A stretch of DNA of 64,000 nt, from NCBI RefSeq assembly GCF_000689395.1, contig NZ_HG966617.1, positions 3,198,721 to 3,262,720 on the forward strand, in the 5' to 3' direction. Shown piece after piece: positions 1-64,000 of this stretch (positions within the stretch are counted from its first letter, which is position 1; the number at the start of each line of letters is the position of its first letter). Both the position numbers and the translations under genes were made by a program. The notes below the pieces were generated by a model. That model searched no databases, was not told where the DNA came from, and saw only the letters and a list, made by a program, of their open reading frames with translations. The stretch comes from Candidatus Phaeomarinobacter ectocarpi. Its GTDB lineage: Bacteria > Pseudomonadota > Alphaproteobacteria > CGMCC-115125.

Positions 1-1
1 C

Positions 2-982
2 CCGGAGAATGACTTCAAGGCGGTGAACTTCATCGCCATGGACAAGCCGAAACACGACGAACAGCGCAAGTCCGTGAACGGCATCACCAACCCCAACAAC
101 CTGCAGCACTTTGGCGAGATCATTCGCAAGCGTACGTCGAACCTGCTGGACAGCCTGCCGGTGGGTGAGGAGTTCGACTGGGTATCAACGGTATCTATCG
201 AGCTGACGACACAGATGCTCGCCACCATGTTCGATTTCCCTTTCGAGGACCGCCACAAGCTCACTCGCTGGTCTGACGTGTCCACCGCAGAGCCCGGCTC
301 AGGCATCGTTGAGACCCAGCAGCAGCGCATTGATGAGCTGATGGAAATGGCCGCCTATTTCAGCGACCTGCAGCAAAGCCGCAAGGACAAGCCGGACAAC
401 ATCGACCTGCTGACCATGATGACCCACAGCCCGGCCATGGCGAACATGCCCCCGGAAGAGTTTCTGGGAAATCTGTCGCTGCTCATCGTTGGCGGCAACG
501 ACACGACCCGGAATTCGATGACCGGTGGCGTCTTTGGCTTCAGCCTGTTCCCGGAGCAGTGGGACAAGATGGTCGCTGACCCGACCTTGATCGACAACGC
601 GGTCGCGGAAATCATTCGCTGGCAGACACCACTGGCCCATATGCGCCGCACCGCTCTTGAAGATGCGATCCTCGGCGGCAAACAGATCCGCAAGGGCGAC
701 AAGGTGGTGATGTGGTACGCCTCGGGCAACCGCGACACATCCATCTTTGACGACCCGGACAAGATCATCATCGACCGCAAGAATGCCCGCCGCCATCTCT
801 CCTTCGGCTTTGGCATTCACCGCTGCATGGGCAACCGCATCGGTGAACTGCAGCTGCGCATTCTGTGGGAGGAAGTTCTCAAGCGGTTCTCCCGCATCGA
901 AGTAACCGGTGAGCCCGAACTCACAAACTCAAACTTTGTGAAGGGATACACCTCCCTCCCCGTCAAACTGCACGCACTCTAG
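2..982 (+). CDS. Cytochrome P450, CYP153-like (5' end outside window)
   Basis: Haem monooxygenase resembling the CYP153 family, known for terminal hydroxylation of medium-chain alkanes and fatty acids with ferredoxin and ferredoxin reductase as electron donors. The frame is open from base 2 and aligns with the next gene upstream of the first possible start (GTG at 23), so the true start lies before the window; 326 residues are visible. It shows the I-helix motif GGNDTTRN, the K-helix region around EIIRWQTP and the haem loop FGFGIHRCMGNR. A block of 68 residues around the haem loop is identical to the downstream paralogue although many codons differ synonymously, so this is an old duplication under strong selection rather than a fresh copy. 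The gene ends 12 bp before the next P450, likely the same transcript. No ferredoxin or reductase gene is in the window. Confidence 0.9.
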   Translation, partial: PENDFKAVNFIAMDKPKHDEQRKSVNGITNPNNLQHFGEIIRKRTSNLLDSLPVGEEFDWVSTVSIELTTQMLATMFDFPFEDRHKLTRWSDVSTAEPGSGIVETQQQRIDELMEMAAYFSDLQQSRKDKPDNIDLLTMMTHSPAMANMPPEEFLGNLSLLIVGGNDTTRNSMTGGVFGFSLFPEQWDKMVADPTLIDNAVAEIIRWQTPLAHMRRTALEDAILGGKQIRKGDKVVMWYASGNRDTSIFDDPDKIIIDRKNARRHLSFGFGIHRCMGNRIGELQLRILWEEVLKRFSRIEVTGEPELTNSNFVKGYTSLPVKLHAL

Positions 983-994
983 GAGGTCATCCCA

Positions 995-2254
995 ATGAGT
1001 CAGGCATTCACGCATACACCTACGTCCGACGTTGAACTCAGCAGCACGACCAACATTGCTGATCCCGATATCTGGTCAAACTATGAGTACTTCCCGATCT
1101 TTGAAAAGATGCGCGCGGAAGAGCCGGTGCATTACTGCGCTGAGAGCACCTACGGCCCCTATTGGTCCGTAACGCGCTACGAAGACATCATGGCGGTGGA
1201 TACCAACCACCAGGTCTATTCATCAGAAGCTGACTTTGGCGGGATCGTCATCGACGACCGGATCGCGATTGATCCGGAAACCAACTACAAGTCAGCCAGC
1301 TTCATTTCGATGGATCAGCCCAAGCACGACGATCAGCGCAAGTCCGTGAACGGCATTACTAACCCGAACAATCTCCAGTACTTCGGCGATATCATCCGAA
1401 CACGGACGGTGAATATGCTGGATAGCCTGCCCGTCGGAGAAGAGTTTGACTGGGTACCGACAGTCTCAATCGAGCTGACAACCCAAATGCTGGCAACGCT
1501 GTTTGATTTCCCGTTTGAAGACAGGCACAAGCTCACCCGCTGGTCTGACGTGATCACCGCTGAACCTGAGTCTGACATTGTCGAGAACCAGGAAGCCCGC
1601 GTCGCGGAACTGAACGAGATGGCCGAGTATTTCGTCGAGCTGCAGAAGGGACGGATCAACAAGCCTGACAGCATCGACCTTCTGACCATGATGACCCACA
1701 GCCCGGCCATGGCAAAAATGCCGCCTGAAGAGTTCATGGGCAATCTGGCACTGCTCATTGTGGGTGGCAACGACACCACCCGCAATTCCATGTCCGGCAG
1801 CATCTTCGGCATGCACCTGTTCCCGGACGAATTCAAAAAGATGGTGGATGACCCATCCCTGACCGACAACGCGGTCGCCGAGATCATCCGCTGGCAGACA
1901 CCCCTGTCGCACATGCGCCGGACGGCGCTTCAGGATGCAGTCCTTGGCGGCAAGCAGATCCGCAAGGGCGACAAGGTGGTGATGTGGTACGCGTCAGGCA
2001 ACCGCGACACGTCTATCTTTGATGATCCTGACAAGATCATCATCGACCGCAAGAACGCACGCCGTCACCTGTCCTTTGGCTTTGGCATTCACCGCTGCAT
2101 GGGCAACCGCATCGGGGAGCTTCAGCTGCGCATTCTGTGGGAAGAAATCCTCAAGCGTTTCTCCCGCGTGGAAGTCACCGGCGAGCCGGTGCTGACCCAC
2201 TCCAACTTCGTAAAGGGATACGCATCCCTACCGGTTAAACTGCACGCCCTCTAG
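995..2254 (+). CDS. Cytochrome P450, CYP153-like
   Basis: Full-length 419-residue P450, normal length for CYP153. The ATG follows an excellent AGGAGG Shine-Dalgarno site overlapping the previous stop region. Motifs seen: LLIVGGNDTTRNSMSG (I helix, oxygen activation), a K-helix ExxR in EIIRWQTPLSHMRR, and FGFGIHRCMGNR with the haem thiolate at about Cys368. The family oxidises terminal methyl groups of alkanes or related chains in the cytoplasm; the exact substrate cannot be read from sequence. It is the second of a tandem pair and is followed by a rho-independent terminator, so the pair forms the end of an operon that begins outside the window. The two copies differ mostly in the substrate-recognition half (N-terminal and F-G region), which suggests different chain-length preference (inference). 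Confidence 0.92.
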   Translation: MSQAFTHTPTSDVELSSTTNIADPDIWSNYEYFPIFEKMRAEEPVHYCAESTYGPYWSVTRYEDIMAVDTNHQVYSSEADFGGIVIDDRIAIDPETNYKSASFISMDQPKHDDQRKSVNGITNPNNLQYFGDIIRTRTVNMLDSLPVGEEFDWVPTVSIELTTQMLATLFDFPFEDRHKLTRWSDVITAEPESDIVENQEARVAELNEMAEYFVELQKGRINKPDSIDLLTMMTHSPAMAKMPPEEFMGNLALLIVGGNDTTRNSMSGSIFGMHLFPDEFKKMVDDPSLTDNAVAEIIRWQTPLSHMRRTALQDAVLGGKQIRKGDKVVMWYASGNRDTSIFDDPDKIIIDRKNARRHLSFGFGIHRCMGNRIGELQLRILWEEILKRFSRVEVTGEPVLTHSNFVKGYASLPVKLHAL

Positions 2255-2279
2255 ACGCAGCATATACGTGCAGTGGCAG

Positions 2280-2314
2280 CACCCGGTCCCCACACTGTGG
2301 AGGCCGGGTGTTTT
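2280..2314 (+). terminator. Rho-independent terminator after the P450 pair
   Basis: Nested dyad: outer arms CACCCGG (2280-2286) and CCGGGTG (2304-2310), inner arms CCACA and TGTGG, followed by TTTT. It sits between the P450 stop and the convergent TauE-like gene. Confidence 0.8.
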
Positions 2315-2317
2315 GCG

Positions 2318-3112
2318 TTAGAGCGCCTGCCAGATGATGAAACCGCCGACGCCCATCACCAGCGCCGCAAAGACAAGGGTCAGTAGATTGCCCGATTGGC
2401 CCAGGGCCTTGGAGGCGCGTTGCCCGGCCAGCCCGCCCACAACACCGCCTGCAATCATCGCCACCGCGACCGGCCAGTTGACCAGGCCGGACACGGCATA
2501 GTTCGCAGCCGTCGTTGCGCCAAACGCCAGAACGGCCACAAGCGACGTCCCAACGGCGATGCGCATGGGCATATGTGTCGCCGCCATCAATCCCGGCGCG
2601 ATCAGAAAACCACCGCCAATACCAAAAAACCCGGCGGCGCTCCCCGCGCCAAACCCGAACGGAATGAGACGGGGCAGCAGGTCGCGTGCAGACTGCAGCG
2701 TCAAACGGACATCCGGCTGGTCCTCACTAGACTTGGGCAGAAGTGTCCAGATGCCGATCGCGATCATCGCGCCGCCAAATGCGGCCAGCAGCACGTCGCC
2801 GTCGATTGCCTTGCCAATGCTGGAGCCTACGTAAGCACCAATGATACCGGCAATGCTGAACACGACGGCGCAGCGCCATTTGACGGTCCCCGCACGCGCA
2901 TGCGCCACAAGACCTGACGCCGCATTGGCCGCGACGCCAACGGCAGCCGTGCCAATGGCCATATGCGGGCTTGCCACGCCGACCACATAGAGCAGAAGCG
3001 GAACGGCGAGGATCGATCCACCGCCGCCCACCAGCCCGAGGACGAACCCCACAAGCACACCCACGCCGCTGGCAAGCGCCAGCATGCCCGGGTCCGCCAG
3101 AAAGGCCTCCAT
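2318..3112 (-). CDS. Sulfite exporter TauE/SafE family membrane protein
   Basis: 264-residue polytopic inner-membrane protein of the TauE/SafE (DUF81) family, which exports sulfur oxyanions or sulfonates. It has about eight hydrophobic segments and the family glycine-rich motifs GLVGGGGSILAVPLLLY near the N-terminus and GFFGIGGGFLIAPGL in the second half, reflecting the internal duplication of the family. Its ATG overlaps the stop of the rhodanese gene by one base (TAATG), so it is translationally coupled as the third gene of the repressor-rhodanese-exporter operon. Context with a persulfide dioxygenase suggests it removes sulfite or thiosulfate made during sulfide oxidation (inference). Confidence 0.9.
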   Translation of the reverse strand: MEAFLADPGMLALASGVGVLVGFVLGLVGGGGSILAVPLLLYVVGVASPHMAIGTAAVGVAANAASGLVAHARAGTVKWRCAVVFSIAGIIGAYVGSSIGKAIDGDVLLAAFGGAMIAIGIWTLLPKSSEDQPDVRLTLQSARDLLPRLIPFGFGAGSAAGFFGIGGGFLIAPGLMAATHMPMRIAVGTSLVAVLAFGATTAANYAVSGLVNWPVAVAMIAGGVVGGLAGQRASKALGQSGNLLTLVFAALVMGVGGFIIWQAL

Positions 3113-3660
3113 TACGCGTTGGCCCCTGCCGTGTCAGACGCAGACAGTTCAGGCGCCCGGTTCCAGGGCATCAACGCCAGCAACCGCGCCATGCCGCACC
3201 AGCCTGAGGCACCAGCAAAGAACAGCCCCGCACCGACAAAGGCAGACAGACCAAAGAAGCCGGGAGAAACGAGATAGCCGAGCAGGACACCCAGCAGCAC
3301 GAGGCCACCGGCCGTCATCTGCACCTGGCGCATGATCTCAAGCGGGGCCTTGGGCGTTTTCTCAACAGCAAGACCAGCCTTCTTCCAGGCATCCAGACCC
3401 CCTTCAAGGACATAGGCCTTGCCGGAGGCTGAGGCTGACAGAATGCCTGCAAGGGCCTGTGTGCGATTGCCGGACCGGCAATGGAAGATGACATCGCCCT
3501 CGTCGCCCTCAAGCACCTGCGGCAACTTTGAGGCGGGAATACAGCTTGCACCGGCAATGCGCTCGCGCAGATGCTCGTCACGCTCGCGCACATCAATGAG
3601 GCGTGTGCCCTGGGCAACACGCAGCTTTGCATCTTCAGGGGTAATTGGATGAAGCGTCAT
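3112..3660 (-). CDS. Rhodanese-domain protein with membrane DUF2892 tail
   Basis: 182 residues. The N-terminal half is a single rhodanese domain with the active-site loop HCRSGNRT (Cys61), the residue that carries the persulfide during sulfur transfer. The C-terminal part from about residue 105 holds two hydrophobic segments typical of the DUF2892 inner-membrane module often fused to rhodanese. The start overlaps the end of the ArsR-type repressor by 4 bp (ATGA), so it belongs to the same transcript. Likely role: transfer of sulfane sulfur between glutathione persulfide and thiosulfate or sulfite at the membrane, next to the exporter downstream. The family assignment is secure; the physiological substrate is inferred from the neighbours. 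Confidence 0.9.
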   Translation of the reverse strand: MTLHPITPEDAKLRVAQGTRLIDVRERDEHLRERIAGASCIPASKLPQVLEGDEGDVIFHCRSGNRTQALAGILSASASGKAYVLEGGLDAWKKAGLAVEKTPKAPLEIMRQVQMTAGGLVLLGVLLGYLVSPGFFGLSAFVGAGLFFAGASGWCGMARLLALMPWNRAPELSASDTAGANA

Positions 3661-4040
3661 GACTTTCGTCCTTTTCGTACTGGGGGAGCAGACGTGGTTT
3701 CCGGCGGGCAGAACATCTCGTGCAGCAGCATCACCAGCCGCTCCACACGGATATCGCTGATGCGGTAGAGCACCGACTGGGCCTCACGCCGCGTTTCAAC
3801 CATGCCGTCGTCGCGCAGCAACGCCAGATGCTGAGACAACGCCGACTGGGAAAGCCCCACGTCAGAGGCAAGCGAGCCAACCGATGCCTCCCCCACCTCA
3901 ATCAGCCGACACAGCACCAGCAAACGCCGCTCATTGGACATCGCCTTGATAAAGGCGGCGGCTTCCGCCGCCTTCGCGGCCATGTCCTGCGCCTGCCCCG
4001 TGGCCGACTGGCCGGCAGGTGCCTTTGTCGCAAAGCTCAT
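3657..4040 (-). CDS. ArsR-family persulfide-sensing repressor, BigR/SqrR-like
   Basis: 127-residue winged-helix regulator. The recognition helix lies around residues 60-75 (GLSQSALSQHLALLR), followed by the wing. Two cysteines, Cys44 in LLVLCRL and Cys111 in HEMFCPP, fall where SqrR and BigR carry their reactive pair (Cys41/Cys107 in SqrR), which forms a polysulfide bridge on exposure to sulfane sulfur and releases DNA. It is divergent from the persulfide dioxygenase and first in the operon with rhodanese and the TauE-like protein. A 10-bp inverted repeat lies between the divergent starts. Expected role: repress both directions until persulfide accumulates. Identification rests on fold, cysteine spacing and context. 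Confidence 0.88.
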   Translation of the reverse strand: MSFATKAPAGQSATGQAQDMAAKAAEAAAFIKAMSNERRLLVLCRLIEVGEASVGSLASDVGLSQSALSQHLALLRDDGMVETRREAQSVLYRISDIRVERLVMLLHEMFCPPETTSAPPVRKGRKS

Positions 4041-4050
4041 TCTGCATCCT

Positions 4051-4091
4051 TATATATTAGATATTGCTAAATTAGGGATTACTAATATATA
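4051..4091. promoter_or_regulatory. Operator of the persulfide-sensing repressor
   Basis: Perfect inverted repeat TATATATTAG (4051-4060) and CTAATATATA (4082-4091), with an extra central CTAAATTAG dyad at 4067-4075. It is strongly AT-rich against the GC-rich surroundings and sits between the divergent repressor and dioxygenase genes. Its repeated TTAG/CTAA half-sites suit a BigR-type site controlling both directions (inference). Confidence 0.7.
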
Positions 4092-4128
4092 TGTCAAGCA
4101 ACATGACCTCGAGAATGTGGAGAGCAGC

Positions 4129-5001
4129 ATGACAACGCGCCCGGACGTGCAGGCCTTCTTTGATACCCAGACCAACACGGTGAGCTATTTGGTGTCCGAG
4201 CCGGATGGCCCGGCGGCGGTTATCATCGACCCGGTCCTGGACTATGACCACGCAGGCGGCACGTTCCACACCGCCGGAGCCCAGGCGATCCTCGATGCGG
4301 CAAGCGAACGCGGCCTCAAAGTCGAGTGGATACTTGAGACCCATGCCCATGCCGACCATCTGTCCGCAGCGCCCTATCTCAAGGAAAAGACCGGCGCCCC
4401 CATCGCCATCGGCGAACACATCACCCAGGTGCAGCAGATCTTCGCACCGGTGTTTGCCGCCAAGGACGTAACCGGCACCGGGTCTGAGTTTGATCGGCTG
4501 CTGAGTGACGGCGACACGCTGACCGTCGGCGCGCTCACTGTGGACGTGATGCACACGCCCGGACACACACCCGCCTGCGTGTCGTATCGTATTGGCGGTG
4601 CGGTCTTTGTTGGCGACACGCTGTTCATGCCGGACTACGGCACGGCTCGGGCGGACTTTCCCGGCGGCGACGCCCGCGCGCTCTACACATCCATTCAGCG
4701 CATTTTGTCCTTGCCGCCGCAAACGCGCCTGTTCATGTGTCACGACTACTTGCCCGACAACGGCCGGAAGGCGCATGCGTGGGAAACCACCGTGGCCGAC
4801 CAGCGTGCCCGCAACGTGCATGTGCATGAAGGAACCAGCGAGGCTGAGTTTGTCGCCATGCGCAACAGCCGCGATGCCGGTCTGCCGGCGCCCCGGCTGT
4901 TGCTGCCATCGGTTCAGGTCAACATTCGCGCCGGGCACATGCCGCCACCGGACGACAACGGCACAACCTATCTGCGCATCCCGGTCGAGCCTGCTGCATA
5001 G
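4129..5001 (+). CDS. Persulfide dioxygenase-like MBL-fold hydrolase (ETHE1/Blh type)
   Basis: 290-residue metallo-beta-lactamase-fold protein. The motif ETHAHADHLSAAPYLK carries the HxHxDH iron ligands, and GHTPACVSY and FVGDTLF supply later ligands. This arrangement is typical of ETHE1-like persulfide dioxygenases that oxidise glutathione persulfide to sulfite. The start was placed at ATG 4129, after the operator and a GGAGAG site; an in-frame extension to 3934 would run through the divergent repressor gene and is unlikely. It is the divergent partner of the repressor-rhodanese-exporter operon, completing a sulfide detoxification module without a visible sulfide:quinone reductase in the window. 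Confidence 0.88.
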   Translation: MTTRPDVQAFFDTQTNTVSYLVSEPDGPAAVIIDPVLDYDHAGGTFHTAGAQAILDAASERGLKVEWILETHAHADHLSAAPYLKEKTGAPIAIGEHITQVQQIFAPVFAAKDVTGTGSEFDRLLSDGDTLTVGALTVDVMHTPGHTPACVSYRIGGAVFVGDTLFMPDYGTARADFPGGDARALYTSIQRILSLPPQTRLFMCHDYLPDNGRKAHAWETTVADQRARNVHVHEGTSEAEFVAMRNSRDAGLPAPRLLLPSVQVNIRAGHMPPPDDNGTTYLRIPVEPAA

Positions 5002-5058
5002 ACGGTCCCTGCCCATGCACGGGGTTGCCTGTCTCCCGCCAACTCGGTCGCGCTACCG

Positions 5059-5571
5059 TCAGGTCGCCATCTCTTGCCTGAAATCAGCGGGAATGGGGCA
5101 ATCGGTGCACACGCTGTTGTCGCACATGCGGCACAGGTGACACCGGTCCAGATCGCTGTCCGGGATTGCGGCCAGGAGCTTGTGCAGCAACGCGGCAAAT
5201 ACATCCTGCTCTTGTTCGTCCAGCGGGCTCAGCAGCTGCGCAATCGTCGCCAGACGGCCCGCGAGCAGGTCATCACACGCAGCAGTCCCTTTTTCCGTAA
5301 GAAAGAGCGCGACGGACCGCTTGTCCTTGCCTGCGCGGCGCTCGACCAACCCATCGGCCGCAAGCCGATCCACCAGCCGCACGGTGCCGGGATGGGACAG
5401 ACCCAGAATGCGCTTGAGCTGGTCGTTCGACGGCCCCGCGCCGCTTCCGATCACAATAAGGGCGGCAGGCGTTTCGCCTGCGCGGTTCATCACGTCGAGC
5501 GCGACGTTCTCGATACGGTCAGCAACGGCAAGCCCTAAAGCACCGAGCAGATTGGCGGTTCGATTCAGCAT
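5059..5571 (-). CDS. MarR-family regulator with C-terminal cysteine cluster
   Basis: 170-residue winged-helix regulator. The DNA-binding region around residues 55-110 contains LKRILGLSHPGTVRLVDRLAADGLVERR, a classical MarR helix-turn-helix and wing. The C-terminal 25 residues contain five cysteines in the pattern CxxCxxCxxxxCxxC (CHLCRMCDNSVCTDC), suggestive of a metal or redox site. The gene is divergent from an NTF2-like protein; the gap contains a perfect 19-bp palindrome that is its probable operator. Ligand unknown. The MarR assignment is firm; the sensing role of the cysteines is inference. Confidence 0.88.
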   Translation of the reverse strand: MLNRTANLLGALGLAVADRIENVALDVMNRAGETPAALIVIGSGAGPSNDQLKRILGLSHPGTVRLVDRLAADGLVERRAGKDKRSVALFLTEKGTAACDDLLAGRLATIAQLLSPLDEQEQDVFAALLHKLLAAIPDSDLDRCHLCRMCDNSVCTDCPIPADFRQEMAT

Positions 5572-5613
5572 GTACGCAGGATACGTGCGCTATGCACATT
5601 TTTCAATTGACTA

Positions 5614-5632
5614 TATGTGCGCAGCGCACATA
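5614..5632. promoter_or_regulatory. 19-bp palindrome, likely MarR operator
   Basis: TATGTGCGC-A-GCGCACATA is a perfect palindrome with a one-base centre, lying between the divergent MarR and NTF2-like genes. A weaker related copy (TACGTGCGC followed by TATGCACA) lies at 5582-5598, nearer the MarR start, so two sites may allow autoregulation plus control of the partner. Confidence 0.7.
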
Positions 5633-5677
5633 ATTAGACGTGTCTCTGTCTCACTGAAAAAGAAGGATGCAATTTGC

Positions 5678-6085
5678 ATGTCTAATGAAACCCTCAGCGC
5701 CGAACATCGCGACTTCTACAAGCGCTTCCAGTCGTTCTGGGCGGCACCGTCAGGTGAGCGGGTGGCCGAACTCATCGCACCAGATGCACAAATTCATTTC
5801 ACCGGCGCAGGGCACATGGATGGCAAAACCTATGCTGCCTTCATGGGCCAGACCCTGGCGGCGCTGGAAGGGGTGAAAGTCACACCGATGGACTGCGCGG
5901 GCAACGGCGACATGCTCTACATCTCGTGGGAAACCGTCGCGACAGTGCATGGGTCGCAACGGACCTATCGCGGTGTGGATCGCTTTCGCATCAAGGATGG
6001 TATGGCGGTGGAAGAACATGTGATCTTCGATTCCGCTGTGCTGACGCCCGAGGGCCGCGGCGGCATCGAGTACACGCCTGAATGA
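5678..6085 (+). CDS. NTF2-like (SnoaL-type) fold protein
   Basis: 135 residues with the pattern of the nuclear transport factor 2-like superfamily: an N-terminal helix (residues 8-22), a cone-shaped barrel, and the segments ELIAPDAQIHFTG and RTYRGVDRFRIKDG that line such barrels. These small proteins act as isomerases, hydratases, or ligand binders; no catalytic set can be named here. The start at 5678 was chosen because it follows an AAGAAGGA site and begins the conserved domain; the frame stays open far upstream through the divergent MarR gene. It is expected to be controlled by that MarR regulator. Confidence 0.8.
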   Translation: MSNETLSAEHRDFYKRFQSFWAAPSGERVAELIAPDAQIHFTGAGHMDGKTYAAFMGQTLAALEGVKVTPMDCAGNGDMLYISWETVATVHGSQRTYRGVDRFRIKDGMAVEEHVIFDSAVLTPEGRGGIEYTPE

Positions 6086-6152
6086 GACAGCCGCGGCCTT
6101 AGCGAAAAGGCACTGGGCACGGGGCACACGGCACAAGGCAGAGTGGTTTGAC

Positions 6153-6734
6153 CTACCAGCTCTGCGTGCCGGGGGCGCCCTTGATGGGCCCCTTGATGGC
6201 GGACGTCACCCACCCGGCATAATATCCGCCGGGCTGCGGCGTTACCTGTTCCTTGCCGACAAAGCATGCGTCAACGCGGGCGGGATAAAACGCTATCCAC
6301 CCGGCAATGCGGGCCATGTTGGGATCAAGATCATCCAGCGGCTCGGGATAAGTGAAGGCTGCATGCTCGACGCGCGCGCCGGGCAGCACCAGGTCATGGT
6401 GCACAGCTGCCCCTTTCCACTCGCAGACCGTCACATAGTCGGTCTCGTGCAGCACGCCATCCACGACATCCTCCGGCGGCACGAAGTACACCGGCGCGCC
6501 GGCCGTCTCGACCACACGCAGGGCCCGGTCACTTTTCGCGATCACCTGCCCCGCGTGCTGAACGCGCACCGGTCCCATGGCGCCGCGCACTTCGGGAGGG
6601 CGCGGATAGTCCCAGACAGATTCCTCGCCCGGCGCCACAGGATCGATCTGCGCTGGCCGCTCGCTGTTGCGCCAGGCATTGCGCCCCGCACTCACGCGGT
6701 CCAGCAGCCATTGTTTGTCCGGTATCTTTGTCAT
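6153..6734 (-). CDS. DUF427 domain protein
   Basis: 193 residues, with a DUF427 domain from about residue 35: WDYPRPPEVRG, a beta-rich core, FVPPEDV, then CEWKGAAVHHDLV and WIAFYPARVD. The function of DUF427 is unknown; members are small beta-fold proteins often encoded beside enzymes of lipid or aromatic metabolism. It sits 11 bp after the thioesterase-like gene on the same strand and is likely cotranscribed. The C-terminal 40 residues (GKEQVTPQPGGYYAGWVTS) extend beyond the core. Start at ATG 6734 fits the domain; a longer frame to 6806 would overlap the upstream gene. Confidence 0.82.
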   Translation of the reverse strand: MTKIPDKQWLLDRVSAGRNAWRNSERPAQIDPVAPGEESVWDYPRPPEVRGAMGPVRVQHAGQVIAKSDRALRVVETAGAPVYFVPPEDVVDGVLHETDYVTVCEWKGAAVHHDLVLPGARVEHAAFTYPEPLDDLDPNMARIAGWIAFYPARVDACFVGKEQVTPQPGGYYAGWVTSAIKGPIKGAPGTQSW

Positions 6735-6745
6735 GCTTGGTCCGC

Positions 6746-7546
6746 CTACGGATAAACAGCGAGGGTCTGCTCGCTGACCGCCGCCGCCTGCCCTTCGGGC
6801 GTCCACAACGTTGTGACGTGGTGGCCAAAGCCGTCACGAAGCGACGTCAGCTTGGTGTGAATGAGCCACCAGCCGCTTTCATCAACCGGTTTGGGCGGCT
6901 CGAACAAGGAGACCGACCACGCCACGGTGCTGGACTTGGCAAGCCCCGGCATCACGCCGATGGCAGGTGATGGAATGGCGTCTGAGAACAGAACACTCAA
7001 GGCTTCAAGACCTATCTGGCCATCGCGGGCACGCAGCCATGTAAGGCTGTCCGTCTCCGTTGACCCTGAGTAGGGAATGGCCCCGCGCACCCAGCGAAAC
7101 TCGAAATGCTGCAGGAACTTGGGCATCAGCCCATCCACATAGGGCGCAGCCTCAATGGTATCCGGTCCCGGCGTATCAGCCGGCGGAACCGGCGGCGGCA
7201 CGCGATCCACACCGTCTAAAGGCAGACCAAAGATCGCCCGTGTCGTGGCCACACGCTCGCCGTTCTGGAACCCGATGGCCCGGATCTGCGTGAGGTTGCG
7301 CCCGTCGCGCTCCATTGAGGGCTCAAAGCGCAGCGCCCCGGGTCCGGACGGACGCACAAAGGTCGTCTGCAGCGCCCGCAACCGGCGGTCCGGTGCCGCC
7401 AGGTGGCGGGCCGCCATCAGACCGAGTGCAGCAACAAGGCCGCCAAAGGCAGCCCGGCCCTGCAGCCAGTCATCTGTCAGCGTGTAGATGGTGGCGTCGC
7501 CGTCACGCTCAAATTTGGTGGTCAGATGTTCAAGTGTCGTGAGCAT
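6746..7546 (-). CDS. Thioesterase family protein (TesB-like double hotdog)
   Basis: 266 residues with the layout of an acyl-CoA thioesterase of the TesB-like double-hotdog group: an N-terminal hotdog with GRAAFGGLVAALGLMAAR, followed by LQTTFVRPSGPGALRFEP, and a second hotdog with LFSDAIPSPAIGVMPGL and WSVSLFEPP. These enzymes hydrolyse acyl-CoA to free acid and CoA in the cytoplasm. The start at 7546 begins the conserved region; an in-frame ATG at 7603 is possible, and neither has a strong ribosome site. It leads a two-gene unit with the DUF427 protein. Substrate unknown; presence near desaturases and P450s fits lipid metabolism. Confidence 0.82.
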   Translation of the reverse strand: MLTTLEHLTTKFERDGDATIYTLTDDWLQGRAAFGGLVAALGLMAARHLAAPDRRLRALQTTFVRPSGPGALRFEPSMERDGRNLTQIRAIGFQNGERVATTRAIFGLPLDGVDRVPPPVPPADTPGPDTIEAAPYVDGLMPKFLQHFEFRWVRGAIPYSGSTETDSLTWLRARDGQIGLEALSVLFSDAIPSPAIGVMPGLAKSSTVAWSVSLFEPPKPVDESGWWLIHTKLTSLRDGFGHHVTTLWTPEGQAAAVSEQTLAVYP

Positions 7547-7625
7547 GAGGGTCTGCTTTCGGTCTGTTTGCGCAAGACTTGGCCCGATTCCCTGAAGAAA
7601 CAAGGTACGGCCCCATTGTCGGCTT

Positions 7626-7681
7626 CTATGTAGACATTGACAACATACATGTGCGTTCTTATGTTGGCATCGTCTACATAG
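7626..7681. promoter_or_regulatory. Long inverted repeat, likely TetR operator
   Basis: Arms 7626-7646 and 7661-7681 match at 18 of 21 positions when inverted, including the perfect outer pair TATGTAGAC / GTCTACATA. It ends about 10 bp before the GTG start of the TetR gene, so the regulator probably represses its own operon. Confidence 0.65.
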
Positions 7682-7691
7682 GGAGCGATCT

Positions 7692-8315
7692 GTGTCTTAT
7701 CACCATGGAAGCCTGCGCAAGGACCTCATTCAGCGCGCTGCGGAAGTCATTGCCAGCGACGGCATTGAGAAGCTGAGCCTGCGGGCGCTGGCCCGCGACC
7801 TTGGCGTATCGCACTCCGCCCCTGCCCGTCACTTCAAGGACAAGACCTCCCTCATCAAGGCGTTGGCAAAAGAAAGCTTCGGCGTTCTCATTGCCGAGCT
7901 CGACGCCGCCACAGATCGCGCCGGCAGCGACCCCATGGCCCGCTATAACGCCATCGGCAAGGCCCTTGTCCACTTTGCTCTTGCCCGGCCTGCCTATTTC
8001 AGGGCCATGACACACCCGGATGTGCGTGACAGATCAGACAAGGAGCTGGTGGACATGCATGCCGCCTACATGACCCGCCTGCTTGACGCAGCCAGGGCCG
8101 CCCAGGCCGCTGGCTGGCTGCCCGGCAAGACCCCCGAATTCGCGGTTCTCTATTCCACAGCTGCTGCCAATGGCATCTCGCAACTCCTGACCAACGTCAT
8201 GGACAAGAGTTTGCTCGCCGGCATCGATCCCATCGCCCTTGGCGATGAAGTGATCGACCTGGTCGTGGCGCCTACCAGCACACCCTCAAACTCGAGCAAG
8301 GGAGATGCATCATGA
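7692..8315 (+). CDS. TetR/AcrR-family regulator
   Basis: 207 residues. The N-terminal SYHHGSLRKDLIQRAAEVI and LSLRALARDLGVSHSAPARHF form the three-helix DNA-binding domain, with a C-terminal ligand domain of the WHG (TetR_C_33) kind. The GTG start follows GGGAG and begins with the family sequence SYHHG. Its stop overlaps the ATG of the small membrane protein by 4 bp, and that gene in turn overlaps a fatty acid desaturase, so regulator, small protein and desaturase form one coupled operon. It probably senses an acyl or hydrophobic ligand and represses the operon through the inverted repeat just upstream (inference). Confidence 0.9.
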   Translation: MSYHHGSLRKDLIQRAAEVIASDGIEKLSLRALARDLGVSHSAPARHFKDKTSLIKALAKESFGVLIAELDAATDRAGSDPMARYNAIGKALVHFALARPAYFRAMTHPDVRDRSDKELVDMHAAYMTRLLDAARAAQAAGWLPGKTPEFAVLYSTAAANGISQLLTNVMDKSLLAGIDPIALGDEVIDLVVAPTSTPSNSSKGDAS

Positions 8316-8518
8316 AGGACATGATCCTCGCCACCCTGAAAAACCTGTTCGCCATCGGGCCGATCCTGTTTGGCGTCGCCTTTCTGGCACCGGTGTTTTC
8401 TGAACTCATGATTGCCGCAGACATTACGCAGCCCTTCGGACTGCCACCCATCGCCATTGGCCTCGTTGCGGGCCTTGGCTGGGGCAGCTACGCCTATGTG
8501 AAAGGAAGCTGGGTATGA
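8312..8518 (+). CDS. Small membrane protein (68 aa) in desaturase operon
   Basis: 68 residues with two hydrophobic segments (about 13-33, LFAIGPILFGVAFLAPVFSE, and 45-62 around AIGLVAGLGWGSYAYV). I do not recognise a family. Both ends overlap neighbours by 4 bp (ATGA at each junction), which indicates translational coupling with the TetR regulator upstream and the desaturase downstream. The arrangement suggests a membrane partner or assembly factor of the desaturase; that is inference. Confidence 0.7.
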   Translation: MKDMILATLKNLFAIGPILFGVAFLAPVFSELMIAADITQPFGLPPIAIGLVAGLGWGSYAYVKGSWV

Positions 8519-9423
8519 GCACCATGATGAACGCAGCAACCAGCACAACCACCCTGACCCATGAGCGCGACGCGGAACTGCGCCGGCAGGAATTTGCCAT
8601 CGCCAAGAAATACACCGGCGGCACGCCCTGGCGCATTGTCTTCTGGGGACTGGGCAACTTTGCCTTCTGGCTGGCCCTTTGGCCGCTGGTCATGACCGGC
8701 ACCCTGCCACTATGGGCAGGTTTCATCCTGGCGAGCCTGTGCGTGACCATCTGCTATCTGCCGTCCCACGAAGCACAGCACAACAACATCGCACGCCCCA
8801 ACACGTCGCTGCGCTGGCTCAACGAACTGGTTGGCCATGTTTCAACCATCCCCATGTTGCTGCCGTACCGAACGGCACGTTTGACCCATCTTGAGCACCA
8901 CGCCCACACCAACAACCCAGAGCTCGACCCGGACTACGGCGTGACAGCAGAGGGGTGGTGGCCCGCCATATCAAAATCCTTCCGTGCCCGGATTAATCGC
9001 AACGGGGCCGGCCAGAATACAGCCTATGCAGCTGCTCTTGACCGGATTGGCGGAGAAGCTGCCGCCCGGGCCCGCATAGAAGCCCTTGCGATGAATCTCG
9101 CTTATTGGGGCATACTCACAGCCCTCGCCTGGAGTGGCTTTGCTTTGGAGGCCCTGCTGCTTTGGTGGTTGCCGCGCCATCTTGGCCTGACCTACATCCA
9201 GTTGCTTCTCAGCTGGGCGCCGCACCATCCCGGTGAACAGACCGGCCGCTACAAGGACACCCGCGCCTTCAAATACAGGTTCGGCAACATCCTCGCCATG
9301 GGGATGGAGTATCACATCATCCATCACCTGCACCCTTCGATCCCGCTGCACAAGAACATGCCCGCCTACCGGGAACTGAAACCCATCCTCGAAGAACGCG
9401 GCTGCGATCTGGGCGGACTTTAG
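8515..9423 (+). CDS. Membrane fatty acid desaturase family protein
   Basis: 302-residue integral-membrane di-iron protein. Three histidine boxes are visible: HEAQHNN near residue 85, HLEHHAHTNN near 125 and HIIHHLHPSIP near 266, with two hydrophobic segments before the first box. The family inserts double bonds or hydroxyl/keto groups into acyl chains or carotenoid-like substrates using oxygen; the HIIHHLHP form of box 3 occurs in beta-carotene ketolase/hydroxylase-like and acyl desaturases, so the substrate is open. It is the last gene of the coupled TetR operon; the next gene starts 50 bp later with its own ribosome site. Confidence 0.87.
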   Translation: MSTMMNAATSTTTLTHERDAELRRQEFAIAKKYTGGTPWRIVFWGLGNFAFWLALWPLVMTGTLPLWAGFILASLCVTICYLPSHEAQHNNIARPNTSLRWLNELVGHVSTIPMLLPYRTARLTHLEHHAHTNNPELDPDYGVTAEGWWPAISKSFRARINRNGAGQNTAYAAALDRIGGEAAARARIEALAMNLAYWGILTALAWSGFALEALLLWWLPRHLGLTYIQLLLSWAPHHPGEQTGRYKDTRAFKYRFGNILAMGMEYHIIHHLHPSIPLHKNMPAYRELKPILEERGCDLGGL

Positions 9424-9473
9424 GCTAGACTGTGCGCTAACCAGAAAATTTCAGCACGCAGGAACACCCCAAC

Positions 9474-10697
9474 ATGAGAACGATCATCCGCAACGGCCAT
9501 GTGCTCGACACCGCATCCATGAAAATGACCGGCGAGCAGACCGTGGTCATAGAAGATGGTGTGATTGTGGATGTGGGCACAGCGGCCCCAGGCGCGAAAG
9601 CTGATCTCGACATTGACGCCGCCGGACTGTTTGTCCTGCCTGGTCTCATTGATACCCATGTGCATTTTCGTCTGGCGACCCTGGATTTCAGCAAGCTCGC
9701 CACATGGTCCGAGGTCGAATACGGCATCGCCATGACCAAGCTGGCCCGCGAGACACTGGCGCGGGGCTTTACAACCGTGCGCGACATTGGCGGCGATGTG
9801 TCGGGCCTCATGCGCGCGATCCGGACCGGTGCCATTCCCGGCCCGCGGATTTTTCATGCAGGGCGCATGCTGTCCCAGACCGGTGGCCACGCGGATGCGG
9901 AAGGTGGCCCCCGTCCCGTTCCGACCTGTGCGTGCGAGATGCGGCACACTGCCTTCGGCATTGTGGCGGATGGCGTCGAAGCCGTGCGCAAGGCAGCGCG
10001 GCACAATCTGCGTGACGGCGTCGACTTCCTGAAAATTCACGTGTCCGGCGGCGTCGCCACACCGTCTGACCCGCTGGACTCGATCCAGTACACACCCGAA
10101 GAGATCCGCACCGTGGTGCAGGAAGCGCAGCACCGGCACACCTATGTGGCCGCCCATGCCTACAGCCCGCAATCCATTTCCATGGCCGTGACAAATGGTG
10201 TGCACACCATTGAGCATGGCAACCTGATTGATGCGGACGCGGCAACCAAGATGGCCGCAGCAGACGCGGTGCTGGTACCGACCCTCGTGACCTATCTGGC
10301 CATGCAGGAGGTCGGCAAACAGCTCGGCCTGCCGCAGACCAACATCGACAAGAACAAGGTCGTTGCCGACGCAGGCATTGCGTCCCTGGAAATTGCCAAG
10401 CAGGCGGGCGTCACCATGGGCTTTGGCACGGATCTGATCGGTGAAACGCAGGGAATGCAGAACCGCGAGTTTTCCATTCGCGCAGAAGCTCTGTCAGCGG
10501 CAGACATTCTTCACGCCATGTATGTAGTGAACCCGCAGCTATGCCGCCTTGAAGGCACCATAGGTGTGGTGGCACCCCAAGCGGCCGGTGACATCGTCAT
10601 TGCCAGGAAAAATCCGCTGGACGACATCAACGTCATGGCAGACCCGGAAAACAATTTCGCCCACATCCTGCAGGCAGGGCAGCCCGTCGCACGGTAA
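9474..10697 (+). CDS. Amidohydrolase family protein
   Basis: 407 residues of the metal-dependent amidohydrolase superfamily (imidazolonepropionase/prolidase-like branch). It has an N-terminal beta domain, then DTHVHFRL (metal ligands near residue 60), FLKIHVSGGV with the likely carboxylated bridging lysine, HAYSPQSISMA and HTIEHGN ligands, and GFGTDLIGE near the C-terminus holding the catalytic Asp. Members hydrolyse C-N bonds of dipeptides, lactams or amides. No signal peptide, so cytoplasmic. It follows the desaturase on the same strand but has its own AGGA site, so it may be independently expressed. Substrate cannot be assigned. Confidence 0.88.
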   Translation: MRTIIRNGHVLDTASMKMTGEQTVVIEDGVIVDVGTAAPGAKADLDIDAAGLFVLPGLIDTHVHFRLATLDFSKLATWSEVEYGIAMTKLARETLARGFTTVRDIGGDVSGLMRAIRTGAIPGPRIFHAGRMLSQTGGHADAEGGPRPVPTCACEMRHTAFGIVADGVEAVRKAARHNLRDGVDFLKIHVSGGVATPSDPLDSIQYTPEEIRTVVQEAQHRHTYVAAHAYSPQSISMAVTNGVHTIEHGNLIDADAATKMAAADAVLVPTLVTYLAMQEVGKQLGLPQTNIDKNKVVADAGIASLEIAKQAGVTMGFGTDLIGETQGMQNREFSIRAEALSAADILHAMYVVNPQLCRLEGTIGVVAPQAAGDIVIARKNPLDDINVMADPENNFAHILQAGQPVAR

Positions 10698-10706
10698 GAC
10701 GATCGC

Positions 10707-11159
10707 TCAGATAGACGGGGATCGATTGAGACCGGGTATGCCGAACAGCGCCAGTTGCAGGCTCCGCGCAATCCGCTCCGCCCGCTCCATGAAATAGGCG
10801 ACAGTCTTCGGGGACCCGGACAGCTCTTCCAGTGTTTGCCGGAACAGGCCGAGCCAGATGGCAAAGTGTTCTTTTTGAATGGCCGTGTGCTTTTGGTGCG
10901 CTGGAACCGGCTTGCCTGAATAGCGCCCTGCATTCATGGCGACTGACGCCCAGAAATCTTTCATGGTCGCCAGATGCGGACCCCAATTGTCACCGATCGC
11001 CGCATTGAAGATTGGGCCCAGTGTCGCGTCATCACGGATGCGTCCGTAGAACGTCTCGACGAGCAGGTCGATGAAGGCATCATCAATGCCCAGCGACGCT
11101 GCATTGTCCTGAATGTCCTTGCGCCGCTCCTCAGCTGTGCGCAGGCGGGTTTCCGTCAT
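10707..11159 (-). CDS. Group III truncated haemoglobin
   Basis: 150 residues with the compact 2-over-2 globin pattern of TrHb group III: IDDAFIDLLVETFYGRIRDD, LGPIFNAAIGDNWGPHLATMKDFWASV, the AHQKH segment that holds the proximal histidine, and HFAIWLGLFRQTLEE. Such haem proteins bind O2, CO or NO and are linked to microaerobic or nitrosative stress. The start at 11159 has an AGGAG site and begins just before the globin fold; an in-frame extension to 11285 would overlap the divergent fucosidase. It converges on the amidohydrolase with a 9-bp gap. Confidence 0.9.
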   Translation of the reverse strand: MTETRLRTAEERRKDIQDNAASLGIDDAFIDLLVETFYGRIRDDATLGPIFNAAIGDNWGPHLATMKDFWASVAMNAGRYSGKPVPAHQKHTAIQKEHFAIWLGLFRQTLEELSGSPKTVAYFMERAERIARSLQLALFGIPGLNRSPSI

Positions 11160-11283
11160 CCGATGATCTCCTGCAGCTCTGTTCAAATCCGCGTGCCCGG
11201 CAGTGTGCATTGTGCCGCACGATTGCCAAACCCGCATAAGGTCGCGCCTTGGCAGATGGGCTCCGCCTGCCATAATGACGCCC

Positions 11284-12747
11284 ATGACCTATGAGCCAAC
11301 GCTAGCCTCGCTGAACGCCCACCCGGTGCCCCAATGGTATGACGACGCCAAGTTCGGGATTTTCATTCACTGGGGCATGTGGGCCATTCCCGCCTTTGCC
11401 GGATCAAGCGGCAGCATCGGCGAGATTTTTCGCGACCATTTCGACAAGGCCGTCGCCATGACGCCCTACACCGAGTGGTACGAGAACGCCATCAAGGTTC
11501 CCGGAACGCCCTCGGCCAAGTTTCACGCCGAGATGTATGGCAACATGCCCTACTCGGATTTTCGCGACCCGTTTCTTGAGACCATCGACCAATGGGACCC
11601 GGATGCCTGGGCGGACCAGTTTGCCCGTGCCGGCGCCAAATATGTGGTGCTGGTAACCAAGCACCATGACGGGTTCTGCCTGTGGCCTTCCGACGTGAAA
11701 AACCCCAAGCGCGACAACTGGTATTCCAGGCGCGACATTGTGGGAGAACTAGGTGAGGCCGTGCGCGCCCGTGGTATGCGCTACGGACTCTACTACTCCG
11801 GTGGCATCGACTGGTCGTTCAACCCCAAGCCACTGCGCACGCTGGGCGAATTCATCAGCTCTGCACCACGAGGCAAGTATCCAGCCTACGCGACGGCTCA
11901 GGTGCGAGAGCTGATAGAGCGCTATCGCCCGTCCATCCTGTGGAACGACATTTCATGGCCGACACCGCTCGCGCCACAACTGCAACTGTTTGCGGACTAC
12001 TACAACGAGATTGATGACGGCGTGGTCAATGACCGCTGGATGCCGCAATCCTGGAAAACAGCATTGATGCGCCTGCCGCCGGTGCGGCGCAGCTTTGACC
12101 GCGCCGTCAGAAAACGGATGCAGTCTGAGTCAGCCAGCAAGGGGATAACCCCACCCAAACCGCCGCACTTTGATTTTCAAACCCCCGAATACGCAACCTT
12201 CAGCGACATCGCGCAGAACAAATGGGAAGCCACGCGCGGCATGAGCCATTCATTCGGCTTCAACCGCAATGATACAGATGCGGACTATCTGAGCGCCGAA
12301 GAGATTGTGCACGGATTTGCCGATGCCGTGTCAAAGAACGGCAACCTGCTGCTGAACGTCGGCCCACGCGGAGACAACGGTACAATTCCAAAAGAGCAGA
12401 CAACGCGGCTGGATGCATTTGGCAACTGGATCACACGCAACAGCCAAGGGGTCTACGGGACGCGGCCTTGGACGCGCGCGGAAGGCAAAGCCATTGCCGA
12501 CGGTGAAACTCTGGATGTGCGCTTCACCTGCACAGACACAGCGCTCTATGCCCATGTCCTGTCCGCAACCAGACCACAACAACTCACCATCAGCGACCTG
12601 CCGGTGACAGCCGATACACATATTAATCTGTTGGGTCATGGCCCGGTGCAGTGGCAGGGCAACGCCACCAGTGTGACGCTTACCCTGCCAGCAAAGACCG
12701 ATGCAGACCCCGCGTGGACTTTGGCGATTCCCCACCCTGCGACCTGA
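11284..12747 (+). CDS. GH29 alpha-L-fucosidase-like glycoside hydrolase
   Basis: 487 residues. The N-terminal segment WYDDAKFGIFIHWGMWAIPAF is the typical start of GH29, followed by KYVVLVTKHHDGFCLWPS and YGLYYSGGIDW. The catalytic nucleophile is expected in ILWNDISWP (the conserved WND aspartate). GLLLNVGPRGDNGTIP-like text appears as GNLLLNVGPRGDNG. A C-terminal beta-sandwich follows. It removes alpha-L-fucose from glycans. No signal peptide is visible from either possible start (11275 or 11284), so it is probably cytoplasmic and acts on imported oligosaccharides. It stands alone rather than in a polysaccharide locus; a sulfatase lies 12 kb away. Confidence 0.87.
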   Translation: MTYEPTLASLNAHPVPQWYDDAKFGIFIHWGMWAIPAFAGSSGSIGEIFRDHFDKAVAMTPYTEWYENAIKVPGTPSAKFHAEMYGNMPYSDFRDPFLETIDQWDPDAWADQFARAGAKYVVLVTKHHDGFCLWPSDVKNPKRDNWYSRRDIVGELGEAVRARGMRYGLYYSGGIDWSFNPKPLRTLGEFISSAPRGKYPAYATAQVRELIERYRPSILWNDISWPTPLAPQLQLFADYYNEIDDGVVNDRWMPQSWKTALMRLPPVRRSFDRAVRKRMQSESASKGITPPKPPHFDFQTPEYATFSDIAQNKWEATRGMSHSFGFNRNDTDADYLSAEEIVHGFADAVSKNGNLLLNVGPRGDNGTIPKEQTTRLDAFGNWITRNSQGVYGTRPWTRAEGKAIADGETLDVRFTCTDTALYAHVLSATRPQQLTISDLPVTADTHINLLGHGPVQWQGNATSVTLTLPAKTDADPAWTLAIPHPAT

Positions 12748-12756
12748 CACTTTAGG

Positions 12757-13596
12757 TCAGGCGGTGGCGGACACAATCCAGACGCCAGCACCAAGCAACA
12801 CCTTGCTGTCCACCATCTTGGCTTCCATGGCGTCTGTCAGGTCGCTCAGCACCGCTTCCTTTTCAGCGTCGGTCTTGTCCATCATCACCCGCGAGATCGG
12901 CCCGCGAAGCATCAGACTTTCCGCAGCATCACGCGCAGAGCTGCCCTGGTTGAGCTTGGTCGCAAACGGTTCTGCCTTGGCATTGGACCATCCCGCATCG
13001 CCCAGAATGCCGAGGGTCCGCTCAATGTCTGCAAAGGCAAAGGGACCCGGCGCATAAGGGTCCGGCGGCGGTGGGAATTCCACATGCTTCTTGGCGATAC
13101 CAAGACCAATGTGCACCCACTCGTTTTCACGCACCGGCTGCCAGCAGATGAACACCATCCGCCCGCCGGGCTTGGTGTGGGCATGAATGTTCTTGAACGC
13201 CACTGTCGGTTCTTCAAAGAACATGACACCGAAGCGCGAGATCACCAGATCAGCAGCGTCACCCAGCGTGTCCGTCTGCGCGTCGCCCTCAGCAAAACTC
13301 GCATGGCTTGCGCCCTGACCTGCTGCACGGCTTTCGGCCAGGTTCAGCATGGGCTGGGATATGTCGACGCCATGAACTGAGCCGGATGCGCCCACCGCGG
13401 CGGCGGCCTTTAGCGATGTATCGCCGGTGCCGCAACCAATGTCGAGAACCCGTTCACCTTTTGCGGGCACGGCGTGTGTCATCAACTGCTCCGTAAACGG
13501 AGCAAGGAAGCGATCCATCTCTTCCTGACCGGAAACCCAGCTTGAGCCGCCATTGCCGTTCCAGAACTCTTTTTGATCCTGATTGATTGCAGTCAT
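12757..13596 (-). CDS. Class I SAM-dependent methyltransferase
   Basis: 279 residues with a Rossmann-type methyltransferase domain in the first two thirds: motif I VLDIGCGTGDTS, acidic motif II VHGVDIS, and ADLVISRFGVMFFEEP as motif IV. The closest pattern is the UbiE/Methyltransf_11 group; substrate unknown. Its ATG directly abuts the stop of the SDR gene upstream (TAGATG), so the two are coupled. It converges with the fucosidase at a 9-bp gap. Pairing of a SAM methyltransferase with a short-chain dehydrogenase suggests sequential modification of one small molecule (inference). Confidence 0.87.
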   Translation of the reverse strand: MTAINQDQKEFWNGNGGSSWVSGQEEMDRFLAPFTEQLMTHAVPAKGERVLDIGCGTGDTSLKAAAAVGASGSVHGVDISQPMLNLAESRAAGQGASHASFAEGDAQTDTLGDAADLVISRFGVMFFEEPTVAFKNIHAHTKPGGRMVFICWQPVRENEWVHIGLGIAKKHVEFPPPPDPYAPGPFAFADIERTLGILGDAGWSNAKAEPFATKLNQGSSARDAAESLMLRGPISRVMMDKTDAEKEAVLSDLTDAMEAKMVDSKVLLGAGVWIVSATA

Positions 13597-14376
13597 CTAT
13601 CTGCCACCCTGTCCGTCGTCCACGGTGATCACAGTCCCGGTGACACATTCAGACGACGGCGACAGCAGGAACAGCAAAGTCGAATCCATCTGCTCGGCAG
13701 TGCAGATGCGCTTGCGGGGAAAGTGCTTTGAAAAGTCGCCCATCCGCTCAAGCATGCCTTCGAGCATTTCCGTCATGAAGGCGCCCGGAGCGATGCCGTT
13801 GACATTGATGTTGTAGCGCGCCCACTCAACAGCCAGCGCCTCGGACATGCGCGCAATCGCCCGCTTGGTGATGGAATAAAGCGCCGCGCCATTGCCGTCA
13901 TAGCGGTAGGCAGCGACCGATGCGATGTTGACGATGCGGCCGGGCTTTTCAGCTGCGATCAGCCGTTTGGCGACTTCAGCTGCAAGGATGTAGGGACCGC
14001 GCAGATTGGTATCGATGACCCGGTCAATCAGATCGACTTCCATCTTGTGCGCCCGCTGCGCATCGGGAATGCCGGCATTGTTGATGAGGATGTCCACCGT
14101 CCCAAACGCTGCTTCCGCATCGTCCACGACTTTCTTGATGTTGTCCGCATCGGTCATGTCCAGCGGCAGCGCGATAGCCGTACCACCGAGACCTTCAATC
14201 TGGGCTTTGACCTCTTCCAGCCGCTCAACCCGGCGCCCGGTCAACACTACCTTTGCGCCACTTTGGGCCAGCACATGGGCAAACCGTTTGCCCAGTCCCG
14301 ACGTCGTGCCGGTCACCAGAGCCACGCGGCCCGATAGGTCCGATGAAAAACGCGGCGCCTCTATCGCTTCAGCCAT
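13597..14376 (-). CDS. Short-chain dehydrogenase/reductase (SDR)
   Basis: 259 residues, a classical SDR. It has TGTTSGLGKRFA for cofactor binding, DMTD after the third strand, NNAGIPDAQ, and the catalytic Ser-Tyr-Lys set in NIASVAAYRYDGNGAALYSITK. Arg-rich TGRR after the second beta strand favours NADP(H). It reduces or oxidises hydroxyl/keto groups; substrate unknown. It is first in a two-gene unit with the methyltransferase and runs divergently from the desaturase at 14613 across a 236-bp gap in which I see no clear operator. Confidence 0.9.
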   Translation of the reverse strand: MAEAIEAPRFSSDLSGRVALVTGTTSGLGKRFAHVLAQSGAKVVLTGRRVERLEEVKAQIEGLGGTAIALPLDMTDADNIKKVVDDAEAAFGTVDILINNAGIPDAQRAHKMEVDLIDRVIDTNLRGPYILAAEVAKRLIAAEKPGRIVNIASVAAYRYDGNGAALYSITKRAIARMSEALAVEWARYNINVNGIAPGAFMTEMLEGMLERMGDFSKHFPRKRICTAEQMDSTLLFLLSPSSECVTGTVITVDDGQGGR

Positions 14377-14612
14377 TCAAATATCTCCCTGTCGTGTTTT
14401 CGTTGATTTCTGATGCCCCATCCTTACCGGTCCCCACGATCAGCGGCAAATGCCCCGGGAAGTGTGGCGTGCATGACAGCCATCCATTTGCGGAGTATAA
14501 CTCCGCACAATGACCTGCGGTGCTCCAGCCGTTGCAGCGCAACATATATGCCCCAATATGTACTCATGTCGGCGCGTGTCGCTGCCGTGTGTCATGCCCG
14601 GAGATGTCCTGA

Positions 14613-15476
14613 ATGCTGCCTGAGCTCAAACCCCACAGCGACGCCATGGCCACCACTGCCCATGCCATGATCGGCGGGGTCGTCTGGCAGACCATCGCCC
14701 TGTCACTTGGGGCTGCGGCGGTCATCATCACGGTCATGACCCTCGGCGCTTTGGATCTGGTCCCGCTCTGGGCGGTGGCCATCGTGATCTATGTGAGCGT
14801 GTATCTGAGCTACACCGCACTGCATGAGGCCGTGCACCAGAACATCACCGGCGGCCGCCAGGACCTGGCATGGATCAACCAGGCGATCGGCACATTGTCC
14901 GCGTTCTTTCTGTCTCACTCCTATGAGATGCATCGCACGATCCACCTCACGCACCATCGCAACACCAATGACCCCGAACATGATCCCGACCATTGGGTGA
15001 AGGGATCCAACTGGCTGATGACGATGCTCCGCAGCCTGACGATCTTCAACGGGTATTTTTTGTTCTGCCGCCGCCACTGGGACGACAAGCGCATGCGCCG
15101 TGCCTATTGGATTGGCCTGCGCGACACCACAGTCTCAACGCTGGTGCTGGTGGCGATAGCGGTGTTTGTGGATTGGAAGCTGGCGCTGTTCGGCTACGCA
15201 ATACCCGCCATGCTGGCGGCCATGACGCTGGGCCTGTTGTTCGACTATTTCGTGCATACGCCGCACAAGGCCCGCGCCAGGTTTGAAAACACCCGCGTGT
15301 TTGTCTTCCCCGGCTGGCTCGACACGCTGGTGACCTGGGCCTATGTGCAGCAGAACTATCACGGCGTGCACCACGCCTTCCCCCGCATACCCTTCACCAA
15401 GTACCGCGCGTTCTACCGAGAAACACGGACGGACATTCAGGACGCCGGCATGCCTGTGGCCAGGCCACTAGGGTAG
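14613..15476 (+). CDS. Membrane fatty acid desaturase family protein
   Basis: 287-residue di-iron membrane protein with histidine boxes HEAVHQN (about 71), HRTIHLTHHRNTND (about 107) and HGVHHAFP (about 250), and hydrophobic pairs before box 1 and between boxes 2 and 3. The enzyme class performs oxygen-dependent desaturation or hydroxylation of lipids. It is distinct from the desaturase at 8515, with a different third box. The ATG at 14613 follows CGGAGA. It converges on the patatin-type lipase, suggesting membrane or storage lipid remodelling here, but the two are not an operon. Confidence 0.86.
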   Translation: MLPELKPHSDAMATTAHAMIGGVVWQTIALSLGAAAVIITVMTLGALDLVPLWAVAIVIYVSVYLSYTALHEAVHQNITGGRQDLAWINQAIGTLSAFFLSHSYEMHRTIHLTHHRNTNDPEHDPDHWVKGSNWLMTMLRSLTIFNGYFLFCRRHWDDKRMRRAYWIGLRDTTVSTLVLVAIAVFVDWKLALFGYAIPAMLAAMTLGLLFDYFVHTPHKARARFENTRVFVFPGWLDTLVTWAYVQQNYHGVHHAFPRIPFTKYRAFYRETRTDIQDAGMPVARPLG

Positions 15477-15496
15477 GTCTGGGCTAGATCACTGCC

Positions 15497-17113
15497 CTAG
15501 GCAGCAGATGAGGCAGCGGGTTTGCGACGGGGCTTGGCTTTGGTCTTGGTGGCAGCCTTGGAGGTTGCCTTCCTACCTTTGGCTGCCGGCCGCGGGGGCG
15601 CACCTGCGGTCCGGCCGCGTGTGCTGGACCGGGCACTGCGCTCCGCCTTCTGGACGCCAGCGCTTTCAGCGGTCAGCTCGATTTCAAGCGCATCATACTC
15701 AGCAAGAACCCGGTCTAGGGTTCGGCTGATCTTGGTACAGATGCGGATCATTTCAAGCTTCGGCCAGGTCGCCCGTTCACCCTCTTCCACGAACGACATC
15801 ACTTCTTCCTGCGTCGGATGCGACAACAGCTTGCGCGGGTCAAACAACCGGGCGGCAGGAATGATGTTGATATCGCCTGTATAGGTCTGCGTCGCGATCG
15901 ATGAGAACATCGACAGAATGAAGTTGAGCCGCGGCCGGTTGCGCGTGAAAGTCTGGGTGACCGAGACACCGCCCCGGATGATTTCCTTCACCCAGCGCTC
16001 CGCCTGCTGCGAGATCATCGCCGTGAAGCCACTTTCGGTTTTGGGGTCACGTATCCACGGGATCACCAGAGGATTGACCATCGACACCACGAAATGGTTC
16101 ACACCATAAAGGCGCATCAGCCGCTTGGCTGGCAGATCATCATGGACAGACCCATCCACCCATTTGCGTGTCGGCAGGTAAGGCTGCCGTTCACCGCCTA
16201 CAGATTTCGCTTCCAGCATCACCGGCGGGAACACGCCCGGCACCGCACTGGAGGCCAGAATGGCCTTCCGCACATAGACATTTGGAGACGTGATCGCGTT
16301 CAGCAGTCGGGATGTCTGATGCATCTCGGCAGGCGCCACAGACACATTGATGTGACGCCCGGTCTTCTCAAATGCTTCCTGGAAAGTCAGATCGGGGACC
16401 AGCCGCGCGATCATCTCTTCGACTTCCCTGATATCAAGCTGCGGGTGGCGTCCCCAAAGGGCGCGGTCAAACCAGTTGGCTTCCCGGCGGGCTTCAAGCG
16501 CCAATGCTGGCTCGGCAATCAAACGCTGCAATTGCGCATCGCTGTTGGTGCCGATCACAGCCGCCACAATGGATCCGGCGCTTGAGCCGGAGACGACAGT
16601 TGGCAGCAGGTCATGCTCGACCAGCGCCTTGATGACGCCCATATGGTAGTTGCCCAGAATACCACCGCCCGACAGCATCAATGCTGTGCGGCCGAAGCAA
16701 TGGCTGGCACGGCGGAAGAAATCGACCTTTTCATCAAGAGAGATTTCATCCGTATCCAGAGCAGCAAGATGCTCGATCGCAGATGTGATTTCATCCACAT
16801 AGTCACAGATCAGCTTCTTCGTGCCGAACTTGGCACGCGTGTACAACAAGGGCTTGCCCATGCCGCCCATGTTGCCGTGGATGCCTTCGTTGAGCGCAAA
16901 CAGCAGGCCCACATCATCGTGACGCGCGCGCAGTTCGCGCAGGCGGTCCAGACGTGACCGAATTTCGACATGGTCGTAAAGGCGGGTCTGATCCATTCGC
17001 TTCCACCGGTCCATACCGGTTTTGGCGTCATGATCCTTGGCAGCTTCGGCCCATTCAGCATGGGTTTCCGCAGCTGCCATCGCGTCTTCAATCTTGCTCA
17101 GGCCATTGAACAT
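15497..17113 (-). CDS. DUF3336 patatin-like phospholipase/TAG lipase
   Basis: 538 residues. The N-terminal about 120 residues match the DUF3336 module found before the patatin domain in Tgl3/4/5-type triacylglycerol lipases. The patatin domain shows the oxyanion loop SGGGILGNYHMG (residues 148-159), the nucleophile elbow GSSAG with Ser178, and the catalytic Asp in VDGSVHDD. The last 50 residues are a Lys/Ala/Arg-rich low-complexity tail. Bacterial members hydrolyse acyl esters and may act on storage lipid or membrane phospholipid. The start at 17113 has a GAGAGGA site eight bases upstream; an upstream in-frame ATG at 17173 lacks one. Confidence 0.88.
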   Translation of the reverse strand: MFNGLSKIEDAMAAAETHAEWAEAAKDHDAKTGMDRWKRMDQTRLYDHVEIRSRLDRLRELRARHDDVGLLFALNEGIHGNMGGMGKPLLYTRAKFGTKKLICDYVDEITSAIEHLAALDTDEISLDEKVDFFRRASHCFGRTALMLSGGGILGNYHMGVIKALVEHDLLPTVVSGSSAGSIVAAVIGTNSDAQLQRLIAEPALALEARREANWFDRALWGRHPQLDIREVEEMIARLVPDLTFQEAFEKTGRHINVSVAPAEMHQTSRLLNAITSPNVYVRKAILASSAVPGVFPPVMLEAKSVGGERQPYLPTRKWVDGSVHDDLPAKRLMRLYGVNHFVVSMVNPLVIPWIRDPKTESGFTAMISQQAERWVKEIIRGGVSVTQTFTRNRPRLNFILSMFSSIATQTYTGDINIIPAARLFDPRKLLSHPTQEEVMSFVEEGERATWPKLEMIRICTKISRTLDRVLAEYDALEIELTAESAGVQKAERSARSSTRGRTAGAPPRPAAKGRKATSKAATKTKAKPRRKPAASSAA

Positions 17114-17350
17114 GCAAGCTGTCCTCTCTGCTCTTGCCGCCATATTACACGGCTCGGGCATGTTGCAGTGCATTCAAACGGCTGCGACACAACAACCCAT
17201 CAGCTCGACATACTAAATGGCCATGAAATCAGTGACTTAGCGGTTTTGCCCTGTGCAAATTTTCATGGTCCTTGGGAACAAAAACACCGGTTACGGGTTC
17301 TACAGATCGGGTATTACAACCAAGTGGGGGCTCCCCCGGCGCGGGAAGGC

Positions 17351-18256
17351 ATGGGCGACATTCAACCGATAGACATTCTTATCACCAACATTCTGGACAT
17401 GGTCCGTGGACTGATTGCGCTTCTGCCGCAGATCGGCCTGGCCATCGTCATCCTCATCATCACCTGGGCCATCTCCAAGCTGGCCAACAAGCTCGTTCAC
17501 CGAGCGTTGCCGTCGAGCCGTATGCGGCCGTCGCTTGTTGAACTGATGAGCAACCTGCTGAGCATTGGCATATGGGTCGTGGGGCTGGTGGTTGCTGCCA
17601 TTGTCGTGTTCCCGACCATTACCCCGGGCGACATGATTGCAGCACTCGGCATTGGTTCGCTGGCCATCGGGTTTGCCTTCAAGGACATCTTTGAGAACTT
17701 CATGGCGGGAATACTCATCCTCTACCGCCGCCCCATGCGTATTGGCGATTACATGGAATGCGACGGCGTGGAGGGCCGCGTCGAGAAGATTTCAATTCGC
17801 GACACCCATGTACGGCGCACGGACGGCCAGCTCGTGGTCATGCCCAACGGCATGTTGTTCCGAAACCCGGTCGAGATCAGAACCGACCGTGACATAAGGC
17901 GGGTGACGATCAGTGCGGGTGTGGCGTACGACGAAGACGTGGATCAGTCACGCGACGTGATCACCAAGGCCGTGGAGGCCTGCAAGACGGTGCGGACCAA
18001 CGAACCGGTTCAGGTCTTTGCCGAAGCCTTTGGGGCGTCGAGCATCGATTTTGAAGTGACCTGGTGGACGGGTTCCAAGCCTGTTGATGTCCGCAAATCA
18101 CGCGACGAAGTTGTCGCCAGCGTGAAGCGTGCCTTGGACGAAGCAGGCATTGAGATTCCATTCCCGTATCGGACGTTGACCTTCAAGGAACCCCTGACCC
18201 TCAAGCAGGAAGCCGCCACGGACACCGGCTCGGCCAGCGGCTCGGACGGCGGCTAG
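17351..18256 (+). CDS. Mechanosensitive ion channel, MscS family
   Basis: 301-residue small-conductance mechanosensitive channel of the inner membrane. Three hydrophobic helices occupy about residues 18-40, 60-85 and 92-115; the pore helix segment LGIGSLAIGFAFKDIFENFMAG is characteristic, followed by the beta domain (RIGDYMECDGVEGRVEKI, VVMPNGMLFRNPV) and the alpha-beta C-terminal cage. It opens under membrane tension to release solutes on hypo-osmotic shock. The start at 17351 follows GGGAAGG; upstream in-frame sequence is opposite the lipase gene and does not look coding. The 3' end overlaps the convergent hydrolase by 4 bp. Confidence 0.92.
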   Translation: MGDIQPIDILITNILDMVRGLIALLPQIGLAIVILIITWAISKLANKLVHRALPSSRMRPSLVELMSNLLSIGIWVVGLVVAAIVVFPTITPGDMIAALGIGSLAIGFAFKDIFENFMAGILILYRRPMRIGDYMECDGVEGRVEKISIRDTHVRRTDGQLVVMPNGMLFRNPVEIRTDRDIRRVTISAGVAYDEDVDQSRDVITKAVEACKTVRTNEPVQVFAEAFGASSIDFEVTWWTGSKPVDVRKSRDEVVASVKRALDEAGIEIPFPYRTLTFKEPLTLKQEAATDTGSASGSDGG

Positions 18257-19038
18257 CCCGCACCAAAGCGGCCATCGAGCCAGGCATTGATCGTCTCGGC
18301 ACTTTCTTCCCATGCAGGGTCCAGCATCAGATTGTGGGCGCCGGTCACAACTTTCAAAGGAGCCTCAAAGGTCTTCGCCAGCCACTCCTGGTCGCGCATG
18401 GGGATGGACCAGTCATCACTGCCGGCCACCACAAGCACCGGCCTTGTCTCAAGGTCCGGCGTGTCAGGTGCGGGCCTCTTAAAAATCTCATGCATGGCGC
18501 GCGGAGATTCGCCACTTAGCTCGGTGATGTATTTGGCCTTCAGCTCCGGATCGAGATTGTTGCCGTAGAAAAACGAGATGAAGGCGGGCAGCCCGCCCTC
18601 AAAGTCCCCTTTCACCTGCGCCTTGTAGAGTGCCACGGGGTGCTGACGCAGCATGCGCCACGCGACACTCATGGAAGGTCTCATGGGGGAAGAGGCCAGC
18701 AGGACCGCACCAACGACGGACGTGCTCCGGACACGGACCATCTGCGCAAGGACGCCGCCAAGCGAGTGACCGATGAGGACGACATCGCCACCCAGCTGCG
18801 CAATCACCTCGTTCACATCATCAACAAAGTCATCCATGCCCGGCTGGTCCCTGGCAAGATCGCCGGGACTTTGACCATGACCCCGGGTGCTCATGGCATG
18901 CGCAGCCCATCCCTGCTCTGCAAACCATGGAAGAAAGTGATGGTCCCAGCACCGGGCATCATGAAACCCGCCATGGAGAAACAGGAGCTGCGGGCGGCCC
19001 GGCGTCGCTGCGCCGCGAGAAATCAGTTCGAGTGTCAT
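18253..19038 (-). CDS. Alpha/beta-fold hydrolase
   Basis: 261 residues of the alpha/beta hydrolase superfamily. It shows HGGFHDARCWDHH after the first strand (oxyanion region), the nucleophile elbow VLIGHSLGG near residue 94, a likely acid in VAGSDDWSIP and the catalytic His in GAHNLML. A lid region lies around 130-190. Esterase, lipase or lysophospholipase-type activity is plausible; substrate unknown. No signal peptide. Convergent with MscS and followed upstream by the LysR regulator on the same strand, 74 bp away, so it may be separately transcribed. Confidence 0.87.
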   Translation of the reverse strand: MTLELISRGAATPGRPQLLFLHGGFHDARCWDHHFLPWFAEQGWAAHAMSTRGHGQSPGDLARDQPGMDDFVDDVNEVIAQLGGDVVLIGHSLGGVLAQMVRVRSTSVVGAVLLASSPMRPSMSVAWRMLRQHPVALYKAQVKGDFEGGLPAFISFFYGNNLDPELKAKYITELSGESPRAMHEIFKRPAPDTPDLETRPVLVVAGSDDWSIPMRDQEWLAKTFEAPLKVVTGAHNLMLDPAWEESAETINAWLDGRFGAG

Positions 19039-19112
19039 GGCGTCCTCTTAATGTGACGTCCAGCATGGACGCTGGCACCGGGCACACAATTACCTGGCAG
19101 AGAAGTATGCGT

Positions 19113-20000
19113 TTACGCCTTCCGGCAATGATCAATCAGATGATCAACAAACACGCGCACCTTGCCCGACAGGTGTCGACTGTGCGGGTAAGCTGCATAG
19201 ATACTGCGGTCATAGTAGTCGTAATCCTCAAGCACCTGCACAAGTCGGCCTGCCTTGAGATCTTCTCGCACGGTGGACCAAAGACAAAGCCCGACACCCA
19301 TACCGGCACGCACCAGTGTTGCAACACCGCGCGCGGTATTGACCTTAATCCTGACGGGTACCTGCACCCGCATCACGTCGCCATCAATATTGAAGCTCCA
19401 TTGCCCGGTCGGATTGACGGAGGAGAGAATGACGCAGCTGTGGGTAGCCAGATCGTCAGGATGCTGTGGCATGCCAGCCGCTTCCAGATAGGCGGGGGAG
19501 GCGCAGACCAGGAAAGGAAAGTCGGTGACCTTCCGGATGATCAAACTGGAGTCGGGCATGTCATCGACCCGGACAGCCACATCATACCCTTCACCGATGA
19601 TATCGACCCGCCGCTCATCAAGCGTCAGCTCTATCGCAATATCAGGATAGGCCTCCATAAAGGAGGGCAGCGAAGGTATCAGCACATCCTCGCCAAAGGC
19701 GCGCGGCGCTGCGACCCTCAAGGACCCGCGTGGAGCCCCATGCCGACTGCGCACCATGTCATGGGCTTCGTCCACCTCGGCCACAAGAGCCGCGCACCGT
19801 TCGCGATAGGCGGCCCCGGTTTCCGTCAGACCCACATGCCGGGTGGTCCTGTTGAGAAGCCGCACACCCAGATACTCTTCAAGCTGGGCAACCTTCTTGC
19901 TGGTCAGCGCTTTCGACAGGCCCAGTTGCCGTGCCGCCGCAGAAAAGCTGCCCTGTTCAGCAACCACCGCAAAAATCCGCATGGCCTCAAGCGTGTCCAT
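19113..20000 (-). CDS. LysR-family transcriptional regulator
   Basis: 295 residues. The N-terminal helix-turn-helix (MDTLEAMRIFAVVAEQGSFS, then AARQLGLSKALTSKKVAQLE) is typical for LysR, followed by the periplasmic-binding-protein-like effector domain. It belongs to the AaeR/YhjC-like branch judged by its opening residues. It is divergent from a GST and a pyridoxamine-oxidase-like gene across 138 bp, the usual LysR layout for control of the neighbouring operon. Effector not predictable. Confidence 0.92.
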   Translation of the reverse strand: MDTLEAMRIFAVVAEQGSFSAAARQLGLSKALTSKKVAQLEEYLGVRLLNRTTRHVGLTETGAAYRERCAALVAEVDEAHDMVRSRHGAPRGSLRVAAPRAFGEDVLIPSLPSFMEAYPDIAIELTLDERRVDIIGEGYDVAVRVDDMPDSSLIIRKVTDFPFLVCASPAYLEAAGMPQHPDDLATHSCVILSSVNPTGQWSFNIDGDVMRVQVPVRIKVNTARGVATLVRAGMGVGLCLWSTVREDLKAGRLVQVLEDYDYYDRSIYAAYPHSRHLSGKVRVFVDHLIDHCRKA

Positions 20001-20138
20001 TCGCCAAATCTCACTGTCACTGTTTCGTTGACAGTCTTTCGGATTAGTGCGGGATTATCAATGTTTCAGTGAGGCGTCATCTTCCCCCTGTTGTTTCAAG
20101 TCGCCAACATTCAGGCGCTTACAGGGAAGACCGACACC

Positions 20139-20753
20139 ATGATCAAACTTTACCGCCACGAACTCTCCGGCCACGCCCATCGCGTGGAACTGTTCCTGTC
20201 CCTCCTCGGCCTTGATCACGAGCTTGTTGACGTGGACTTGATGTCCGGCGCTCACAAGACGAACGCGTTTCGAGCGCTCAACAGCTTCGCTCAGCTGCCG
20301 GTCATCGACGACAACGGCGTCATCGTTTCGGACTCAAATGCCATCCTCGTCTATCTCGCCAAGAAATATGGCAACCAGACCTGGCTCCCCGAAGACGCCG
20401 TAAAAGCAGCGCAGGTGCAGCGCTGGCTATCGATCGCGGCAGGACCCGTCGCATTCGGACCGGCTGCGGCACGTCTGGTCACCCTCTTCAAGGCACCGCT
20501 CGATCATGAGCGCACCAAAAGTATCGCCTATGCGCTGTTTGACGTGATGGAGCAGGAACTCGCCACACGTGACTGGCTCGCTGGTGCGGACGCAACAATC
20601 GCCGACGTCGCAGGCTACAGCTACATCGCCCACGCGCCCGAAGGCGACGTCTCGCTTGAGCCATATCCCCATCTCCGCGCGTGGCTGAAGCGCATCGAAG
20701 ATCTGCCCGGCTTTGTCGCCATGAAGGCCACACCCATTGCATTGGCAGCCTAG
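20139..20753 (+). CDS. Glutathione S-transferase
   Basis: 204 residues: an N-terminal thioredoxin-like domain (LYRHELSGHAHRVELFLSLL, with NSFAQLPVIDDNGVIVSDSNAILVYLA providing the cis-Pro and the SNA/DS glutathione-binding motif) and an alpha-helical C-terminal domain with ATIADVAGYSYI. It conjugates glutathione to electrophiles or acts as a peroxidase. The start at 20139 follows AGGGAAG. It is first in a two-gene unit with the PNPOx-like protein, opposite the LysR gene, which probably regulates it. Confidence 0.9.
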   Translation: MIKLYRHELSGHAHRVELFLSLLGLDHELVDVDLMSGAHKTNAFRALNSFAQLPVIDDNGVIVSDSNAILVYLAKKYGNQTWLPEDAVKAAQVQRWLSIAAGPVAFGPAAARLVTLFKAPLDHERTKSIAYALFDVMEQELATRDWLAGADATIADVAGYSYIAHAPEGDVSLEPYPHLRAWLKRIEDLPGFVAMKATPIALAA

Positions 20754-20832
20754 TGAAACCGAGCGGGGAAGGCGGTGTTGTGCCAGCCGCCCCGCTCCCA
20801 TTTCCACCAAGTATCGCAGGAAGGAACCACCA

Positions 20833-21810
20833 ATGACCGACCTTAATCAGCCACAGGCAGTATCGCCGTTTCACGCAGGTGAAATTGCAGTTCAAAGAAG
20901 GCTCGGCGTCGATGAACGCATGGCAGTCATCGGTGCGAAATTCATTCGCGATCACATGCCGGCGGAACATCGCGACTTCTATGAGCAACTGCCATTTGTC
21001 GTGTTGGGCACACAGGATAGTTCGGGCCAGCCATGGGCAACGATGCTTGCAGGCTCAAAAGGTTTCATACAAAGCCCGACGGACCGCACACTCGAAATTG
21101 CGACGCACCTGCCTGCGGCAGATCCAGCCCTCGCCGCACTTTCCAACGGGGCACCGGTCGGAGGGCTCGGCATAGAGCTGGACACCCGACGCCGGAATCG
21201 TTTCACAGCGCGTGTTGAGGGCCACGCAAAGGAATACGTGCACCTTGCCATTGATCAGAGCTTTGGGAATTGCCCGCAATACATCCAGACCCGGGCCCTG
21301 ATTGAAACCCGCGATCCCGATGCACCTCATGTGGAAACGCCTGTCCGCGTCACATCCCTGGAAGGAGACCTGTGCACATTGGTCGAGCGCGCGGACACCT
21401 TCTTTGTCGCTTCATCAACAAGATCCCACACGCCTCGCACGCTCAGCAGCGGCGTAGACGTGTCGCACCGTGGCGGAGCGGCTGGTTTCATCAAAGTTGA
21501 AAACAACCGTACACTGACCATTCCGGACTATGCCGGCAACAACTTCTTCAACACGCTGGGCAACCTGCTGGAAAACCCGAAGGCTGGGTTGCTGTTCCCA
21601 GATTTTGAGACCGGCGGCCTGATCCACCTGGCAGGGACTGTCGAGATCATCTGGAGCGGCCCAGACGTCGACCAGTTCCCGGCAGCCGGACGCGCATGGC
21701 GCTTTACCCTGGATCATGGTCTGGTCCGGCCCAAAGCGCTGCCCATGCGTTTTGATTTTGGAGAATTCTCTCCAAAATCCATCAAGCACGGCACGTGGCG
21801 GCATAGCTGA
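20833..21810 (+). CDS. Pyridoxamine 5'-phosphate oxidase family (FMN-binding split barrel) protein
   Basis: 325 residues, longer than simple PNPOx proteins. The first part has HRDFYEQLPFVVLGTQDSSG, typical of flavin-binding split-barrel proteins, and the second half has GGAAGFIKVENNRTLTIPDYAGNNFFNTLGNLLENPKAGLLF, which matches the PNPOx-like substrate/FMN region. These proteins often accompany GSTs or ferredoxin oxidoreductases; function is uncharacterised, possibly flavin or haem binding. The ATG follows an AGGAAGGA site, 79 bp after the GST stop, and the two are likely cotranscribed under the divergent LysR regulator. Confidence 0.83.
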   Translation: MTDLNQPQAVSPFHAGEIAVQRRLGVDERMAVIGAKFIRDHMPAEHRDFYEQLPFVVLGTQDSSGQPWATMLAGSKGFIQSPTDRTLEIATHLPAADPALAALSNGAPVGGLGIELDTRRRNRFTARVEGHAKEYVHLAIDQSFGNCPQYIQTRALIETRDPDAPHVETPVRVTSLEGDLCTLVERADTFFVASSTRSHTPRTLSSGVDVSHRGGAAGFIKVENNRTLTIPDYAGNNFFNTLGNLLENPKAGLLFPDFETGGLIHLAGTVEIIWSGPDVDQFPAAGRAWRFTLDHGLVRPKALPMRFDFGEFSPKSIKHGTWRHS

Positions 21811-21817
21811 GCGTCAG

Positions 21818-22494
21818 TTAGCCTTTAAGGCTGGCTTCAATCGTTGCAATCGTCTGTGCACGGATGAGCATCTTGTTGGCAGCGTATGCGCCGTTGGGCA
21901 GCTCGCCCAGCTGAGCCGCAATGCCGGTTGCCGTATCCAGCACCTTGTCGGCGTCAACCACCTGATCAAGGTAGCCGACTTTCACAGCCCCTTCCGGGTC
22001 ATACATTTTTGCCTGCACAATTGCTTCCGTCAGGAAGCGCGGATCAAGGCGGGCGCGGGGCAGCTCAATGCCGAAGATCGGCAGCGTCATGCCGTTGACC
22101 GTTTCATTGGCGCCAATGGCAAACTCGCCCGCCGCGCCAATACGCGTATCGCAGCCCGCCAGCAAAAACACACCCATGGCTGATGGCAGTGGCCTGTACA
22201 GGCAGCCACCAGCCGAGCAGCTTGTTGCCATACAGTCCGAAGGGCAAACGCACCGCCGCGATTGACCAGCGCTATGAGCTTCTTCGAGGGCTGGCACCAT
22301 TCATCAGCTTGATGGTCGAAACCGGCAGAAAACAGCCCGGGTTTCCCGGTCAGCACGACGGCCTTGGCATCGGCCTCCGCTTTGTCCATGGCAGCCTCAA
22401 GACCCTCAAGCAGCGCGGGGTTCACTGCGTTTGCCTTGCCGTCATTCATGGTGATGACCGCAACGTCGCCGTTCATATCCAGTGTGACGCTCAT
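21818..22494 (-). pseudogene. Crotonase/enoyl-CoA hydratase family, frameshifted
   Basis: The N-terminal part (frame from ATG 22494) reads as a normal crotonase start: VTLDMNGDVAVITMNDGKAN, then GLFSAGFD. The C-terminal part, in another frame, continues with MGVFLLAGCDTRIGAAGEF and GANETVNGMTLPIFGIELPR, the oxyanion-hole and active-site region. Between 22170 and 22330 the reading frame must shift several times: KLMNGASP and LYGNKLL appear out of frame and VNRGG and AACTGH in frame. At least two net extra bases are needed to join the halves. Both flanks look conserved, so either the gene decayed recently or this stretch contains sequencing errors. If intact, it would be a roughly 225-residue acyl-CoA hydratase/isomerase. 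Confidence 0.8.
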
Positions 22495-22545
22495 GAGTGT
22501 GCTCCTCGCATAGCTGCCAATGTGTAAGTTCATTTATAGAACTAA

Positions 22546-22581
22546 TAAGGGGCCACATGGCAAAATGCCAGTGGCCCCTTA
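22546..22581 (-). terminator. Hairpin terminator after the YghU-like gene
   Basis: Stem TAAGGGGCCAC (22546-22556) with GTGGCCCCTTA (22571-22581), plus inner TGGCA/TGCCA. Read on the minus strand it follows the GST stop by about 40 bases and is followed by a T-rich stretch. Confidence 0.7.
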
Positions 22582-22621
22582 AGGCAAACGATCTCTCGTT
22601 TTTGCAAATCAGGCTGCAGCG

Positions 22622-23497
22622 CTACTCGGCAGCAGCAACCTTGTCCTGTGTCTTGGTGTCAAAATCACTGGCATCGTGCCGCTCATGCAGCTGCGATTCC
22701 GGTGCGCCAAATACACGGTTGACCATGCGGCCACGCTGAACGGCCGGCCGGTCTCCCACGAGATCCATCCAGCGTTGAACGTTTTTGTATTCCTGTGTCT
22801 GCAGGAATTCCGCAGCGTCATAAGCAGCATTCGCCACCACAGCGCCATACCAGGGCCAGATGGCCATGTCGGCAATCGTGTAGTCCTTGCCGGCCATGTA
22901 CTCATTGTCCGCAAGGTGACGATCCAGCACATCAAGCTGGCGCTTCACTTCCATGGCGAAGCGGTCAATCGCGTATTCGATCTTGATGGGCGCATAGGCA
23001 TAGAAGTGTCCAAAGCCACCGCCAAGATACGGCGCGCTGCCCATCTGCCAGAACAGCCAGGACAGGCACTCTGTTCGCGCCACGTGTTCCGTGGGCAGGA
23101 ACTCACCGAACTTTTCAGCCAGGTACAAAAGGATGGATCCGGATTCAAACACCCGCGTCGGCGGCGTGGTGCTGTGGTCCATCAGGGCGGGGATTTTGGA
23201 ATTGGGGTTGGCCCCCACAAAGCCGCTGCTGAATTGCGCGCCTTCACCGATATTGACCAGCCACGCATCATACTCGGCACCGCTATGACCCTTGGCCAGC
23301 AGCTCCTCAAGCATCACCGTGACCTTCACGCCGTTGGGTGTGCCCAGGGAGTAAAGCTGCATGGGGTGCTTGCCGACCTGCAGATCCTTGTCATGGGTGG
23401 ACCCGGCAATCGGACGGTTGATGTTCGCAAAACGGCCACCGCTTTCCTTGTCCCATGTCCAGATTTTTGGGGGTACGTATTCATTGGTGTCGCTCAT
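22622..23497 (-). CDS. yghU: Glutathione-dependent disulfide-bond oxidoreductase, YghU-like
   Basis: 291 residues. The long N-terminal extension (YVPPKIWTWDKESGGRFANINRP) and the thioredoxin-like start LYSLGTPNGVKVTVMLEELL are hallmarks of YghU/YfcG nu-class GSTs, which bind two glutathione molecules and reduce disulfides without a catalytic Cys. Further motifs are PNSKIPALMD and FESGSILLYLAEKFG; the helical domain holds DYTIADMAIWPW. Length agrees with E. coli YghU (288). It stands alone with its own terminator, after the crotonase remnant in map order. Family confident; cellular substrate unknown. Confidence 0.92.
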   Translation of the reverse strand: MSDTNEYVPPKIWTWDKESGGRFANINRPIAGSTHDKDLQVGKHPMQLYSLGTPNGVKVTVMLEELLAKGHSGAEYDAWLVNIGEGAQFSSGFVGANPNSKIPALMDHSTTPPTRVFESGSILLYLAEKFGEFLPTEHVARTECLSWLFWQMGSAPYLGGGFGHFYAYAPIKIEYAIDRFAMEVKRQLDVLDRHLADNEYMAGKDYTIADMAIWPWYGAVVANAAYDAAEFLQTQEYKNVQRWMDLVGDRPAVQRGRMVNRVFGAPESQLHERHDASDFDTKTQDKVAAAE

Positions 23498-23717
23498 GGC
23501 GCGCTCCCTTCGGTTTGGTTCTTCATATGCATATCTTCAATGTTGCCCGTATGTGATCACGCCTCGGCGCAGGCGTCGAGCAAGCTTTCACTGACCAAGG
23601 TGAGGGTCCGGACGCCCGATTTCAAATCACGAGATGGACTCCACAGGGAAAACCCACGAGACTCCGCCACATCAAAAAAACACAAGCGCGCTCGTAAAAT
23701 GAGTGCAGGGGGAAAAA

Positions 23718-24098
23718 ATGATCTGGATTGCCCGTATCGCCGTCGGCCTCGTCTTTGCATTTTCACTGCTTATGGGTCTGCAGACCTTTTTCACACCTGA
23801 AGCCTCAGCTGTAACGCTTGGCCTTGGCACCGCCCTGCCGGACCTTGGCATGAACACCTTCCGAGCCGACATAGGTGCATTCTTTCTGGCAGCTGCCACG
23901 TTTGCGGGCCTTGGCCTATTTGCCGGCCGCACCGGTGCAATCTATGGGGCAGCCCTTCTCTATGGCCTTGCTCTGATCGGTCGCATCCTGGGTGTTGTCA
24001 TGGATGGCGCGCCAGCTGGCGTGGAAACGCCCATCATCATTGAAGCTGTGCTTGTGGTGTTACTTGTTTTCGGCGCCAGAACCCTCGGCCGACGCTAA
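23718..24098 (+). CDS. DUF4345-like small membrane protein
   Basis: 126 residues with four hydrophobic segments (about 2-22, 48-68, 72-92 and 103-121). The opening ARIAVGLVFAFSLLMGLQTFF and the central TFRADIGAFFLAAATFAGLGLF resemble DUF4345, a family of four-helix membrane proteins of unknown role. The start at 23718 has a strong AGGGGGA site. It is monocistronic. Confidence in the coding call is good; the family call is moderate. Confidence 0.78.
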   Translation: MIWIARIAVGLVFAFSLLMGLQTFFTPEASAVTLGLGTALPDLGMNTFRADIGAFFLAAATFAGLGLFAGRTGAIYGAALLYGLALIGRILGVVMDGAPAGVETPIIIEAVLVVLLVFGARTLGRR

Positions 24099-24183
24099 CA
24101 ATCCTGGCGCGTGCTGCCCCCAATGGGCGGCACGCGCTGATTGCATCTCCCACATATGATTCCGTTGGACGTGCGCCTATTAT

Positions 24184-24217
24184 AATGACAGTATAAATGC
24201 CATTAACGCATGTCATT
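24184..24217. promoter_or_regulatory. Inverted repeat in the sulfatase promoter region
   Basis: AATGACA (24184-24190) and TGTCATT (24211-24217) form a perfect 7-bp inverted repeat in an AT-rich stretch that also holds a TATAATG -10-like element (24181-24187). It lies 31-65 bp upstream of the sulfatase start. Possible operator; binder unknown. Confidence 0.4.
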
Positions 24218-24248
24218 AAATTATATCGCATTGATGGAGCCCGTTCCC

Positions 24249-26075
24249 ATGCGCACCGGAACTCGAAAACCACGCTCTAAGACCCGCGCCCTTGTGGCAG
24301 CTGTTTTGGGCGTCAGCCTTGTCTCATCAGGGCCTGGCATATCTGCAGCACTCGCTGATACCACTGCCGAATCCAGTGCAAAACAGCCCAATATCGTCGT
24401 TATTCTGGTGGACGATGCGGCGCTGATGGATTTCGGCGCCTTTGGCGGTGAAGCCGCCACACCGAACATTGACGCGCTGGCAGAGCGCGGCGCGATGTTT
24501 ACCCAGTACCGGACATCTCCCCTGTGCGCGCCCACCCGCGCCATGCTTCTCACAGGGATCGACAATCACAAGACCGGCGTGGCCACCATCCCGGAAGTGA
24601 TCCCCGACGAGCATCGCGGCCAGCCAGGCTACACCCTGTCTTTGGAGCCCGGTGTACTCACGATCGCAGATCGCCTGCGGTCGGTCGGCTATCGCACATT
24701 GATGAGTGGCAAGTGGCATCTAGGTCATACCGAAGATGAAATGCCCCAGAACCACGGCTTCGACCGGTCACTTGCCCTGGCCGCATCCGGTGCCGACAAC
24801 TGGGAAGACAAGTCGTTCATGCCGTTTTACCACGAGGCACCGTGGTACGAGGACGGCAAGCCATACGACCTGCCCGAGGATTTTTATTCCTCAAAGTATC
24901 TCGTCGACAAGATGATCGACTATCTGGACACGACGGATGCCAGCAAGCCGTTCTTTGCCTATCTGCCGTTTCAGGCCATCCACGTTCCCGTTCAGGCACC
25001 TGCCGAATTCACAGCCAACTACAAGGGCACCTTCGACGAGGGGTGGCATGTCATGCGTGACACACGCTACCAGCGCGCCCAGGAACTTGGCCTGATTCGC
25101 GAAGGAGCGCCCATCGCGCCCATGCCGGCAGACAGCCGCGACTGGAACAGCCTGAGTGAGGAAGACCGCGCACTCTACGCGGCACGCATGGAGGCCAATG
25201 CCGGCATGCTTGAGGCCATGGACTTCCACATCGGCCGCTTCATGGACCACCTGAAAGACGCAGGCACCTTCGACGACACGATTTTTCTGGTGACGTCGGA
25301 CAATGGGCCGGAACAAAACCGTGGTGACAACAGCGCAACCCTCGCGCTCTGGATGCGCTTCAATGGCTACCATGTGGACCTGGAAGGCATGGGCGAAATT
25401 GGCAGCTGGGGTTTCATCGGCCCGGAATGGGCCAACGCAGCTGCATCCCCCGGTGACCTGTTCAAGTTCTACACAACAGAAGGCGGCATCCGGGTTCCGC
25501 TCATCATCTCCGGGCCCGGCGTCGAACCCATGCGCATTGACTCACCCGCCATGGTGACCGACCTGACGCCGACATTGCTGGATCTTGTTGGCGCTCCCAA
25601 AACAGCCTTGGCAGACGACACCGTGTCCATGACCGGACGCAGCCTCTTTCCTGTTCTGACAGGCGCCGCAGACAGCGTGTACGGCGAAGATGATATTCGC
25701 GCTTTGGAGGTTTCCGGCAACTCGGCGCTCTACAAGGGCGACTACAAGATCACCCGCAACAACCCGCCCGCCGGCGACAGCCGCTGGCGCCTGTTCAACA
25801 TGGCAGATGATCCCGGCGAGACCACGGATCTGAGTGAAAGCCAGCTGGAAATCATGCGGGACATGCTGGCAGCCTTCGATGCCTATTCAAAAGAGATGGG
25901 CGTTCTGGAGATGCCCGCGGGCTACGACACGGTCCAGCAGATAACCAGAAATACCGGCACGAAGATCTTTCAGCGATATGGCTGGCAGATCACAGTGGCC
26001 GCCCTTGTGGTCCTGGCACTGATCGCCGGGGCACTCTTTGGCACGTGGCGGGTGCTGCGCAGCCGCACGAGCTAG
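24249..26075 (+). CDS. Arylsulfatase-type sulfatase with C-terminal membrane anchor
   Basis: 608 residues. It has an N-terminal export signal (residues 1-38, basic start then hydrophobic), then PNIVVILVDDAALMDFG with the metal-binding Asp pair (about 55-56). SPLCAPTRAMLLTG is the sulfatase signature CxPxR with Cys93, which must be converted to formylglycine. FLVTSDNGPEQNR supplies further ligands. A single hydrophobic helix near the C-terminus (VAALVVLALIAGALFGTWRVL) would anchor the enzyme to the inner membrane facing the periplasm. It hydrolyses sulfate esters; substrate unknown. ATG 24249 was preferred over upstream in-frame codons because it follows GGAG. The formylglycine-generating enzyme is not in this window. 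It lies 20 bp upstream of a GST and is probably cotranscribed. Confidence 0.9.
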   Translation: MRTGTRKPRSKTRALVAAVLGVSLVSSGPGISAALADTTAESSAKQPNIVVILVDDAALMDFGAFGGEAATPNIDALAERGAMFTQYRTSPLCAPTRAMLLTGIDNHKTGVATIPEVIPDEHRGQPGYTLSLEPGVLTIADRLRSVGYRTLMSGKWHLGHTEDEMPQNHGFDRSLALAASGADNWEDKSFMPFYHEAPWYEDGKPYDLPEDFYSSKYLVDKMIDYLDTTDASKPFFAYLPFQAIHVPVQAPAEFTANYKGTFDEGWHVMRDTRYQRAQELGLIREGAPIAPMPADSRDWNSLSEEDRALYAARMEANAGMLEAMDFHIGRFMDHLKDAGTFDDTIFLVTSDNGPEQNRGDNSATLALWMRFNGYHVDLEGMGEIGSWGFIGPEWANAAASPGDLFKFYTTEGGIRVPLIISGPGVEPMRIDSPAMVTDLTPTLLDLVGAPKTALADDTVSMTGRSLFPVLTGAADSVYGEDDIRALEVSGNSALYKGDYKITRNNPPAGDSRWRLFNMADDPGETTDLSESQLEIMRDMLAAFDAYSKEMGVLEMPAGYDTVQQITRNTGTKIFQRYGWQITVAALVVLALIAGALFGTWRVLRSRTS

Positions 26076-26095
26076 AAGATCGCAGGAGGCCCGCC

Positions 26096-27181
26096 ATGCA
26101 CGTCTATGGCTGCAAGATTTCGTACTACACCGGCAAGGTAGAGACCTATCTGCGCTACCGGTCCATTCCCTATGACTACTCACCGACCGTGGGGAACGAG
26201 CGAAAGCTGATTGAAGGCGCCGGTGTCGTGCAGATGCCGGTTGTGCAGCATACGGATGGTCGGTGGATGACGGATTCCACACCCATCATCGCAGCACTGG
26301 AAGCAGAGCAGGATCAGACAACAATCTACCCCGATGATCCGGCATTGCGGTTTGCCGCCCTGCTCATTGACGACTACGCCGACGAGTGGCTGTGGCGTCC
26401 CGCCATGCATTACCGCTGGAGCTACGCCGCCGACCGTCGGTATGCCGCACACTCCCTGTATGAAGACCTGATCAAAGGCACCCGACGCCTGCCAGCCATT
26501 TTCGCGCGCCGGTTTTTGACCCGTCGCCAGCTTGGCAACTTCGTGCTGGGAGATGGGGTGACGGAGCAGACCTGGGACCACGTGGAGGGTGCCTATTTCA
26601 ACGCGCTTGATCTGCTGCAGGCCATCTTTGAAAAGCGTCCCTTTATCCTTGGCGAAACACCAACCATTGCCGACTTCGGCATGATGGCGCCGATGCTGCG
26701 GCATTTCAGTCAGGACCCGACACCAGCCGAGATCATGCGCACGCGCGCACCGGCTGTGTATGAGTGGGTGGCGCGCATGTGGAACACCAAGGCGCAGCCG
26801 GGTGACACGGGCATCATCAGCGAAATCGATGAGCCTCTCGCAGCGCTCCTCGTGGAAGCGTCTGAAACGCACCTGGCCCAGCTTCGCCAGAATGCGGATG
26901 CAGTAACCCAGGGTCTTGCCCGTTACGATCAGACCATTCAGGGCTGCGACTACAAGCAGGTACCATCGTCCCGCTATCGCGTGTGGTGTCTTGAAGAACT
27001 AAGGCGTGAATGGACAGAGCTGGCGGCAGACGCGCAGGAAAATCTGAAGCGCTTCCTGCCATCAGAGGCATCCATACTGTGGGAGGAAGCGTCGTTTGCG
27101 CCATCCAACTACGACCCGGAGCGTCAGGCGCCCTTCAACAAGGCGATCAACGTGTTCGGCAAGGGCCTGCCACCGAGTTAG
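26096..27181 (+). CDS. Long glutathione S-transferase family protein
   Basis: 361 residues. The first 80 residues form a GST thioredoxin-like domain: ISYYTGKVETYLRYRSIPYD, then VQMPVVQHTDGRWMTDSTPIIAALE with the cis-Pro and DS motif. A helical domain with IADFGMMAPMLRHF follows. About 110 extra C-terminal residues (from about 250) have no obvious domain, so the protein is well above the usual 200-230. The ATG follows a full AGGAGG site 20 bp after the sulfatase, suggesting one transcript. Its stop overlaps the convergent HD gene by 4 bp. The function of the tail is unknown. Confidence 0.87.
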   Translation: MHVYGCKISYYTGKVETYLRYRSIPYDYSPTVGNERKLIEGAGVVQMPVVQHTDGRWMTDSTPIIAALEAEQDQTTIYPDDPALRFAALLIDDYADEWLWRPAMHYRWSYAADRRYAAHSLYEDLIKGTRRLPAIFARRFLTRRQLGNFVLGDGVTEQTWDHVEGAYFNALDLLQAIFEKRPFILGETPTIADFGMMAPMLRHFSQDPTPAEIMRTRAPAVYEWVARMWNTKAQPGDTGIISEIDEPLAALLVEASETHLAQLRQNADAVTQGLARYDQTIQGCDYKQVPSSRYRVWCLEELRREWTELAADAQENLKRFLPSEASILWEEASFAPSNYDPERQAPFNKAINVFGKGLPPS

Positions 27182-27900
27182 GCGTTGCCCAGCGTTTCCT
27201 GGATCATGTCTGACAGACCCAAAGCCATAGGGCCGGCAATGCTGCTCTTGGGCTTGGTGTCCGCCTGGTGCTGAAGGCAGGGCCCGAAGCAAGCCTTGAA
27301 GTCATCCCGGGCGTGCTTCTCCAGAATGGCCGCAAGCGCATCAGCTGGAATTTCTTCAAGACGCATCCCGAACAGATCAAGTCCGGCCCCAAAATGCACC
27401 ATGGCAATTTCGGGTTGGCATTTGTTGGCGATACCTGCGGATGTATGCAGCGCAATCGCATCATGCACCAGCGCGGCACGTTCCTCGGCCTGTCCGTTCT
27501 GCAAACAGAAGTCATGCGCCAGTCCGGCTCCCACCCACTCAAATGACCCTGGATCGTCAGCATGTTTTTCTGACAGGCCAAGATCATGAAGAATGGCCGC
27601 CAGGAAAAAAATTTCCCGATCCAGCTTCAGGCCGTCCCGCGCGGCGAGCAATGCCCCAAAGCAATAGGTCCGATACGAATGACGGATGATGAAATCCGGA
27701 CACACGGCTTCAGCGGCCGCAACAGCACGAACGGCAATGTCACTGTCCGGTACCTTCCAGTCATCCGGCACCGCGTCGTTCAGCTTCCTGAGGCCCAGCC
27801 TCAAAGCCAGAGAGCGGGCACGCCCGCGCAGACCAGACCGGATGAAACGTGACATGAGGACAGGCTTTGCCGCGCGTCCGGGGTCTTGCACCAGGGTCAT
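27178..27900 (-). CDS. HD-domain protein
   Basis: 240 residues. The metal-dependent phosphohydrolase core is visible from about residue 75: IIRHSYRTYCFGALLAARDG, FFLAAILHDLGLSEKH (the HD pair) and ALVHDAIALHTSAGIA (distal His), with ENA-like helical text after. HD proteins cleave phosphoester bonds of nucleotides or act as cyanamide hydratase-like enzymes; the pattern HSYRTY...HDLG resembles the latter branch, but substrate is unproven. Its start is overlapped by the membrane-protein gene upstream (27897), so the two are coupled. Confidence 0.85.
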   Translation of the reverse strand: MTLVQDPGRAAKPVLMSRFIRSGLRGRARSLALRLGLRKLNDAVPDDWKVPDSDIAVRAVAAAEAVCPDFIIRHSYRTYCFGALLAARDGLKLDREIFFLAAILHDLGLSEKHADDPGSFEWVGAGLAHDFCLQNGQAEERAALVHDAIALHTSAGIANKCQPEIAMVHFGAGLDLFGMRLEEIPADALAAILEKHARDDFKACFGPCLQHQADTKPKSSIAGPMALGLSDMIQETLGNA

Positions 27901-28313
27901 GCGTCCGCTCCTTCAAAGGCGTTGTTGCGGGTGAACACGTAGAGAATGAGGTTCCACGCATCGAGGACCAGACTGACGCCCATGGTGACGACCACATAGG
28001 CGAGCCAGATGCCAAAAGCGCCCACGGCACCTTCCGTCATCAACACCTCCAGCAGCAGCGGGAAGAGCGGCAACCAAACAATGTGCACAAGGCTGGTCAG
28101 GCGGCTGAAGGGGGAGCGTTTGTGGATTTGTGCAGCGACCACGACCGAGAAAACACTCGTGGCCAGCACCAAGGCCGCTTCGTACCGGCCAATGAATACA
28201 AGCCCGCCAACCACGTGCGGAATGTTGAGTGCCGGCCCCCAGATACGCAGAAAGGGCGACACACGATTGAGGTCTAAAATCATGTTCCGGGCATCTTTGA
28301 CAAAACCAATCAT
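27897..28313 (-). CDS. Hypothetical four-helix membrane protein
   Basis: 138 residues with about four hydrophobic segments (38-62, 66-85, 90-115 and a weaker one). I do not recognise the family. It has a polar N-terminus MIGFVKDARNMILDLNRVSP and ends a few residues after ILYVFTRNN. Translationally coupled (4-bp overlap) to the HD-domain gene and divergent from a TetR regulator, which is likely to control this pair through the inverted repeat between them. Confidence 0.75.
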   Translation of the reverse strand: MIGFVKDARNMILDLNRVSPFLRIWGPALNIPHVVGGLVFIGRYEAALVLATSVFSVVVAAQIHKRSPFSRLTSLVHIVWLPLFPLLLEVLMTEGAVGAFGIWLAYVVVTMGVSLVLDAWNLILYVFTRNNAFEGADA

Positions 28314-28333
28314 CGCGACATCCTGCTTGTTAT

Positions 28334-28405
28334 TTATGTACCATTCCGCATAATAATGACCAACAAAGCGCCGTCGTCAAGAATTATATGCGAGTTAGTA
28401 CATAA
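28334..28405. promoter_or_regulatory. Spaced inverted repeat between TetR and the HD operon
   Basis: Perfect 8-bp arms TTATGTAC (28334-28341) and GTACATAA (28398-28405). The second arm runs into the TetR start codon, leaving no space for a Shine-Dalgarno site, so TetR may be translated from a leaderless message or a later start. Probable TetR operator pair. Confidence 0.55.
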
Positions 28406-29025
28406 TGTCCGTCCGTCCGGCCCGTGGCCGCCCCCGCAAGTTCGACAAGGAAGAAGTGCTTCAGAAGATCCTCAAGGAGTTCTGGATCAAGGGATTTGCT
28501 GCGACATCGCTGGATGATCTGTCAGCCGCAACCGGCCTGACACGGCCAAGCCTTTACGCGGCCTATGGCAACAAGACACAAATGTATCTGGCCGCGCTGC
28601 GGAGTTTCGTGGGGCAGATGTCCGACAATGCAATGCCCGCATTGTCAGGTGCGGGCGACCTGCAGTCCGCGCTTGAAGGGTTCTATCAAGGAGCCCTCAA
28701 CGTCTATTTTGGAACCAGAAAGCAGGCGCTTGGCTGCCTTGTCTTCACCACCGCCATTGCTGACGTGGCGTCCGACACGCAGATCAAAAAGGCCGTGAGC
28801 GGATTTGTGGAGGGTCTCGACGCAGCCTTGGCCCAGTGTATCCATTCCCATGGACCGCACCTTGAGGCCGCGCAGACACACTCTCTCGCCCGGCACGCAA
28901 GCGGCATGTTGATGAACCTGGCCACCCGAGCACGTGCCGGTGCAAAACGCGACGCCCTCGATGAGCTGGCGGCCTCTTCCGCTGCATTGATTGCGCAGGC
29001 CGCCGTAACGCAGCAGGGAGACTAA
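28405..29025 (+). CDS. TetR/AcrR-family regulator
   Basis: 206 residues. RGRPRKFDKEEVLQKILKEFW, KGFAATSLDDLSAATGLTRPSLYAAYGNK forms the DNA-binding domain, as in the subgroup with a TetR_C_16-type or AefR-like C-terminal domain. It is divergent from the membrane protein/HD pair and probably its repressor. The start at ATG 28405 directly begins the conserved N-terminus despite lacking a visible ribosome site. The stop overlaps the convergent GNAT gene by 4 bp. Confidence 0.9.
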   Translation: MSVRPARGRPRKFDKEEVLQKILKEFWIKGFAATSLDDLSAATGLTRPSLYAAYGNKTQMYLAALRSFVGQMSDNAMPALSGAGDLQSALEGFYQGALNVYFGTRKQALGCLVFTTAIADVASDTQIKKAVSGFVEGLDAALAQCIHSHGPHLEAAQTHSLARHASGMLMNLATRARAGAKRDALDELAASSAALIAQAAVTQQGD

Positions 29026-29678
29026 CCTGCGTCGGGACTGTCTGGATGCAGGCGGCACTCAATCTCATGCGCGGCAAACATCGCCTGCTGGACGCGTTCA
29101 TCGGCGTAGTCATCAACGGACCCGTGCAGGGGCAGTTCCAGCGCCACCACATCTCCCTGCCCGTATTCGCCGGTCTTGTCGCGCACCACTTCCGCATCGA
29201 ACAGTTTGAGCAAGGACAGCATCTTGCGGTTTTCCCGCTGCACGATGGCGGTGAGAACCTTGATGCCTTCACGCTGTGCCAGCGTCGCCATGACAGCAAT
29301 CAGCAACATGCCCAGACCACGCCGCTGATAATCATCGACGACAGTGACAGCGATTTCGGCCTTGTCCTGCTCATCGGCATTGCGAATGTATCGGGCAACA
29401 GCGGCGGGCACCTCCTGGTCGGTGCTCATATCAAGCACACCGATTGCCTCATGGTCATGATGGTCAATGACGGTGAGGTGCTGCATCAGCACTTCGGGGA
29501 TGGTCTTCATGCCTGAAAGGAACCGGAAGTACCGCGACTGCGGAGACAGGTGGTCTAACCCTTCGGCAATCAGCTTGCGATCTTCCGGGCGCACCGCACG
29601 AATGCACACAGGCGTGCCGTCCCTCAACTGGAAGGGGACAAAGGACGTGTCGTCATCGTCAGCGTTGAGATCTTGCAT
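29022..29678 (-). CDS. GNAT-family N-acetyltransferase
   Basis: 218 residues with a GNAT fold from about residue 15: FQLRDGTPVCIRAVRPEDRKL, LDHLSPQSRYFRF, then the acetyl-CoA loop VVDDYQRRGLGMLLI (motif Q/RxxGxG/A) and AIVQRENRKMLSLLKLF. It transfers an acetyl group from acetyl-CoA to an amine on a small molecule or protein. The start at ATG 29678 was chosen for its GGAG site; a GTG at 29690 is possible. Monocistronic; target unknown. Confidence 0.88.
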   Translation of the reverse strand: MQDLNADDDDTSFVPFQLRDGTPVCIRAVRPEDRKLIAEGLDHLSPQSRYFRFLSGMKTIPEVLMQHLTVIDHHDHEAIGVLDMSTDQEVPAAVARYIRNADEQDKAEIAVTVVDDYQRRGLGMLLIAVMATLAQREGIKVLTAIVQRENRKMLSLLKLFDAEVVRDKTGEYGQGDVVALELPLHGSVDDYADERVQQAMFAAHEIECRLHPDSPDAG

Positions 29679-29850
29679 CGATAGCTCCACACAGCTTGCG
29701 TCCGGTGCATAAAGACAATGCCTCCGTCAGCGTCTACGACAAAGCCGCCCCAGCCTAACACTTTACCCGGCCCGCGTATCACATGACGGTCGAGCCCGCG
29801 GTCCGGATGGGGTACAGTTTCCTCTACATCCTCTTTCGCAAGTACCGCAC

Positions 29851-30789
29851 ATGTCGAGTTTCACGCATTCAGAAGACGTTTTCAGTTTCCTCGCTCAGGC
29901 TCAAAAGGCGGGGCGACAGACGGCACTTGTTGCCGTGACAGAAACTGTCGGCGGCGGCCTACGCGCACCCGGCGCTCTGATGGGCGTCGATGAAGACGGC
30001 GGTCATGCAGGCTATGTATCCAATGGGTGTGTGGATGCGGATGTGATCCTCAATGCACAGCAAGCCATCACCGATGGCAAAACGCGTTTGCTGACCTACG
30101 GGGCAGGCTCCCCATTTTTGGACATAAGGCTGCCCTGCGGCGGCAAACTGAGCATGATCGTGGTGCCATCACCGGACCCCGACACACTTCGCTGGGCACT
30201 CTCGCAGCTGGAGGGACGACGCGCTGCAAGCCTGACCGTGTCAGATGCCGGAATTTCCATATGCAACGACATGCCCGAGGAAACCCATTGGGCTGACGAC
30301 ACGCTTCACCTGCGCATCGTGCCCAAACTCAGGCTGCGTATTGCCGGACGCGGAGAGGAGTTGATTGCGCTCGGCAAGCTGGCCGCAGCGGCTGACTTCA
30401 GCGTTGTCATTCAGTCCCCGGACGATGTCACCCTGGACAGAGCCGCCCAGTCCGGCCTCACCTGTGATCGATTGACCACCACCCAGTCACTGCCAGCTCT
30501 GGCCGATGATGAATGGACCGCCTTCGCGCTGATGTTCCATGATCAGGACTGGGAAATCCCGCTCGTGCAGCAAACCCTTGCAGGGCCTGCCTTCTGGCTC
30601 GGCGCTGTCGGCAGCCATCGCACACACCAGGTCCGGTGTGAGGCCCTGCGGGATGCCGGTGTTTCAAAAGAAGGCGTGCGGCGGCTGAAAGGCCCCATCG
30701 GCCTGATACCGCGCACACGCGATGCCTCCATGCTGGCCGTGTCGACGCTGGCGGAGATCGCGGGCTGCTACAAGGACCTCGAGGCGTGA
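29851..30789 (+). CDS. xdhC: XdhC-type molybdenum cofactor insertion protein
   Basis: 312 residues. The N-terminal XdhC/CoxI domain shows LVAVTETVGGGLRAPGALMGV and DIRLPCGGKLSMIV; the C-terminal Rossmann-like domain shows WLGAVGSHRTHQVRCEAL and GPIGLIPRTRDASMLAVS. XdhC binds molybdenum cofactor, promotes sulfuration and inserts it into xanthine-oxidase-family enzymes. It is coupled by overlap to the MocA-like gene and converges on an operon for such an enzyme (31392-34695), so it most likely matures that enzyme. Confidence 0.9.
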   Translation: MSSFTHSEDVFSFLAQAQKAGRQTALVAVTETVGGGLRAPGALMGVDEDGGHAGYVSNGCVDADVILNAQQAITDGKTRLLTYGAGSPFLDIRLPCGGKLSMIVVPSPDPDTLRWALSQLEGRRAASLTVSDAGISICNDMPEETHWADDTLHLRIVPKLRLRIAGRGEELIALGKLAAAADFSVVIQSPDDVTLDRAAQSGLTCDRLTTTQSLPALADDEWTAFALMFHDQDWEIPLVQQTLAGPAFWLGAVGSHRTHQVRCEALRDAGVSKEGVRRLKGPIGLIPRTRDASMLAVSTLAEIAGCYKDLEA

Positions 30790-31391
30790 ATCTGAACCGC
30801 GTCGCCGCAGTCATTCTCGCCAGCGGCTTCTCTCAGCGATTTGGGTCTGATGACAAATTGCTTTCCGACCTGAACGGACAGCCTCTGGCGGCACACAGCG
30901 CCGCCCTGGTGTCAGCGCTGCCGTTTCACAGTGCCACCGCCATTGTTCCTGCAAACAACACCAGGCTCATACAGCTGTACGATGACGCTGGGATTGAGCC
31001 GGTCCAGAACCACAATGCCGACCTTGGGCAGGGCGCATCCCTGGCGCAGGCCATCGACCACATCAAAAATACCCCGGTGGACGCAGCACTGATCCTGCTC
31101 GCCGACATGCCTTTTGTGACAGCAGCACATCTCAAGAAACTGGCCGACCGCATGGATGACCGCGACGCTGTGGCCAGCAGACACGGTGATGTGCCGCAAC
31201 CTCCCCTTCTGTTCGCCCGCTCAACGTTTGAGGCGTTGGCAACACTCAGCGGCGACAAGGGCGGCAAGGCCTTTCTGGCAACACTCAGCAACACGGCGTT
31301 TGTCGACATGGCCGCGCGCGAGGCAACGGACATCGATACGCCAGAGGCCCTCGCACAGGCAGTGGCTCAGGCACAAACTTCGGTGGATTAG
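30786..31391 (+). CDS. MocA-like molybdopterin nucleotidyltransferase
   Basis: 201 residues with a nucleotidyltransferase fold: VILASGFSQRFGSDDKLLSDLNG is the N-terminal nucleotide-binding loop, followed by VPANNTRL and LLADMPFV with metal-binding Asp. It matches MocA, which makes molybdopterin cytosine dinucleotide from MPT-Mo and CTP, the cofactor form used by the isoquinoline oxidoreductase family. GTG start overlaps the XdhC stop. The neighbouring molybdoenzyme is the likely client. Confidence 0.87.
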   Translation: MNLNRVAAVILASGFSQRFGSDDKLLSDLNGQPLAAHSAALVSALPFHSATAIVPANNTRLIQLYDDAGIEPVQNHNADLGQGASLAQAIDHIKNTPVDAALILLADMPFVTAAHLKKLADRMDDRDAVASRHGDVPQPPLLFARSTFEALATLSGDKGGKAFLATLSNTAFVDMAAREATDIDTPEALAQAVAQAQTSVD

Positions 31392-31997
31392 CTACTCGGC
31401 AGCCGCCGATGACGGACACGGCGCACCGGCGCTCTGCCATTCAAGCAGAAAGGCCACCGTTTCGTTTGCACTGTGCGGTGCAGGCTCGCGACCTGGTCCC
31501 GGCGACCAGCCCCAGGCAACAAGCTCGTCATTGCCCACATGGTCAGCCACTTCTTCAACGGTCCGGCCGCCATTGCGCTCCGGGTCTTTTATCTGTTCGC
31601 AGATTTCAGCAGAGCTCTTTTCCCACCAGACCATTTCAACCGGCGCAAGCGCCCAGTGCGGTGCGCCGGGAGCGCCACCGGGGAACGGCAGGTTTTGTTT
31701 GGTGTGGCATGCGCTGCATGGCAAACCGGCGGCCCGCTTGCGGGTATCATCCGCAACAATGCTCATGCCGTGATACGGGCCCTTGGTGCCGTAACTCGGC
31801 CCGGACCAGCGCGGCTTGTTGTCATCCGGCACATGACAGTTGACGCAGCGCGGATGCGAGAAAACCTCATACGCCTTGTCCCAGGCCGCAAGCCCCTCTG
31901 CTTCAGAGGCTTGCGTCTGCGCGCCTGACATCGTGGCGGTGAGCATGGCGAAAGCGCCGACGGACAACACCGCCACAAATGTCAGAACACGGAGCAT
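31392..31997 (-). CDS. Periplasmic dihaem c-type cytochrome subunit
   Basis: 201 residues with an N-terminal signal peptide (LRVLTFVAVLSVGAFAMLTA) and two haem-c attachment sites, CVNCH near residue 51 and CSACH near 94. The remainder is not a standard class I cytochrome fold. It is the third gene after the 2Fe-2S and molybdopterin subunits, 11 bp after the large-subunit stop, so it is likely the membrane-side or periplasmic electron acceptor that passes electrons from the molybdoenzyme to the respiratory chain. The stop abuts the convergent MocA-like gene with no spacer. Confidence 0.85.
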   Translation of the reverse strand: MLRVLTFVAVLSVGAFAMLTATMSGAQTQASEAEGLAAWDKAYEVFSHPRCVNCHVPDDNKPRWSGPSYGTKGPYHGMSIVADDTRKRAAGLPCSACHTKQNLPFPGGAPGAPHWALAPVEMVWWEKSSAEICEQIKDPERNGGRTVEEVADHVGNDELVAWGWSPGPGREPAPHSANETVAFLLEWQSAGAPCPSSAAAE

Positions 31998-32008
31998 ATA
32001 AACGTCCC

Positions 32009-34225
32009 CTAGACCGAGTAGGACTGGCCGGCAAGCGGCAGCTTGCGCGGACGGATACCAGTTGCATTGAACACCGCATTGGCAACAGCCGGCCCGATTG
32101 GCGGCGTACCAGGTTCACCACCACCACCGATGTCATCGGGATTGCCGTTGATGATCTCAACAACGATCTCCGGTGATTCATACATCCGCAGCATCTGGTA
32201 ATCGTGGAAGTTGCTTTGCTCCACCGCTCCGTTGCGAATGGTGATGTCGCCATAGAGTGCCGCGGTCAGACCGTAGATGATGCCGCCTTCCATCTGCGCT
32301 GCAAACCCGTCCGGGTTCATGGCGTAGCCAGGGTCGGCACAGCAATAGACTTTCTTCACCAGCGGAGACCCGCTGCTCATGTCTACATCTGCGACCATGG
32401 CAACGATCGTGTTGAACGACCGTACAAGGGCGACACCGCGGCCATGATTGGCAGCCGTTGCACTGCCCCAGCCCGACATCTCTCCGGCTTTCTTGAGAAC
32501 AGCTGCAAAGCGCGGCGAGTTACCAAGCATCGACATGCGGAACTCAAGTGGGTCCTTGCCTGCCGCATGGGCCATCTCATCCACAAAGGACTCAACAAAG
32601 AACCCATGCTGGCTGTGATCAACAGACCGCCATGCCCAGAAGGGAAGCGGCAATTCCACGTCGTTCACCGCACGAATGCGCTGGGATGCAATGTCGTAAT
32701 AGGGCACGTAGGCCGCATCAGCCGGGTCGTTGTGGAACAGGAAGATGTTGTCCCAGCTTAGCGGCTTACCGGTCTCATCCAGACCTGCCTTGAAGCGGCT
32801 GGTCGTCGCGTTGCGATAGGCCGACTTCTGCGTGTCTTCTTCACGCGACCAGATCATCTTGATCGGCGCATCGACTTCCTTGGCGATGCGAGATGCCATG
32901 GTCACCATGTTGGCGTCGGAACGACGACCAAAGCCACCGCCCATATGGGCCAGATGAACTGTCACATCATCGGTGCTGACGCCAAAGACGTCAGCCGCCG
33001 CGGAACGACAGCGCAGGGGACTTTGAGTACCGATCCACACTTCCGCTTCGCCATCATGGAACCAGACCGTGCAGTTGATCGGCTCCATTGCGGCGTGGGC
33101 CAGGAACGGAACCTGATACTCAGCTTCAACCTTGGTGGCAGCTGACGCAAAGGCGTCCAGCACGTCACCTTCATCAACCAGACCGTCACCACCTTCGTCG
33201 CCCGCATCGTTCAATGCAGCATCAAAGATCTTGAACATGCCCGCCTGGTCGAGGTTGTCCGTCGGTGCTGACGTGTAGGTCGCCGTGACCGTGTTGATGG
33301 CCTGTTGCGCGTGCCAGTAGCTGTCGGCAACAACGGCAACAAATTCACCCAGATTGAGCACGTGCGTCACGCCGCGCATGCCGCGGGCCTCTGCATCATC
33401 AAGGGTGGCAACCTTGGAGCCAGGCACGGGAGCAGCCAGCACAGCTGCGTAGCTCATCTTCTGACCGGGGATCTTGGCGTCGATGCCGAACATCGCCGTG
33501 CCATCAACCTTGGACGGAATGTCCAGCCGCGGCGCCGGTGTGCCCATCAGCTTGAATTGGTCAATTGACTTCAATGTGGGCTGGGCCGGCACGCTCTGCT
33601 CAGACGCAGCGACAGCAAACTCGGCATAGGTCGCCGACTTGCCACTCGCCTTATGGAACAGCTGGCTCTTTTCAGTGGTGATCTCGGACGCCGGAACGCC
33701 CCAGCTGTCAGCCGCAGCGCCAATGAGCATCTCGCGGGCTGCCGCACCTGCGACGCGCATGCCCTTTTGGCCGGTAGAGCGGACCGAGAAGCTACCGCCT
33801 GTCAGATACAGGTCCATGGAGCCTGCGAGCAGCTGAAACGCGCCGTCAATTGTCGGCTCAAGAAGTTCACCCAGGTCAAGACCCGGTGCCACAAAGTGAC
33901 GGGCCATTTCGCCAGACACATAGTCGCCATTGGCCGGTGCGGACATGACATTCATCTTGTCCCAGTCGGCGTCCATCTCGTCAGCCAGCATCTGCGCCAT
34001 GGTGGACAGAGCGCCCTGCCCCATATCGGTGTGCGGCGTGATCGCGGTGACCACGTTGTCTTCACCGATCTTCACCCACGCATTGACCAGCTGTTCGCCG
34101 TCAAAGGCTGCGTCTTTCGCAAGATCACCAACCGGATTGCCCGGACGGATGGCAACGCCAACCACCAGAGCCGTACCACCTGCCAGACCTGCGCCAATAA
34201 ATCCACGACGGGACCACTTGTTCAT
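32009..34225 (-). CDS. Molybdopterin-binding aldehyde/isoquinoline 1-oxidoreductase large subunit
   Basis: 738 residues. The N-terminus MNKWSRRGFIGAGLAGGTA is a twin-arginine signal, so the folded enzyme is exported to the periplasm. The body matches the IorB-like group of the xanthine-oxidase family: HTDMGQGALSTMAQMLADEM, MGGGFGRRSDANMV, a C-terminal GGGGEPGTPPIGPAVANA motif carrying the active-site Glu. It oxidises aldehydes or N-heterocycles with water as the oxygen source. It partners the 2Fe-2S subunit upstream and the dihaem cytochrome downstream; XdhC and MocA-like helpers are adjacent. ATG 34225 was chosen because it begins the Tat signal and follows GGGGAG; a longer frame to 34294 overlaps the small subunit. 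Confidence 0.92.
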   Translation of the reverse strand: MNKWSRRGFIGAGLAGGTALVVGVAIRPGNPVGDLAKDAAFDGEQLVNAWVKIGEDNVVTAITPHTDMGQGALSTMAQMLADEMDADWDKMNVMSAPANGDYVSGEMARHFVAPGLDLGELLEPTIDGAFQLLAGSMDLYLTGGSFSVRSTGQKGMRVAGAAAREMLIGAAADSWGVPASEITTEKSQLFHKASGKSATYAEFAVAASEQSVPAQPTLKSIDQFKLMGTPAPRLDIPSKVDGTAMFGIDAKIPGQKMSYAAVLAAPVPGSKVATLDDAEARGMRGVTHVLNLGEFVAVVADSYWHAQQAINTVTATYTSAPTDNLDQAGMFKIFDAALNDAGDEGGDGLVDEGDVLDAFASAATKVEAEYQVPFLAHAAMEPINCTVWFHDGEAEVWIGTQSPLRCRSAAADVFGVSTDDVTVHLAHMGGGFGRRSDANMVTMASRIAKEVDAPIKMIWSREEDTQKSAYRNATTSRFKAGLDETGKPLSWDNIFLFHNDPADAAYVPYYDIASQRIRAVNDVELPLPFWAWRSVDHSQHGFFVESFVDEMAHAAGKDPLEFRMSMLGNSPRFAAVLKKAGEMSGWGSATAANHGRGVALVRSFNTIVAMVADVDMSSGSPLVKKVYCCADPGYAMNPDGFAAQMEGGIIYGLTAALYGDITIRNGAVEQSNFHDYQMLRMYESPEIVVEIINGNPDDIGGGGEPGTPPIGPAVANAVFNATGIRPRKLPLAGQSYSV

Positions 34226-34239
34226 AATGTTCGCTCCCC

Positions 34240-34695
34240 TTACGCGCGCGCTGCGGCTTTGATGGCCGCGCGGATGCGTGGATAGGTACCGCACCGGCAG
34301 ATATTGCCGGACATTGCAGCGTCGATGTCTTCGTCAGTCGGATCAGGGTTGTCGCGCAGAAGGGCTGCAGCAGACATCAGCTGACCGGACTGGCAGTAGC
34401 CACACTGCGGCACCTGCGCATCGATCCAGGCCTGCTGAACCTTGGCCAGTTTGCCATCGGTGTCCGGCAGACCTTCAATGGTGGTGATTTCCAGACCTTC
34501 CGCAGCGGAGATCGGCGTCGAGCAGGAGCGGATGGGCACCCCATCAAGATGCACGGTGCACGCCCCACAGAACGCAATGCCACACCCAAACTTGGTGCCG
34601 GTCATCTCCAGGTCCTCACGGACCACCCACAAAATGGGCATGTCCGGATCAACATCCAGAACCTCAGGTTTGCCGTTAATCGTCACATTGATCAT
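34240..34695 (-). CDS. 2Fe-2S subunit of the molybdoenzyme (IorA-like)
   Basis: 151 residues. The N-terminal plant-type ferredoxin domain has [15 protein letters not shown], and the C-terminal four-helix domain has [16 protein letters not shown] and [12 protein letters not shown], giving the two 2Fe-2S clusters of the xanthine-oxidase-family small subunit. It has no signal peptide and presumably is carried across with the Tat-exported large subunit. First gene of the three-gene operon; 14 bp before the large subunit. Confidence 0.94.
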
Positions 34696-35060
34696 GGGTC
34701 AGAATCCTCCCGACACCCAGCACGGGCGGCACGCGCACCACACGCACGCCTAAGCCCGCCTACCAAAACAGATTTTAAATATGACCTTAAGTCATCTACG
34801 CCGCCGCGCAACACTATTTTGGCTGAATTGGTCACAATTCAAGAGCAGGCCACCAGTCAATAATGAGAGGCATTTTTAATAGGCCGCGTGTGAGGTGTTT
34901 AGCTCGTAATTCAGGCCCACCAAGCCACTGCATCTATTCCCAATTTCTCCAGAAGACACCATTTGGAATACTCATCAGACTTCTAGGGTAGTGCTTGCTG
35001 GCGAATTCGGATCAACTGGCCTGGCAATTGGAGATGGTATTCAACGAGAGCTTCAGCGTA
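34696..35060. other. Non-coding gap upstream of the molybdoenzyme operon
   Basis: 365 bp, noticeably more AT-rich than the flanks around 34760-34990. It must hold the promoter of the minus-strand operon. I see no convincing gene, repeat or operator in it. Confidence 0.5.
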
Positions 35061-35333
35061 ATGAGCGATTGGGTCTACATCTCTATTGTTGTCTTGCTAA
35101 CACTAGCAACTGCATCAATGCGCATCTTAGCCCAGAAGCGGCCACACCTTAGAAACCGGTTGCTGCTTGTATCGATACTCACAGTATCATTCATGGGTGT
35201 CTTATTCAGTCAGAGCGTTCGAGAAGAATTTGCGATCTCCAACAACTACTTGATCGCCATGCTCATCCTTGTCTCCCTTTTCCATGCCGCATGGCAGGTC
35301 GGGAAAATAAGCAATGTTCAGCAGGGTCCCTAA
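35061..35333 (+). CDS. Hypothetical membrane protein
   Basis: 90 residues from ATG 35061 (112 if TTG 34995 is used). Three hydrophobic stretches are visible, beginning WVYISIVVLLTLATASM, then LLLVSILTVSFMGVLFS and YLIAMLILVSLFHAAW. No family is recognised. GAGAG precedes the chosen ATG. It is isolated between two minus-strand units and lies in AT-richer DNA, so it may be a recently acquired or lineage-specific gene. Confidence 0.45.
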   Translation: MSDWVYISIVVLLTLATASMRILAQKRPHLRNRLLLVSILTVSFMGVLFSQSVREEFAISNNYLIAMLILVSLFHAAWQVGKISNVQQGP

Positions 35334-35376
35334 CTTGCCGTGCTGACCTCATGAAAAAGCGTGTTGCACAGCCTGC

Positions 35377-37311
35377 CTAGTTGACCCAGATGGGCGAGGA
35401 CCAGGCCAGTTCCGTTGTTGTGGCTGGAACACCCTCTGGCGGCGTCAAACCCAGTCGCAGACTGTCATAGGTCGACCATCGGCAGGTCGGGTTCTGGATG
35501 ACACGGGCGTAGTAGAACGCCTTTTGACCTTCCACATAGGTCTCATCCGTCCATAGGCTGCTCAGCTGAGCCGCGCCGCCATCCGCATCAAAAGCACAGT
35601 CAGCAAGATCCACATCCGCAGATGTATCAGCACATCTTTTGGTCTCCGCATCAGGCTGCCGACCACCGCTGCACGCCACATCCATCACCAGTTCGCGGGT
35701 CTCCCCATCCTCAACCCAGCCTTTGATGATCTGAACCTTGTCCAGAGGCGCATCAATCGGGTCCTTGAGGGCCTGCACGAGGAAGGACGGCTTTTCGCCG
35801 GTCGCACCCTCAATCGCCCCACCCATTGGCACCCCGGACTGGTAGGCAGCCGCGATGGATGGAGACTCTGGATCTACCCCATCGCCAAAGCCAAAGCTGG
35901 CAAAGAACCGAAGGCCAATGCGTGTCCCGCTGGTGGCATAGACTTCCTTGCGCTTCATGGCGTCAAACAACGCATCCCGCGTGTTTTCCTCTGCCCAGAC
36001 AGCCGCAATGCCACCCGGATTGCGCTTGAGCGCACTACGGCCAGGCCGACCCGGAGCAAGACGTGATTTGGCAGACCCCACAAACACCGCAGCCGCGCCG
36101 CGAAAATCCCATTCTTCAGCATCGCCCGGATTGGAATTGTGCGTATCCGTGCTGCCGATCAGGCCAACTGCCAATGGATTGAAACCAAGCTCTTCATCCA
36201 GCGTCAGGCCTTTTTTCAAACCGTCGCGGACCATTGAGGTTGGTCGGATGCATTCAATCTCGTCGTCTGTTTCGCAGCGTGGCAAAAACTGCTCGATGGC
36301 ACACTCTTCGTCTGTAGTGCCCATACCCAAGGCGCATTCCGAGTTGCCCTTGATCTGGAACATCTCCACCAGCGGCTCCAGGCGTTGCCGGGTGGCCCAG
36401 TTCTCAGCCGTGTAAACATCGCCATCAATGGTCTGACCGGCAAAGGCCAGTCCCCACGATTTGTTGGGGTTGTGCGGAATGGTCAAAAACTCGCACGGGC
36501 GGTCACAGCCAGCTTCAAGTTGTTCCCAAAGGTCAAACTCTGACAGGGCATCAAATGCAGAGACAGCGTGAGACGGCACATCTCCATTCCGGAATATGAC
36601 ATTGCGGTGCATCTTGCCGGTGCCTTCCAGCGGCGGAGAATATTCATAAGCCGCAAAGGCCGTGAAGCGGCCCGGTTCATTGTGCTGATCGGCCATGTCC
36701 ACGACGTGTGCCCATGTCGCCTCCATGTAGCTGCGCTCTTTTTCAGGATCTTCGATAGCAAGCGCGAAGGCTGAAACCGGCGGGCGCTGAGCCCCCTGCC
36801 GCCGCAGCTCCAAAAAGAGTTCGGCGCTGGGCTGCTGAACTGTCTTGCACAATTCCTGCGTTGCTTCATTCCGGTTGACGTCGTCGCAGGCCTCCGCCAG
36901 GCCGAACCCTTCGGCGTGATCAGTGATGGCTGCAAAGTCCAGGGGGCGGGTGAGCTGCATCAGCTCTCCGGTCGGGCCTTCCATCGCTTCGCCTTTTGCA
37001 AACCGGTAGGACTCATCCACCGAGAGCCGGTTGCCAAAGAGATAGGCATCGAAGGACAGGGTGGAGTGGGTATGCAGTTCACCGAAATAGACATTGCGCA
37101 GCTCGCTCCGCTCTGAATAAGCCGCTGGCATCACATCAGGTTGGTGAAAGGCGTCTTCATTCTGCGCGGCAACATCGGCGCGCATCTGAGCGATGTCTTC
37201 TTCTGAGAAAAGCGGGGCCTGCAAATAGGCCTGGACCCCCAGGTAGCCGGCACCCGCAATCACCGTCAACAAAGCCGCACCAATGGCAATCTTTTGTGAG
37301 CGTCCCATCAT
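35377..37311 (-). CDS. DUF3604 domain protein
   Basis: 644 residues. An N-terminal signal or anchor (KIAIGAALLTVIAGAGYLG, about 6-25) precedes a DUF3604 domain: NVYFGELHTHSTLSFDAYLFGN, DFAAITDHAEGF, FTAFAAYEYSP, PHNPNKSWG and GLIGSTDTHNSNPG. The pattern HTHS...DHAE...H...DTH is a PHP-like set of metal-binding histidines and aspartates, so a phosphoesterase-like hydrolase on the periplasmic side is plausible. Function of DUF3604 is not established. The start could be 37311 or 37308 after GGGGGA. Monocistronic between the orphan membrane gene and a divergent GST. Confidence 0.87.
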   Translation of the reverse strand: MMGRSQKIAIGAALLTVIAGAGYLGVQAYLQAPLFSEEDIAQMRADVAAQNEDAFHQPDVMPAAYSERSELRNVYFGELHTHSTLSFDAYLFGNRLSVDESYRFAKGEAMEGPTGELMQLTRPLDFAAITDHAEGFGLAEACDDVNRNEATQELCKTVQQPSAELFLELRRQGAQRPPVSAFALAIEDPEKERSYMEATWAHVVDMADQHNEPGRFTAFAAYEYSPPLEGTGKMHRNVIFRNGDVPSHAVSAFDALSEFDLWEQLEAGCDRPCEFLTIPHNPNKSWGLAFAGQTIDGDVYTAENWATRQRLEPLVEMFQIKGNSECALGMGTTDEECAIEQFLPRCETDDEIECIRPTSMVRDGLKKGLTLDEELGFNPLAVGLIGSTDTHNSNPGDAEEWDFRGAAAVFVGSAKSRLAPGRPGRSALKRNPGGIAAVWAEENTRDALFDAMKRKEVYATSGTRIGLRFFASFGFGDGVDPESPSIAAAYQSGVPMGGAIEGATGEKPSFLVQALKDPIDAPLDKVQIIKGWVEDGETRELVMDVACSGGRQPDAETKRCADTSADVDLADCAFDADGGAAQLSSLWTDETYVEGQKAFYYARVIQNPTCRWSTYDSLRLGLTPPEGVPATTTELAWSSPIWVN

Positions 37312-37547
37312 GTCCCCCGGGCGTTTTTTTTGGAGTTGCCCCGCCGACAACGATCCAGTTGCATGGGGGTGACTACATTTGTTCAGCTCATTCTAGGAGC
37401 CAGATGGAACAATTGCACCCCGATCCGGCAACTCAGCCAGCGACACACCGATTCCGATTCCCAATTTGCGACCAGCCTGTCATAGGATGGGGCCAACACA
37501 ACAAACACGCCCTTGCAGGCGGGCACCAGGAACAGGAACGATTGACC

Positions 37548-38210
37548 ATGCTGAAGCTACTCGGATTTCCGGCATCGAATTACTACAACATGGTCAAGAT
37601 GGCTTTGATGGAAAAAGGTGCCGAATACGAAGACGTCCGCGTCTATTCCGGAAGCAGCGACGAGTTTCTCGCCAAGAGCGCCATGGGCAAAGTTCCCGCT
37701 CTCGAAACATCCCAAGGCTCCCTGAGCGAAACAAGTGTGATCCTGGATTACATCGAAGACACTGTTGAGGGTCCATCATTCTATCCAGCCGATCCCTATG
37801 AACGCGCCCGCGCCAGAGAACTCGTCAAATTCTCGGAACTCTATCTTGAGTTGCCTGCACGGCGGTGTTTCGGCGAAGCCTTTTTCGGCACAGGCCCCGT
37901 GTCACAGGAAGTCAAAGACAGCGTGCGCCCGGTAATCGAAAAAGGCTGTGCTGCCATCAAGCGACGGGGAAGCTTCTCGCCCTATCTGGCAGGCAATGAG
38001 ATCACCTACGCAGACATGGTTTTCCTACACTCATTCCCCATGGCACAGGGCGTGGCAAAGATCGTGTTCGACTGGGACCTGTTCGAAGACCTGCCCGAAG
38101 CCGCAGCTCTGCTGGAACTTCTCAACGAGCGCCCAACCGTAAAGACGATCGTCGCGGATACCGCAGAAGGCATGAAAGCGTTCCGCAAGAACTACGGCAT
38201 GAAGGACTAG
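37548..38210 (+). CDS. Glutathione S-transferase
   Basis: 220 residues. Thioredoxin-like domain: LKLLGFPASNYYNMVKMALM, then GKVPALETSQGSLSETSVILDYIED with cis-Pro and glutathione-binding ETS. C-terminal helices include EITYADMVFLHSF in place of the usual D-box. It converges by 4 bp with the PhlG-like gene. The start at 37548 follows CAGGAACG; a longer open frame upstream lies opposite DUF3604 and is not coding. Role presumably in detoxification; substrate unknown. Confidence 0.9.
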   Translation: MLKLLGFPASNYYNMVKMALMEKGAEYEDVRVYSGSSDEFLAKSAMGKVPALETSQGSLSETSVILDYIEDTVEGPSFYPADPYERARARELVKFSELYLELPARRCFGEAFFGTGPVSQEVKDSVRPVIEKGCAAIKRRGSFSPYLAGNEITYADMVFLHSFPMAQGVAKIVFDWDLFEDLPEAAALLELLNERPTVKTIVADTAEGMKAFRKNYGMKD

Positions 38211-38980
38211 TTGCCGGTTTGCAGATCAACTGACGGCGTCGGAGCAGGAAACGATCCGGTCTCCTGTGCATGAAGGTCGGGTAGGAAATCCGCCAGCGTA
38301 CCCATCTCCTCAATGGCATGCACCATCAAGGCAACGGCATCCGCTTCACTGATCGCAAGTCTGCGCGCAAGGTAAGTATTGCCGAAAACGCCCTCAATGG
38401 ATGTGACGCTGTCGTTCCCTTCGCGGCGCGCGACATGACCCATCCAGAAACGGCTGCGCATTTCCGCACCGAACGCTGTGTCGCGAACGATGTGACACAT
38501 CCTCGCGACATAAATCGGCGTTTCCAGAAGACCGACACGCGCGCAGACTGCGACATCACCCGGCTTGAGATCTGCATCCGCGAGGATTTCCTCCGGCGGC
38601 ACAAACTGGATGCGTAGCTTTACCAGTTCGGTCCCGATGTACTCGTGCACCAGATGGCTGGCGCCAACATACGCGCCGGGCACTTTGTTTTCCCAATCCA
38701 TCCACACATGTGCCGTCGGGTGCCAGCGTTTGTAGTGCTCTGTGGTCTGCAGATAGTCGGCAAACCACCAGCGCACCATGTCGGCCTTCACGTCGGGCAT
38801 GCGTGTCAGGGCTGACACTTGATACACACCATTCGGCTGACGCTGAACCCCGGTTTCTGTGGACATGTAGCCATCGCCAAGAACGCCCTTGCCGCTCGGC
38901 CCCCCGGAGAACGGCGGCCAGCCAAACGCCGCCACGATCAGCGCTGCAAGAGCTACCGCCCCAAAGATCCACTTGTTCAT
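38207..38980 (-). CDS. PhlG-like (DAPG hydrolase fold) protein with N-terminal anchor
   Basis: 257 residues. After an N-terminal hydrophobic signal/anchor (residues 3-20) comes a domain with WWFADYLQTTEHYKRWHP, HVWMDWENK, SHLVHEYIGTELVKLRIQFVPPEEIL, then RMCHIVRDT and NTYLARRL. This His/Glu spacing resembles the 2,4-diacetylphloroglucinol hydrolase (PhlG) group, zinc enzymes that cut C-C bonds of acylphenols and relatives. The usual PhlG is cytosolic, so the anchor is unusual. Start 38980 follows GGGGCGAGG. It lies 45 bp downstream of the third P450 on the same strand and could be cotranscribed. Moderate confidence in family. Confidence 0.65.
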   Translation of the reverse strand: MNKWIFGAVALAALIVAAFGWPPFSGGPSGKGVLGDGYMSTETGVQRQPNGVYQVSALTRMPDVKADMVRWWFADYLQTTEHYKRWHPTAHVWMDWENKVPGAYVGASHLVHEYIGTELVKLRIQFVPPEEILADADLKPGDVAVCARVGLLETPIYVARMCHIVRDTAFGAEMRSRFWMGHVARREGNDSVTSIEGVFGNTYLARRLAISEADAVALMVHAIEEMGTLADFLPDLHAQETGSFPAPTPSVDLQTGN

Positions 38981-39025
38981 GCCTCGCCCCCACACAATGA
39001 AGTGCGCGTCTCGTCACGGTATCAT

Positions 39026-40300
39026 CTAGAGCGGGTGCAACCGCACGGGCACGCTTGCGATCCCGCGAATGAAATTGTTCGACAAGCGCTCCACCTCCCC
39101 CACGACCTCAACTGTGTGGAAGCGCTTCATGATCTCTTCCCACAAGACACGAAGCTGCATCTCCGCCAGCCGGTTGCCCATGCAGCGATGAACACCAAAG
39201 CCGAATGACACATGCTGACGGGCATTGGGGCGATCAATGATCAAACGGTCCGCATCAGGAAACACCGCCTCGTCGCGATTGCCGGACAGGTACCACATAA
39301 CCACCTTGTCGCCTTTGCGAATGGTCTTGCCACCCAGCTCCACATCCTCAAGTGCCGTGCGCCGCATGTGGATGACCGGCGTCTGCCAACGCACGGTTTC
39401 GGCCACCATGTTGGGAATAAGGGCGGGGGTGTCGCGCAGCTTCTGGTATTCTTCAGGGTACTGATTAAGCGCAACCACGCCGCCACTGATGCTGTTGCGT
39501 GTCGTGTCATTGCCGCCAACGATGAGTAGGATGATATTGCCCAGCATAAGGAGTGGATCTTCGCTCAGATGTTTCGTCGCCTCTCCATGCGCGAGCATCG
39601 ACACGAAATCAAACTTGGGTGGCTGCGCAGCGCGTTCCTGCCACAGTTGATAGAAGGTCGTTGCACACTCGATCAACGCATCCCGCCGCGCACCCATGTC
39701 ATTGGCTTCCCCCGTGACCTTGGGCACAGCCGTCGCGACATCCGACCAGCGGATGAGATCACGCCGCCGCTCGTAGGGAAAGTCGAACAGGGTGGCCAGC
39801 ATGCGGGCAGTCAGTTCCACCGACACCCGGTCCACCCAGTTGAACGTCTCGCCAACAGGCAGGTTATCGAGGATGTCGGCCGCCCGTTCGCGGATCAGGG
39901 GCTCAAGCTCTGCCAGGTTCTTGGGCGCAACAGCCGGCGAGACGGCCTTACGCTGGGTCGCGTGCTTGGGTTCATCCATCGATATGAAGGAGGGGTCGCG
40001 CATGAGCTGCTCCCCATCCAGGGGCTGCGGATCAACAATGGCGATGCCACCTTCTTCAGACGAAAACACCTTGTGGTTCGCGTCCACCGCCTTGGTCATG
40101 TCATGGCTCGTGACCGACCAGAAAGGACCGTTTTCACTGTCTGCGAGATAGTGGACCGGCGCTTCTGCCCGAAGCCGCGCGAACCACGGCCGCCAGGTGT
40201 CGTTCTTGAAAAGATGCGGCTGGGAAACATCCAGCTCCGCGAGCGGAATGTCATTGACATCGATGGCACCGTTCGGGCTCGTCTGATTGGCCGTTGTCAT
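39026..40300 (-). CDS. Cytochrome P450, CYP153-like (third copy)
   Basis: 424 residues. It has the CYP153 I-helix LLIVGGNDTTRNSISGG, K-helix ETVRWQTPVIHMRR and haem loop FGFGVHRCMGNR (Cys373). It resembles the pair at the window start but is clearly more divergent, including in the N-terminal half. Expected to hydroxylate alkyl termini using separate redox partners. The start at 40300 has a GAGGAC site; an upstream extension to 40375 is opposite nothing but lacks a ribosome site. Neighbours are the PhlG-like gene downstream and a YdjM-like gene upstream on the same strand. Confidence 0.92.
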   Translation of the reverse strand: MTTANQTSPNGAIDVNDIPLAELDVSQPHLFKNDTWRPWFARLRAEAPVHYLADSENGPFWSVTSHDMTKAVDANHKVFSSEEGGIAIVDPQPLDGEQLMRDPSFISMDEPKHATQRKAVSPAVAPKNLAELEPLIRERAADILDNLPVGETFNWVDRVSVELTARMLATLFDFPYERRRDLIRWSDVATAVPKVTGEANDMGARRDALIECATTFYQLWQERAAQPPKFDFVSMLAHGEATKHLSEDPLLMLGNIILLIVGGNDTTRNSISGGVVALNQYPEEYQKLRDTPALIPNMVAETVRWQTPVIHMRRTALEDVELGGKTIRKGDKVVMWYLSGNRDEAVFPDADRLIIDRPNARQHVSFGFGVHRCMGNRLAEMQLRVLWEEIMKRFHTVEVVGEVERLSNNFIRGIASVPVRLHPL

Positions 40301-40398
40301 CGCTGGGTCCTCATCTCGCAAAGAAGCTTTGGGAAAAGTGACGTACAGCATGGCTGACGCGGAGGCCTTGCGCAATCCAGCGGTGACAGCCGCGCCCG

Positions 40399-41463
40399 TC
40401 AGCAGGTCAAAACAATTGTCCCACAGTTTGGAAGGGCGTCCGCCTCCGCCTGCCGCACGGTTGGCTGGCCAACAAGGCGATCGGCAAGCCAGTCCAGATC
40501 CTGTCCGATGGTACCCGTGCGATTGCTCAGCGGTACAGGAGGAATGGATGTCACCGTGTCGCCGCGCTGCTCCGCAATGGCAAACCGGAAGACGTAGCTC
40601 GGCGTAAGGCCCATGCGCAGATCAGAGACAACAATCTGCTCGCCTTCCAGTTCGGCACGATAGTAGCCACGGCTGAACCATTCGAGCTTCTGGAACGCGT
40701 CGTTATCGCCCAGCCCCGCCACCAGCTCCGGGTGCCGCGGATGGGTGTAGATGCGCGGCTCTGACTCATCATCCAGCAGCGAGAGATAGAGATTGTGGTA
40801 CCGGTCATCTTCCATCCCGATGACTTTCCACACCACTGTGTTGAGCGGCCCGGCAATTGCAAAGACACGGTCCGCCTCAATGCCGGCTTTGGCAAAAATA
40901 GCCTGTGCTCGGTTTTCGATGTGGGACTGCAGAACCACACTCAGCCCCATATAGGCCGTGGTGAACAGTAGCACCGCAGCGAGCCCGTTGCGCAAGCGCA
41001 GGGACCACTGTGAGCGCGCCAGGGCCCAGATGACGACCCCGACAATCGGCAATGTATACAGAGGGTCGATGATGAACAGCGAGCCGACCCCGACGGGGTC
41101 CTCGAAAAACGGCCAGAACAGCCGCGTGCCATACACCGTGATGCCATCAATAAGCGCGTGGGTCGAAAAGCATAAAAAGACCGTCAGCCAGACCATCCAG
41201 CGATGGTCTTTGAGCGCCTTGATCGTGCGCACAAGCAGCTCACCGATGACCGGCGCTGCGACCGCGTGCACGAACAGGGAATGCGTCCATCCGCGATGCA
41301 GCACAAAGGCATCCACCGGGTTGTCGAATGGCAGAAAGACGTCCAGGTCAGGGATCGTTCCCAGTGCACCACCCAGAAGAGCGGCTTTGCGTGGACCAAG
41401 CGTCTTTCCCAGACACACAGTGGAAACAGCTGCACCCAGCGCGAATTGTGTCAGCGAATCCAT
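40399..41463 (-). CDS. YdjM/YbcI-family membrane protein (annotated metal-dependent hydrolase)
   Basis: 354 residues. The N-terminal MDSLTQFALGAAVSTVCLG, GTIPDLDVFLPF and HRGWTHSLF are the conserved features of PF04307 membrane proteins, with several hydrophobic helices up to about residue 190 and a soluble C-terminal half. H, D and HS residues may bind metal. The biochemical role is poorly defined; some members are DNA-damage inducible. It is on the same strand as the P450 with a 98-bp gap. Confidence 0.82.
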   Translation of the reverse strand: MDSLTQFALGAAVSTVCLGKTLGPRKAALLGGALGTIPDLDVFLPFDNPVDAFVLHRGWTHSLFVHAVAAPVIGELLVRTIKALKDHRWMVWLTVFLCFSTHALIDGITVYGTRLFWPFFEDPVGVGSLFIIDPLYTLPIVGVVIWALARSQWSLRLRNGLAAVLLFTTAYMGLSVVLQSHIENRAQAIFAKAGIEADRVFAIAGPLNTVVWKVIGMEDDRYHNLYLSLLDDESEPRIYTHPRHPELVAGLGDNDAFQKLEWFSRGYYRAELEGEQIVVSDLRMGLTPSYVFRFAIAEQRGDTVTSIPPVPLSNRTGTIGQDLDWLADRLVGQPTVRQAEADALPNCGTIVLTC

Positions 41464-41812
41464 TCGGTTGAACTGTCCTTTGGGATCGACGGCAGCGCAG
41501 GCAGGATAGCCGCGCCCTTAGGAGGGCCTGTCGCAAACAGCATGTGGATGCGACGGCTGCGATAGTCAAGAAAAGCGATGTACGCGGAGAGATACATCCA
41601 CAGGCGCTCATGTCCAGCCGCGCCACACATACGCGCCGCGCTGACACGGCCCTTGCCCATCATGTGGGGCTCAGCGCAGTATGCGCTATCCCGAAATTGG
41701 CGCTCCGTGATCAATCCCGGATGCGCGCCGACGCGAGTTGGAAACACCTGCAACCATTCAACTCGGCACCGCTCTCACTATCGAACCAAAAACACTCCCG
41801 GAGGAAACACAC
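41464..41812. other. Gap before the acyl-CoA dehydrogenase
   Basis: 349 bp between divergent genes. A minus-strand frame of about 100 codons overlaps the end of this gap but has no domain or ribosome site and I do not call it. No dyad stands out. The promoters of both divergent genes must lie here. Confidence 0.5.
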
Positions 41813-43060
41813 GTGCAAGATCAAAACCCCGACCTATTCAATCTCGCCATGTCTGAAAAGGCGCGTCCATTGATGGACGCCGTTCAGGCCCATATCGACC
41901 AGAATGTCGTTCCCATCTCTGACGAGTTCAACGCCCTCGATGCCGAAAAGGAAGACCGTTGGACCTGGCACCCACGCCAGCTCGAATTGCTCGACGGCGC
42001 CAAGGCGAAAGCCAAGGAGTCCGGCCTGTGGAACTTCTTCCTGCCGGATTCCGAGTTTGGTGAAGGTCTGTCCAATCTCGACTACGCCTACATCGCGGCC
42101 GAGCTTGGCAAGTACCCGCTTGCCTCAGAGACCCTGAACTGCAGCGCACCGGATACCGGCAACATGGAAGTGCTGGAACGCGTCGGCACCGCCGCACAGC
42201 AGGAGAAGTGGCTGAAGCCATTGCTGAACGGTGAAATCCGCTCGGCCTATGCCATGACCGAGCCCGGTCTGCCATCGTCTGATGCCAAGAACATTTCCAC
42301 CAGCGCCGTGCTTGAAAATGGCGAATGGGTGATCAACGGCGAGAAGTTCTACATCTCCGGCGCCGGCGACCCGCGCTGCAAGATCATGATCGTCATGGTG
42401 AAGACCAGCCCGGATGCGGCACCGCACAAGCAGCAGTCGCAGATCCTTGTGCCCAAGGACACGCCGGGCGTTGAAATCCTCGAAGGCATGGAAGTGTTCG
42501 GCGAGGATCATGCCCCACGCGGTCACATGCACATCAAGTTCAACAATGTGCGCGTGCCTGAAGAAAACATTCTGCTGGGCGAAGGCCGTGGCTTTGAAAT
42601 CTCACAGCTGCGCCTTGGACCAGGCCGCATCCATCACTGCATGCGCTCCATCGGCAAAGCCGAAAAGGCCCTGGAACTGATGGTGCGTCGCGGTGCCACG
42701 CGCGATGCCTTCGGCAAGCCACTTATCAAGCTGGGCGGCAATCTCGAAAAAGTGTCGCGCGCCCGCATCGAGATCAACGCCATGCGCCTTGCTGTATTAC
42801 AGGCCGCCAAGGCCATGGACGTGCTGGGCAACAAGGAAGCCCGCGTCTACATCAGCGCCGTCAAAGCCATGGTGCCGGAGAAGGTCTGTCAGATCATTGA
42901 TGACGCCATCCAGATCCACGGCGCCACCGGCGTCTCCCAGTGGACACCGCTCGCGTCTCTCTATGCAGACATCCGCCACCTGCGCTTCGCAGACGGTCCC
43001 GACGAAGTGCACCACATGGTCGTCGGCCGCGCCGAAGTGCAGGGCTATGATCTCTGGTAG
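41813..43060 (+). CDS. Acyl-CoA dehydrogenase family protein
   Basis: 415 residues, typical length for the family. YAMTEPGLPSSDAKNIST is the FAD/substrate signature at the start of the middle domain; LGPGRIHHCMRSIGKAEKAL and RRGATRDAFGKPL begin the C-terminal helical domain, and IQIHGATGVSQWTPL is the conserved FAD loop. It introduces a trans-2 double bond in acyl-CoA with electron transfer flavoprotein as acceptor. The start is the GTG at 41813, seven bases after GGAGGA; an ATG at 41738 lacks a ribosome site. Fits beta-oxidation of acids derived from alkane oxidation. Confidence 0.92.
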   Translation: MQDQNPDLFNLAMSEKARPLMDAVQAHIDQNVVPISDEFNALDAEKEDRWTWHPRQLELLDGAKAKAKESGLWNFFLPDSEFGEGLSNLDYAYIAAELGKYPLASETLNCSAPDTGNMEVLERVGTAAQQEKWLKPLLNGEIRSAYAMTEPGLPSSDAKNISTSAVLENGEWVINGEKFYISGAGDPRCKIMIVMVKTSPDAAPHKQQSQILVPKDTPGVEILEGMEVFGEDHAPRGHMHIKFNNVRVPEENILLGEGRGFEISQLRLGPGRIHHCMRSIGKAEKALELMVRRGATRDAFGKPLIKLGGNLEKVSRARIEINAMRLAVLQAAKAMDVLGNKEARVYISAVKAMVPEKVCQIIDDAIQIHGATGVSQWTPLASLYADIRHLRFADGPDEVHHMVVGRAEVQGYDLW

Positions 43061-43065
43061 AGCCC

Positions 43066-43128
43066 TTTTGCAGAGCAAAAATTGGGTATCGTTCGTTGCC
43101 GAGAGGCTTTGTATAGGCCTCTCGGCAA
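43066..43128 (+). terminator. Two hairpins at the left edge of the tRNA-Gly island
   Basis: A small stem TTTTGC/GCAAAA (43066-43080) follows the acyl-CoA dehydrogenase stop by five bases. Then comes a perfect 12-bp stem, TTGCCGAGAGGC (43096-43107) and GCCTCTCGGCAA (43117-43128), with a nine-base loop. The second lacks a U tract, so it could be a terminator for either strand, an mRNA-end structure, or a boundary remnant. It marks where base composition drops. Confidence 0.5.
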
Positions 43129-43159
43129 CACGCGAGAGACAACGCTCCGGTCGAAGACA

Positions 43160-43678
43160 ATGAAAATTGAGACGCGCACAGATGTCGCTGGAATGCGCTG
43201 CACCGCCCACTTCAGCGACGATGAAATTTATCGGTACTATCTTGAATGGCGGTGGAGTAACGATCCGTTGCTGGTTGTTTGCATGCTGAATCCTTCAACT
43301 GCCACGCATGAAATCATGGACCCCACCATTCGCGGCCTAATTCGCAGAGCCGACGCATGGCGATACGGAGGAATTGCTGTTGTGAACCTCTTCGCATATC
43401 GCTCAACTTCACCAAAAGTGATGAAAAAGGCGCCAAATCCTGTTGGACCAGACAATGATGACATGCTGGTTTGCGTTTCCGAGGCCACTGGTAACACGCT
43501 TCCGATAGTTGCGGCTTGGGGCAACCACGGCAGGTTTCAAGAGCGAGACAGCAAGGTCTTACAAATGCTCAAAAGACCATTTTCCGCCTTCGCGTCGAAC
43601 GCCAATGGGACGCCGAAACACCCGCTCTATGTACCGCGCAGTTTGCAACCGTCTGATTGGTACCGGCCCTCGCATTGA
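43160..43678 (+). CDS. DUF1643 domain protein
   Basis: 172 residues, nearly all one DUF1643 domain: VCMLNPSTATHEIMDPTIRG, AWRYGGIAVVNLFAYRSTSP, VGPDNDDML and VAAWGNHG. DUF1643 is uncharacterised and common in phages and mobile regions; the NPST and AWG motifs recall the uracil-DNA-glycosylase superfamily layout, but I cannot prove homology by eye. AT-richer than the flanking acyl-CoA dehydrogenase. It is convergent with the two-gene nucleotide-domain operon, so it may belong to the same acquired island while being separately expressed. No strong ribosome site precedes ATG 43160. Confidence 0.82.
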   Translation: MKIETRTDVAGMRCTAHFSDDEIYRYYLEWRWSNDPLLVVCMLNPSTATHEIMDPTIRGLIRRADAWRYGGIAVVNLFAYRSTSPKVMKKAPNPVGPDNDDMLVCVSEATGNTLPIVAAWGNHGRFQERDSKVLQMLKRPFSAFASNANGTPKHPLYVPRSLQPSDWYRPSH

Positions 43679-43700
43679 GGTTCGTTACGAACACGCCCTT

Positions 43701-44450
43701 TCATGGCTTTTGCACCCATTGCTCAAATGATGGCCAAGCAAAAATCACAGCGACAATTGCGAAAGCCAGACCGAAGACGGTCGCTGCACCCATTGCAACC
43801 GCTGTAACTGTTGTCACTCTTGCTGAAAGTAGTGCGACGCGATCAGACAGCGCCTGCAAAGAATGCGTTTCACGCGCAACCTCAGAAATGAGCTTTGAGG
43901 GAATCTCAAGTTGCGCCGGAACGTTGTCCCTAGTCGTTTTCGTGTAGATAGGGTCCTCGTCGCCAACAAGGTCCGCGATCCACAAGAGGAAAAGGTCATC
44001 GCCTCTCGATAAATGAATCGGGGAAGGTCCTGCATTAAAAACTGAGTAGATTAGTTTTCCAGTGAACCCAGGATCAACGTGAAAGCCAGAAACGTTTATG
44101 AGGCCTTTGAATTTTGTTCCGGACTTCAGGGAGATAAATCCCATCGTGCTTGGAGGAATCTTGACAGTCTCTTCTGTCAACAAGAAGGCAAACTGCCCAG
44201 GCGGAATAACGAAGTCTCCTCCACGCGCTCGATACCATTTGCCGAACGCAGGCATTAAATGAGGTTGCGGGAATTCCAGTTTTTGCTTCGTATTTTTTCG
44301 CAAGTCAAACCCATGAGAAGGCGTGACATAGGCTTCAGCACCCATGCGAAGAGTGTACGCAGAGCAATCGATCTGTTTTTTCTCAAAACCATCAACTATC
44401 TGAAGTCGCGGTCCGTCATACGCTAATTTCGCACCGCTCCAGAAAGCCAT
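43701..44450 (-). CDS. dCTP-deaminase/dUTPase-fold protein with coiled coil and C-terminal membrane helix
   Basis: 249 residues. Residues about 1-165 match the trimeric dCTP deaminase/dUTPase fold: QIDCSAYTLRMG, GGDFVIPPGQFAFLLTEETV, GFISLKSGTKFKGL, SGFHVDPGFTGKLIYSVFNAG and LSRGDDLFLLW. Against E. coli Dcd, the catalytic Glu138 region (LEFYN) reads YSVFN here, and the Arg of the RSSLAR loop is Lys, so classic deamination is unlikely. Residues about 180-215 form a heptad-rich coiled coil and 215-240 a single hydrophobic helix (VAMGAATVFGLAFAIVAVIFA), unusual for this soluble enzyme family. It starts three bases after the upstream helical gene, so they form an operon. I interpret it as a membrane-tethered nucleotide sensor or effector. 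Confidence 0.85.
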   Translation of the reverse strand: MAFWSGAKLAYDGPRLQIVDGFEKKQIDCSAYTLRMGAEAYVTPSHGFDLRKNTKQKLEFPQPHLMPAFGKWYRARGGDFVIPPGQFAFLLTEETVKIPPSTMGFISLKSGTKFKGLINVSGFHVDPGFTGKLIYSVFNAGPSPIHLSRGDDLFLLWIADLVGDEDPIYTKTTRDNVPAQLEIPSKLISEVARETHSLQALSDRVALLSARVTTVTAVAMGAATVFGLAFAIVAVIFAWPSFEQWVQKP

Positions 44451-44453
44451 GAC

Positions 44454-45011
44454 TCAAAGTCTCTCTTCGAGTTTCTCGTAGAAAATAGACTTTTGCTTTA
44501 CCGGCCTAAGGCGAGCCTCAGATACTTCTTCGAAATCCCAGCCCCTATCCGCAAAGACATCCAATGCACCGCCAACAATTCTGGCCACTTGCTCAGAGAT
44601 GGTCGGGCGAAATGGAAAGTCTTCCATGTGATCCATTTTTTCACATGCACCAGCCATGCGCCCTGAGGTAATAATCAGTGTCCGGACAAAATCCGGATTT
44701 TTGCCAACAACATTACTTTTCAGAGAATCAGCAATCCGCTCATTTAGGAAATTGGACGTAGAAATTCCGATGATGAGGGCATCAGTCACAAGCCGTTTGA
44801 ACTCGGTCTCAGCTGGCTCTTCACAAAGCTCACCAGCATACTTGGCAAAATGTAATGCCATGTGCTTCAAGCGGCTCTGAATATCAAGGCGCACAATCTC
44901 GCGATGATACTTTTCATCATGCTGGAATTGTTCCCACTGCAACCGGTCAAGCATTGCAGCATCCAATCGGACGGCACTTTCTTGCGTTGCTGTGACGGCT
45001 TTCAAAGCCAT
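44454..45011 (-). CDS. All-alpha protein of unknown function, possibly MazG-like
   Basis: 185 residues, predicted almost entirely helical. The segment SRLKHMALHFAKYAGELCEE followed by EFKRLVTDALIIGISTSNFLN resembles the first helices of all-alpha NTP pyrophosphatases (MazG-like), although the standard ExxE...ExxD metal set is not cleanly present. No membrane helix. It is the first gene of the operon with the Dcd-fold membrane protein, preceded by a clear promoter and operator palindrome. GC is low: the 60 bases 44701-44760 contain only 23 G+C. Function unknown; a partner or regulator of the downstream protein is likely. Confidence 0.72.
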   Translation of the reverse strand: MALKAVTATQESAVRLDAAMLDRLQWEQFQHDEKYHREIVRLDIQSRLKHMALHFAKYAGELCEEPAETEFKRLVTDALIIGISTSNFLNERIADSLKSNVVGKNPDFVRTLIITSGRMAGACEKMDHMEDFPFRPTISEQVARIVGGALDVFADRGWDFEEVSEARLRPVKQKSIFYEKLEERL

Positions 45012-45082
45012 GGATATTCACTCCGTTGAGAAGCCCCAAAGCTCCTAGCGCAAGCGCTCTTGGCAGACATTCTTATCATTTG

Positions 45083-45119
45083 ATTATGCCATAAAGTCGT
45101 TTGGAATCAATATGATTCC
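45083..45119 (-). promoter_or_regulatory. Sigma70-like promoter with overlapping 17-bp palindrome
   Basis: On the minus strand TTGATT (45110-45105) and CATAAT (45088-45083) are spaced by 16 bp, close to the ideal housekeeping promoter. The perfect palindrome GGAATCA-ATA-TGATTCC (45103-45119) covers the -35 element, so a dimeric repressor could block the helical/Dcd-fold operon. The neighbouring double ribbon-helix-helix protein is the obvious candidate (inference). Confidence 0.65.
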
Positions 45120-45129
45120 AGTACTGCCG

Positions 45130-45456
45130 CTACATCGCATTTTCAAGCCAACGCTCGTCCAACTCCGTTCGAACTAGAATCGAAACTGCATGGTCAATCG
45201 GCAGCCCAGCGTTCTCTGCCAGGTCGCTAAGTCTCAACTTCAACTCGTCATCCAACAAGCGTGTCGTCACGCGCCTCCGGGTGCTGCTGGAAACGGTTTT
45301 AGTATACTTGATTGTTAGTGACGGAAGGCGTTTGTGTTTTAGTTCCCTGTGGATCAGCAGACTAGCAAGTGAAGAGAACGTGATCCCGAGTCCATTGACA
45401 TAGGCTTTTAGAGAATCATGTTCAACAGGCTCAAGATAGCCGCCAATTCGAACCAT
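45130..45456 (-). CDS. Double ribbon-helix-helix-like protein
   Basis: 108 residues that read as two related repeats: LEPVEHDSLKAYVNGLGITF...LASLLIHREL (about 8-40) and TTRLLDDELKLRLSDLAENA...AVSILVRTEL (about 64-100). The second fits a ribbon-helix-helix (Arc/CopG-like) unit: a short strand, then two helices split by a GLPID turn. A single chain with two such units could bind DNA as a pseudo-dimer. It lies 96 bp from the tRNA-Gly 3' end and 118 bp upstream of the nucleotide-domain operon, on the same strand. Start at ATG 45456 has GGAG five bases upstream; a longer frame to 45534 is possible. Likely autorepressor or island regulator. Confidence 0.65.
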   Translation of the reverse strand: MVRIGGYLEPVEHDSLKAYVNGLGITFSSLASLLIHRELKHKRLPSLTIKYTKTVSSSTRRRVTTRLLDDELKLRLSDLAENAGLPIDHAVSILVRTELDERWLENAM

Positions 45457-45552
45457 GACTCCAGCCCCATATTCCCCTGAAACATAGATGCAGCATAACC
45501 TGCTCGCGTAATGGCGGGCACCCCACAACTGCATATCTATCGGAGGAAAAAT

Positions 45553-45627
45553 TGGAGCGGGCGATGAGATTCGAACTCACGACCCCAACCTTGGCAAGGT
45601 TGTGCTCTACCCCTGAGCTACGCCCGC
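45553..45627 (-). tRNA. tRNA-Gly (GCC)
   Basis: Reading the minus strand, the 7-bp acceptor stem GCGGGCG (45627-45621) pairs with CGCCCGC, the D-loop contains AGCTCAGGGGTAGAGC, the anticodon loop TTGCCAA gives GCC, the T-loop is GTTCGAATC and CCA is encoded (45555-45553). The 3' end faces the AT-rich island, the usual orientation for tRNA-targeted integration. Confidence 0.95.
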
Positions 45628-45993
45628 TCTGACGTGGACCGCGCAAAAGCTGCAACTCGGCCCTGATGGATGAAAATCCACCCCAAGGGAGCGGTGTTAT
45701 TGCGCAAGAAGTGGATGATTGCAAGGGGCTTGTGACCCTTTGAAAATGCCAAAGGAACTGCCGATTCCCGGCACCTGCCCCACACCTCTCCCATGCATCC
45801 TTGCCGTAGGGTCCCCTATCCCGGTAAACCATGGCCCGGGTCTGCGCTCTGGCTGCCCAAACCAACCGTCTCAGCGCTGCTCACACCATCATGTTAAGGT
45901 GGGCAAATGCCCGGCGAACCCCATATTCAAAGCCAACGGGCGTGATTTTGAGCCCAAGTCGCCGGAGCCTGGTTGTCCGGCAGGAGTTATGAG
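45628..45993. other. Gap between tRNA-Gly and thioredoxin gene
   Basis: 366 bp. It must carry the tRNA promoter (a TTGCAA...CAATAA pair lies around 45690-45720 on the minus strand) and the thioredoxin promoter. A small dyad GATGGAT/ATCCACC lies near 45665-45685. No gene is apparent. Confidence 0.5.
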
Positions 45994-46932
45994 ATGAGTG
46001 ATATTCACAGCACCCGCGAGGGCGCAGCACCTTTGGGCGCACAAGCCCCGGCGGGCGACCTGATCAAGGACGCCACCACACAGAGTTTTGCTGTCGACGT
46101 GATGGATGCTAGCCAGCAGACCCCCGTCATTGTGGATTTCTGGGCCCCGTGGTGTGGCCCCTGCAAGCAGCTGACACCCATTCTGGAAAAAGTCGTGCAG
46201 CAGGCCCAGGGCGCCGTGCGGCTGGTGAAAATGAACATCGACGAGCACCCGGAGATCGCGCAGCAACTGCGCGTGCAGTCGATCCCGGCGGTCTTTGCTT
46301 TCAAGAACGGTCAGCCGGTGGATGGCTTCATGGGCGCGCTGCCCGAAAGCCAGATCAAACGCTTTGTAGAAACCCTTCTGGGTGGCGAACTGGCCCCGAC
46401 ACAATCAGAGCAGATGCTCGAAGCCGGTGCTGCCGCCATGGACGCGGGCGACATTGGCGCTGCGGCCCAGGCCTTTGCCGCGGTGCTGCAGGAAGACCGC
46501 GAAAACCCCAAGGCCATTGCCGGTCTGGCGCGCTGCTACATCGCCAGCAACGACCTGGACCGCGCCACAGAAGTGCTCGGCCTGGCGGACGACAAGCTGG
46601 CCGATGACCCGGACATCAAGGGTGCGATCGCAGCACTGGAGATTGCCCGGTCAGGACCCGCGGAACCGGAAAACGATCTGTCGCCGCTGCTCGCCAAGCT
46701 GGAAGCAGACCCCAAAGATCACGAGACACGCATTGAAGTCGCCATTGCGCTCAACGCCGCAGGCGACCGTGACGGCGCAACCGACCACCTGATCGAGAGC
46801 ATCCGCCTCGACCGGGCCTGGAATGAGGAAGCCGCCCGCACGCAATTGCTGCAGTTCTTTGAGGCATGGGGCCCCATGGACGAAGCAACGCAGGCCGGCC
46901 GCCGCAAGCTTTCCTCTGTCCTCTTTTCATAA
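45994..46932 (+). CDS. Thioredoxin-domain protein with C-terminal TPR region (CnoX-like)
   Basis: 312 residues. The N-terminal thioredoxin domain holds VIVDFWAPWCGPCKQL with the CGPC redox pair (Cys54/Cys57) and IPAVFAFKNGQPVDGF with the cis-Pro. From about residue 145 the protein is helical with tetratricopeptide-like repeats (AGAAAMDAGDIGAAAQAFAA, AIAGLARCYIASNDLDRATE). This architecture matches CnoX/YbbN chaperone-thioredoxins that protect proteins from oxidative damage and hand them to GroEL. ATG 45994 follows CAGGAG. First of a run of small housekeeping genes on this strand. Confidence 0.9.
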   Translation: MSDIHSTREGAAPLGAQAPAGDLIKDATTQSFAVDVMDASQQTPVIVDFWAPWCGPCKQLTPILEKVVQQAQGAVRLVKMNIDEHPEIAQQLRVQSIPAVFAFKNGQPVDGFMGALPESQIKRFVETLLGGELAPTQSEQMLEAGAAAMDAGDIGAAAQAFAAVLQEDRENPKAIAGLARCYIASNDLDRATEVLGLADDKLADDPDIKGAIAALEIARSGPAEPENDLSPLLAKLEADPKDHETRIEVAIALNAAGDRDGATDHLIESIRLDRAWNEEAARTQLLQFFEAWGPMDEATQAGRRKLSSVLFS

Positions 46933-46972
46933 TCGCAACCAGACCATCCGCATACGGACCAAGAAAGGTCGC

Positions 46973-47644
46973 ATGACCGAACGCTATTCTTCGATAAATG
47001 ATCTGCCGGGTACTTTGCCCATCTTCCCGCTTGCGGGTGCCATGTTGCTGCCGCGCGGCGTACTGCCGCTCAATATCTTTGAGCCGCGTTACGTCTCAAT
47101 GGTGGATGCGGCGCTGCGCTCAGGCGACAGGCTCATCGGCATGATCCAGCCACAGACCATTGGTCCGGCTGACGCGGGCGCCAGTCCGGCCATTCATGAC
47201 GTAGGCTGTGCCGGGCGCATCACCGGCTTCAATGAAACCGATGATGGCCGCGTCCTGATGACACTGACTGGCATCTGCCGGTTCAAAGTAACCCAGGAGC
47301 TGGATGCCATGACCCCGTTCCGACAGGTGAAGGCAGACTATGCGCCCTTCGCAAATGATCTTGAGGCGGGCAGTGGCGAACTTGATGTCAGCCGCACCGC
47401 CCTTCTTGATGTTGTCCGGCGCTACCTGGACGCCAACAATCTGCAGGCCGACTGGGACGCGATTGAGCAATCTTCAAACGAGGCGCTGGTCAATTCCCTG
47501 TCGATGATTTCGCCGTTTGGCCCGCAGGAAAAACAGGCCATGCTGGAGGCTGACAGCCTTGAGCAGCGCAACCAGATATTGATTGCCCTGGCCGAGATGG
47601 CACTGGCACAAACACAGACCGACGACGACACCACGCTCCAATAG
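46973..47644 (+). CDS. LON substrate-binding domain protein
   Basis: 223 residues forming a stand-alone Lon N-terminal (LAN) domain: [26 protein letters not shown], then [27 protein letters not shown]. There is no ATPase or protease domain, as in the widely conserved stand-alone family. Presumed to bind peptides or other proteins. It follows the thioredoxin-TPR gene by 40 bp, and precedes Trm112 by 26 bp, so the block is probably cotranscribed. The frame is open further upstream but that part overlaps the thioredoxin gene. Confidence 0.9.
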
Positions 47645-47670
47645 GAGCTGTTCTGACGACAGGAACCGAC

Positions 47671-47931
47671 ATGACAGACGACACAACATCCGCTGCTGAC
47701 AGTACCCCCGCTTCTGACAGCACACTGCACGCAGCTGCCGGTGAAGTTGACCCCAAGCTGCTGGAAATTCTGGTCTGCCCGGTCACACGCGAAACCCTGT
47801 CCTACGACAAGTCGAAGCAGGAACTGGTGAGCAAGGCTGCCCGCCTCGCCTACCCGATCCGCGATGGCATCCCCATCATGCTGCCGGAAGAAGCCCGCGA
47901 ACTGACCGACACCGAAGCCGGCAGCGCCTAG
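47671..47931 (+). CDS. Trm112 family protein
   Basis: 86 residues. A 25-residue Thr/Ser/Ala-rich N-terminus precedes the Trm112 fold: [20 protein letters not shown], then [20 protein letters not shown]. The family is a small activator that stabilises SAM methyltransferases in eukaryotes and archaea; bacterial partner usually unknown. Only one Cys of the usual zinc pairs is kept. Lies between LON-domain and DUF971 genes in a conserved alphaproteobacterial cluster. Confidence 0.9.
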
Positions 47932-47941
47932 GACAATCGCC

Positions 47942-48316
47942 ATGAGCGCGCAGACCAAACAGAACCGGCCCTGGCCCACAGAAATCCGCCTCAAGAAGAG
48001 TGAGCGGGTTCTCGAGGTCGATTTTGACGACGGCACAAGCTTTGCGGTTCCTGCAGAGCTCCTGCGTGTCGAAAGCCCCTCCGCCGAAGTGCAGGGTCAT
48101 GGCTCGGGTCAAAAAAAGACGGTGCCGGGCAAGCGCATGATTGCCATCAACCAGGTGGAGCCGGTTGGGTCCTACGCTGTGCGCCTGATCTTTTCAGACG
48201 GCCATGATTCGGGCCTGTTCACCTGGGACTATCTGTACGAGCTTGGCCGAGATGCCGACACCAAGATGAACGCCTATATCAGCGTCCTTGAGGAAAAAGG
48301 CTTGAGCCGCGACTAG
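47942..48316 (+). CDS. DUF971 domain protein
   Basis: 124 residues, matching the DUF971 fold also found at the N-terminus of gamma-butyrobetaine hydroxylases: WPTEIRLKKSERVLEVDFDD, FAVPAELLRVESPSAEVQGH, NQVEPVGSYAVRLIFSDGH and GLFTWDYLYELG. Bacterial stand-alone members are linked to Fe-S cluster handling by context elsewhere, but role here is not shown. 10 bp after Trm112; coupled in the same transcript. Confidence 0.9.
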   Translation: MSAQTKQNRPWPTEIRLKKSERVLEVDFDDGTSFAVPAELLRVESPSAEVQGHGSGQKKTVPGKRMIAINQVEPVGSYAVRLIFSDGHDSGLFTWDYLYELGRDADTKMNAYISVLEEKGLSRD

Positions 48317-48358
48317 CCGCGCTCAACACTCGTGTCCTGCCAACAAAAGGGGGACACC

Positions 48359-48811
48359 ATGCTCACTCGTTTCAAAATTCCACTTATCGCCTTGGTGGCA
48401 TTCGCCATCGGGCAACTCGGACCGTTGACATGGGTCTTCTGGCAGCTTGCCGAATGGCGGCTCCCACAAATCAAGGCGGAGAGCATCGCCAAACCCAGCC
48501 CGTTTGAAACCATGGCTGAAGACGTCTGGGTCGCGCAGACGGCAAACGCTTTTGCAATCGAAGTGGTCAAGGAAAAGCTGGCTCCGGTCCACCTTCTGGT
48601 TATTTCAAAAGAACGCTACGCCACCATTCTTGACGTCCCTCCGGAGGTTCGCGGGGAGATGATCAATTTTGCCGTGGACCTTGCACGCACTTATGGCGTC
48701 GCGGATAGCGGATTTCGACTGACCACCAACACAAATCCGCAAGGGGCTCAAACGGTCTACCATGTCCATATTCACGTGATTGGCGGGCGACAGATGGGCT
48801 GGCTTGGCTAG
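48359..48811 (+). CDS. HIT-family protein with N-terminal membrane anchor
   Basis: 150 residues. The C-terminal domain is a HINT-like histidine-triad protein: HLLVISKERYATILDV, FRLTTNTNPQGAQTVYHVHIHVIGG, with the HVHIHV triad. Such proteins hydrolyse nucleoside phosphoramidates or AMP-lysine. Residues 1-27 are a hydrophobic segment (IPLIALVAFAIGQLGPLTWVFW), so unlike usual HIT proteins it seems anchored to, or exported across, the inner membrane. Start after AGGGGGACACC. Confidence 0.85.
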   Translation: MLTRFKIPLIALVAFAIGQLGPLTWVFWQLAEWRLPQIKAESIAKPSPFETMAEDVWVAQTANAFAIEVVKEKLAPVHLLVISKERYATILDVPPEVRGEMINFAVDLARTYGVADSGFRLTTNTNPQGAQTVYHVHIHVIGGRQMGWLG

Positions 48812-48908
48812 CCGCCAGCCCGAGGCCCGCCGCCGCGCCATGCCCTGAGTGTTGTGCAGGCCCACCCGCATACCCATATGTGGGGACTAACAAGGGGGCG
48901 AACACGCA

Positions 48909-49280
48909 ATGGCTTTCATCGCGGACCACATCTTCTGGATACTGCTTGTGTCCGGCGTCGTCACATCAAGCATGCTGGTGGCCGTCATCGCGCCCCGCCT
49001 CGTGTTTCAGCAGTTTTTTGGAACCGTCCTCGACGGCGCGCTGGGCAACGCCATCATGCGCAATTGGGGCCTTGTCATCGGCATGTCCGGCCTGCTGCTG
49101 ATCTATGCGGCCTATGACGAAACAGTCCGTACACCAATCATGCTGTTTTCCATCGTCGGAAAACTGTTCTTTTCACTGCAGATCTTCGCAGCCGGATCAA
49201 CCCTGAAAGCAGCACGCGGCGGCGCGATCATCGATTTGGTGATCGCTGTTGTGTTCTGCGCGTACCTGGTCGGCAATTAG
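48909..49280 (+). CDS. Hypothetical membrane protein
   Basis: 123 residues with four hydrophobic segments (about 5-28, 55-75, 82-97 and 103-121). The segment MRNWGLVIGMSGLLLIYAAYD is notable. I do not recognise the family with certainty. Start at 48909 follows GGGGGCG. Its 3' end overlaps the convergent flavoprotein by 4 bp. Confidence 0.75.
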   Translation: MAFIADHIFWILLVSGVVTSSMLVAVIAPRLVFQQFFGTVLDGALGNAIMRNWGLVIGMSGLLLIYAAYDETVRTPIMLFSIVGKLFFSLQIFAAGSTLKAARGGAIIDLVIAVVFCAYLVGN

Positions 49281-50533
49281 CCGCGCATAAGTGTGGGCAA
49301 GTCGCCCACAGCGCCAGCAGCCTGCCGCATGAACAGGCGGCGCGCGGGGCCGAACTGATTGACCAGCCCCAGGCCAAGATCACGCACAACGCGCAACGGC
49401 CCGATGTCATTTGAAAACAGACGGTTGAGCCCGTCCGTCATAACGGCCAGCGCCGTGCTGTCGAACCGCCGCCAGCGCTGATAACGATCGAGCACCGTAA
49501 GCGCGCCGATATCAAGGCCGACCTTGCGAGATTCGACCAGCACATCCACAAGGGCTGCCACATCGCGCACACCCAGATTGTACCCCTGACCCGCAAGCGG
49601 GTGGATGCCATGGGCGGCATCACCAACAAGGGCCAGCCTCGGCTTCACATAGTCTCTCGCCAGCTGCAGGGAGAGCGGATAGGACCAGCGCGGCCCGTCC
49701 GGGCGACAGTCGCCCAGATAAGTGCCAAAGCGGTCCTGCGCTTCAGCCGCAAAGGCATCGTCATCCAGCGCCATCAGGTCGGCGGCAACGGTTTTGGTCT
49801 CGGTCCACACGAGTGATGACCGGTTGCCGGTCATGGGCAGCACCGCGAAAGGTCCGCCCGGCAGAAAATACTCCTGCGCCACGCCTTCATGTGGCCTGTC
49901 ATGCACCATGGTGGTGACGATGCCTGCCTGGTCGTAGCCCCAGCCGATGGTCTTGATCCCGGCCTTCTCCCGCACAGGACTACCGCGGCCGTCAGCGGCG
50001 ACGCACAGGTCGGCCTTGATCGTCCGGCCATCCTCCAGCGTCATCAAGGCATGACCCGGCGCGTAGGTGACGTCGGCCACTTTGGCCGGTGCAATCAACT
50101 CAATACCGTCACACGCGGCCACGGCCTCAAGCAGTGCCTCGCGCAAGTGGCGGTTTTCAACAAAATGCCCAAGTGGCGCATCGCCGGTTTCATCGGCAAT
50201 TTCAGCAGCGGCAAAATGCAGGAACATCGGTGATGCGCCTTCGCGCACCTTGCCGTCTGTCACCAGAATATCGTTGATCGGCTGCTCGCGGCCCTGCAGA
50301 CGGTCCGCAATCCCCAGCGCCTCAAACAGCCGCCAGGACGAATAGGCAATGGACGAGTTGCGCCCGTCATAGGCCGCATTGACCACGGACTTGGGATCCA
50401 GCGCATCCACCACCACCACGCGAAAAGGCGCACCAGCCGCCCCACTGGCCAGCGCCAGGGCAGCCGTCAGACCAACAAGGCCGCCACCAGCAATGACGAT
50501 GTCTGTTTCTCGAGGGGTCTTGTTCTCGCTCAT
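49277..50533 (-). CDS. UbiH/UbiF/COQ6-family FAD monooxygenase
   Basis: 418 residues. The N-terminal dinucleotide-binding motif DIVIAGGGLVGLTAALAL, the middle DG motif CVAADGRGSPVREKAGI, and RLALVGDAAHGIHPLAGQGYNLGVRD near the C-terminus (FAD-binding GD motif) identify the ubiquinone-biosynthesis hydroxylase family. It hydroxylates the aromatic ring of ubiquinone intermediates with NADPH-derived electrons and O2. Length is standard (about 400). The start at 50533 begins the conserved region; upstream in-frame sequence to 50926 overlaps the divergent amidase gene. Confidence 0.9.
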   Translation of the reverse strand: MSENKTPRETDIVIAGGGLVGLTAALALASGAAGAPFRVVVVDALDPKSVVNAAYDGRNSSIAYSSWRLFEALGIADRLQGREQPINDILVTDGKVREGASPMFLHFAAAEIADETGDAPLGHFVENRHLREALLEAVAACDGIELIAPAKVADVTYAPGHALMTLEDGRTIKADLCVAADGRGSPVREKAGIKTIGWGYDQAGIVTTMVHDRPHEGVAQEYFLPGGPFAVLPMTGNRSSLVWTETKTVAADLMALDDDAFAAEAQDRFGTYLGDCRPDGPRWSYPLSLQLARDYVKPRLALVGDAAHGIHPLAGQGYNLGVRDVAALVDVLVESRKVGLDIGALTVLDRYQRWRRFDSTALAVMTDGLNRLFSNDIGPLRVVRDLGLGLVNQFGPARRLFMRQAAGAVGDLPTLMRG

Positions 50534-50643
50534 GGGCTGAAAGGTGGCTGACGGGCCCTCGTTCAGCAAGCCCCCGGGGAGATGAAGCGCCAAAACGTGT
50601 CGAAATGTCCCGCATCGCATGGGGATTGAGCTAGATTTACGCC

Positions 50644-52002
50644 ATGACCAGCGAAACACCACCCACCGCCCTCGCCTTGGGCCGCGCCATTGCCGCTGGC
50701 ACACAGGACCCCCGTGACCTGGTGGAAGACTACGCAGGCCGGATTGCCGACGCAGACCCGGACGCCCGCATCTTCTATCGCCGTACCTTTGACCGCGCGC
50801 GCAGCGAAGCCACAGCATCCCATGAAAGAGCCAAAGCAGGCCTCTGCCGCTCACCAGTGGACGGCGTGCCCCTGTCTTGGAAGGACCTGTTCGACAGCGG
50901 CGGTGACGAGACGACCGCCGGGTCAAAGATGCTGGCGGGACGCACGCCCCGACATGACGCCACCGCCCTGGCCCGCCTGACGGCAGCAGGCACGATCTGC
51001 CTTGGCAAGACGGCCATGACCGAACTGGCGTTTTCCGGGCTGGGCATCAATCCCGTCATGGGCACACCGGCCAACGCCCATGACAGCAACGTCGAGCGTG
51101 TGCCTGGCGGATCATCCTCCGGCGCGGGTGTCAGTCTGGCGCGCGATCTGTGTGTCGCCTCAATTGGAACAGACACCGGCGGCTCTGTGCGCATTCCAGC
51201 CGCCTGGAACGGCGTTGTCGGGTTCAAACCAAGCCACGGCATTATTCCATCTGACGGCGTGGTGCCCTTGTGTCCGACCCTCGACACCATCGGTCCCCTC
51301 ACACGGGATGTGTCCGATGCGGCCTGCCTCTTTTCACTGCTCTCGGGCACCTCTCCCCTGTCATTGGACGACGAGACGCTCAATGGGCGGACACTTCTCA
51401 TGCCCAGGGATGTCGTCTTTGATGACGCGGACCCGGGCGTCGCACAATGCATTGAGAGCGCCGTTGATGTGCTCGCCAAAGCGGGGGCCACAATCCGTCA
51501 TGAGGCTGTTGAGCCTCTCACGCAGATGAATGCCCTGACATGGGACCGCGGCATATCCCTCGCAGCCGTTGAGGCGTGGGCGGTGTGGGGTGACACCATT
51601 CGTGCGCATGGCGATCTCATGTATGCGCCCGTCCGCACGCGCTTTGAAGGTGGTGCCAAACCACTGGCTGCGGACGTTTGGAAACTGGCGAGGGAACGCG
51701 CAGCGTTGCGCGCAAAGCTGTCGGACCAGCTGGCCGGTATGGACGCCATTGTCATGCCGACCATCCCCATCGACCCACCGCCGATTACGGAACTTGAAGA
51801 TGGCGGCCCGGCCTATGACCGTGCCAACAGGCTGGCACTGCGTAACACGACGCTAGGCAATCAGCTGGACATATGCGCCATCACACTGCCCGCAGGCACA
51901 AGCGCTGCCGGGTTGCCTGTGGGCTTGATGCTGATGGCCCCCAAGGGTCGGGATGCGCGGTTGTTGCGTCTGGCCCGCGCCGTCGAAAAAGCGCTTTCCT
52001 GA
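50644..52002 (+). CDS. Amidase (amidase-signature family)
   Basis: 452 residues. The Ser-cisSer-Lys catalytic machinery is visible: VPLSWKDLFDSGGDETTAG contains the catalytic Lys, and ERVPGGSSSGAGVSLARD followed by GTDTGGSVRIPAAWNGVVGFKPSHG contains the two serines. It hydrolyses carboxamides; GatA-like function is unlikely without GatB/C neighbours. Divergent from the UbiH-like gene across 110 bp. Cytoplasmic; substrate unknown. Confidence 0.92.
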   Translation: MTSETPPTALALGRAIAAGTQDPRDLVEDYAGRIADADPDARIFYRRTFDRARSEATASHERAKAGLCRSPVDGVPLSWKDLFDSGGDETTAGSKMLAGRTPRHDATALARLTAAGTICLGKTAMTELAFSGLGINPVMGTPANAHDSNVERVPGGSSSGAGVSLARDLCVASIGTDTGGSVRIPAAWNGVVGFKPSHGIIPSDGVVPLCPTLDTIGPLTRDVSDAACLFSLLSGTSPLSLDDETLNGRTLLMPRDVVFDDADPGVAQCIESAVDVLAKAGATIRHEAVEPLTQMNALTWDRGISLAAVEAWAVWGDTIRAHGDLMYAPVRTRFEGGAKPLAADVWKLARERAALRAKLSDQLAGMDAIVMPTIPIDPPPITELEDGGPAYDRANRLALRNTTLGNQLDICAITLPAGTSAAGLPVGLMLMAPKGRDARLLRLARAVEKALS

Positions 52003-52098
52003 AGCCGGCCGGAAGTTTCATTTGCGTGTCGCTGACTGAGACAGCACGTCAAATATGTCCGTGTCTCCGGACTTGATCCGGAGCCTACTCGCAAACGA

Positions 52099-52130
52099 AA
52101 ACGGGCGCTGGATTTCTCCAGCGCCCGTTT
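52099..52130 (-). terminator. Strong hairpin terminator of the PQQ dehydrogenase gene
   Basis: A perfect 14-bp stem, AAACGGGCGCTGGA (52099-52112) and TCCAGCGCCCGTTT (52117-52130), with loop TTTC. On the minus strand it follows the stop at 52157 and is followed by TTTTCGTTT; it could also end the convergent amidase transcript. Confidence 0.8.
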
Positions 52131-52156
52131 CCTGTCATCCGTAGGCGGATGATGTT

Positions 52157-54460
52157 CTAACCGTCCTGCGAGCCGTCCGCGAGAGCCGCTTTGCGGTCTT
52201 CACGGGCACGCGAGACGATGTAGCCATAGATCAGATCCAGATCTTCGTCGGAATGAAGATCAGAGAACTTGGCCATGCCCTGGTGGGCCAGCATGCCGTC
52301 CGCAACAATGGACTTGAAGTTCTCATGGATCACCGGAGACATCCGCCGCAAGTCGGGGATCACACCCGGCGAGACAGCCAGGGCACCGTGACACAGGGCA
52401 CACGTTCCCATGAACAACTGACCACCCTTGCGGATCTCGGCTGACGTCAACTGCACGTCCGTAGGAGGCTCTGGAATGTCGAGGTTCTTCACGACAACTT
52501 CCGGATATGCAGCCTCACCGCCAACCTTGAAGACCAGCAGCCGGCCTTCATTGCCATACTTGGCGGCCGCAGCCGTACGTGCGTCACCGGCCGTGATGGC
52601 AGCGCCACCCCAACCCAGAAGCACCGACACATACTGCTCGCCATCTACTGAGTAAGTGATGGGCGGCGCGATGATGCCCGTCTTGGTCTCGATCTCGAGG
52701 AGCTGTTCACCGTTGTCCGCCCGGTAGGCGCGGAACAGACCGTCACCGGTTCCCTGGAAAACAAGATTGCCGCCGGTCGTCAGAACGCCGCCATTCCAGT
52801 GATCCTTGTGGATGATCGCCCAGGCTTCTTCCTGTTTGACCGGATCCCAGGCCTTGAGCACACCGCGGTTGTAGGGGAGGTCCCCTTCCGCTTCGATCGT
52901 ATCGATGATCGTGTCGTAATACGCGTCCCACTTCATACCGGTGTTCCACCAGCGTTCGCGGATTTCGTGCACTTCGTTCGAGTCGGCATAGATGCCGAAG
53001 GTTTCCATCGCCGGGATGTAGACAAGGCCCGTATCCGGATTGAAAGCCATGGGATGCCAGTTATGGCCGCCGATGGCACTGGGCATCACGATCTTGGTTT
53101 CATCCTCATAATCAGAGGACGTGTTTTCAACCGGCCGGCCTGTTTCCAGATCAACATGGCTGGCCCAGTCAACAATGGTGTATTTTTCAGCCGAGATAAG
53201 CTCGCCGGTCACCCGGTCCAACACATAAAAGAACCCGTTCTTGGGCGCCTGCATGGCGACCTTGCGCATCTCACCGTCAATTTCCATGTCGGCGAGGATG
53301 ATGTGCTGGGTCGCAGTGTAGTCCCACGTATCGCCCGGTGTGGTCTGATAGTGCCACTTCAATTCACCCGTGTCCGGGTCGACTGCGAGGATCGACGACA
53401 GGTAGAGATTGTCGCCACCGCCCGGAGACCGCACATAGCGCGACCACGGCGAGCCGTTGCCGGTACCGACATAAAGCGTGTTCAACTCAGGATCGAAAAC
53501 CATCGAGTCCCAGGTCGTTCCGCCGCCACCGACTTCCCACCATGCGGGGCCTTCATAGCCTTCGCCCATGGACCAGGTCGCCATGGCAGCTTCGAGTGCA
53601 GGGCTCTCTGCAGGATCGTCCGGGTTCCCCGGAACGGTGTAGAAGCGCCACAGCTGCTCGCCTGTGTTGGCGTCATAGGCTGTGAAGTACCCGCGCACAC
53701 CAAGCTCAGCACCACCATTGCCGATGATGACCTTGCCGTTGATGACGCGTGGCGCGCCGGTGATTGTGTAAGGCGGTGTGTTGTTGATCGTATCAACCTG
53801 CCAGACCGGATCGCCGGTCTTTGCATCCAGTGCGTGAAGGCGGCCATCGAAGGAGGCGACATAAACCTTGCCGTCCCACACAGCGACGCCGCGGTTCACG
53901 ACATCACAGCACCCATAGCGGCCCCACTCACCGGGGACCTCTGGATCGAATGTCCAGAGCTCTTCGCCCGTGCGTGCATCAAGGGCGTGGGTAATGCCCC
54001 AGTTGCCCGTGAGGAACATGTAGCCGTCCACCACGATGGGCGACGCTTCAAGACCGCGGTTCGTGTACATCTCATAGGACCAGGCCAGGCCCAGGTCTGA
54101 AACGTTGTCGGTGTTGATCTGGTCAAGCGGCGAGTAGCGCTGCTCGGAATATGTCCGGCCATGGGCCAGCCAGTTATGTGGCTCATCGTCGGCTGCGACA
54201 ATGCGGGCCTTGGTGATCTTGGTAGCCGCTTCAACAGACGGTCTGGCAGCATCCGCTTCAACAACAGGTGTTGGCGGTACTGCTTCCACATCAGCTGCCG
54301 ATGCGTCTGCACCAGCAGGTGCAGGTGCTTCAGCAACAGCAGGTGCCGGCGCATCGCCACGCTCCGGTGACAGCACGAGCGCTGACACAACAAAGACAGC
54401 ACCAATCGCCAGGCCGGCAACAACTGGGGTCACTGACCCCGGGCCCTTCCAGTAACTCAT
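52157..54460 (-). CDS. PQQ-dependent alcohol dehydrogenase with fused cytochrome c (quinohaemoprotein)
   Basis: 767 residues. Residues about 10-30 are a hydrophobic anchor, followed by an Ala/Pro-rich linker (about 33-70), then an eight-bladed propeller PQQ domain from HNWLAHGRTYSEQRYSPLDQ. The adjacent cysteine pair in YGCCDVVNRG is a hallmark of PQQ alcohol dehydrogenases, and propeller repeats such as ALDARTGEELW recur. The C-terminus carries a c-type cytochrome with CALCHGALAV (haem site, about residue 690) and a distal Met. It oxidises alcohols in the periplasm and passes electrons to a cytochrome c or quinone. It could follow CYP153-made alcohols (inference). PQQ synthesis genes are not in this window. 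Single gene with its own terminator. Confidence 0.93.
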   Translation of the reverse strand: MSYWKGPGSVTPVVAGLAIGAVFVVSALVLSPERGDAPAPAVAEAPAPAGADASAADVEAVPPTPVVEADAARPSVEAATKITKARIVAADDEPHNWLAHGRTYSEQRYSPLDQINTDNVSDLGLAWSYEMYTNRGLEASPIVVDGYMFLTGNWGITHALDARTGEELWTFDPEVPGEWGRYGCCDVVNRGVAVWDGKVYVASFDGRLHALDAKTGDPVWQVDTINNTPPYTITGAPRVINGKVIIGNGGAELGVRGYFTAYDANTGEQLWRFYTVPGNPDDPAESPALEAAMATWSMGEGYEGPAWWEVGGGGTTWDSMVFDPELNTLYVGTGNGSPWSRYVRSPGGGDNLYLSSILAVDPDTGELKWHYQTTPGDTWDYTATQHIILADMEIDGEMRKVAMQAPKNGFFYVLDRVTGELISAEKYTIVDWASHVDLETGRPVENTSSDYEDETKIVMPSAIGGHNWHPMAFNPDTGLVYIPAMETFGIYADSNEVHEIRERWWNTGMKWDAYYDTIIDTIEAEGDLPYNRGVLKAWDPVKQEEAWAIIHKDHWNGGVLTTGGNLVFQGTGDGLFRAYRADNGEQLLEIETKTGIIAPPITYSVDGEQYVSVLLGWGGAAITAGDARTAAAAKYGNEGRLLVFKVGGEAAYPEVVVKNLDIPEPPTDVQLTSAEIRKGGQLFMGTCALCHGALAVSPGVIPDLRRMSPVIHENFKSIVADGMLAHQGMAKFSDLHSDEDLDLIYGYIVSRAREDRKAALADGSQDG

Positions 54461-55268
<808 letters not shown>

Positions 55269-55297
55269 GAGATTTCGTGTGAGAGGAGAAATCTACT

Positions 55298-56632
55298 ATG
55301 GATAACCTGAAGAAACTCTGGGGCCTCGCCATTGCGGCAGCGCTCACAAGCGTGATGCTGGTAGACCCAGCACTCGCACAGGAAGAGGCACCGCCCTCGA
55401 CCTCACCTGAAGAAGCCTATTTCGTATTCAACACATTGCTCTTCCTCATTGGCGGCTTCCTCGTCATGTGGATGGCAGCTGGCTTTGCCATGCTGGAAGC
55501 AGGCCTCGTGCGTTCAAAGAACGTGGCCATGCAGTGCACCAAGAACATCGCGTTGTTCTCAATCGCCGGTCTCATGTACTGGCTGGTTGGCTACAACCTG
55601 ATGTATGACGGCGTCGATGGTGGTTACCTCGGCTCCTTCACATGGTTCGCTCATCCTGAGCACGGTGCTGAAGATCTGACATATGCCGCTGGCACATCTG
55701 ACTGGTTCTTCCAGATGGTGTTCTGCGCAACCACCGCGTCCATCGTGTCCGGTACGGTTGCTGAGCGCATCAAGCTGTGGCCGTTCCTGATCTTCGTTGC
55801 CATCCTGACCGGCTTCATCTACCCGATCCAGGCTTCCTGGCAGTGGGGCGGCGGCTGGCTTTCAGAAGCTGGCTTCTCCGACTTTGCTGGTTCTACCCTC
55901 GTGCACTCCACGGGTGGCTGGGCAGCTCTTGTTGGTGCCATCATCCTTGGTGCCCGTTCAGGCAAGTACGGTCCTGATGGCCAGATCAACGCGATCCCTG
56001 GTTCATCACTGCCACTCGCCACACTGGGTACGTTCATCCTGTGGCTCGGCTGGTTCGGCTTCAATGGTGGTTCACAGCTTGCCCTTGGTACGCTGGGCGA
56101 CGCCTCTGACGTGAGCCGCATCTTTGCCAACACCAACATTGCAGCTGCTGCAGGTTGTGTTGTGGCAATGGTCCTGACCCAGGTCATCTACAAGAAGGTC
56201 GACCTGACCATGGCACTGAACGGTGCACTTGCTGGTCTCGTCTCCATCACCGCTGAGCCTCTGACGCCAACCTTCGCGTCTGCTGCTCTGATTGGTGGTG
56301 CAGGTGGCATCATCGTGGTTCTCACGGTGCCGCTTCTTGACCGTCTCCACATCGACGATGTTGTCGGCGCCATCCCGGTTCACCTGTTCGCAGGCATCTG
56401 GGGCACAATGGCAGTTCCGCTCACCAATGGTGACACGAACTTCGCTGCACAGTTCATCGGTGTTGCATCTATCGGCGCCTTCGTAGTGGTAGCCAGCCTG
56501 CTGTTCTGGCTGATCCTCCGCTTCACGATTGGCATCCGGGCATCTGCTGAGGAAGAGATGGAGGGTCTCGACCGCTCCGAACTCGGCCTCGAAGCCTACC
56601 CGGAATTTGGTCGCGGTTCGCAGACCATCTAA
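55298..56632 (+). CDS. amtB: Ammonium transporter AmtB
   Basis: 444 residues with an N-terminal signal peptide (to about residue 28, ALA-Q) and eleven hydrophobic helices. Signature DFAGSTLVHSTGGWAALVGAI carries the first pore histidine and GAIPVHLFAGIWGT the second. AmtB conducts ammonium as a trimer in the inner membrane and is gated by GlnK, encoded just upstream. The ribosome site GAGAGGAGA lies ahead of the ATG. A terminator follows at 56742. Confidence 0.95.
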   Translation: MDNLKKLWGLAIAAALTSVMLVDPALAQEEAPPSTSPEEAYFVFNTLLFLIGGFLVMWMAAGFAMLEAGLVRSKNVAMQCTKNIALFSIAGLMYWLVGYNLMYDGVDGGYLGSFTWFAHPEHGAEDLTYAAGTSDWFFQMVFCATTASIVSGTVAERIKLWPFLIFVAILTGFIYPIQASWQWGGGWLSEAGFSDFAGSTLVHSTGGWAALVGAIILGARSGKYGPDGQINAIPGSSLPLATLGTFILWLGWFGFNGGSQLALGTLGDASDVSRIFANTNIAAAAGCVVAMVLTQVIYKKVDLTMALNGALAGLVSITAEPLTPTFASAALIGGAGGIIVVLTVPLLDRLHIDDVVGAIPVHLFAGIWGTMAVPLTNGDTNFAAQFIGVASIGAFVVVASLLFWLILRFTIGIRASAEEEMEGLDRSELGLEAYPEFGRGSQTI

Positions 56633-56741
56633 CCGAACACTTCGCCACCGGGTGGGATCCCCTCCCGGTGGCACCTTTGTTCCCTCGCCCTGATTGGTTC
56701 TCACCCTTGGGGACCGCGTGAAGGGCAACCTCCCAACTTCC

Positions 56742-56775
56742 AAAGGCCCGGTGGCATGTCCCCCGGGCCTTTTTC
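56742..56775 (+). terminator. Terminator of the glnK-amtB operon
   Basis: Stem AAAGGCCCGG (56742-56751) with CCGGGCCTTT (56763-56772) followed by TTC, a typical rho-independent form. Confidence 0.85.
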
Positions 56776-56800
56776 TTGTGCCTGATCAAAAATCGACCTC

Positions 56801-56865
56801 TGCACAAACTTTCATCTGACTGCCTAGTTTTTCTGCCCACTAATTGGGCGGTCAATGTTTGTGCA
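56801..56865. promoter_or_regulatory. NtrC-like half sites and dyad upstream of the second amt gene
   Basis: TGCACAAAC (56801-56809) and GTTTGTGCA (56857-56865) are perfect inverses; between them GCCCA-N5-TGGGC (56835-56849) is another dyad. TGCACA halves recall the site upstream of glnK, suggesting shared nitrogen control. Confidence 0.5.
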
Positions 56866-56938
56866 ACTTGACTGGGCAACAGGCATTGAGGTGTTAGTCT
56901 TTTGTTAACATTAGGCTTTCAATGCCTCATTGTTAGGC

Positions 56939-56953
56939 TGGCACGCCGCTTGA
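56939..56953 (+). promoter_or_regulatory. Possible sigma54 promoter of the second amt gene
   Basis: TGGCACG-N4-TTGA resembles the -24/-12 consensus TGGCACG-N4-TTGC, with a C to A change in the critical -12 GC. It lies about 100 bp before the gene. Weak call. Confidence 0.4.
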
Positions 56954-57052
56954 GTACCTCAATCGGTTCTGACCACAACAACATAGCTGCCGCCCCACCC
57001 AACAACTGGGTGTGCAGGCAAGGCAGCACACTCGCCTGGAGGGGGAACACCC

Positions 57053-58321
57053 ATGGGAGATCTGGACCCGGCCGCCGTATCTACGGCGCTGACCGGTGCT
57101 GACGTATTCTTTGTACTGATCGGCGCTATTCTGGTTTTTGCAATGCACGGGGGCTTCGCATTTCTTGAAGTCGGTACCGTTCGCCGCAAAAACCAGGTGA
57201 ATGCACTTGTGAAAATTCTGGTGGATTTTTCTATCTCCACCATCACCTATTTCTTCATCGGCTACATGGTCGCCTATGGCACGACATTCTTCATGTCTGC
57301 CGCCATCCTGTCCGGCAACGCGCCCGGCCCCGATGGTGTCGCCTTTGCCTCGTCCGGCCTTGACCTGGTGAAGTTCTTCTTCCTTGCAACATTTGCGGCA
57401 GCCATTCCCGCCATCATTTCAGGCGGCATTGCCGAGCGCGCAAAGTTCTGGCCACAGGCCATGGCCACCGCGGTCATCGTTGGCCTCATTTATCCCTTCT
57501 TTGAAGGCATGGTGTGGGGCGGCAATTACGGCCTGCAGGATTTCATGGAGGCCAATTTCGGCGCGCAGTTCCATGACTTTGCAGGCTCAGTGGTTGTCCA
57601 CGCCGTTGGCGGCTGGATCGCGCTTGGCGCCGTGCTGGTGCTCGGTCCACGCCTTGGTCGTTACAAGCCCGGCCAGTCATCAGCGCAGGGCATTCCGCCC
57701 TCCAACATTCCCTGGCTCGCCATGGGGTCCTGGATGCTCTGCATCGGTTGGTTCGGCTTCAACGTCATGACGGCCGGTTCCCTTGAAGGTGTGTCGGGCC
57801 TCGTTGCCCTCAACTCCCTCATGGCAATGGTCGGCGGCGTCATGGCAGCCGTCATTGCCGGCAGAAACGATCCGGGCTTCGTTCACAACGGTGCACTTGC
57901 AGGCCTTGTTGCTGTGTGTGCCGGCTCGGATGTGATGCACCCGATCGGCTCCCTCATCACCGGTGGTGTTGCCGGTGCCCTGTTCGTCATTACCTTCCAG
58001 CTGGCGCAGAACCGCTGGAAGATTGATGACGTGCTGGGCGTGTGGCCACTTCATGGTATTTGCGGTGCCTGGGGCGGTATCGCCTGCGGCATCTTCGGCC
58101 TTGAAGCACTGGGCGGACTTGGCGGCGTCACCCTGGCCGCACAATTTGTGGGGACGGTTATCGGTGCGGGTTACGCGCTGGTACTTGGCTATGCTCTTTA
58201 CGGTGCACTCAATGCCACCATCGGCATCCGCATGTCACCGGAGGATGAAGAGCGCGGCGCGGATCTTTCGATCCACTCCATCTCTGCCTATCCAGAAGAG
58301 GACCTGACCTCCCGCTCCTAA
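57053..58321 (+). CDS. Second ammonium transporter (Amt family)
   Basis: 422 residues with eleven hydrophobic helices and no clear cleaved signal peptide, differing from the first AmtB at the N-terminus (ADVFFVLIGAILVFAMHGGF). The pore region HDFAGSVVVHAVGGWIALGAV and WPLHGICGAWGGIA carry both pore histidines. It is clearly a paralogue rather than a copy. It follows the glnK-amtB unit with its own nitrogen-type regulatory sites. It may serve as a high-affinity transporter or sensor; that is inference. It ends overlapping the convergent gene by 4 bp. Confidence 0.93.
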   Translation: MGDLDPAAVSTALTGADVFFVLIGAILVFAMHGGFAFLEVGTVRRKNQVNALVKILVDFSISTITYFFIGYMVAYGTTFFMSAAILSGNAPGPDGVAFASSGLDLVKFFFLATFAAAIPAIISGGIAERAKFWPQAMATAVIVGLIYPFFEGMVWGGNYGLQDFMEANFGAQFHDFAGSVVVHAVGGWIALGAVLVLGPRLGRYKPGQSSAQGIPPSNIPWLAMGSWMLCIGWFGFNVMTAGSLEGVSGLVALNSLMAMVGGVMAAVIAGRNDPGFVHNGALAGLVAVCAGSDVMHPIGSLITGGVAGALFVITFQLAQNRWKIDDVLGVWPLHGICGAWGGIACGIFGLEALGGLGGVTLAAQFVGTVIGAGYALVLGYALYGALNATIGIRMSPEDEERGADLSIHSISAYPEEDLTSRS

Positions 58322-58689
58322 GCAGGAACAGGCATACCAACATCGTTGAGTGGATGGCCCGGTCGCGTCAGCGGTCGGGCCATTCGCGTTTCAGCACCAG
58401 ACAAATGCCCCGACATCGCAGCAAAATCCTTGCGGGCAAACCGTGCCCCGACAGACGCGTGGTGTGACAGCACCACCCGTTGGACGACGAGCCGGCGCAA
58501 CTTCGTGCCGCCCCACACAACCAGTCCAACACCAAGGATACCAAGATCGATCAGCAACGCCTGCAATGCATCAAACCCCGATGCCACCGCGCCGCAAAGG
58601 ATGTAGATCGACGCAAACCCGGCAGCAAAAGCAAGCATGCCGCCCAGATGGGTTGCCCAATCGTCAGCTTTCGTCGTTTCTGCACGCAT
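58318..58689 (-). CDS. Hypothetical membrane protein
   Basis: 123 residues with two hydrophobic helices (about 15-40 and 42-60) followed by a soluble, Arg/His-rich tail (LRRLVVQRVVLSHHASVGAR). No family recognised. Start at ATG 58689 has GGGAGG; an in-frame codon at 58749 is possible. Its stop overlaps the convergent amt gene. Confidence 0.6.
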   Translation of the reverse strand: MRAETTKADDWATHLGGMLAFAAGFASIYILCGAVASGFDALQALLIDLGILGVGLVVWGGTKLRRLVVQRVVLSHHASVGARFARKDFAAMSGHLSGAETRMARPLTRPGHPLNDVGMPVPA

Positions 58690-59014
58690 CGCACCTGACC
58701 TCCCGTCTTGATGACAGTTCGCCTTAACGTCGATGTGACCTTGAGACAAAGGCTACGGGGTGCGACTTGCACATTCGCTGAAGAGCACAGTTGCAATTCG
58801 TTCAACTTCTAATCATTCCACACACCACCCGATCGAAATCGTGGTTTCAGCCGCCCGATAGCCGCTGTGTGCCCAGTGTGTTCCCAGCGTTAACAATGCG
58901 TTAACGCTAAAGACGCAGGCTGCAAAAGCTGGCCGTTTTCCGTCGAAAACAGGCCTCAAAGCCTATGACTTTTTCCATGCGGTCCTGGCGCGCGCCCTGA
59001 GCTAAGCCCTGACC
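58690..59014. other. Intergenic region before dapC
   Basis: 325 bp. It holds a perfect CtrA-type site (58890-58904), described separately, within the longer inverted repeat AGCGTTAAC-N5-GTTAACGCT (58886-58908), and a GTTTTC/GAAAAC hairpin (58935-58950). No gene is called. Confidence 0.6.
58890..58904. promoter_or_regulatory. CtrA-type binding site TTAA-N7-TTAA
   Basis: TTAA-CAATGCG-TTAA matches the alphaproteobacterial CtrA full-site consensus exactly, embedded in a 9-bp perfect inverted repeat. It lies about 110 bp upstream of the dapC GTG, the first gene before ftsK. Confidence 0.6.
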
Positions 59015-60268
59015 GTGAAAACGCTTAACACCCCGTCGCTGAAAGCCCCGGATTTGTCAGATACGCCGACCTATCTCACCCGTTTTGACGGCATGCCGGA
59101 ATCGCCTTTTGCGCGATTGCGGGCCCTTTTGGACGGCATTGAGGCCGGCAGCCGGACCATAAATCTGTCCCTCGGCGAACCCCGTCACCCCCAGCCTGAC
59201 TTCGTGATGCCGGCCCTGACCGCAGCATCCGCAGGTTTTGGAAAATACCCCCCGGCTCTTGGCACCCCTGAGTTTCGGGCGGCCTGCGCGGGCTGGCTGG
59301 ACCGGCGCTACGACCTTGAAGGCGTGATAGATGCCAACGCCATGGTGTTGCCCGCCAATGGCACCCGCGAAGCCCTGTTCAACATCGGACAGGTGATCGC
59401 GCCGGCAAGCAAGATGAGCAGCCGGACATCTGACCGACCAACATTCCTCCTGCCCAACCCGTTTTATCAATGCTACGCCGCCGCCGCGCTGGGTGCAGGC
59501 GCGGACCCGGTCTATCTCAACACCACCGTCGAGACCGGCCACTTGCCGGACCTCGACGCCCTGTCAGACAAAGAGCTGGACCGCGCAGCAGCGCTCTACA
59601 TCTGCTCCCCTGCCAATCCGCAGGGCGCCGCCGCCGATACGGCCTATTGGGTCAAGCTCATCACGCTGGCGCGCGCGCACAACATCACGATTGTTGCGGA
59701 TGAGTGCTATGCGGACATCTACACGGGCACACCTCCAACGGGCATTCTGGAAGCCGCCCACAAAGCCGGGCTTGGCTTTGCCAACATCATCACCTTCCAC
59801 TCTTTGTCCAAGCGCAACAATCTGCCTGGTCTGCGTTCTGGGTTTTCAGCCGGTGATCCTGACCTGACATCCGCCTTTGCCAAATTCCGAAATCTTGCAG
59901 CACCGCAGGTTCCCCTCCCTGTGATGGCCGTGAGCATCGCCGCGTGGAACGATGACGCAGACGCTGCGGCCAACCGCGCGCTGTATGACGCAAAGTTTTC
60001 AGCCGCTGAACGCATCATCGGCAATCGCTTCGGTTTCAAGCGGCCGGATGGCGGCTTCTTCCTGTGGCTTGATATGGCCGAAGCGGGCGGTGGTGAAAAA
60101 GCCGCCCTGGCCCTGTGGCAGGAGGCCGGTATTCGCGTATTGCCCGGCGGCTATCTGTCCCGGGACACCAAAGACGGCAATCCGGGTACAGACTATATTC
60201 GCATCGCCCTCGTTGGCGACGAAGAAGAAACGGCCCGCGCCCTGACCCGAATGACGGAGATCTTTTAG
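59015..60268 (+). CDS. dapC: Succinyldiaminopimelate transaminase (class I/II aminotransferase)
   Basis: 417 residues of fold-type I aminotransferases. [13 protein letters not shown] and [17 protein letters not shown] at the start, [13 protein letters not shown] (cofactor phosphate), [19 protein letters not shown], and [17 protein letters not shown] with the PLP lysine and phosphate-binding Arg are visible. The pattern of SLGEP and PNGTRE fits DapC, which makes N-succinyl-diaminopimelate for lysine and peptidoglycan. GTG start. It ends 2 bp before ftsK, so cotranscription is expected, with cell-wall supply linked to division. Confidence 0.85.
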
Positions 60269-60270
60269 CC

Positions 60271-62703
60271 ATGCGCCTTGCAGTCTCCCTCTCCTCAACA
60301 CTGTCTGCGGCCATAAACGTGGTGCCCCTGCCGGTGCGCGAATTCCTGCGCGACCGGACAAACGAACTGATGGGCATTGTCGCCCTCTTTGCGGCAGCGT
60401 GGACGGCCATTGCCCTTGCCACCTGGAGCCCGCGCGACCCGAGCCTCAATCATGCCACTGCAGCCGAGCCGCAAAACTGGCTTGGCGCGGACGGCGCCAT
60501 TGCCGCTGACCTGATCATCCAATCGGTCGGTGTGGCCGCAGCTCTTCCGGTTCTCATTCTGGCCGTATGGGGAACACGTCTTCTCATTCATCTGGAAATT
60601 GAACGCGTCGGCCTACGTCTGTTGGCCGTGCTGGGCGCAACAATTGGTTTTGCCTTTGCAGCCGCGCTGTTCAGCCTGTCGGTCCTGCCCGGAGCCGGTG
60701 GGTCGGTGGGTGCCATCCTTCTCACCGCAACAATCGCCACCACCGGTGACATTGTGGCCCCCGTCATTGCGCTGCTGGCAGGCGGCTGCGCCGTCATGCT
60801 GGCAGGTTGGGCCATGCCGGTGTCTGTTGATCAGGTTGCACGCTCGGCTCCGTGGCTGGTGGATTTCGTCCGCGAATGTGCATGGCGCGCCCGTCCGGTG
60901 ACGCAGGCAATATCCCGTATTTTTGTCGGCGCCGCAGCCCTCCTCATCGCCCCTTTCAGACGCCGCGAGCGAGAGGACGACGAGACTTCCAGCAACCGAC
61001 GCGAGCCCGTCTTTGGACAGCGCCACCGCGACGAGGTCATGGCCGCCCGCGGCCCTGTCGGCATTGCAGGTCCGGAGGAAAATCCAACACCTGCCAAGCG
61101 CGTGACCCGTATCTCCAAGCCAGTGCGCGAAAGCAAACGCTCTGCAGCCGAGCGCCAGCCCACGCTCAACCTCATTCCCAATGAGGACTACGAGCTTCCA
61201 CCCCTGTCTTTGCTCGCGCCCCCCAATGCACGACAGGGAGAAGTGATTTCCGACGAAGCCCTGCAGCAAAACGCCCGCATCCTCGAAGGCGTGCTGGAGG
61301 ACTTTGGGATCCGCGGTGAGATCATCGAGGTGCGCCCGGGCCCGGTCGTCACCATGTACGAGCTGCAGCCGGCACCCGGGATCAAGTCCAGCCGCGTCAT
61401 CGGCCTGGCGGATGACATTGCCCGCTCCATGAGCGCCGTCTCGGCCCGTGTGGCTGTTGTGCCCGGCCGCAACGTCATCGGCATCGAGCTGCCCAACGCC
61501 AAGCGCGAGACGGTCTATCTGCGTGAACTGCTTGCGTCGGCAGATTATGAAGCCACCGCGACCCATCTTGGGCTGGCGCTGGGCAAGGACATTTCCGGCG
61601 AGGCCGTGATCCGTGACCTTGCCCGCATGCCGCATCTGTTGATTGCGGGCACCACCGGGTCGGGTAAGTCTGTGGGCATCAACACCATGATCCTGTCGTT
61701 GCTGTATCGATTGCCGCCGGACCAGTGCAAGCTCATCCTCATTGACCCCAAGATGCTGGAATTGTCCGTATACGACGGAATTCCGCATCTGCTGTCACCG
61801 GTCGTGACCGACCCCAAGAAGGCTGTCGTGGCGCTCAAGTGGGTCGTGCGGGAAATGGAAGACCGCTACAAGACCATGGCCAAGCTCGGTGTCCGCAACA
61901 TAGAGGGCTACAACACCCGTGTGGCCGAGGCGCTCGAGAACGAAGAGATGCTGTCGCGCACGGTGCAAACAGGCTTTGACCCGGAGACCGGGTCCCCCGT
62001 CTATGAGGACGAGGAAATGGAGCCGACCCCGATGCCCTTCATCGTCGTCGTGGTCGATGAGATGGCTGACCTGATGATGGTCGCCGGCAAGGAAATCGAA
62101 GGCGCCGTGCAGCGGCTCGCGCAGATGGCGCGTGCGGCGGGCATCCACATGATCACGGCCACACAGCGCCCGTCGGTGGACGTCATCACCGGCACCATCA
62201 AGGCCAACTTCCCGACCCGTATTTCGTTCCAGGTGACGTCGAAGATCGACAGCCGGACAATTCTGGGCGAACAGGGTGCCGAACAATTGCTGGGCCAGGG
62301 CGACATGCTCTACATGGCAGGCGGCGGCCGCATCCGTCGTGTGCATGGTCCGTTTGTCTCCGATGAAGAAGTCGAACAGGTCGTGCGTCACCTCAAGCAG
62401 CAGGGCGCGCCACAATATCTCGAGCAGATCACTGCCGAACCCGAAGACGGCGGCGAGAGCCTGTTTGGAACCGGTGTGGAAGATGGCTCCGGCGACGAGC
62501 TGTACGACAAGGCCATTGCCATCGTGGCGCAGGACAAGCGCGCGTCCACCAGCTACATCCAGCGCAAGCTGCAGATTGGCTACAACCGGGCCGCGCGCCT
62601 GATCGAGCGCATGGAAGAAGAAGGCATCGTGTCTGCCGCCAATCACGCCGGCAAACGCGAAGTGCTGATCGGCGAAATCGGATCAGGCGACCACGCCTAC
62701 TAG
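60271..62703 (+). CDS. ftsK: DNA translocase FtsK
   Basis: 810 residues. Four hydrophobic helices lie within the first 200 residues ([20 protein letters not shown] and others), then a linker with short charged repeats, an FtsK alpha domain ([10 protein letters not shown]-like start [15 protein letters not shown]), the Walker [11 protein letters not shown] near residue 460, Walker [15 protein letters not shown], and a C-terminal winged-helix gamma domain ([23 protein letters not shown]). It pumps DNA at the septum toward dif sites and helps septum assembly. The start at 60271 follows the dapC stop immediately. The linker (about 230-330) is short compared with E. coli, usual for alphaproteobacteria. 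Confidence 0.96.
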
Positions 62704-62837
62704 GCAGTTGTCCGGTTCGCCAACCCGCAAACGTCACAAAACCTCGGTTTTGCCTGAATTGCTGTTCAGAGTAGGTTCACGCCCTGATTGCGATGCTGGC
62801 ACCCATGCTGAGTGTCCTGAAACCGAAAGTCTGGCTC

Positions 62838-63479
62838 ATGCCGCGTATTCTGTCTTTTGTTCTTTGCGCCACCATGGCCGCGTTCCTGGCCATGGTGCCT
62901 GCAAAAGCCCAGCTGGCCGCCCCTGCTCCCCTCAATTCCGAGGAGCTGGCGGACGTTGCGCGCATAAACGGCTTTCTCAACAACCTCAAAAACATGTCCG
63001 GCCGGTTTTTGCAGATCAATCCGGACGGCGTGCTCAGCGAAGGCGCGTTCTATATCGCCCGCCCCGGCCGCGCCCGCTTTGACTATGACCAGGAAGACCT
63101 GATCGTCGTCGCCCGAGGCCAGCAGCTGCTGATCAAGGAAGGCACCTTCGTCACCAACGAACTGCCCTTGGACGGCACGCCTTTGAAAATACTGCTTGGC
63201 CGCGACATTGACCTGGCAACGGATGCCCGGATCATCGCCGTGGACAGCCGTGCAGGCACCCTCGCCACAACGATTCAGGACCCAGATGCCCCTGAACTTG
63301 GCCAGGTCACCCTCATTTTCACCGGCCCGACCCTCCAGCTGCAGCGCTGGATCGTCACCGATGCCCAGGGCCTGCGCACCACGATCTCCCTCACCGAGAT
63401 CAACTACCCCGAGCGCATTGACCCTGACCTGTTCCGCCTGGAATCCGGCAACTCCACCTTCCGTGGGCGGCAGGACTAA
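62838..63479 (+). CDS. lolA: Outer-membrane lipoprotein carrier LolA
   Basis: 213 residues with an export signal (PRILSFVLCATMAAFLAMVPAKA) and a LolA-type beta barrel: FLNNLKNMSGRFLQINPDG, GAFYIARPGRARFDYD, FTGPTLQLQRWIVTDAQG and YPERIDPDLFRLE. It shuttles lipoproteins through the periplasm from LolCDE to LolB. The start at 62838 yields a proper signal; an upstream ATG at 62793 would add 15 residues. It follows ftsK by 134 bp in the conserved alphaproteobacterial order. Confidence 0.92.
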   Translation: MPRILSFVLCATMAAFLAMVPAKAQLAAPAPLNSEELADVARINGFLNNLKNMSGRFLQINPDGVLSEGAFYIARPGRARFDYDQEDLIVVARGQQLLIKEGTFVTNELPLDGTPLKILLGRDIDLATDARIIAVDSRAGTLATTIQDPDAPELGQVTLIFTGPTLQLQRWIVTDAQGLRTTISLTEINYPERIDPDLFRLESGNSTFRGRQD

Positions 63480-63932
63480 AGCCCTCCAAATCCTGCGAAA
63501 ATGCACCGGAATCGCCATTTTCCGGGCTGAAACGATACTGAATGATCATTCATCCACACTTATCCGCGTGCGGAATCGATGAGCGAACGGCCCAAAATCT
63601 GACAGAACCTTAATCTTTGCTTCATGAAGCTGAAGGAATTGCGTTGAAGGGGCCCCGATCACAGCCTACGTCTTACACATGAACGGGCGCAGACCTCTAT
63701 GCCCGGCTGAGCGCTGCCCCCCCGCTCGTTCACCGGTTGGTCTGCAACAGCCCGCCGTGCCGACGATCCCCCTCTCGGTACGAAAAGAGCGCACCATGCG
63801 CGGCCCCTGGCTGTCCCCGCAGCCGGGGGCTTCTCTTTTCCGGGGTCCAATTTGTGCTCCTCTCCGGCATCGGTTTTGGCCCGCATGATCCGCGTTCTGG
63901 TTTTTACCCGGGGACCGCGCTATTGAGACGCC
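63480..63932 (+). other. Structured intergenic leader before the last gene
   Basis: 453 bp. A composite stem-loop at 63782-63840: outer arms GAAAAGAG (63782-63789) and CTCTTTTC (63833-63840), inner stem CCCCTGGCTG/CAGCCGGGGG (63804-63813 / 63820-63829), the inner stem followed by a pyrimidine run like an intrinsic terminator. A short frame starting ATGAACGGGCG at 63679 precedes it. This could be an attenuated or riboswitch-type leader, or a terminator of a small RNA. Confidence 0.5.
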
Positions 63933-64000
63933 ATGACCTCAAGCCAGACGACTTCGGGACAGTTCCCGCCAGATACCCCAGATTTGGATGATGACGACAT
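63933..64000 (+). CDS. Start of a gene cut by the window end
   Basis: ATG at 63933 opens a frame of which 22 residues are visible (TSSQTTSGQFPPDTPDLDDD), acidic and probably disordered. No family can be named. It follows the structured leader and would be the gene it controls. Whether the frame stays open beyond the window is unknown. Confidence 0.35.
   Translation, partial: MTSSQTTSGQFPPDTPDLDDDD

Follow-up and report, generated by a model that had tools for sequence, protein, structure and literature searches.

The predicted operator and the promoter of the island operon

Does a palindrome lying over the -35 element of a promoter in Candidatus Phaeomarinobacter ectocarpi act as the operator of the double ribbon-helix-helix (RHH) protein encoded beside it, and which genes would such a switch control? 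The window, meaning the whole analysed stretch of 64 kb, contains this locus in a region of lower GC content that extends from about 43.06 kb to a tRNA-Gly gene at 45553-45627 and holds four genes. The features of the region were as follows:

43160-43678, plus strand: DUF1643 protein, convergent with the cassette
43701-44450, minus strand: second controlled gene (predicted), 249 aa, dCTP-deaminase/dUTPase fold with a C-terminal hydrophobic segment (by eye)
44454-45011, minus strand: first controlled gene (predicted), 185 aa, all-alpha, probably a dimeric-dUTPase-like fold
45083-45088, minus strand: -10 hexamer CATAAT, with TG ahead of it
45103-45119, no strand: operator palindrome (predicted) GGAATCA-ATA-TGATTCC, conserved in L011, L012 and L136
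45104-45108 and 45114-45118: GANTC sites, one per operator arm, centres 10 bp apart
45105-45110, minus strand: -35 hexamer TTGATT, wholly within the palindrome, in the second half-site
45130-45456, minus strand: predicted repressor of 108 aa, a tandem (double) RHH-like protein
45553-45627, minus strand: tRNA-Gly(GCC), right edge of the island

The palindrome GGAATCAATATGATTCC was located at exactly 45103-45119 of the window, and its arms lengthen by one base each to give a perfect 8-3-8 palindrome. The -35 and -10 hexamers of the minus-strand promoter are separated by 16 bp, the -10 hexamer matches five of the six consensus positions, and the first minus-strand gene past the promoter starts at 45011. 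An earlier note had claimed that TTGATT-N16-CATAAT coincides with a perfect 17-bp palindrome, and this was confirmed, the -35 hexamer (45110-45105) falling inside 45103-45119. Taken singly, the promoter and the palindrome are unremarkable, because chance yields similar numbers: a scan of 2.8 kb gave three promoter-like sites against 2.0 expected, and the 64-kb window holds six perfect 8-3-8 palindromes against 1.4 in eight simulations. Since such sites are not rare by chance, the case must rest on comparison.

Across the 3.4-Mb genome this site was the single exact match to GGAATCA-N3-TGATTCC, so control is probably local. GANTC is nearly fourfold rarer than expected in the window (67 sites against about 250), and the pair in the operator is the sole pair at 10 or 11 bp spacing in the 64 kb. 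GANTC-N5-GANTC was found at six places in the whole genome, the operator included, in a count of the N5 spacing. In the window, the scan for sites gave no terminator-like site at the operator.

A tandem RHH-like protein encoded ahead of the predicted operator

The stop codon of the RHH gene ends 10 bp ahead of the operator on the minus strand, which places the gene upstream of the operator. The two halves of the protein were homologous by hhalign (probability 96% and E 4e-9 in local mode, 83% and E 1e-6 in global mode). The neighbouring double-RHH protein that had been claimed earlier is indeed duplicated, with two homologous halves of an RHH-like pattern. The structure model was weak (pLDDT 57) and showed a helix-helix/helix-helix pattern with no strand resolved, and fold searches with it gave no useful RHH match. 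The match to RelB_DinJ scored 16.7-17.8 bits, far under the cut-off of 45.65, and the best matches to RHH families were weak, with E-values of 0.0028 and 0.0047; the match to phrog_582 (Arc-like), a family with no stated cut-off, was at E 0.0047. No DNA-binding family in Pfam or NCBIfam matched the protein at cut-off. Because the family hits are weak and the model is poor, the assignment to the RHH superfamily is based on the repeat pattern together with the weak matches, and the repressor family is unnamed in the family libraries searched.

The sequence GAGTC lies directly ahead of the ATG of the RHH gene, at 45457-45461 of the window. The window, L011 and L012 each have a single GANTC ahead of the start codon of the RHH gene, at a distance of 5, 13 and 14 bases, respectively. 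This single site may be a weak half-site for autoregulation.

The tRNA-Gly gene marks the right edge of the island. No left attachment repeat was found in the window, so only GANTC density and base composition were used to place the left boundary, at about 43061-43150. The dCTP-deaminase-fold gene was not found in three genomes of the same genus, one of them a draft. One of the three, the sister species G003, has the 3' end of tRNA-Gly in three copies (L168, 6167-6220, 10617-10670 and from 14498), which suggests that the tRNA-Gly site is an integration hot spot with tandem islands at the same site. The DUF1643 gene recurs beside the cassette, annotated in L004 and read by eye in L011, L012 and L191. 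Among the four island proteins there were no matches with PADLOC 2.0.0 and no toxin family in Pfam, PADLOC, NCBIfam and PHROGs scans, and no conjugation genes were among the four island genes.

The palindrome in the promoters of homologous cassettes

Two homologous cassettes, L011 (a Sphingomonadales MAG) and L012 (Blastomonas natatoria), were found by a search with the 185-aa protein and not with the palindrome. Both have the gene order RHH gene, operator, 185-aa gene, dCTP-deaminase-fold gene and a convergent DUF1643-like gene, and both carry the operator GGAATCA-AGAT-TGATTCC, with TTGATT in the second half followed by TG-G-GACAAT. L136 and L137, found by a search of viral contigs with similarity to the 185-aa protein, have an identical arrangement and were counted as one locus; L136 retains part of the RHH gene as a remnant, followed by the operator GGAATCA-TCT-TGATTCC, the 185-aa gene and a second gene that is truncated. 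In each of the four distinct cassette loci having an RHH gene or its remnant (the window, L011, L012 and L136), the operator was located in the same -35 register, with TTGATT, and a TG stands ahead of the -10. The test set beforehand, whether the palindrome occurs in homologous promoters, was thus answered positively by L011, L012 and L136. In the relatives the operator lies about 100 bp ahead of the start of the 185-aa gene. The -10 hexamer matched the consensus at four of six positions in L011 and L012 and at three of six in L136, while other loci reached at most four of six and mostly at most three. The 185-aa proteins share 47-54% identity with that of the window, and the RHH proteins of L011 and L012 share 35-37%; because these identities are low, the cassette loci are not recent copies.

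In L136, positions 3743-5140 of the viral contig hold a decayed copy of the cassette in which the 185-aa gene is full-length. Its second gene has about 35 matching residues and then sequence resembling a gene further upstream in the contig.

A pair of GANTC sites at 10/11 bp was absent from the approximately 400 bp upstream in all six cassettes lacking an RHH gene (L004, L005, L007, L134, L191 and L192), and also ahead of four further relatives of the 185-aa gene (L006, L008 and the phage loci L009 and L010). The examined stretches of the six cassettes, and those of L006 and L008, contained no RHH gene. Among the records with relatives of the 185-aa protein, those examined were 5 of the 10 from plasmids and 2 of the 7 from phages. 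In L191 (989-1447, genome G713), a gene read by eye as a MerR-like regulator lies where the RHH gene would be, and because it occupies this place it suggests that the regulators of the cassette have been swapped.

A scan of viral contigs for the palindrome pattern gave at least 120 stretches; among the pattern loci listed, only L016 and L107 matched the RHH or the 185-aa protein (tblastn, 137 loci), and these are the same contigs as L136 and L137. L112, another locus with the palindrome pattern, gave a weak dCTP-deaminase-fold match. A search of viral contigs for RHH homologues found none, and tblastn with the RHH protein of L012 gave nothing from plasmids or phages at a threshold of E 0.01.

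A wider family of RHH proteins, most with a candidate operator at the 3' end of the gene

A search with three RHH proteins gave 11 matches in 9 of 397 genomes around Blastomonas. With the window included there were 12 RHH genes, 11 of them distinct (L160 is an identical copy of L158). Around the stop codon, 9 of the 11 distinct genes, the gene of the window being one of these, had one or two GANTC-N5/6-GANTC pairs. No 3' operator was found at G386c, and at L158 and its copy L160 the 3' operator was missing and a different palindrome was located before the gene itself. There were 12 GANTC pairs in 2,036 bp of 3' windows against 4 in 182,474 bp of control DNA, which was a non-random sample of 18 stretches; because the 3' windows were chosen after the first sites were known, and because one of the four control pairs (L143) is an exact palindrome of the operator type inside a reading frame, the count is a description rather than a blind test. 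As a candidate operator, this fourth G386 palindrome in L143 was taken as chance, since it lies inside a long reading frame.

The spacer between the 7-bp arms varies among loci and is 3 or 4 bp. In several loci the operator overlaps the RHH stop codon or closely follows it, and in L156 there is a 44-bp inverted repeat at the 3' end of the RHH gene. The cargo was a small helical protein, a GHEIGH protein and a dCTP deaminase in L157 and L161, a small protein and a GHELSH protein in L155, and a protein with an N6-methylase match in L158; other loci carry other cargo. The dCTP-deaminase fold thus occurs under this predicted RHH repressor family in two types of operon. By hand reading, the catalytic glutamate is kept in the dCTP deaminases of L157 and L161. 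The GHEIGH and GHELSH proteins of L157, L161 and L155 look like zinc proteases by eye, and no Pfam family matched the large GHEIGH/GHELSH protein at cut-off.

Further searches for the RHH protein covered the window's order (4 genomes), the order of G385 (396 genomes) and the class (385 genomes) and added no new genome. In the order of G385, 5 of 396 genomes matched, all previously known, and the class search returned the window's genome only; in these searches often 11 or 12 candidates were scored per genome, so that members can be missed.

The half-sites were GAATC in some loci and GACTC in others. Residue 5 of the RHH protein, in the first predicted strand, was G in all five GAATC loci and T in all four GACTC loci, and residue 62, close to where the second predicted strand begins, was R with GAATC and K or A with GACTC. 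Of 104 ungapped columns, 4 separate the GAATC from the GACTC class, a number that none of the other 125 splits reaches; the number of fixed-and-different columns is one for this split and two for one other split of the nine loci. The GAATC proteins are somewhat more alike, with 0.39 among themselves against 0.29 between the classes. Because the classes are partly kin and another split has two fixed columns, the covariation is support rather than proof.

The genes under predicted control

For the 185-aa protein, the model had a pLDDT of 74.5. Ten of the top 11 rows of the structure comparison were titled dUTPase, with Z of 8.2-10.0 for the 11 and 6.3 for the next row, and the best alignment covered 144 residues at 3.6 A; the odd one among the 11 was 5mil, from a paper on SaPI transfer. 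We take the dUTPase-titled rows to be of the dimeric all-alpha kind. Plain Foldseek on the model gave zero significant matches, and the structure-comparison tool warns that helical folds can reach Z of about 8-10 by chance; for both reasons, a dimeric-dUTPase-like fold is probable, not certain. Dimeric dUTPases have the metal-binding residues ExxE...ExxD. In the 185-aa protein this motif appears, read by hand, as HxxK...xxxD, and by hand the same form is kept in a phage relative. The metal-binding glutamates appear to be replaced. Relatives of the protein are encoded by the phages Ac42 (Straboviridae; L010) and pPa_SNUABM_DT01 (a 265-kb Pseudomonas phage; L009), and because phages encode them, the 185-aa protein may be derived from phages or exchanged with them.

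The 249-aa protein scored 67 bits against the dCTP deaminase profile, under the cut-off of 92.8. The position of the deaminase catalytic glutamate, which we take to be E138 of the E. coli enzyme, was occupied in six aligned family members by serine (n = 5) or alanine (n = 1) and by serine in the window (hand alignment), so the protein apparently has no deaminase glutamate. Some genes close to relatives bear annotations of RNR, thymidylate synthase, nucleotide kinase or base hypermodification. Both cargo proteins may be nucleotide binders rather than ordinary enzymes, and a role of the cassette in phage defence is plausible.

GANTC sites and methylation

A CcrM-type RAMA domain was detected in 9 of 9 genomes searched and, among 14 control genomes, only in Caulobacter. 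We take the RAMA domain to mark CcrM. CcrM methylates the adenine of GANTC (PMC3708114). DNA-binding proteins can keep promoter GANTC sites unmethylated, and MucR, as well as CtrA at a synthetic promoter, is reported to occlude GANTC sites (PMC5172544). Because each half-site holds a GANTC and the CcrM-type domain is present in all nine genomes, methylation could modulate the switch. A symmetric RHH box alone may also explain the GANTC, without methylation.

Proposed mechanism and alternative explanations

We consider it highly probable that the palindrome is the operator of the tandem RHH protein, which would cover the -35 element and repress the 44454-45011/43701-44450 operon. The internal duplication, the operator palindrome, the promoter overlap, the conservation and the co-occurrence are read from the sequence itself, and since the combination of repressor gene and site recurs in distant relatives, the repressor-operator switch is very probably real. 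Each RHH chain has two repeats and would form a built-in dimer. Because the chain is tandem, GANTC is nearly symmetric and the spacing of the boxes is 10 or 11 bp, or one helical turn, a pair of chains could occupy the two half-sites next to each other over the -35 element. We infer repression from the operator position, since it covers the -35, and RNA polymerase would be blocked at the promoter of the operon. Of the two products, one would be dimeric-dUTPase-like, and the other would have the dCTP-deaminase/dUTPase fold and, probably, a membrane tail. As to the trigger and the role of the cargo, we infer that the cassette would most likely be a nucleotide-sensing or nucleotide-acting accessory, probably for defence, silent until the repressor is titrated or removed.

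It is unlikely that another host regulator, such as a GANTC-linked cell-cycle factor, binds the palindrome and that the RHH gene is a mere neighbour. Both arms do contain GANTC, all nine genomes have the CcrM-type RAMA domain, and occlusion of GANTC sites by MucR, and by CtrA at a synthetic promoter, is reported (PMC5172544); but the site tracks the presence and absence of the RHH gene in the loci examined, is found again next to RHH relatives whose cargo is different, changes with residue 5 of the RHH protein, and has its exact pattern once in the genome of the window. We give the same low probability to the RHH protein being an activator, or binding just to shape the 3' end of its own transcript as a terminator or roadblock. 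The location of the operator at or near the RHH stop codon in several loci and the 44-bp inverted repeat of L156 would fit such a role, whereas the site covers the -35 in four cassette loci, a position typical of repression, and no T run directly follows the operator in the cassette loci.

The earlier note had likened the locus to toxin-antitoxin systems, and the layout and the weak RelB-like match recall such loci. That the RHH protein is an antitoxin and the 185-aa/dCTP-deaminase-fold pair its toxin, under classic type II autoregulation, nevertheless appears quite improbable, and the analogy was not upheld: the RelB score is far below cut-off, scans of the four island proteins detected no toxin family, and the operator lies behind the RHH gene, not before it. 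Six loci, moreover, have the cassette with no RHH gene in the examined stretch, one of them with a MerR-like regulator. Least probable of all, to the point of being hardly credible, is that the palindrome is due to chance; comparable perfect palindromes do arise by chance in 64 kb, but the exact arms lie over the -35 in three more loci that were found by protein similarity and are not recent copies.

Comparison with known systems

TraY of the F plasmid is a single-chain tandem RHH regulator, and Arc and MetJ are RHH repressors. The protein of the window resembles them in its two RHH-like units, in that two chains are predicted to bind, side by side, short symmetric boxes spaced by about one helical turn, and in putative repression by promoter coverage. 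It differs in that the operator lies at the 3' end of the repressor gene with half-sites built on GANTC, in that no DNA-binding family in Pfam or NCBIfam matches the protein at cut-off, and in that the four genes of the island include none for conjugation. In the SaPI islands, the repressor Stl pairs with phage dimeric and trimeric dUTPases (PMC5608427, PMC6770826). The locus resembles SaPI in having a predicted island repressor together with what are probably both dUTPase folds, and differs in that the genes with these folds belong to the island and are themselves under the predicted control, and in that its repressor is RHH-like and not Stl. A defence based on dCTP deaminase was reportedly described by Tal et al. 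in 2022. AvcID (PMC10511110) is a nucleotide-targeting defence whose component AvcD, a deoxycytidylate deaminase, is paired with an RNA antitoxin. Like these systems, the cassette encodes proteins related to deoxycytidine/deoxyuridine nucleotide enzymes; unlike them, the protein of the window has serine for glutamate and a hydrophobic tail, and PADLOC gave no match.

With MucR in Caulobacter (PMC5172544), the locus shares a repressor, here a predicted one, over GANTC sites in an alphaproteobacterial promoter. Unlike MucR, a single local operator is present in the window. To our knowledge, MucR is not an RHH protein. Our literature searches found no paper on ribbon-helix-helix with dCTP deaminase and defence, and ribbon-helix-helix with GANTC returned unrelated work only. 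By title and start of abstract, the papers on DUF1643 held nothing relevant; by title, those on tandem ribbon-helix-helix/TraY held nothing on this RHH family among the matches listed. Nothing relevant on dUTPase, dCTP deaminase, transmembrane, phage and genomic island was among the matches listed.

Biological meaning

The locus defines a predicted repressor-operator pair with a candidate recognition rule. The rule, in which GAATC or GACTC follows one strand residue, is readable and readily testable. The cassette may bring both dUTPase folds under one repressor. A further and doubtful possibility is that the operator is an epigenetic switch, in which CcrM methylation of the half-site GANTCs, which overlap the -35 hexamer, would alter RHH binding, and that the tandem RHH family guards dUTPase/dCTP-deaminase-fold defence cassettes in Alphaproteobacteria. 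If this were true, the cassette would respond to the methylation of its own locus, for instance when the DNA has just been replicated or acquired or has been disturbed by a phage, and the RHH repressor might receive feedback from the dUTPase-fold products, as Stl does from phage dUTPases. The locus is also an uncomplicated setting where a local repressor and methylation by CcrM may share the same bases.
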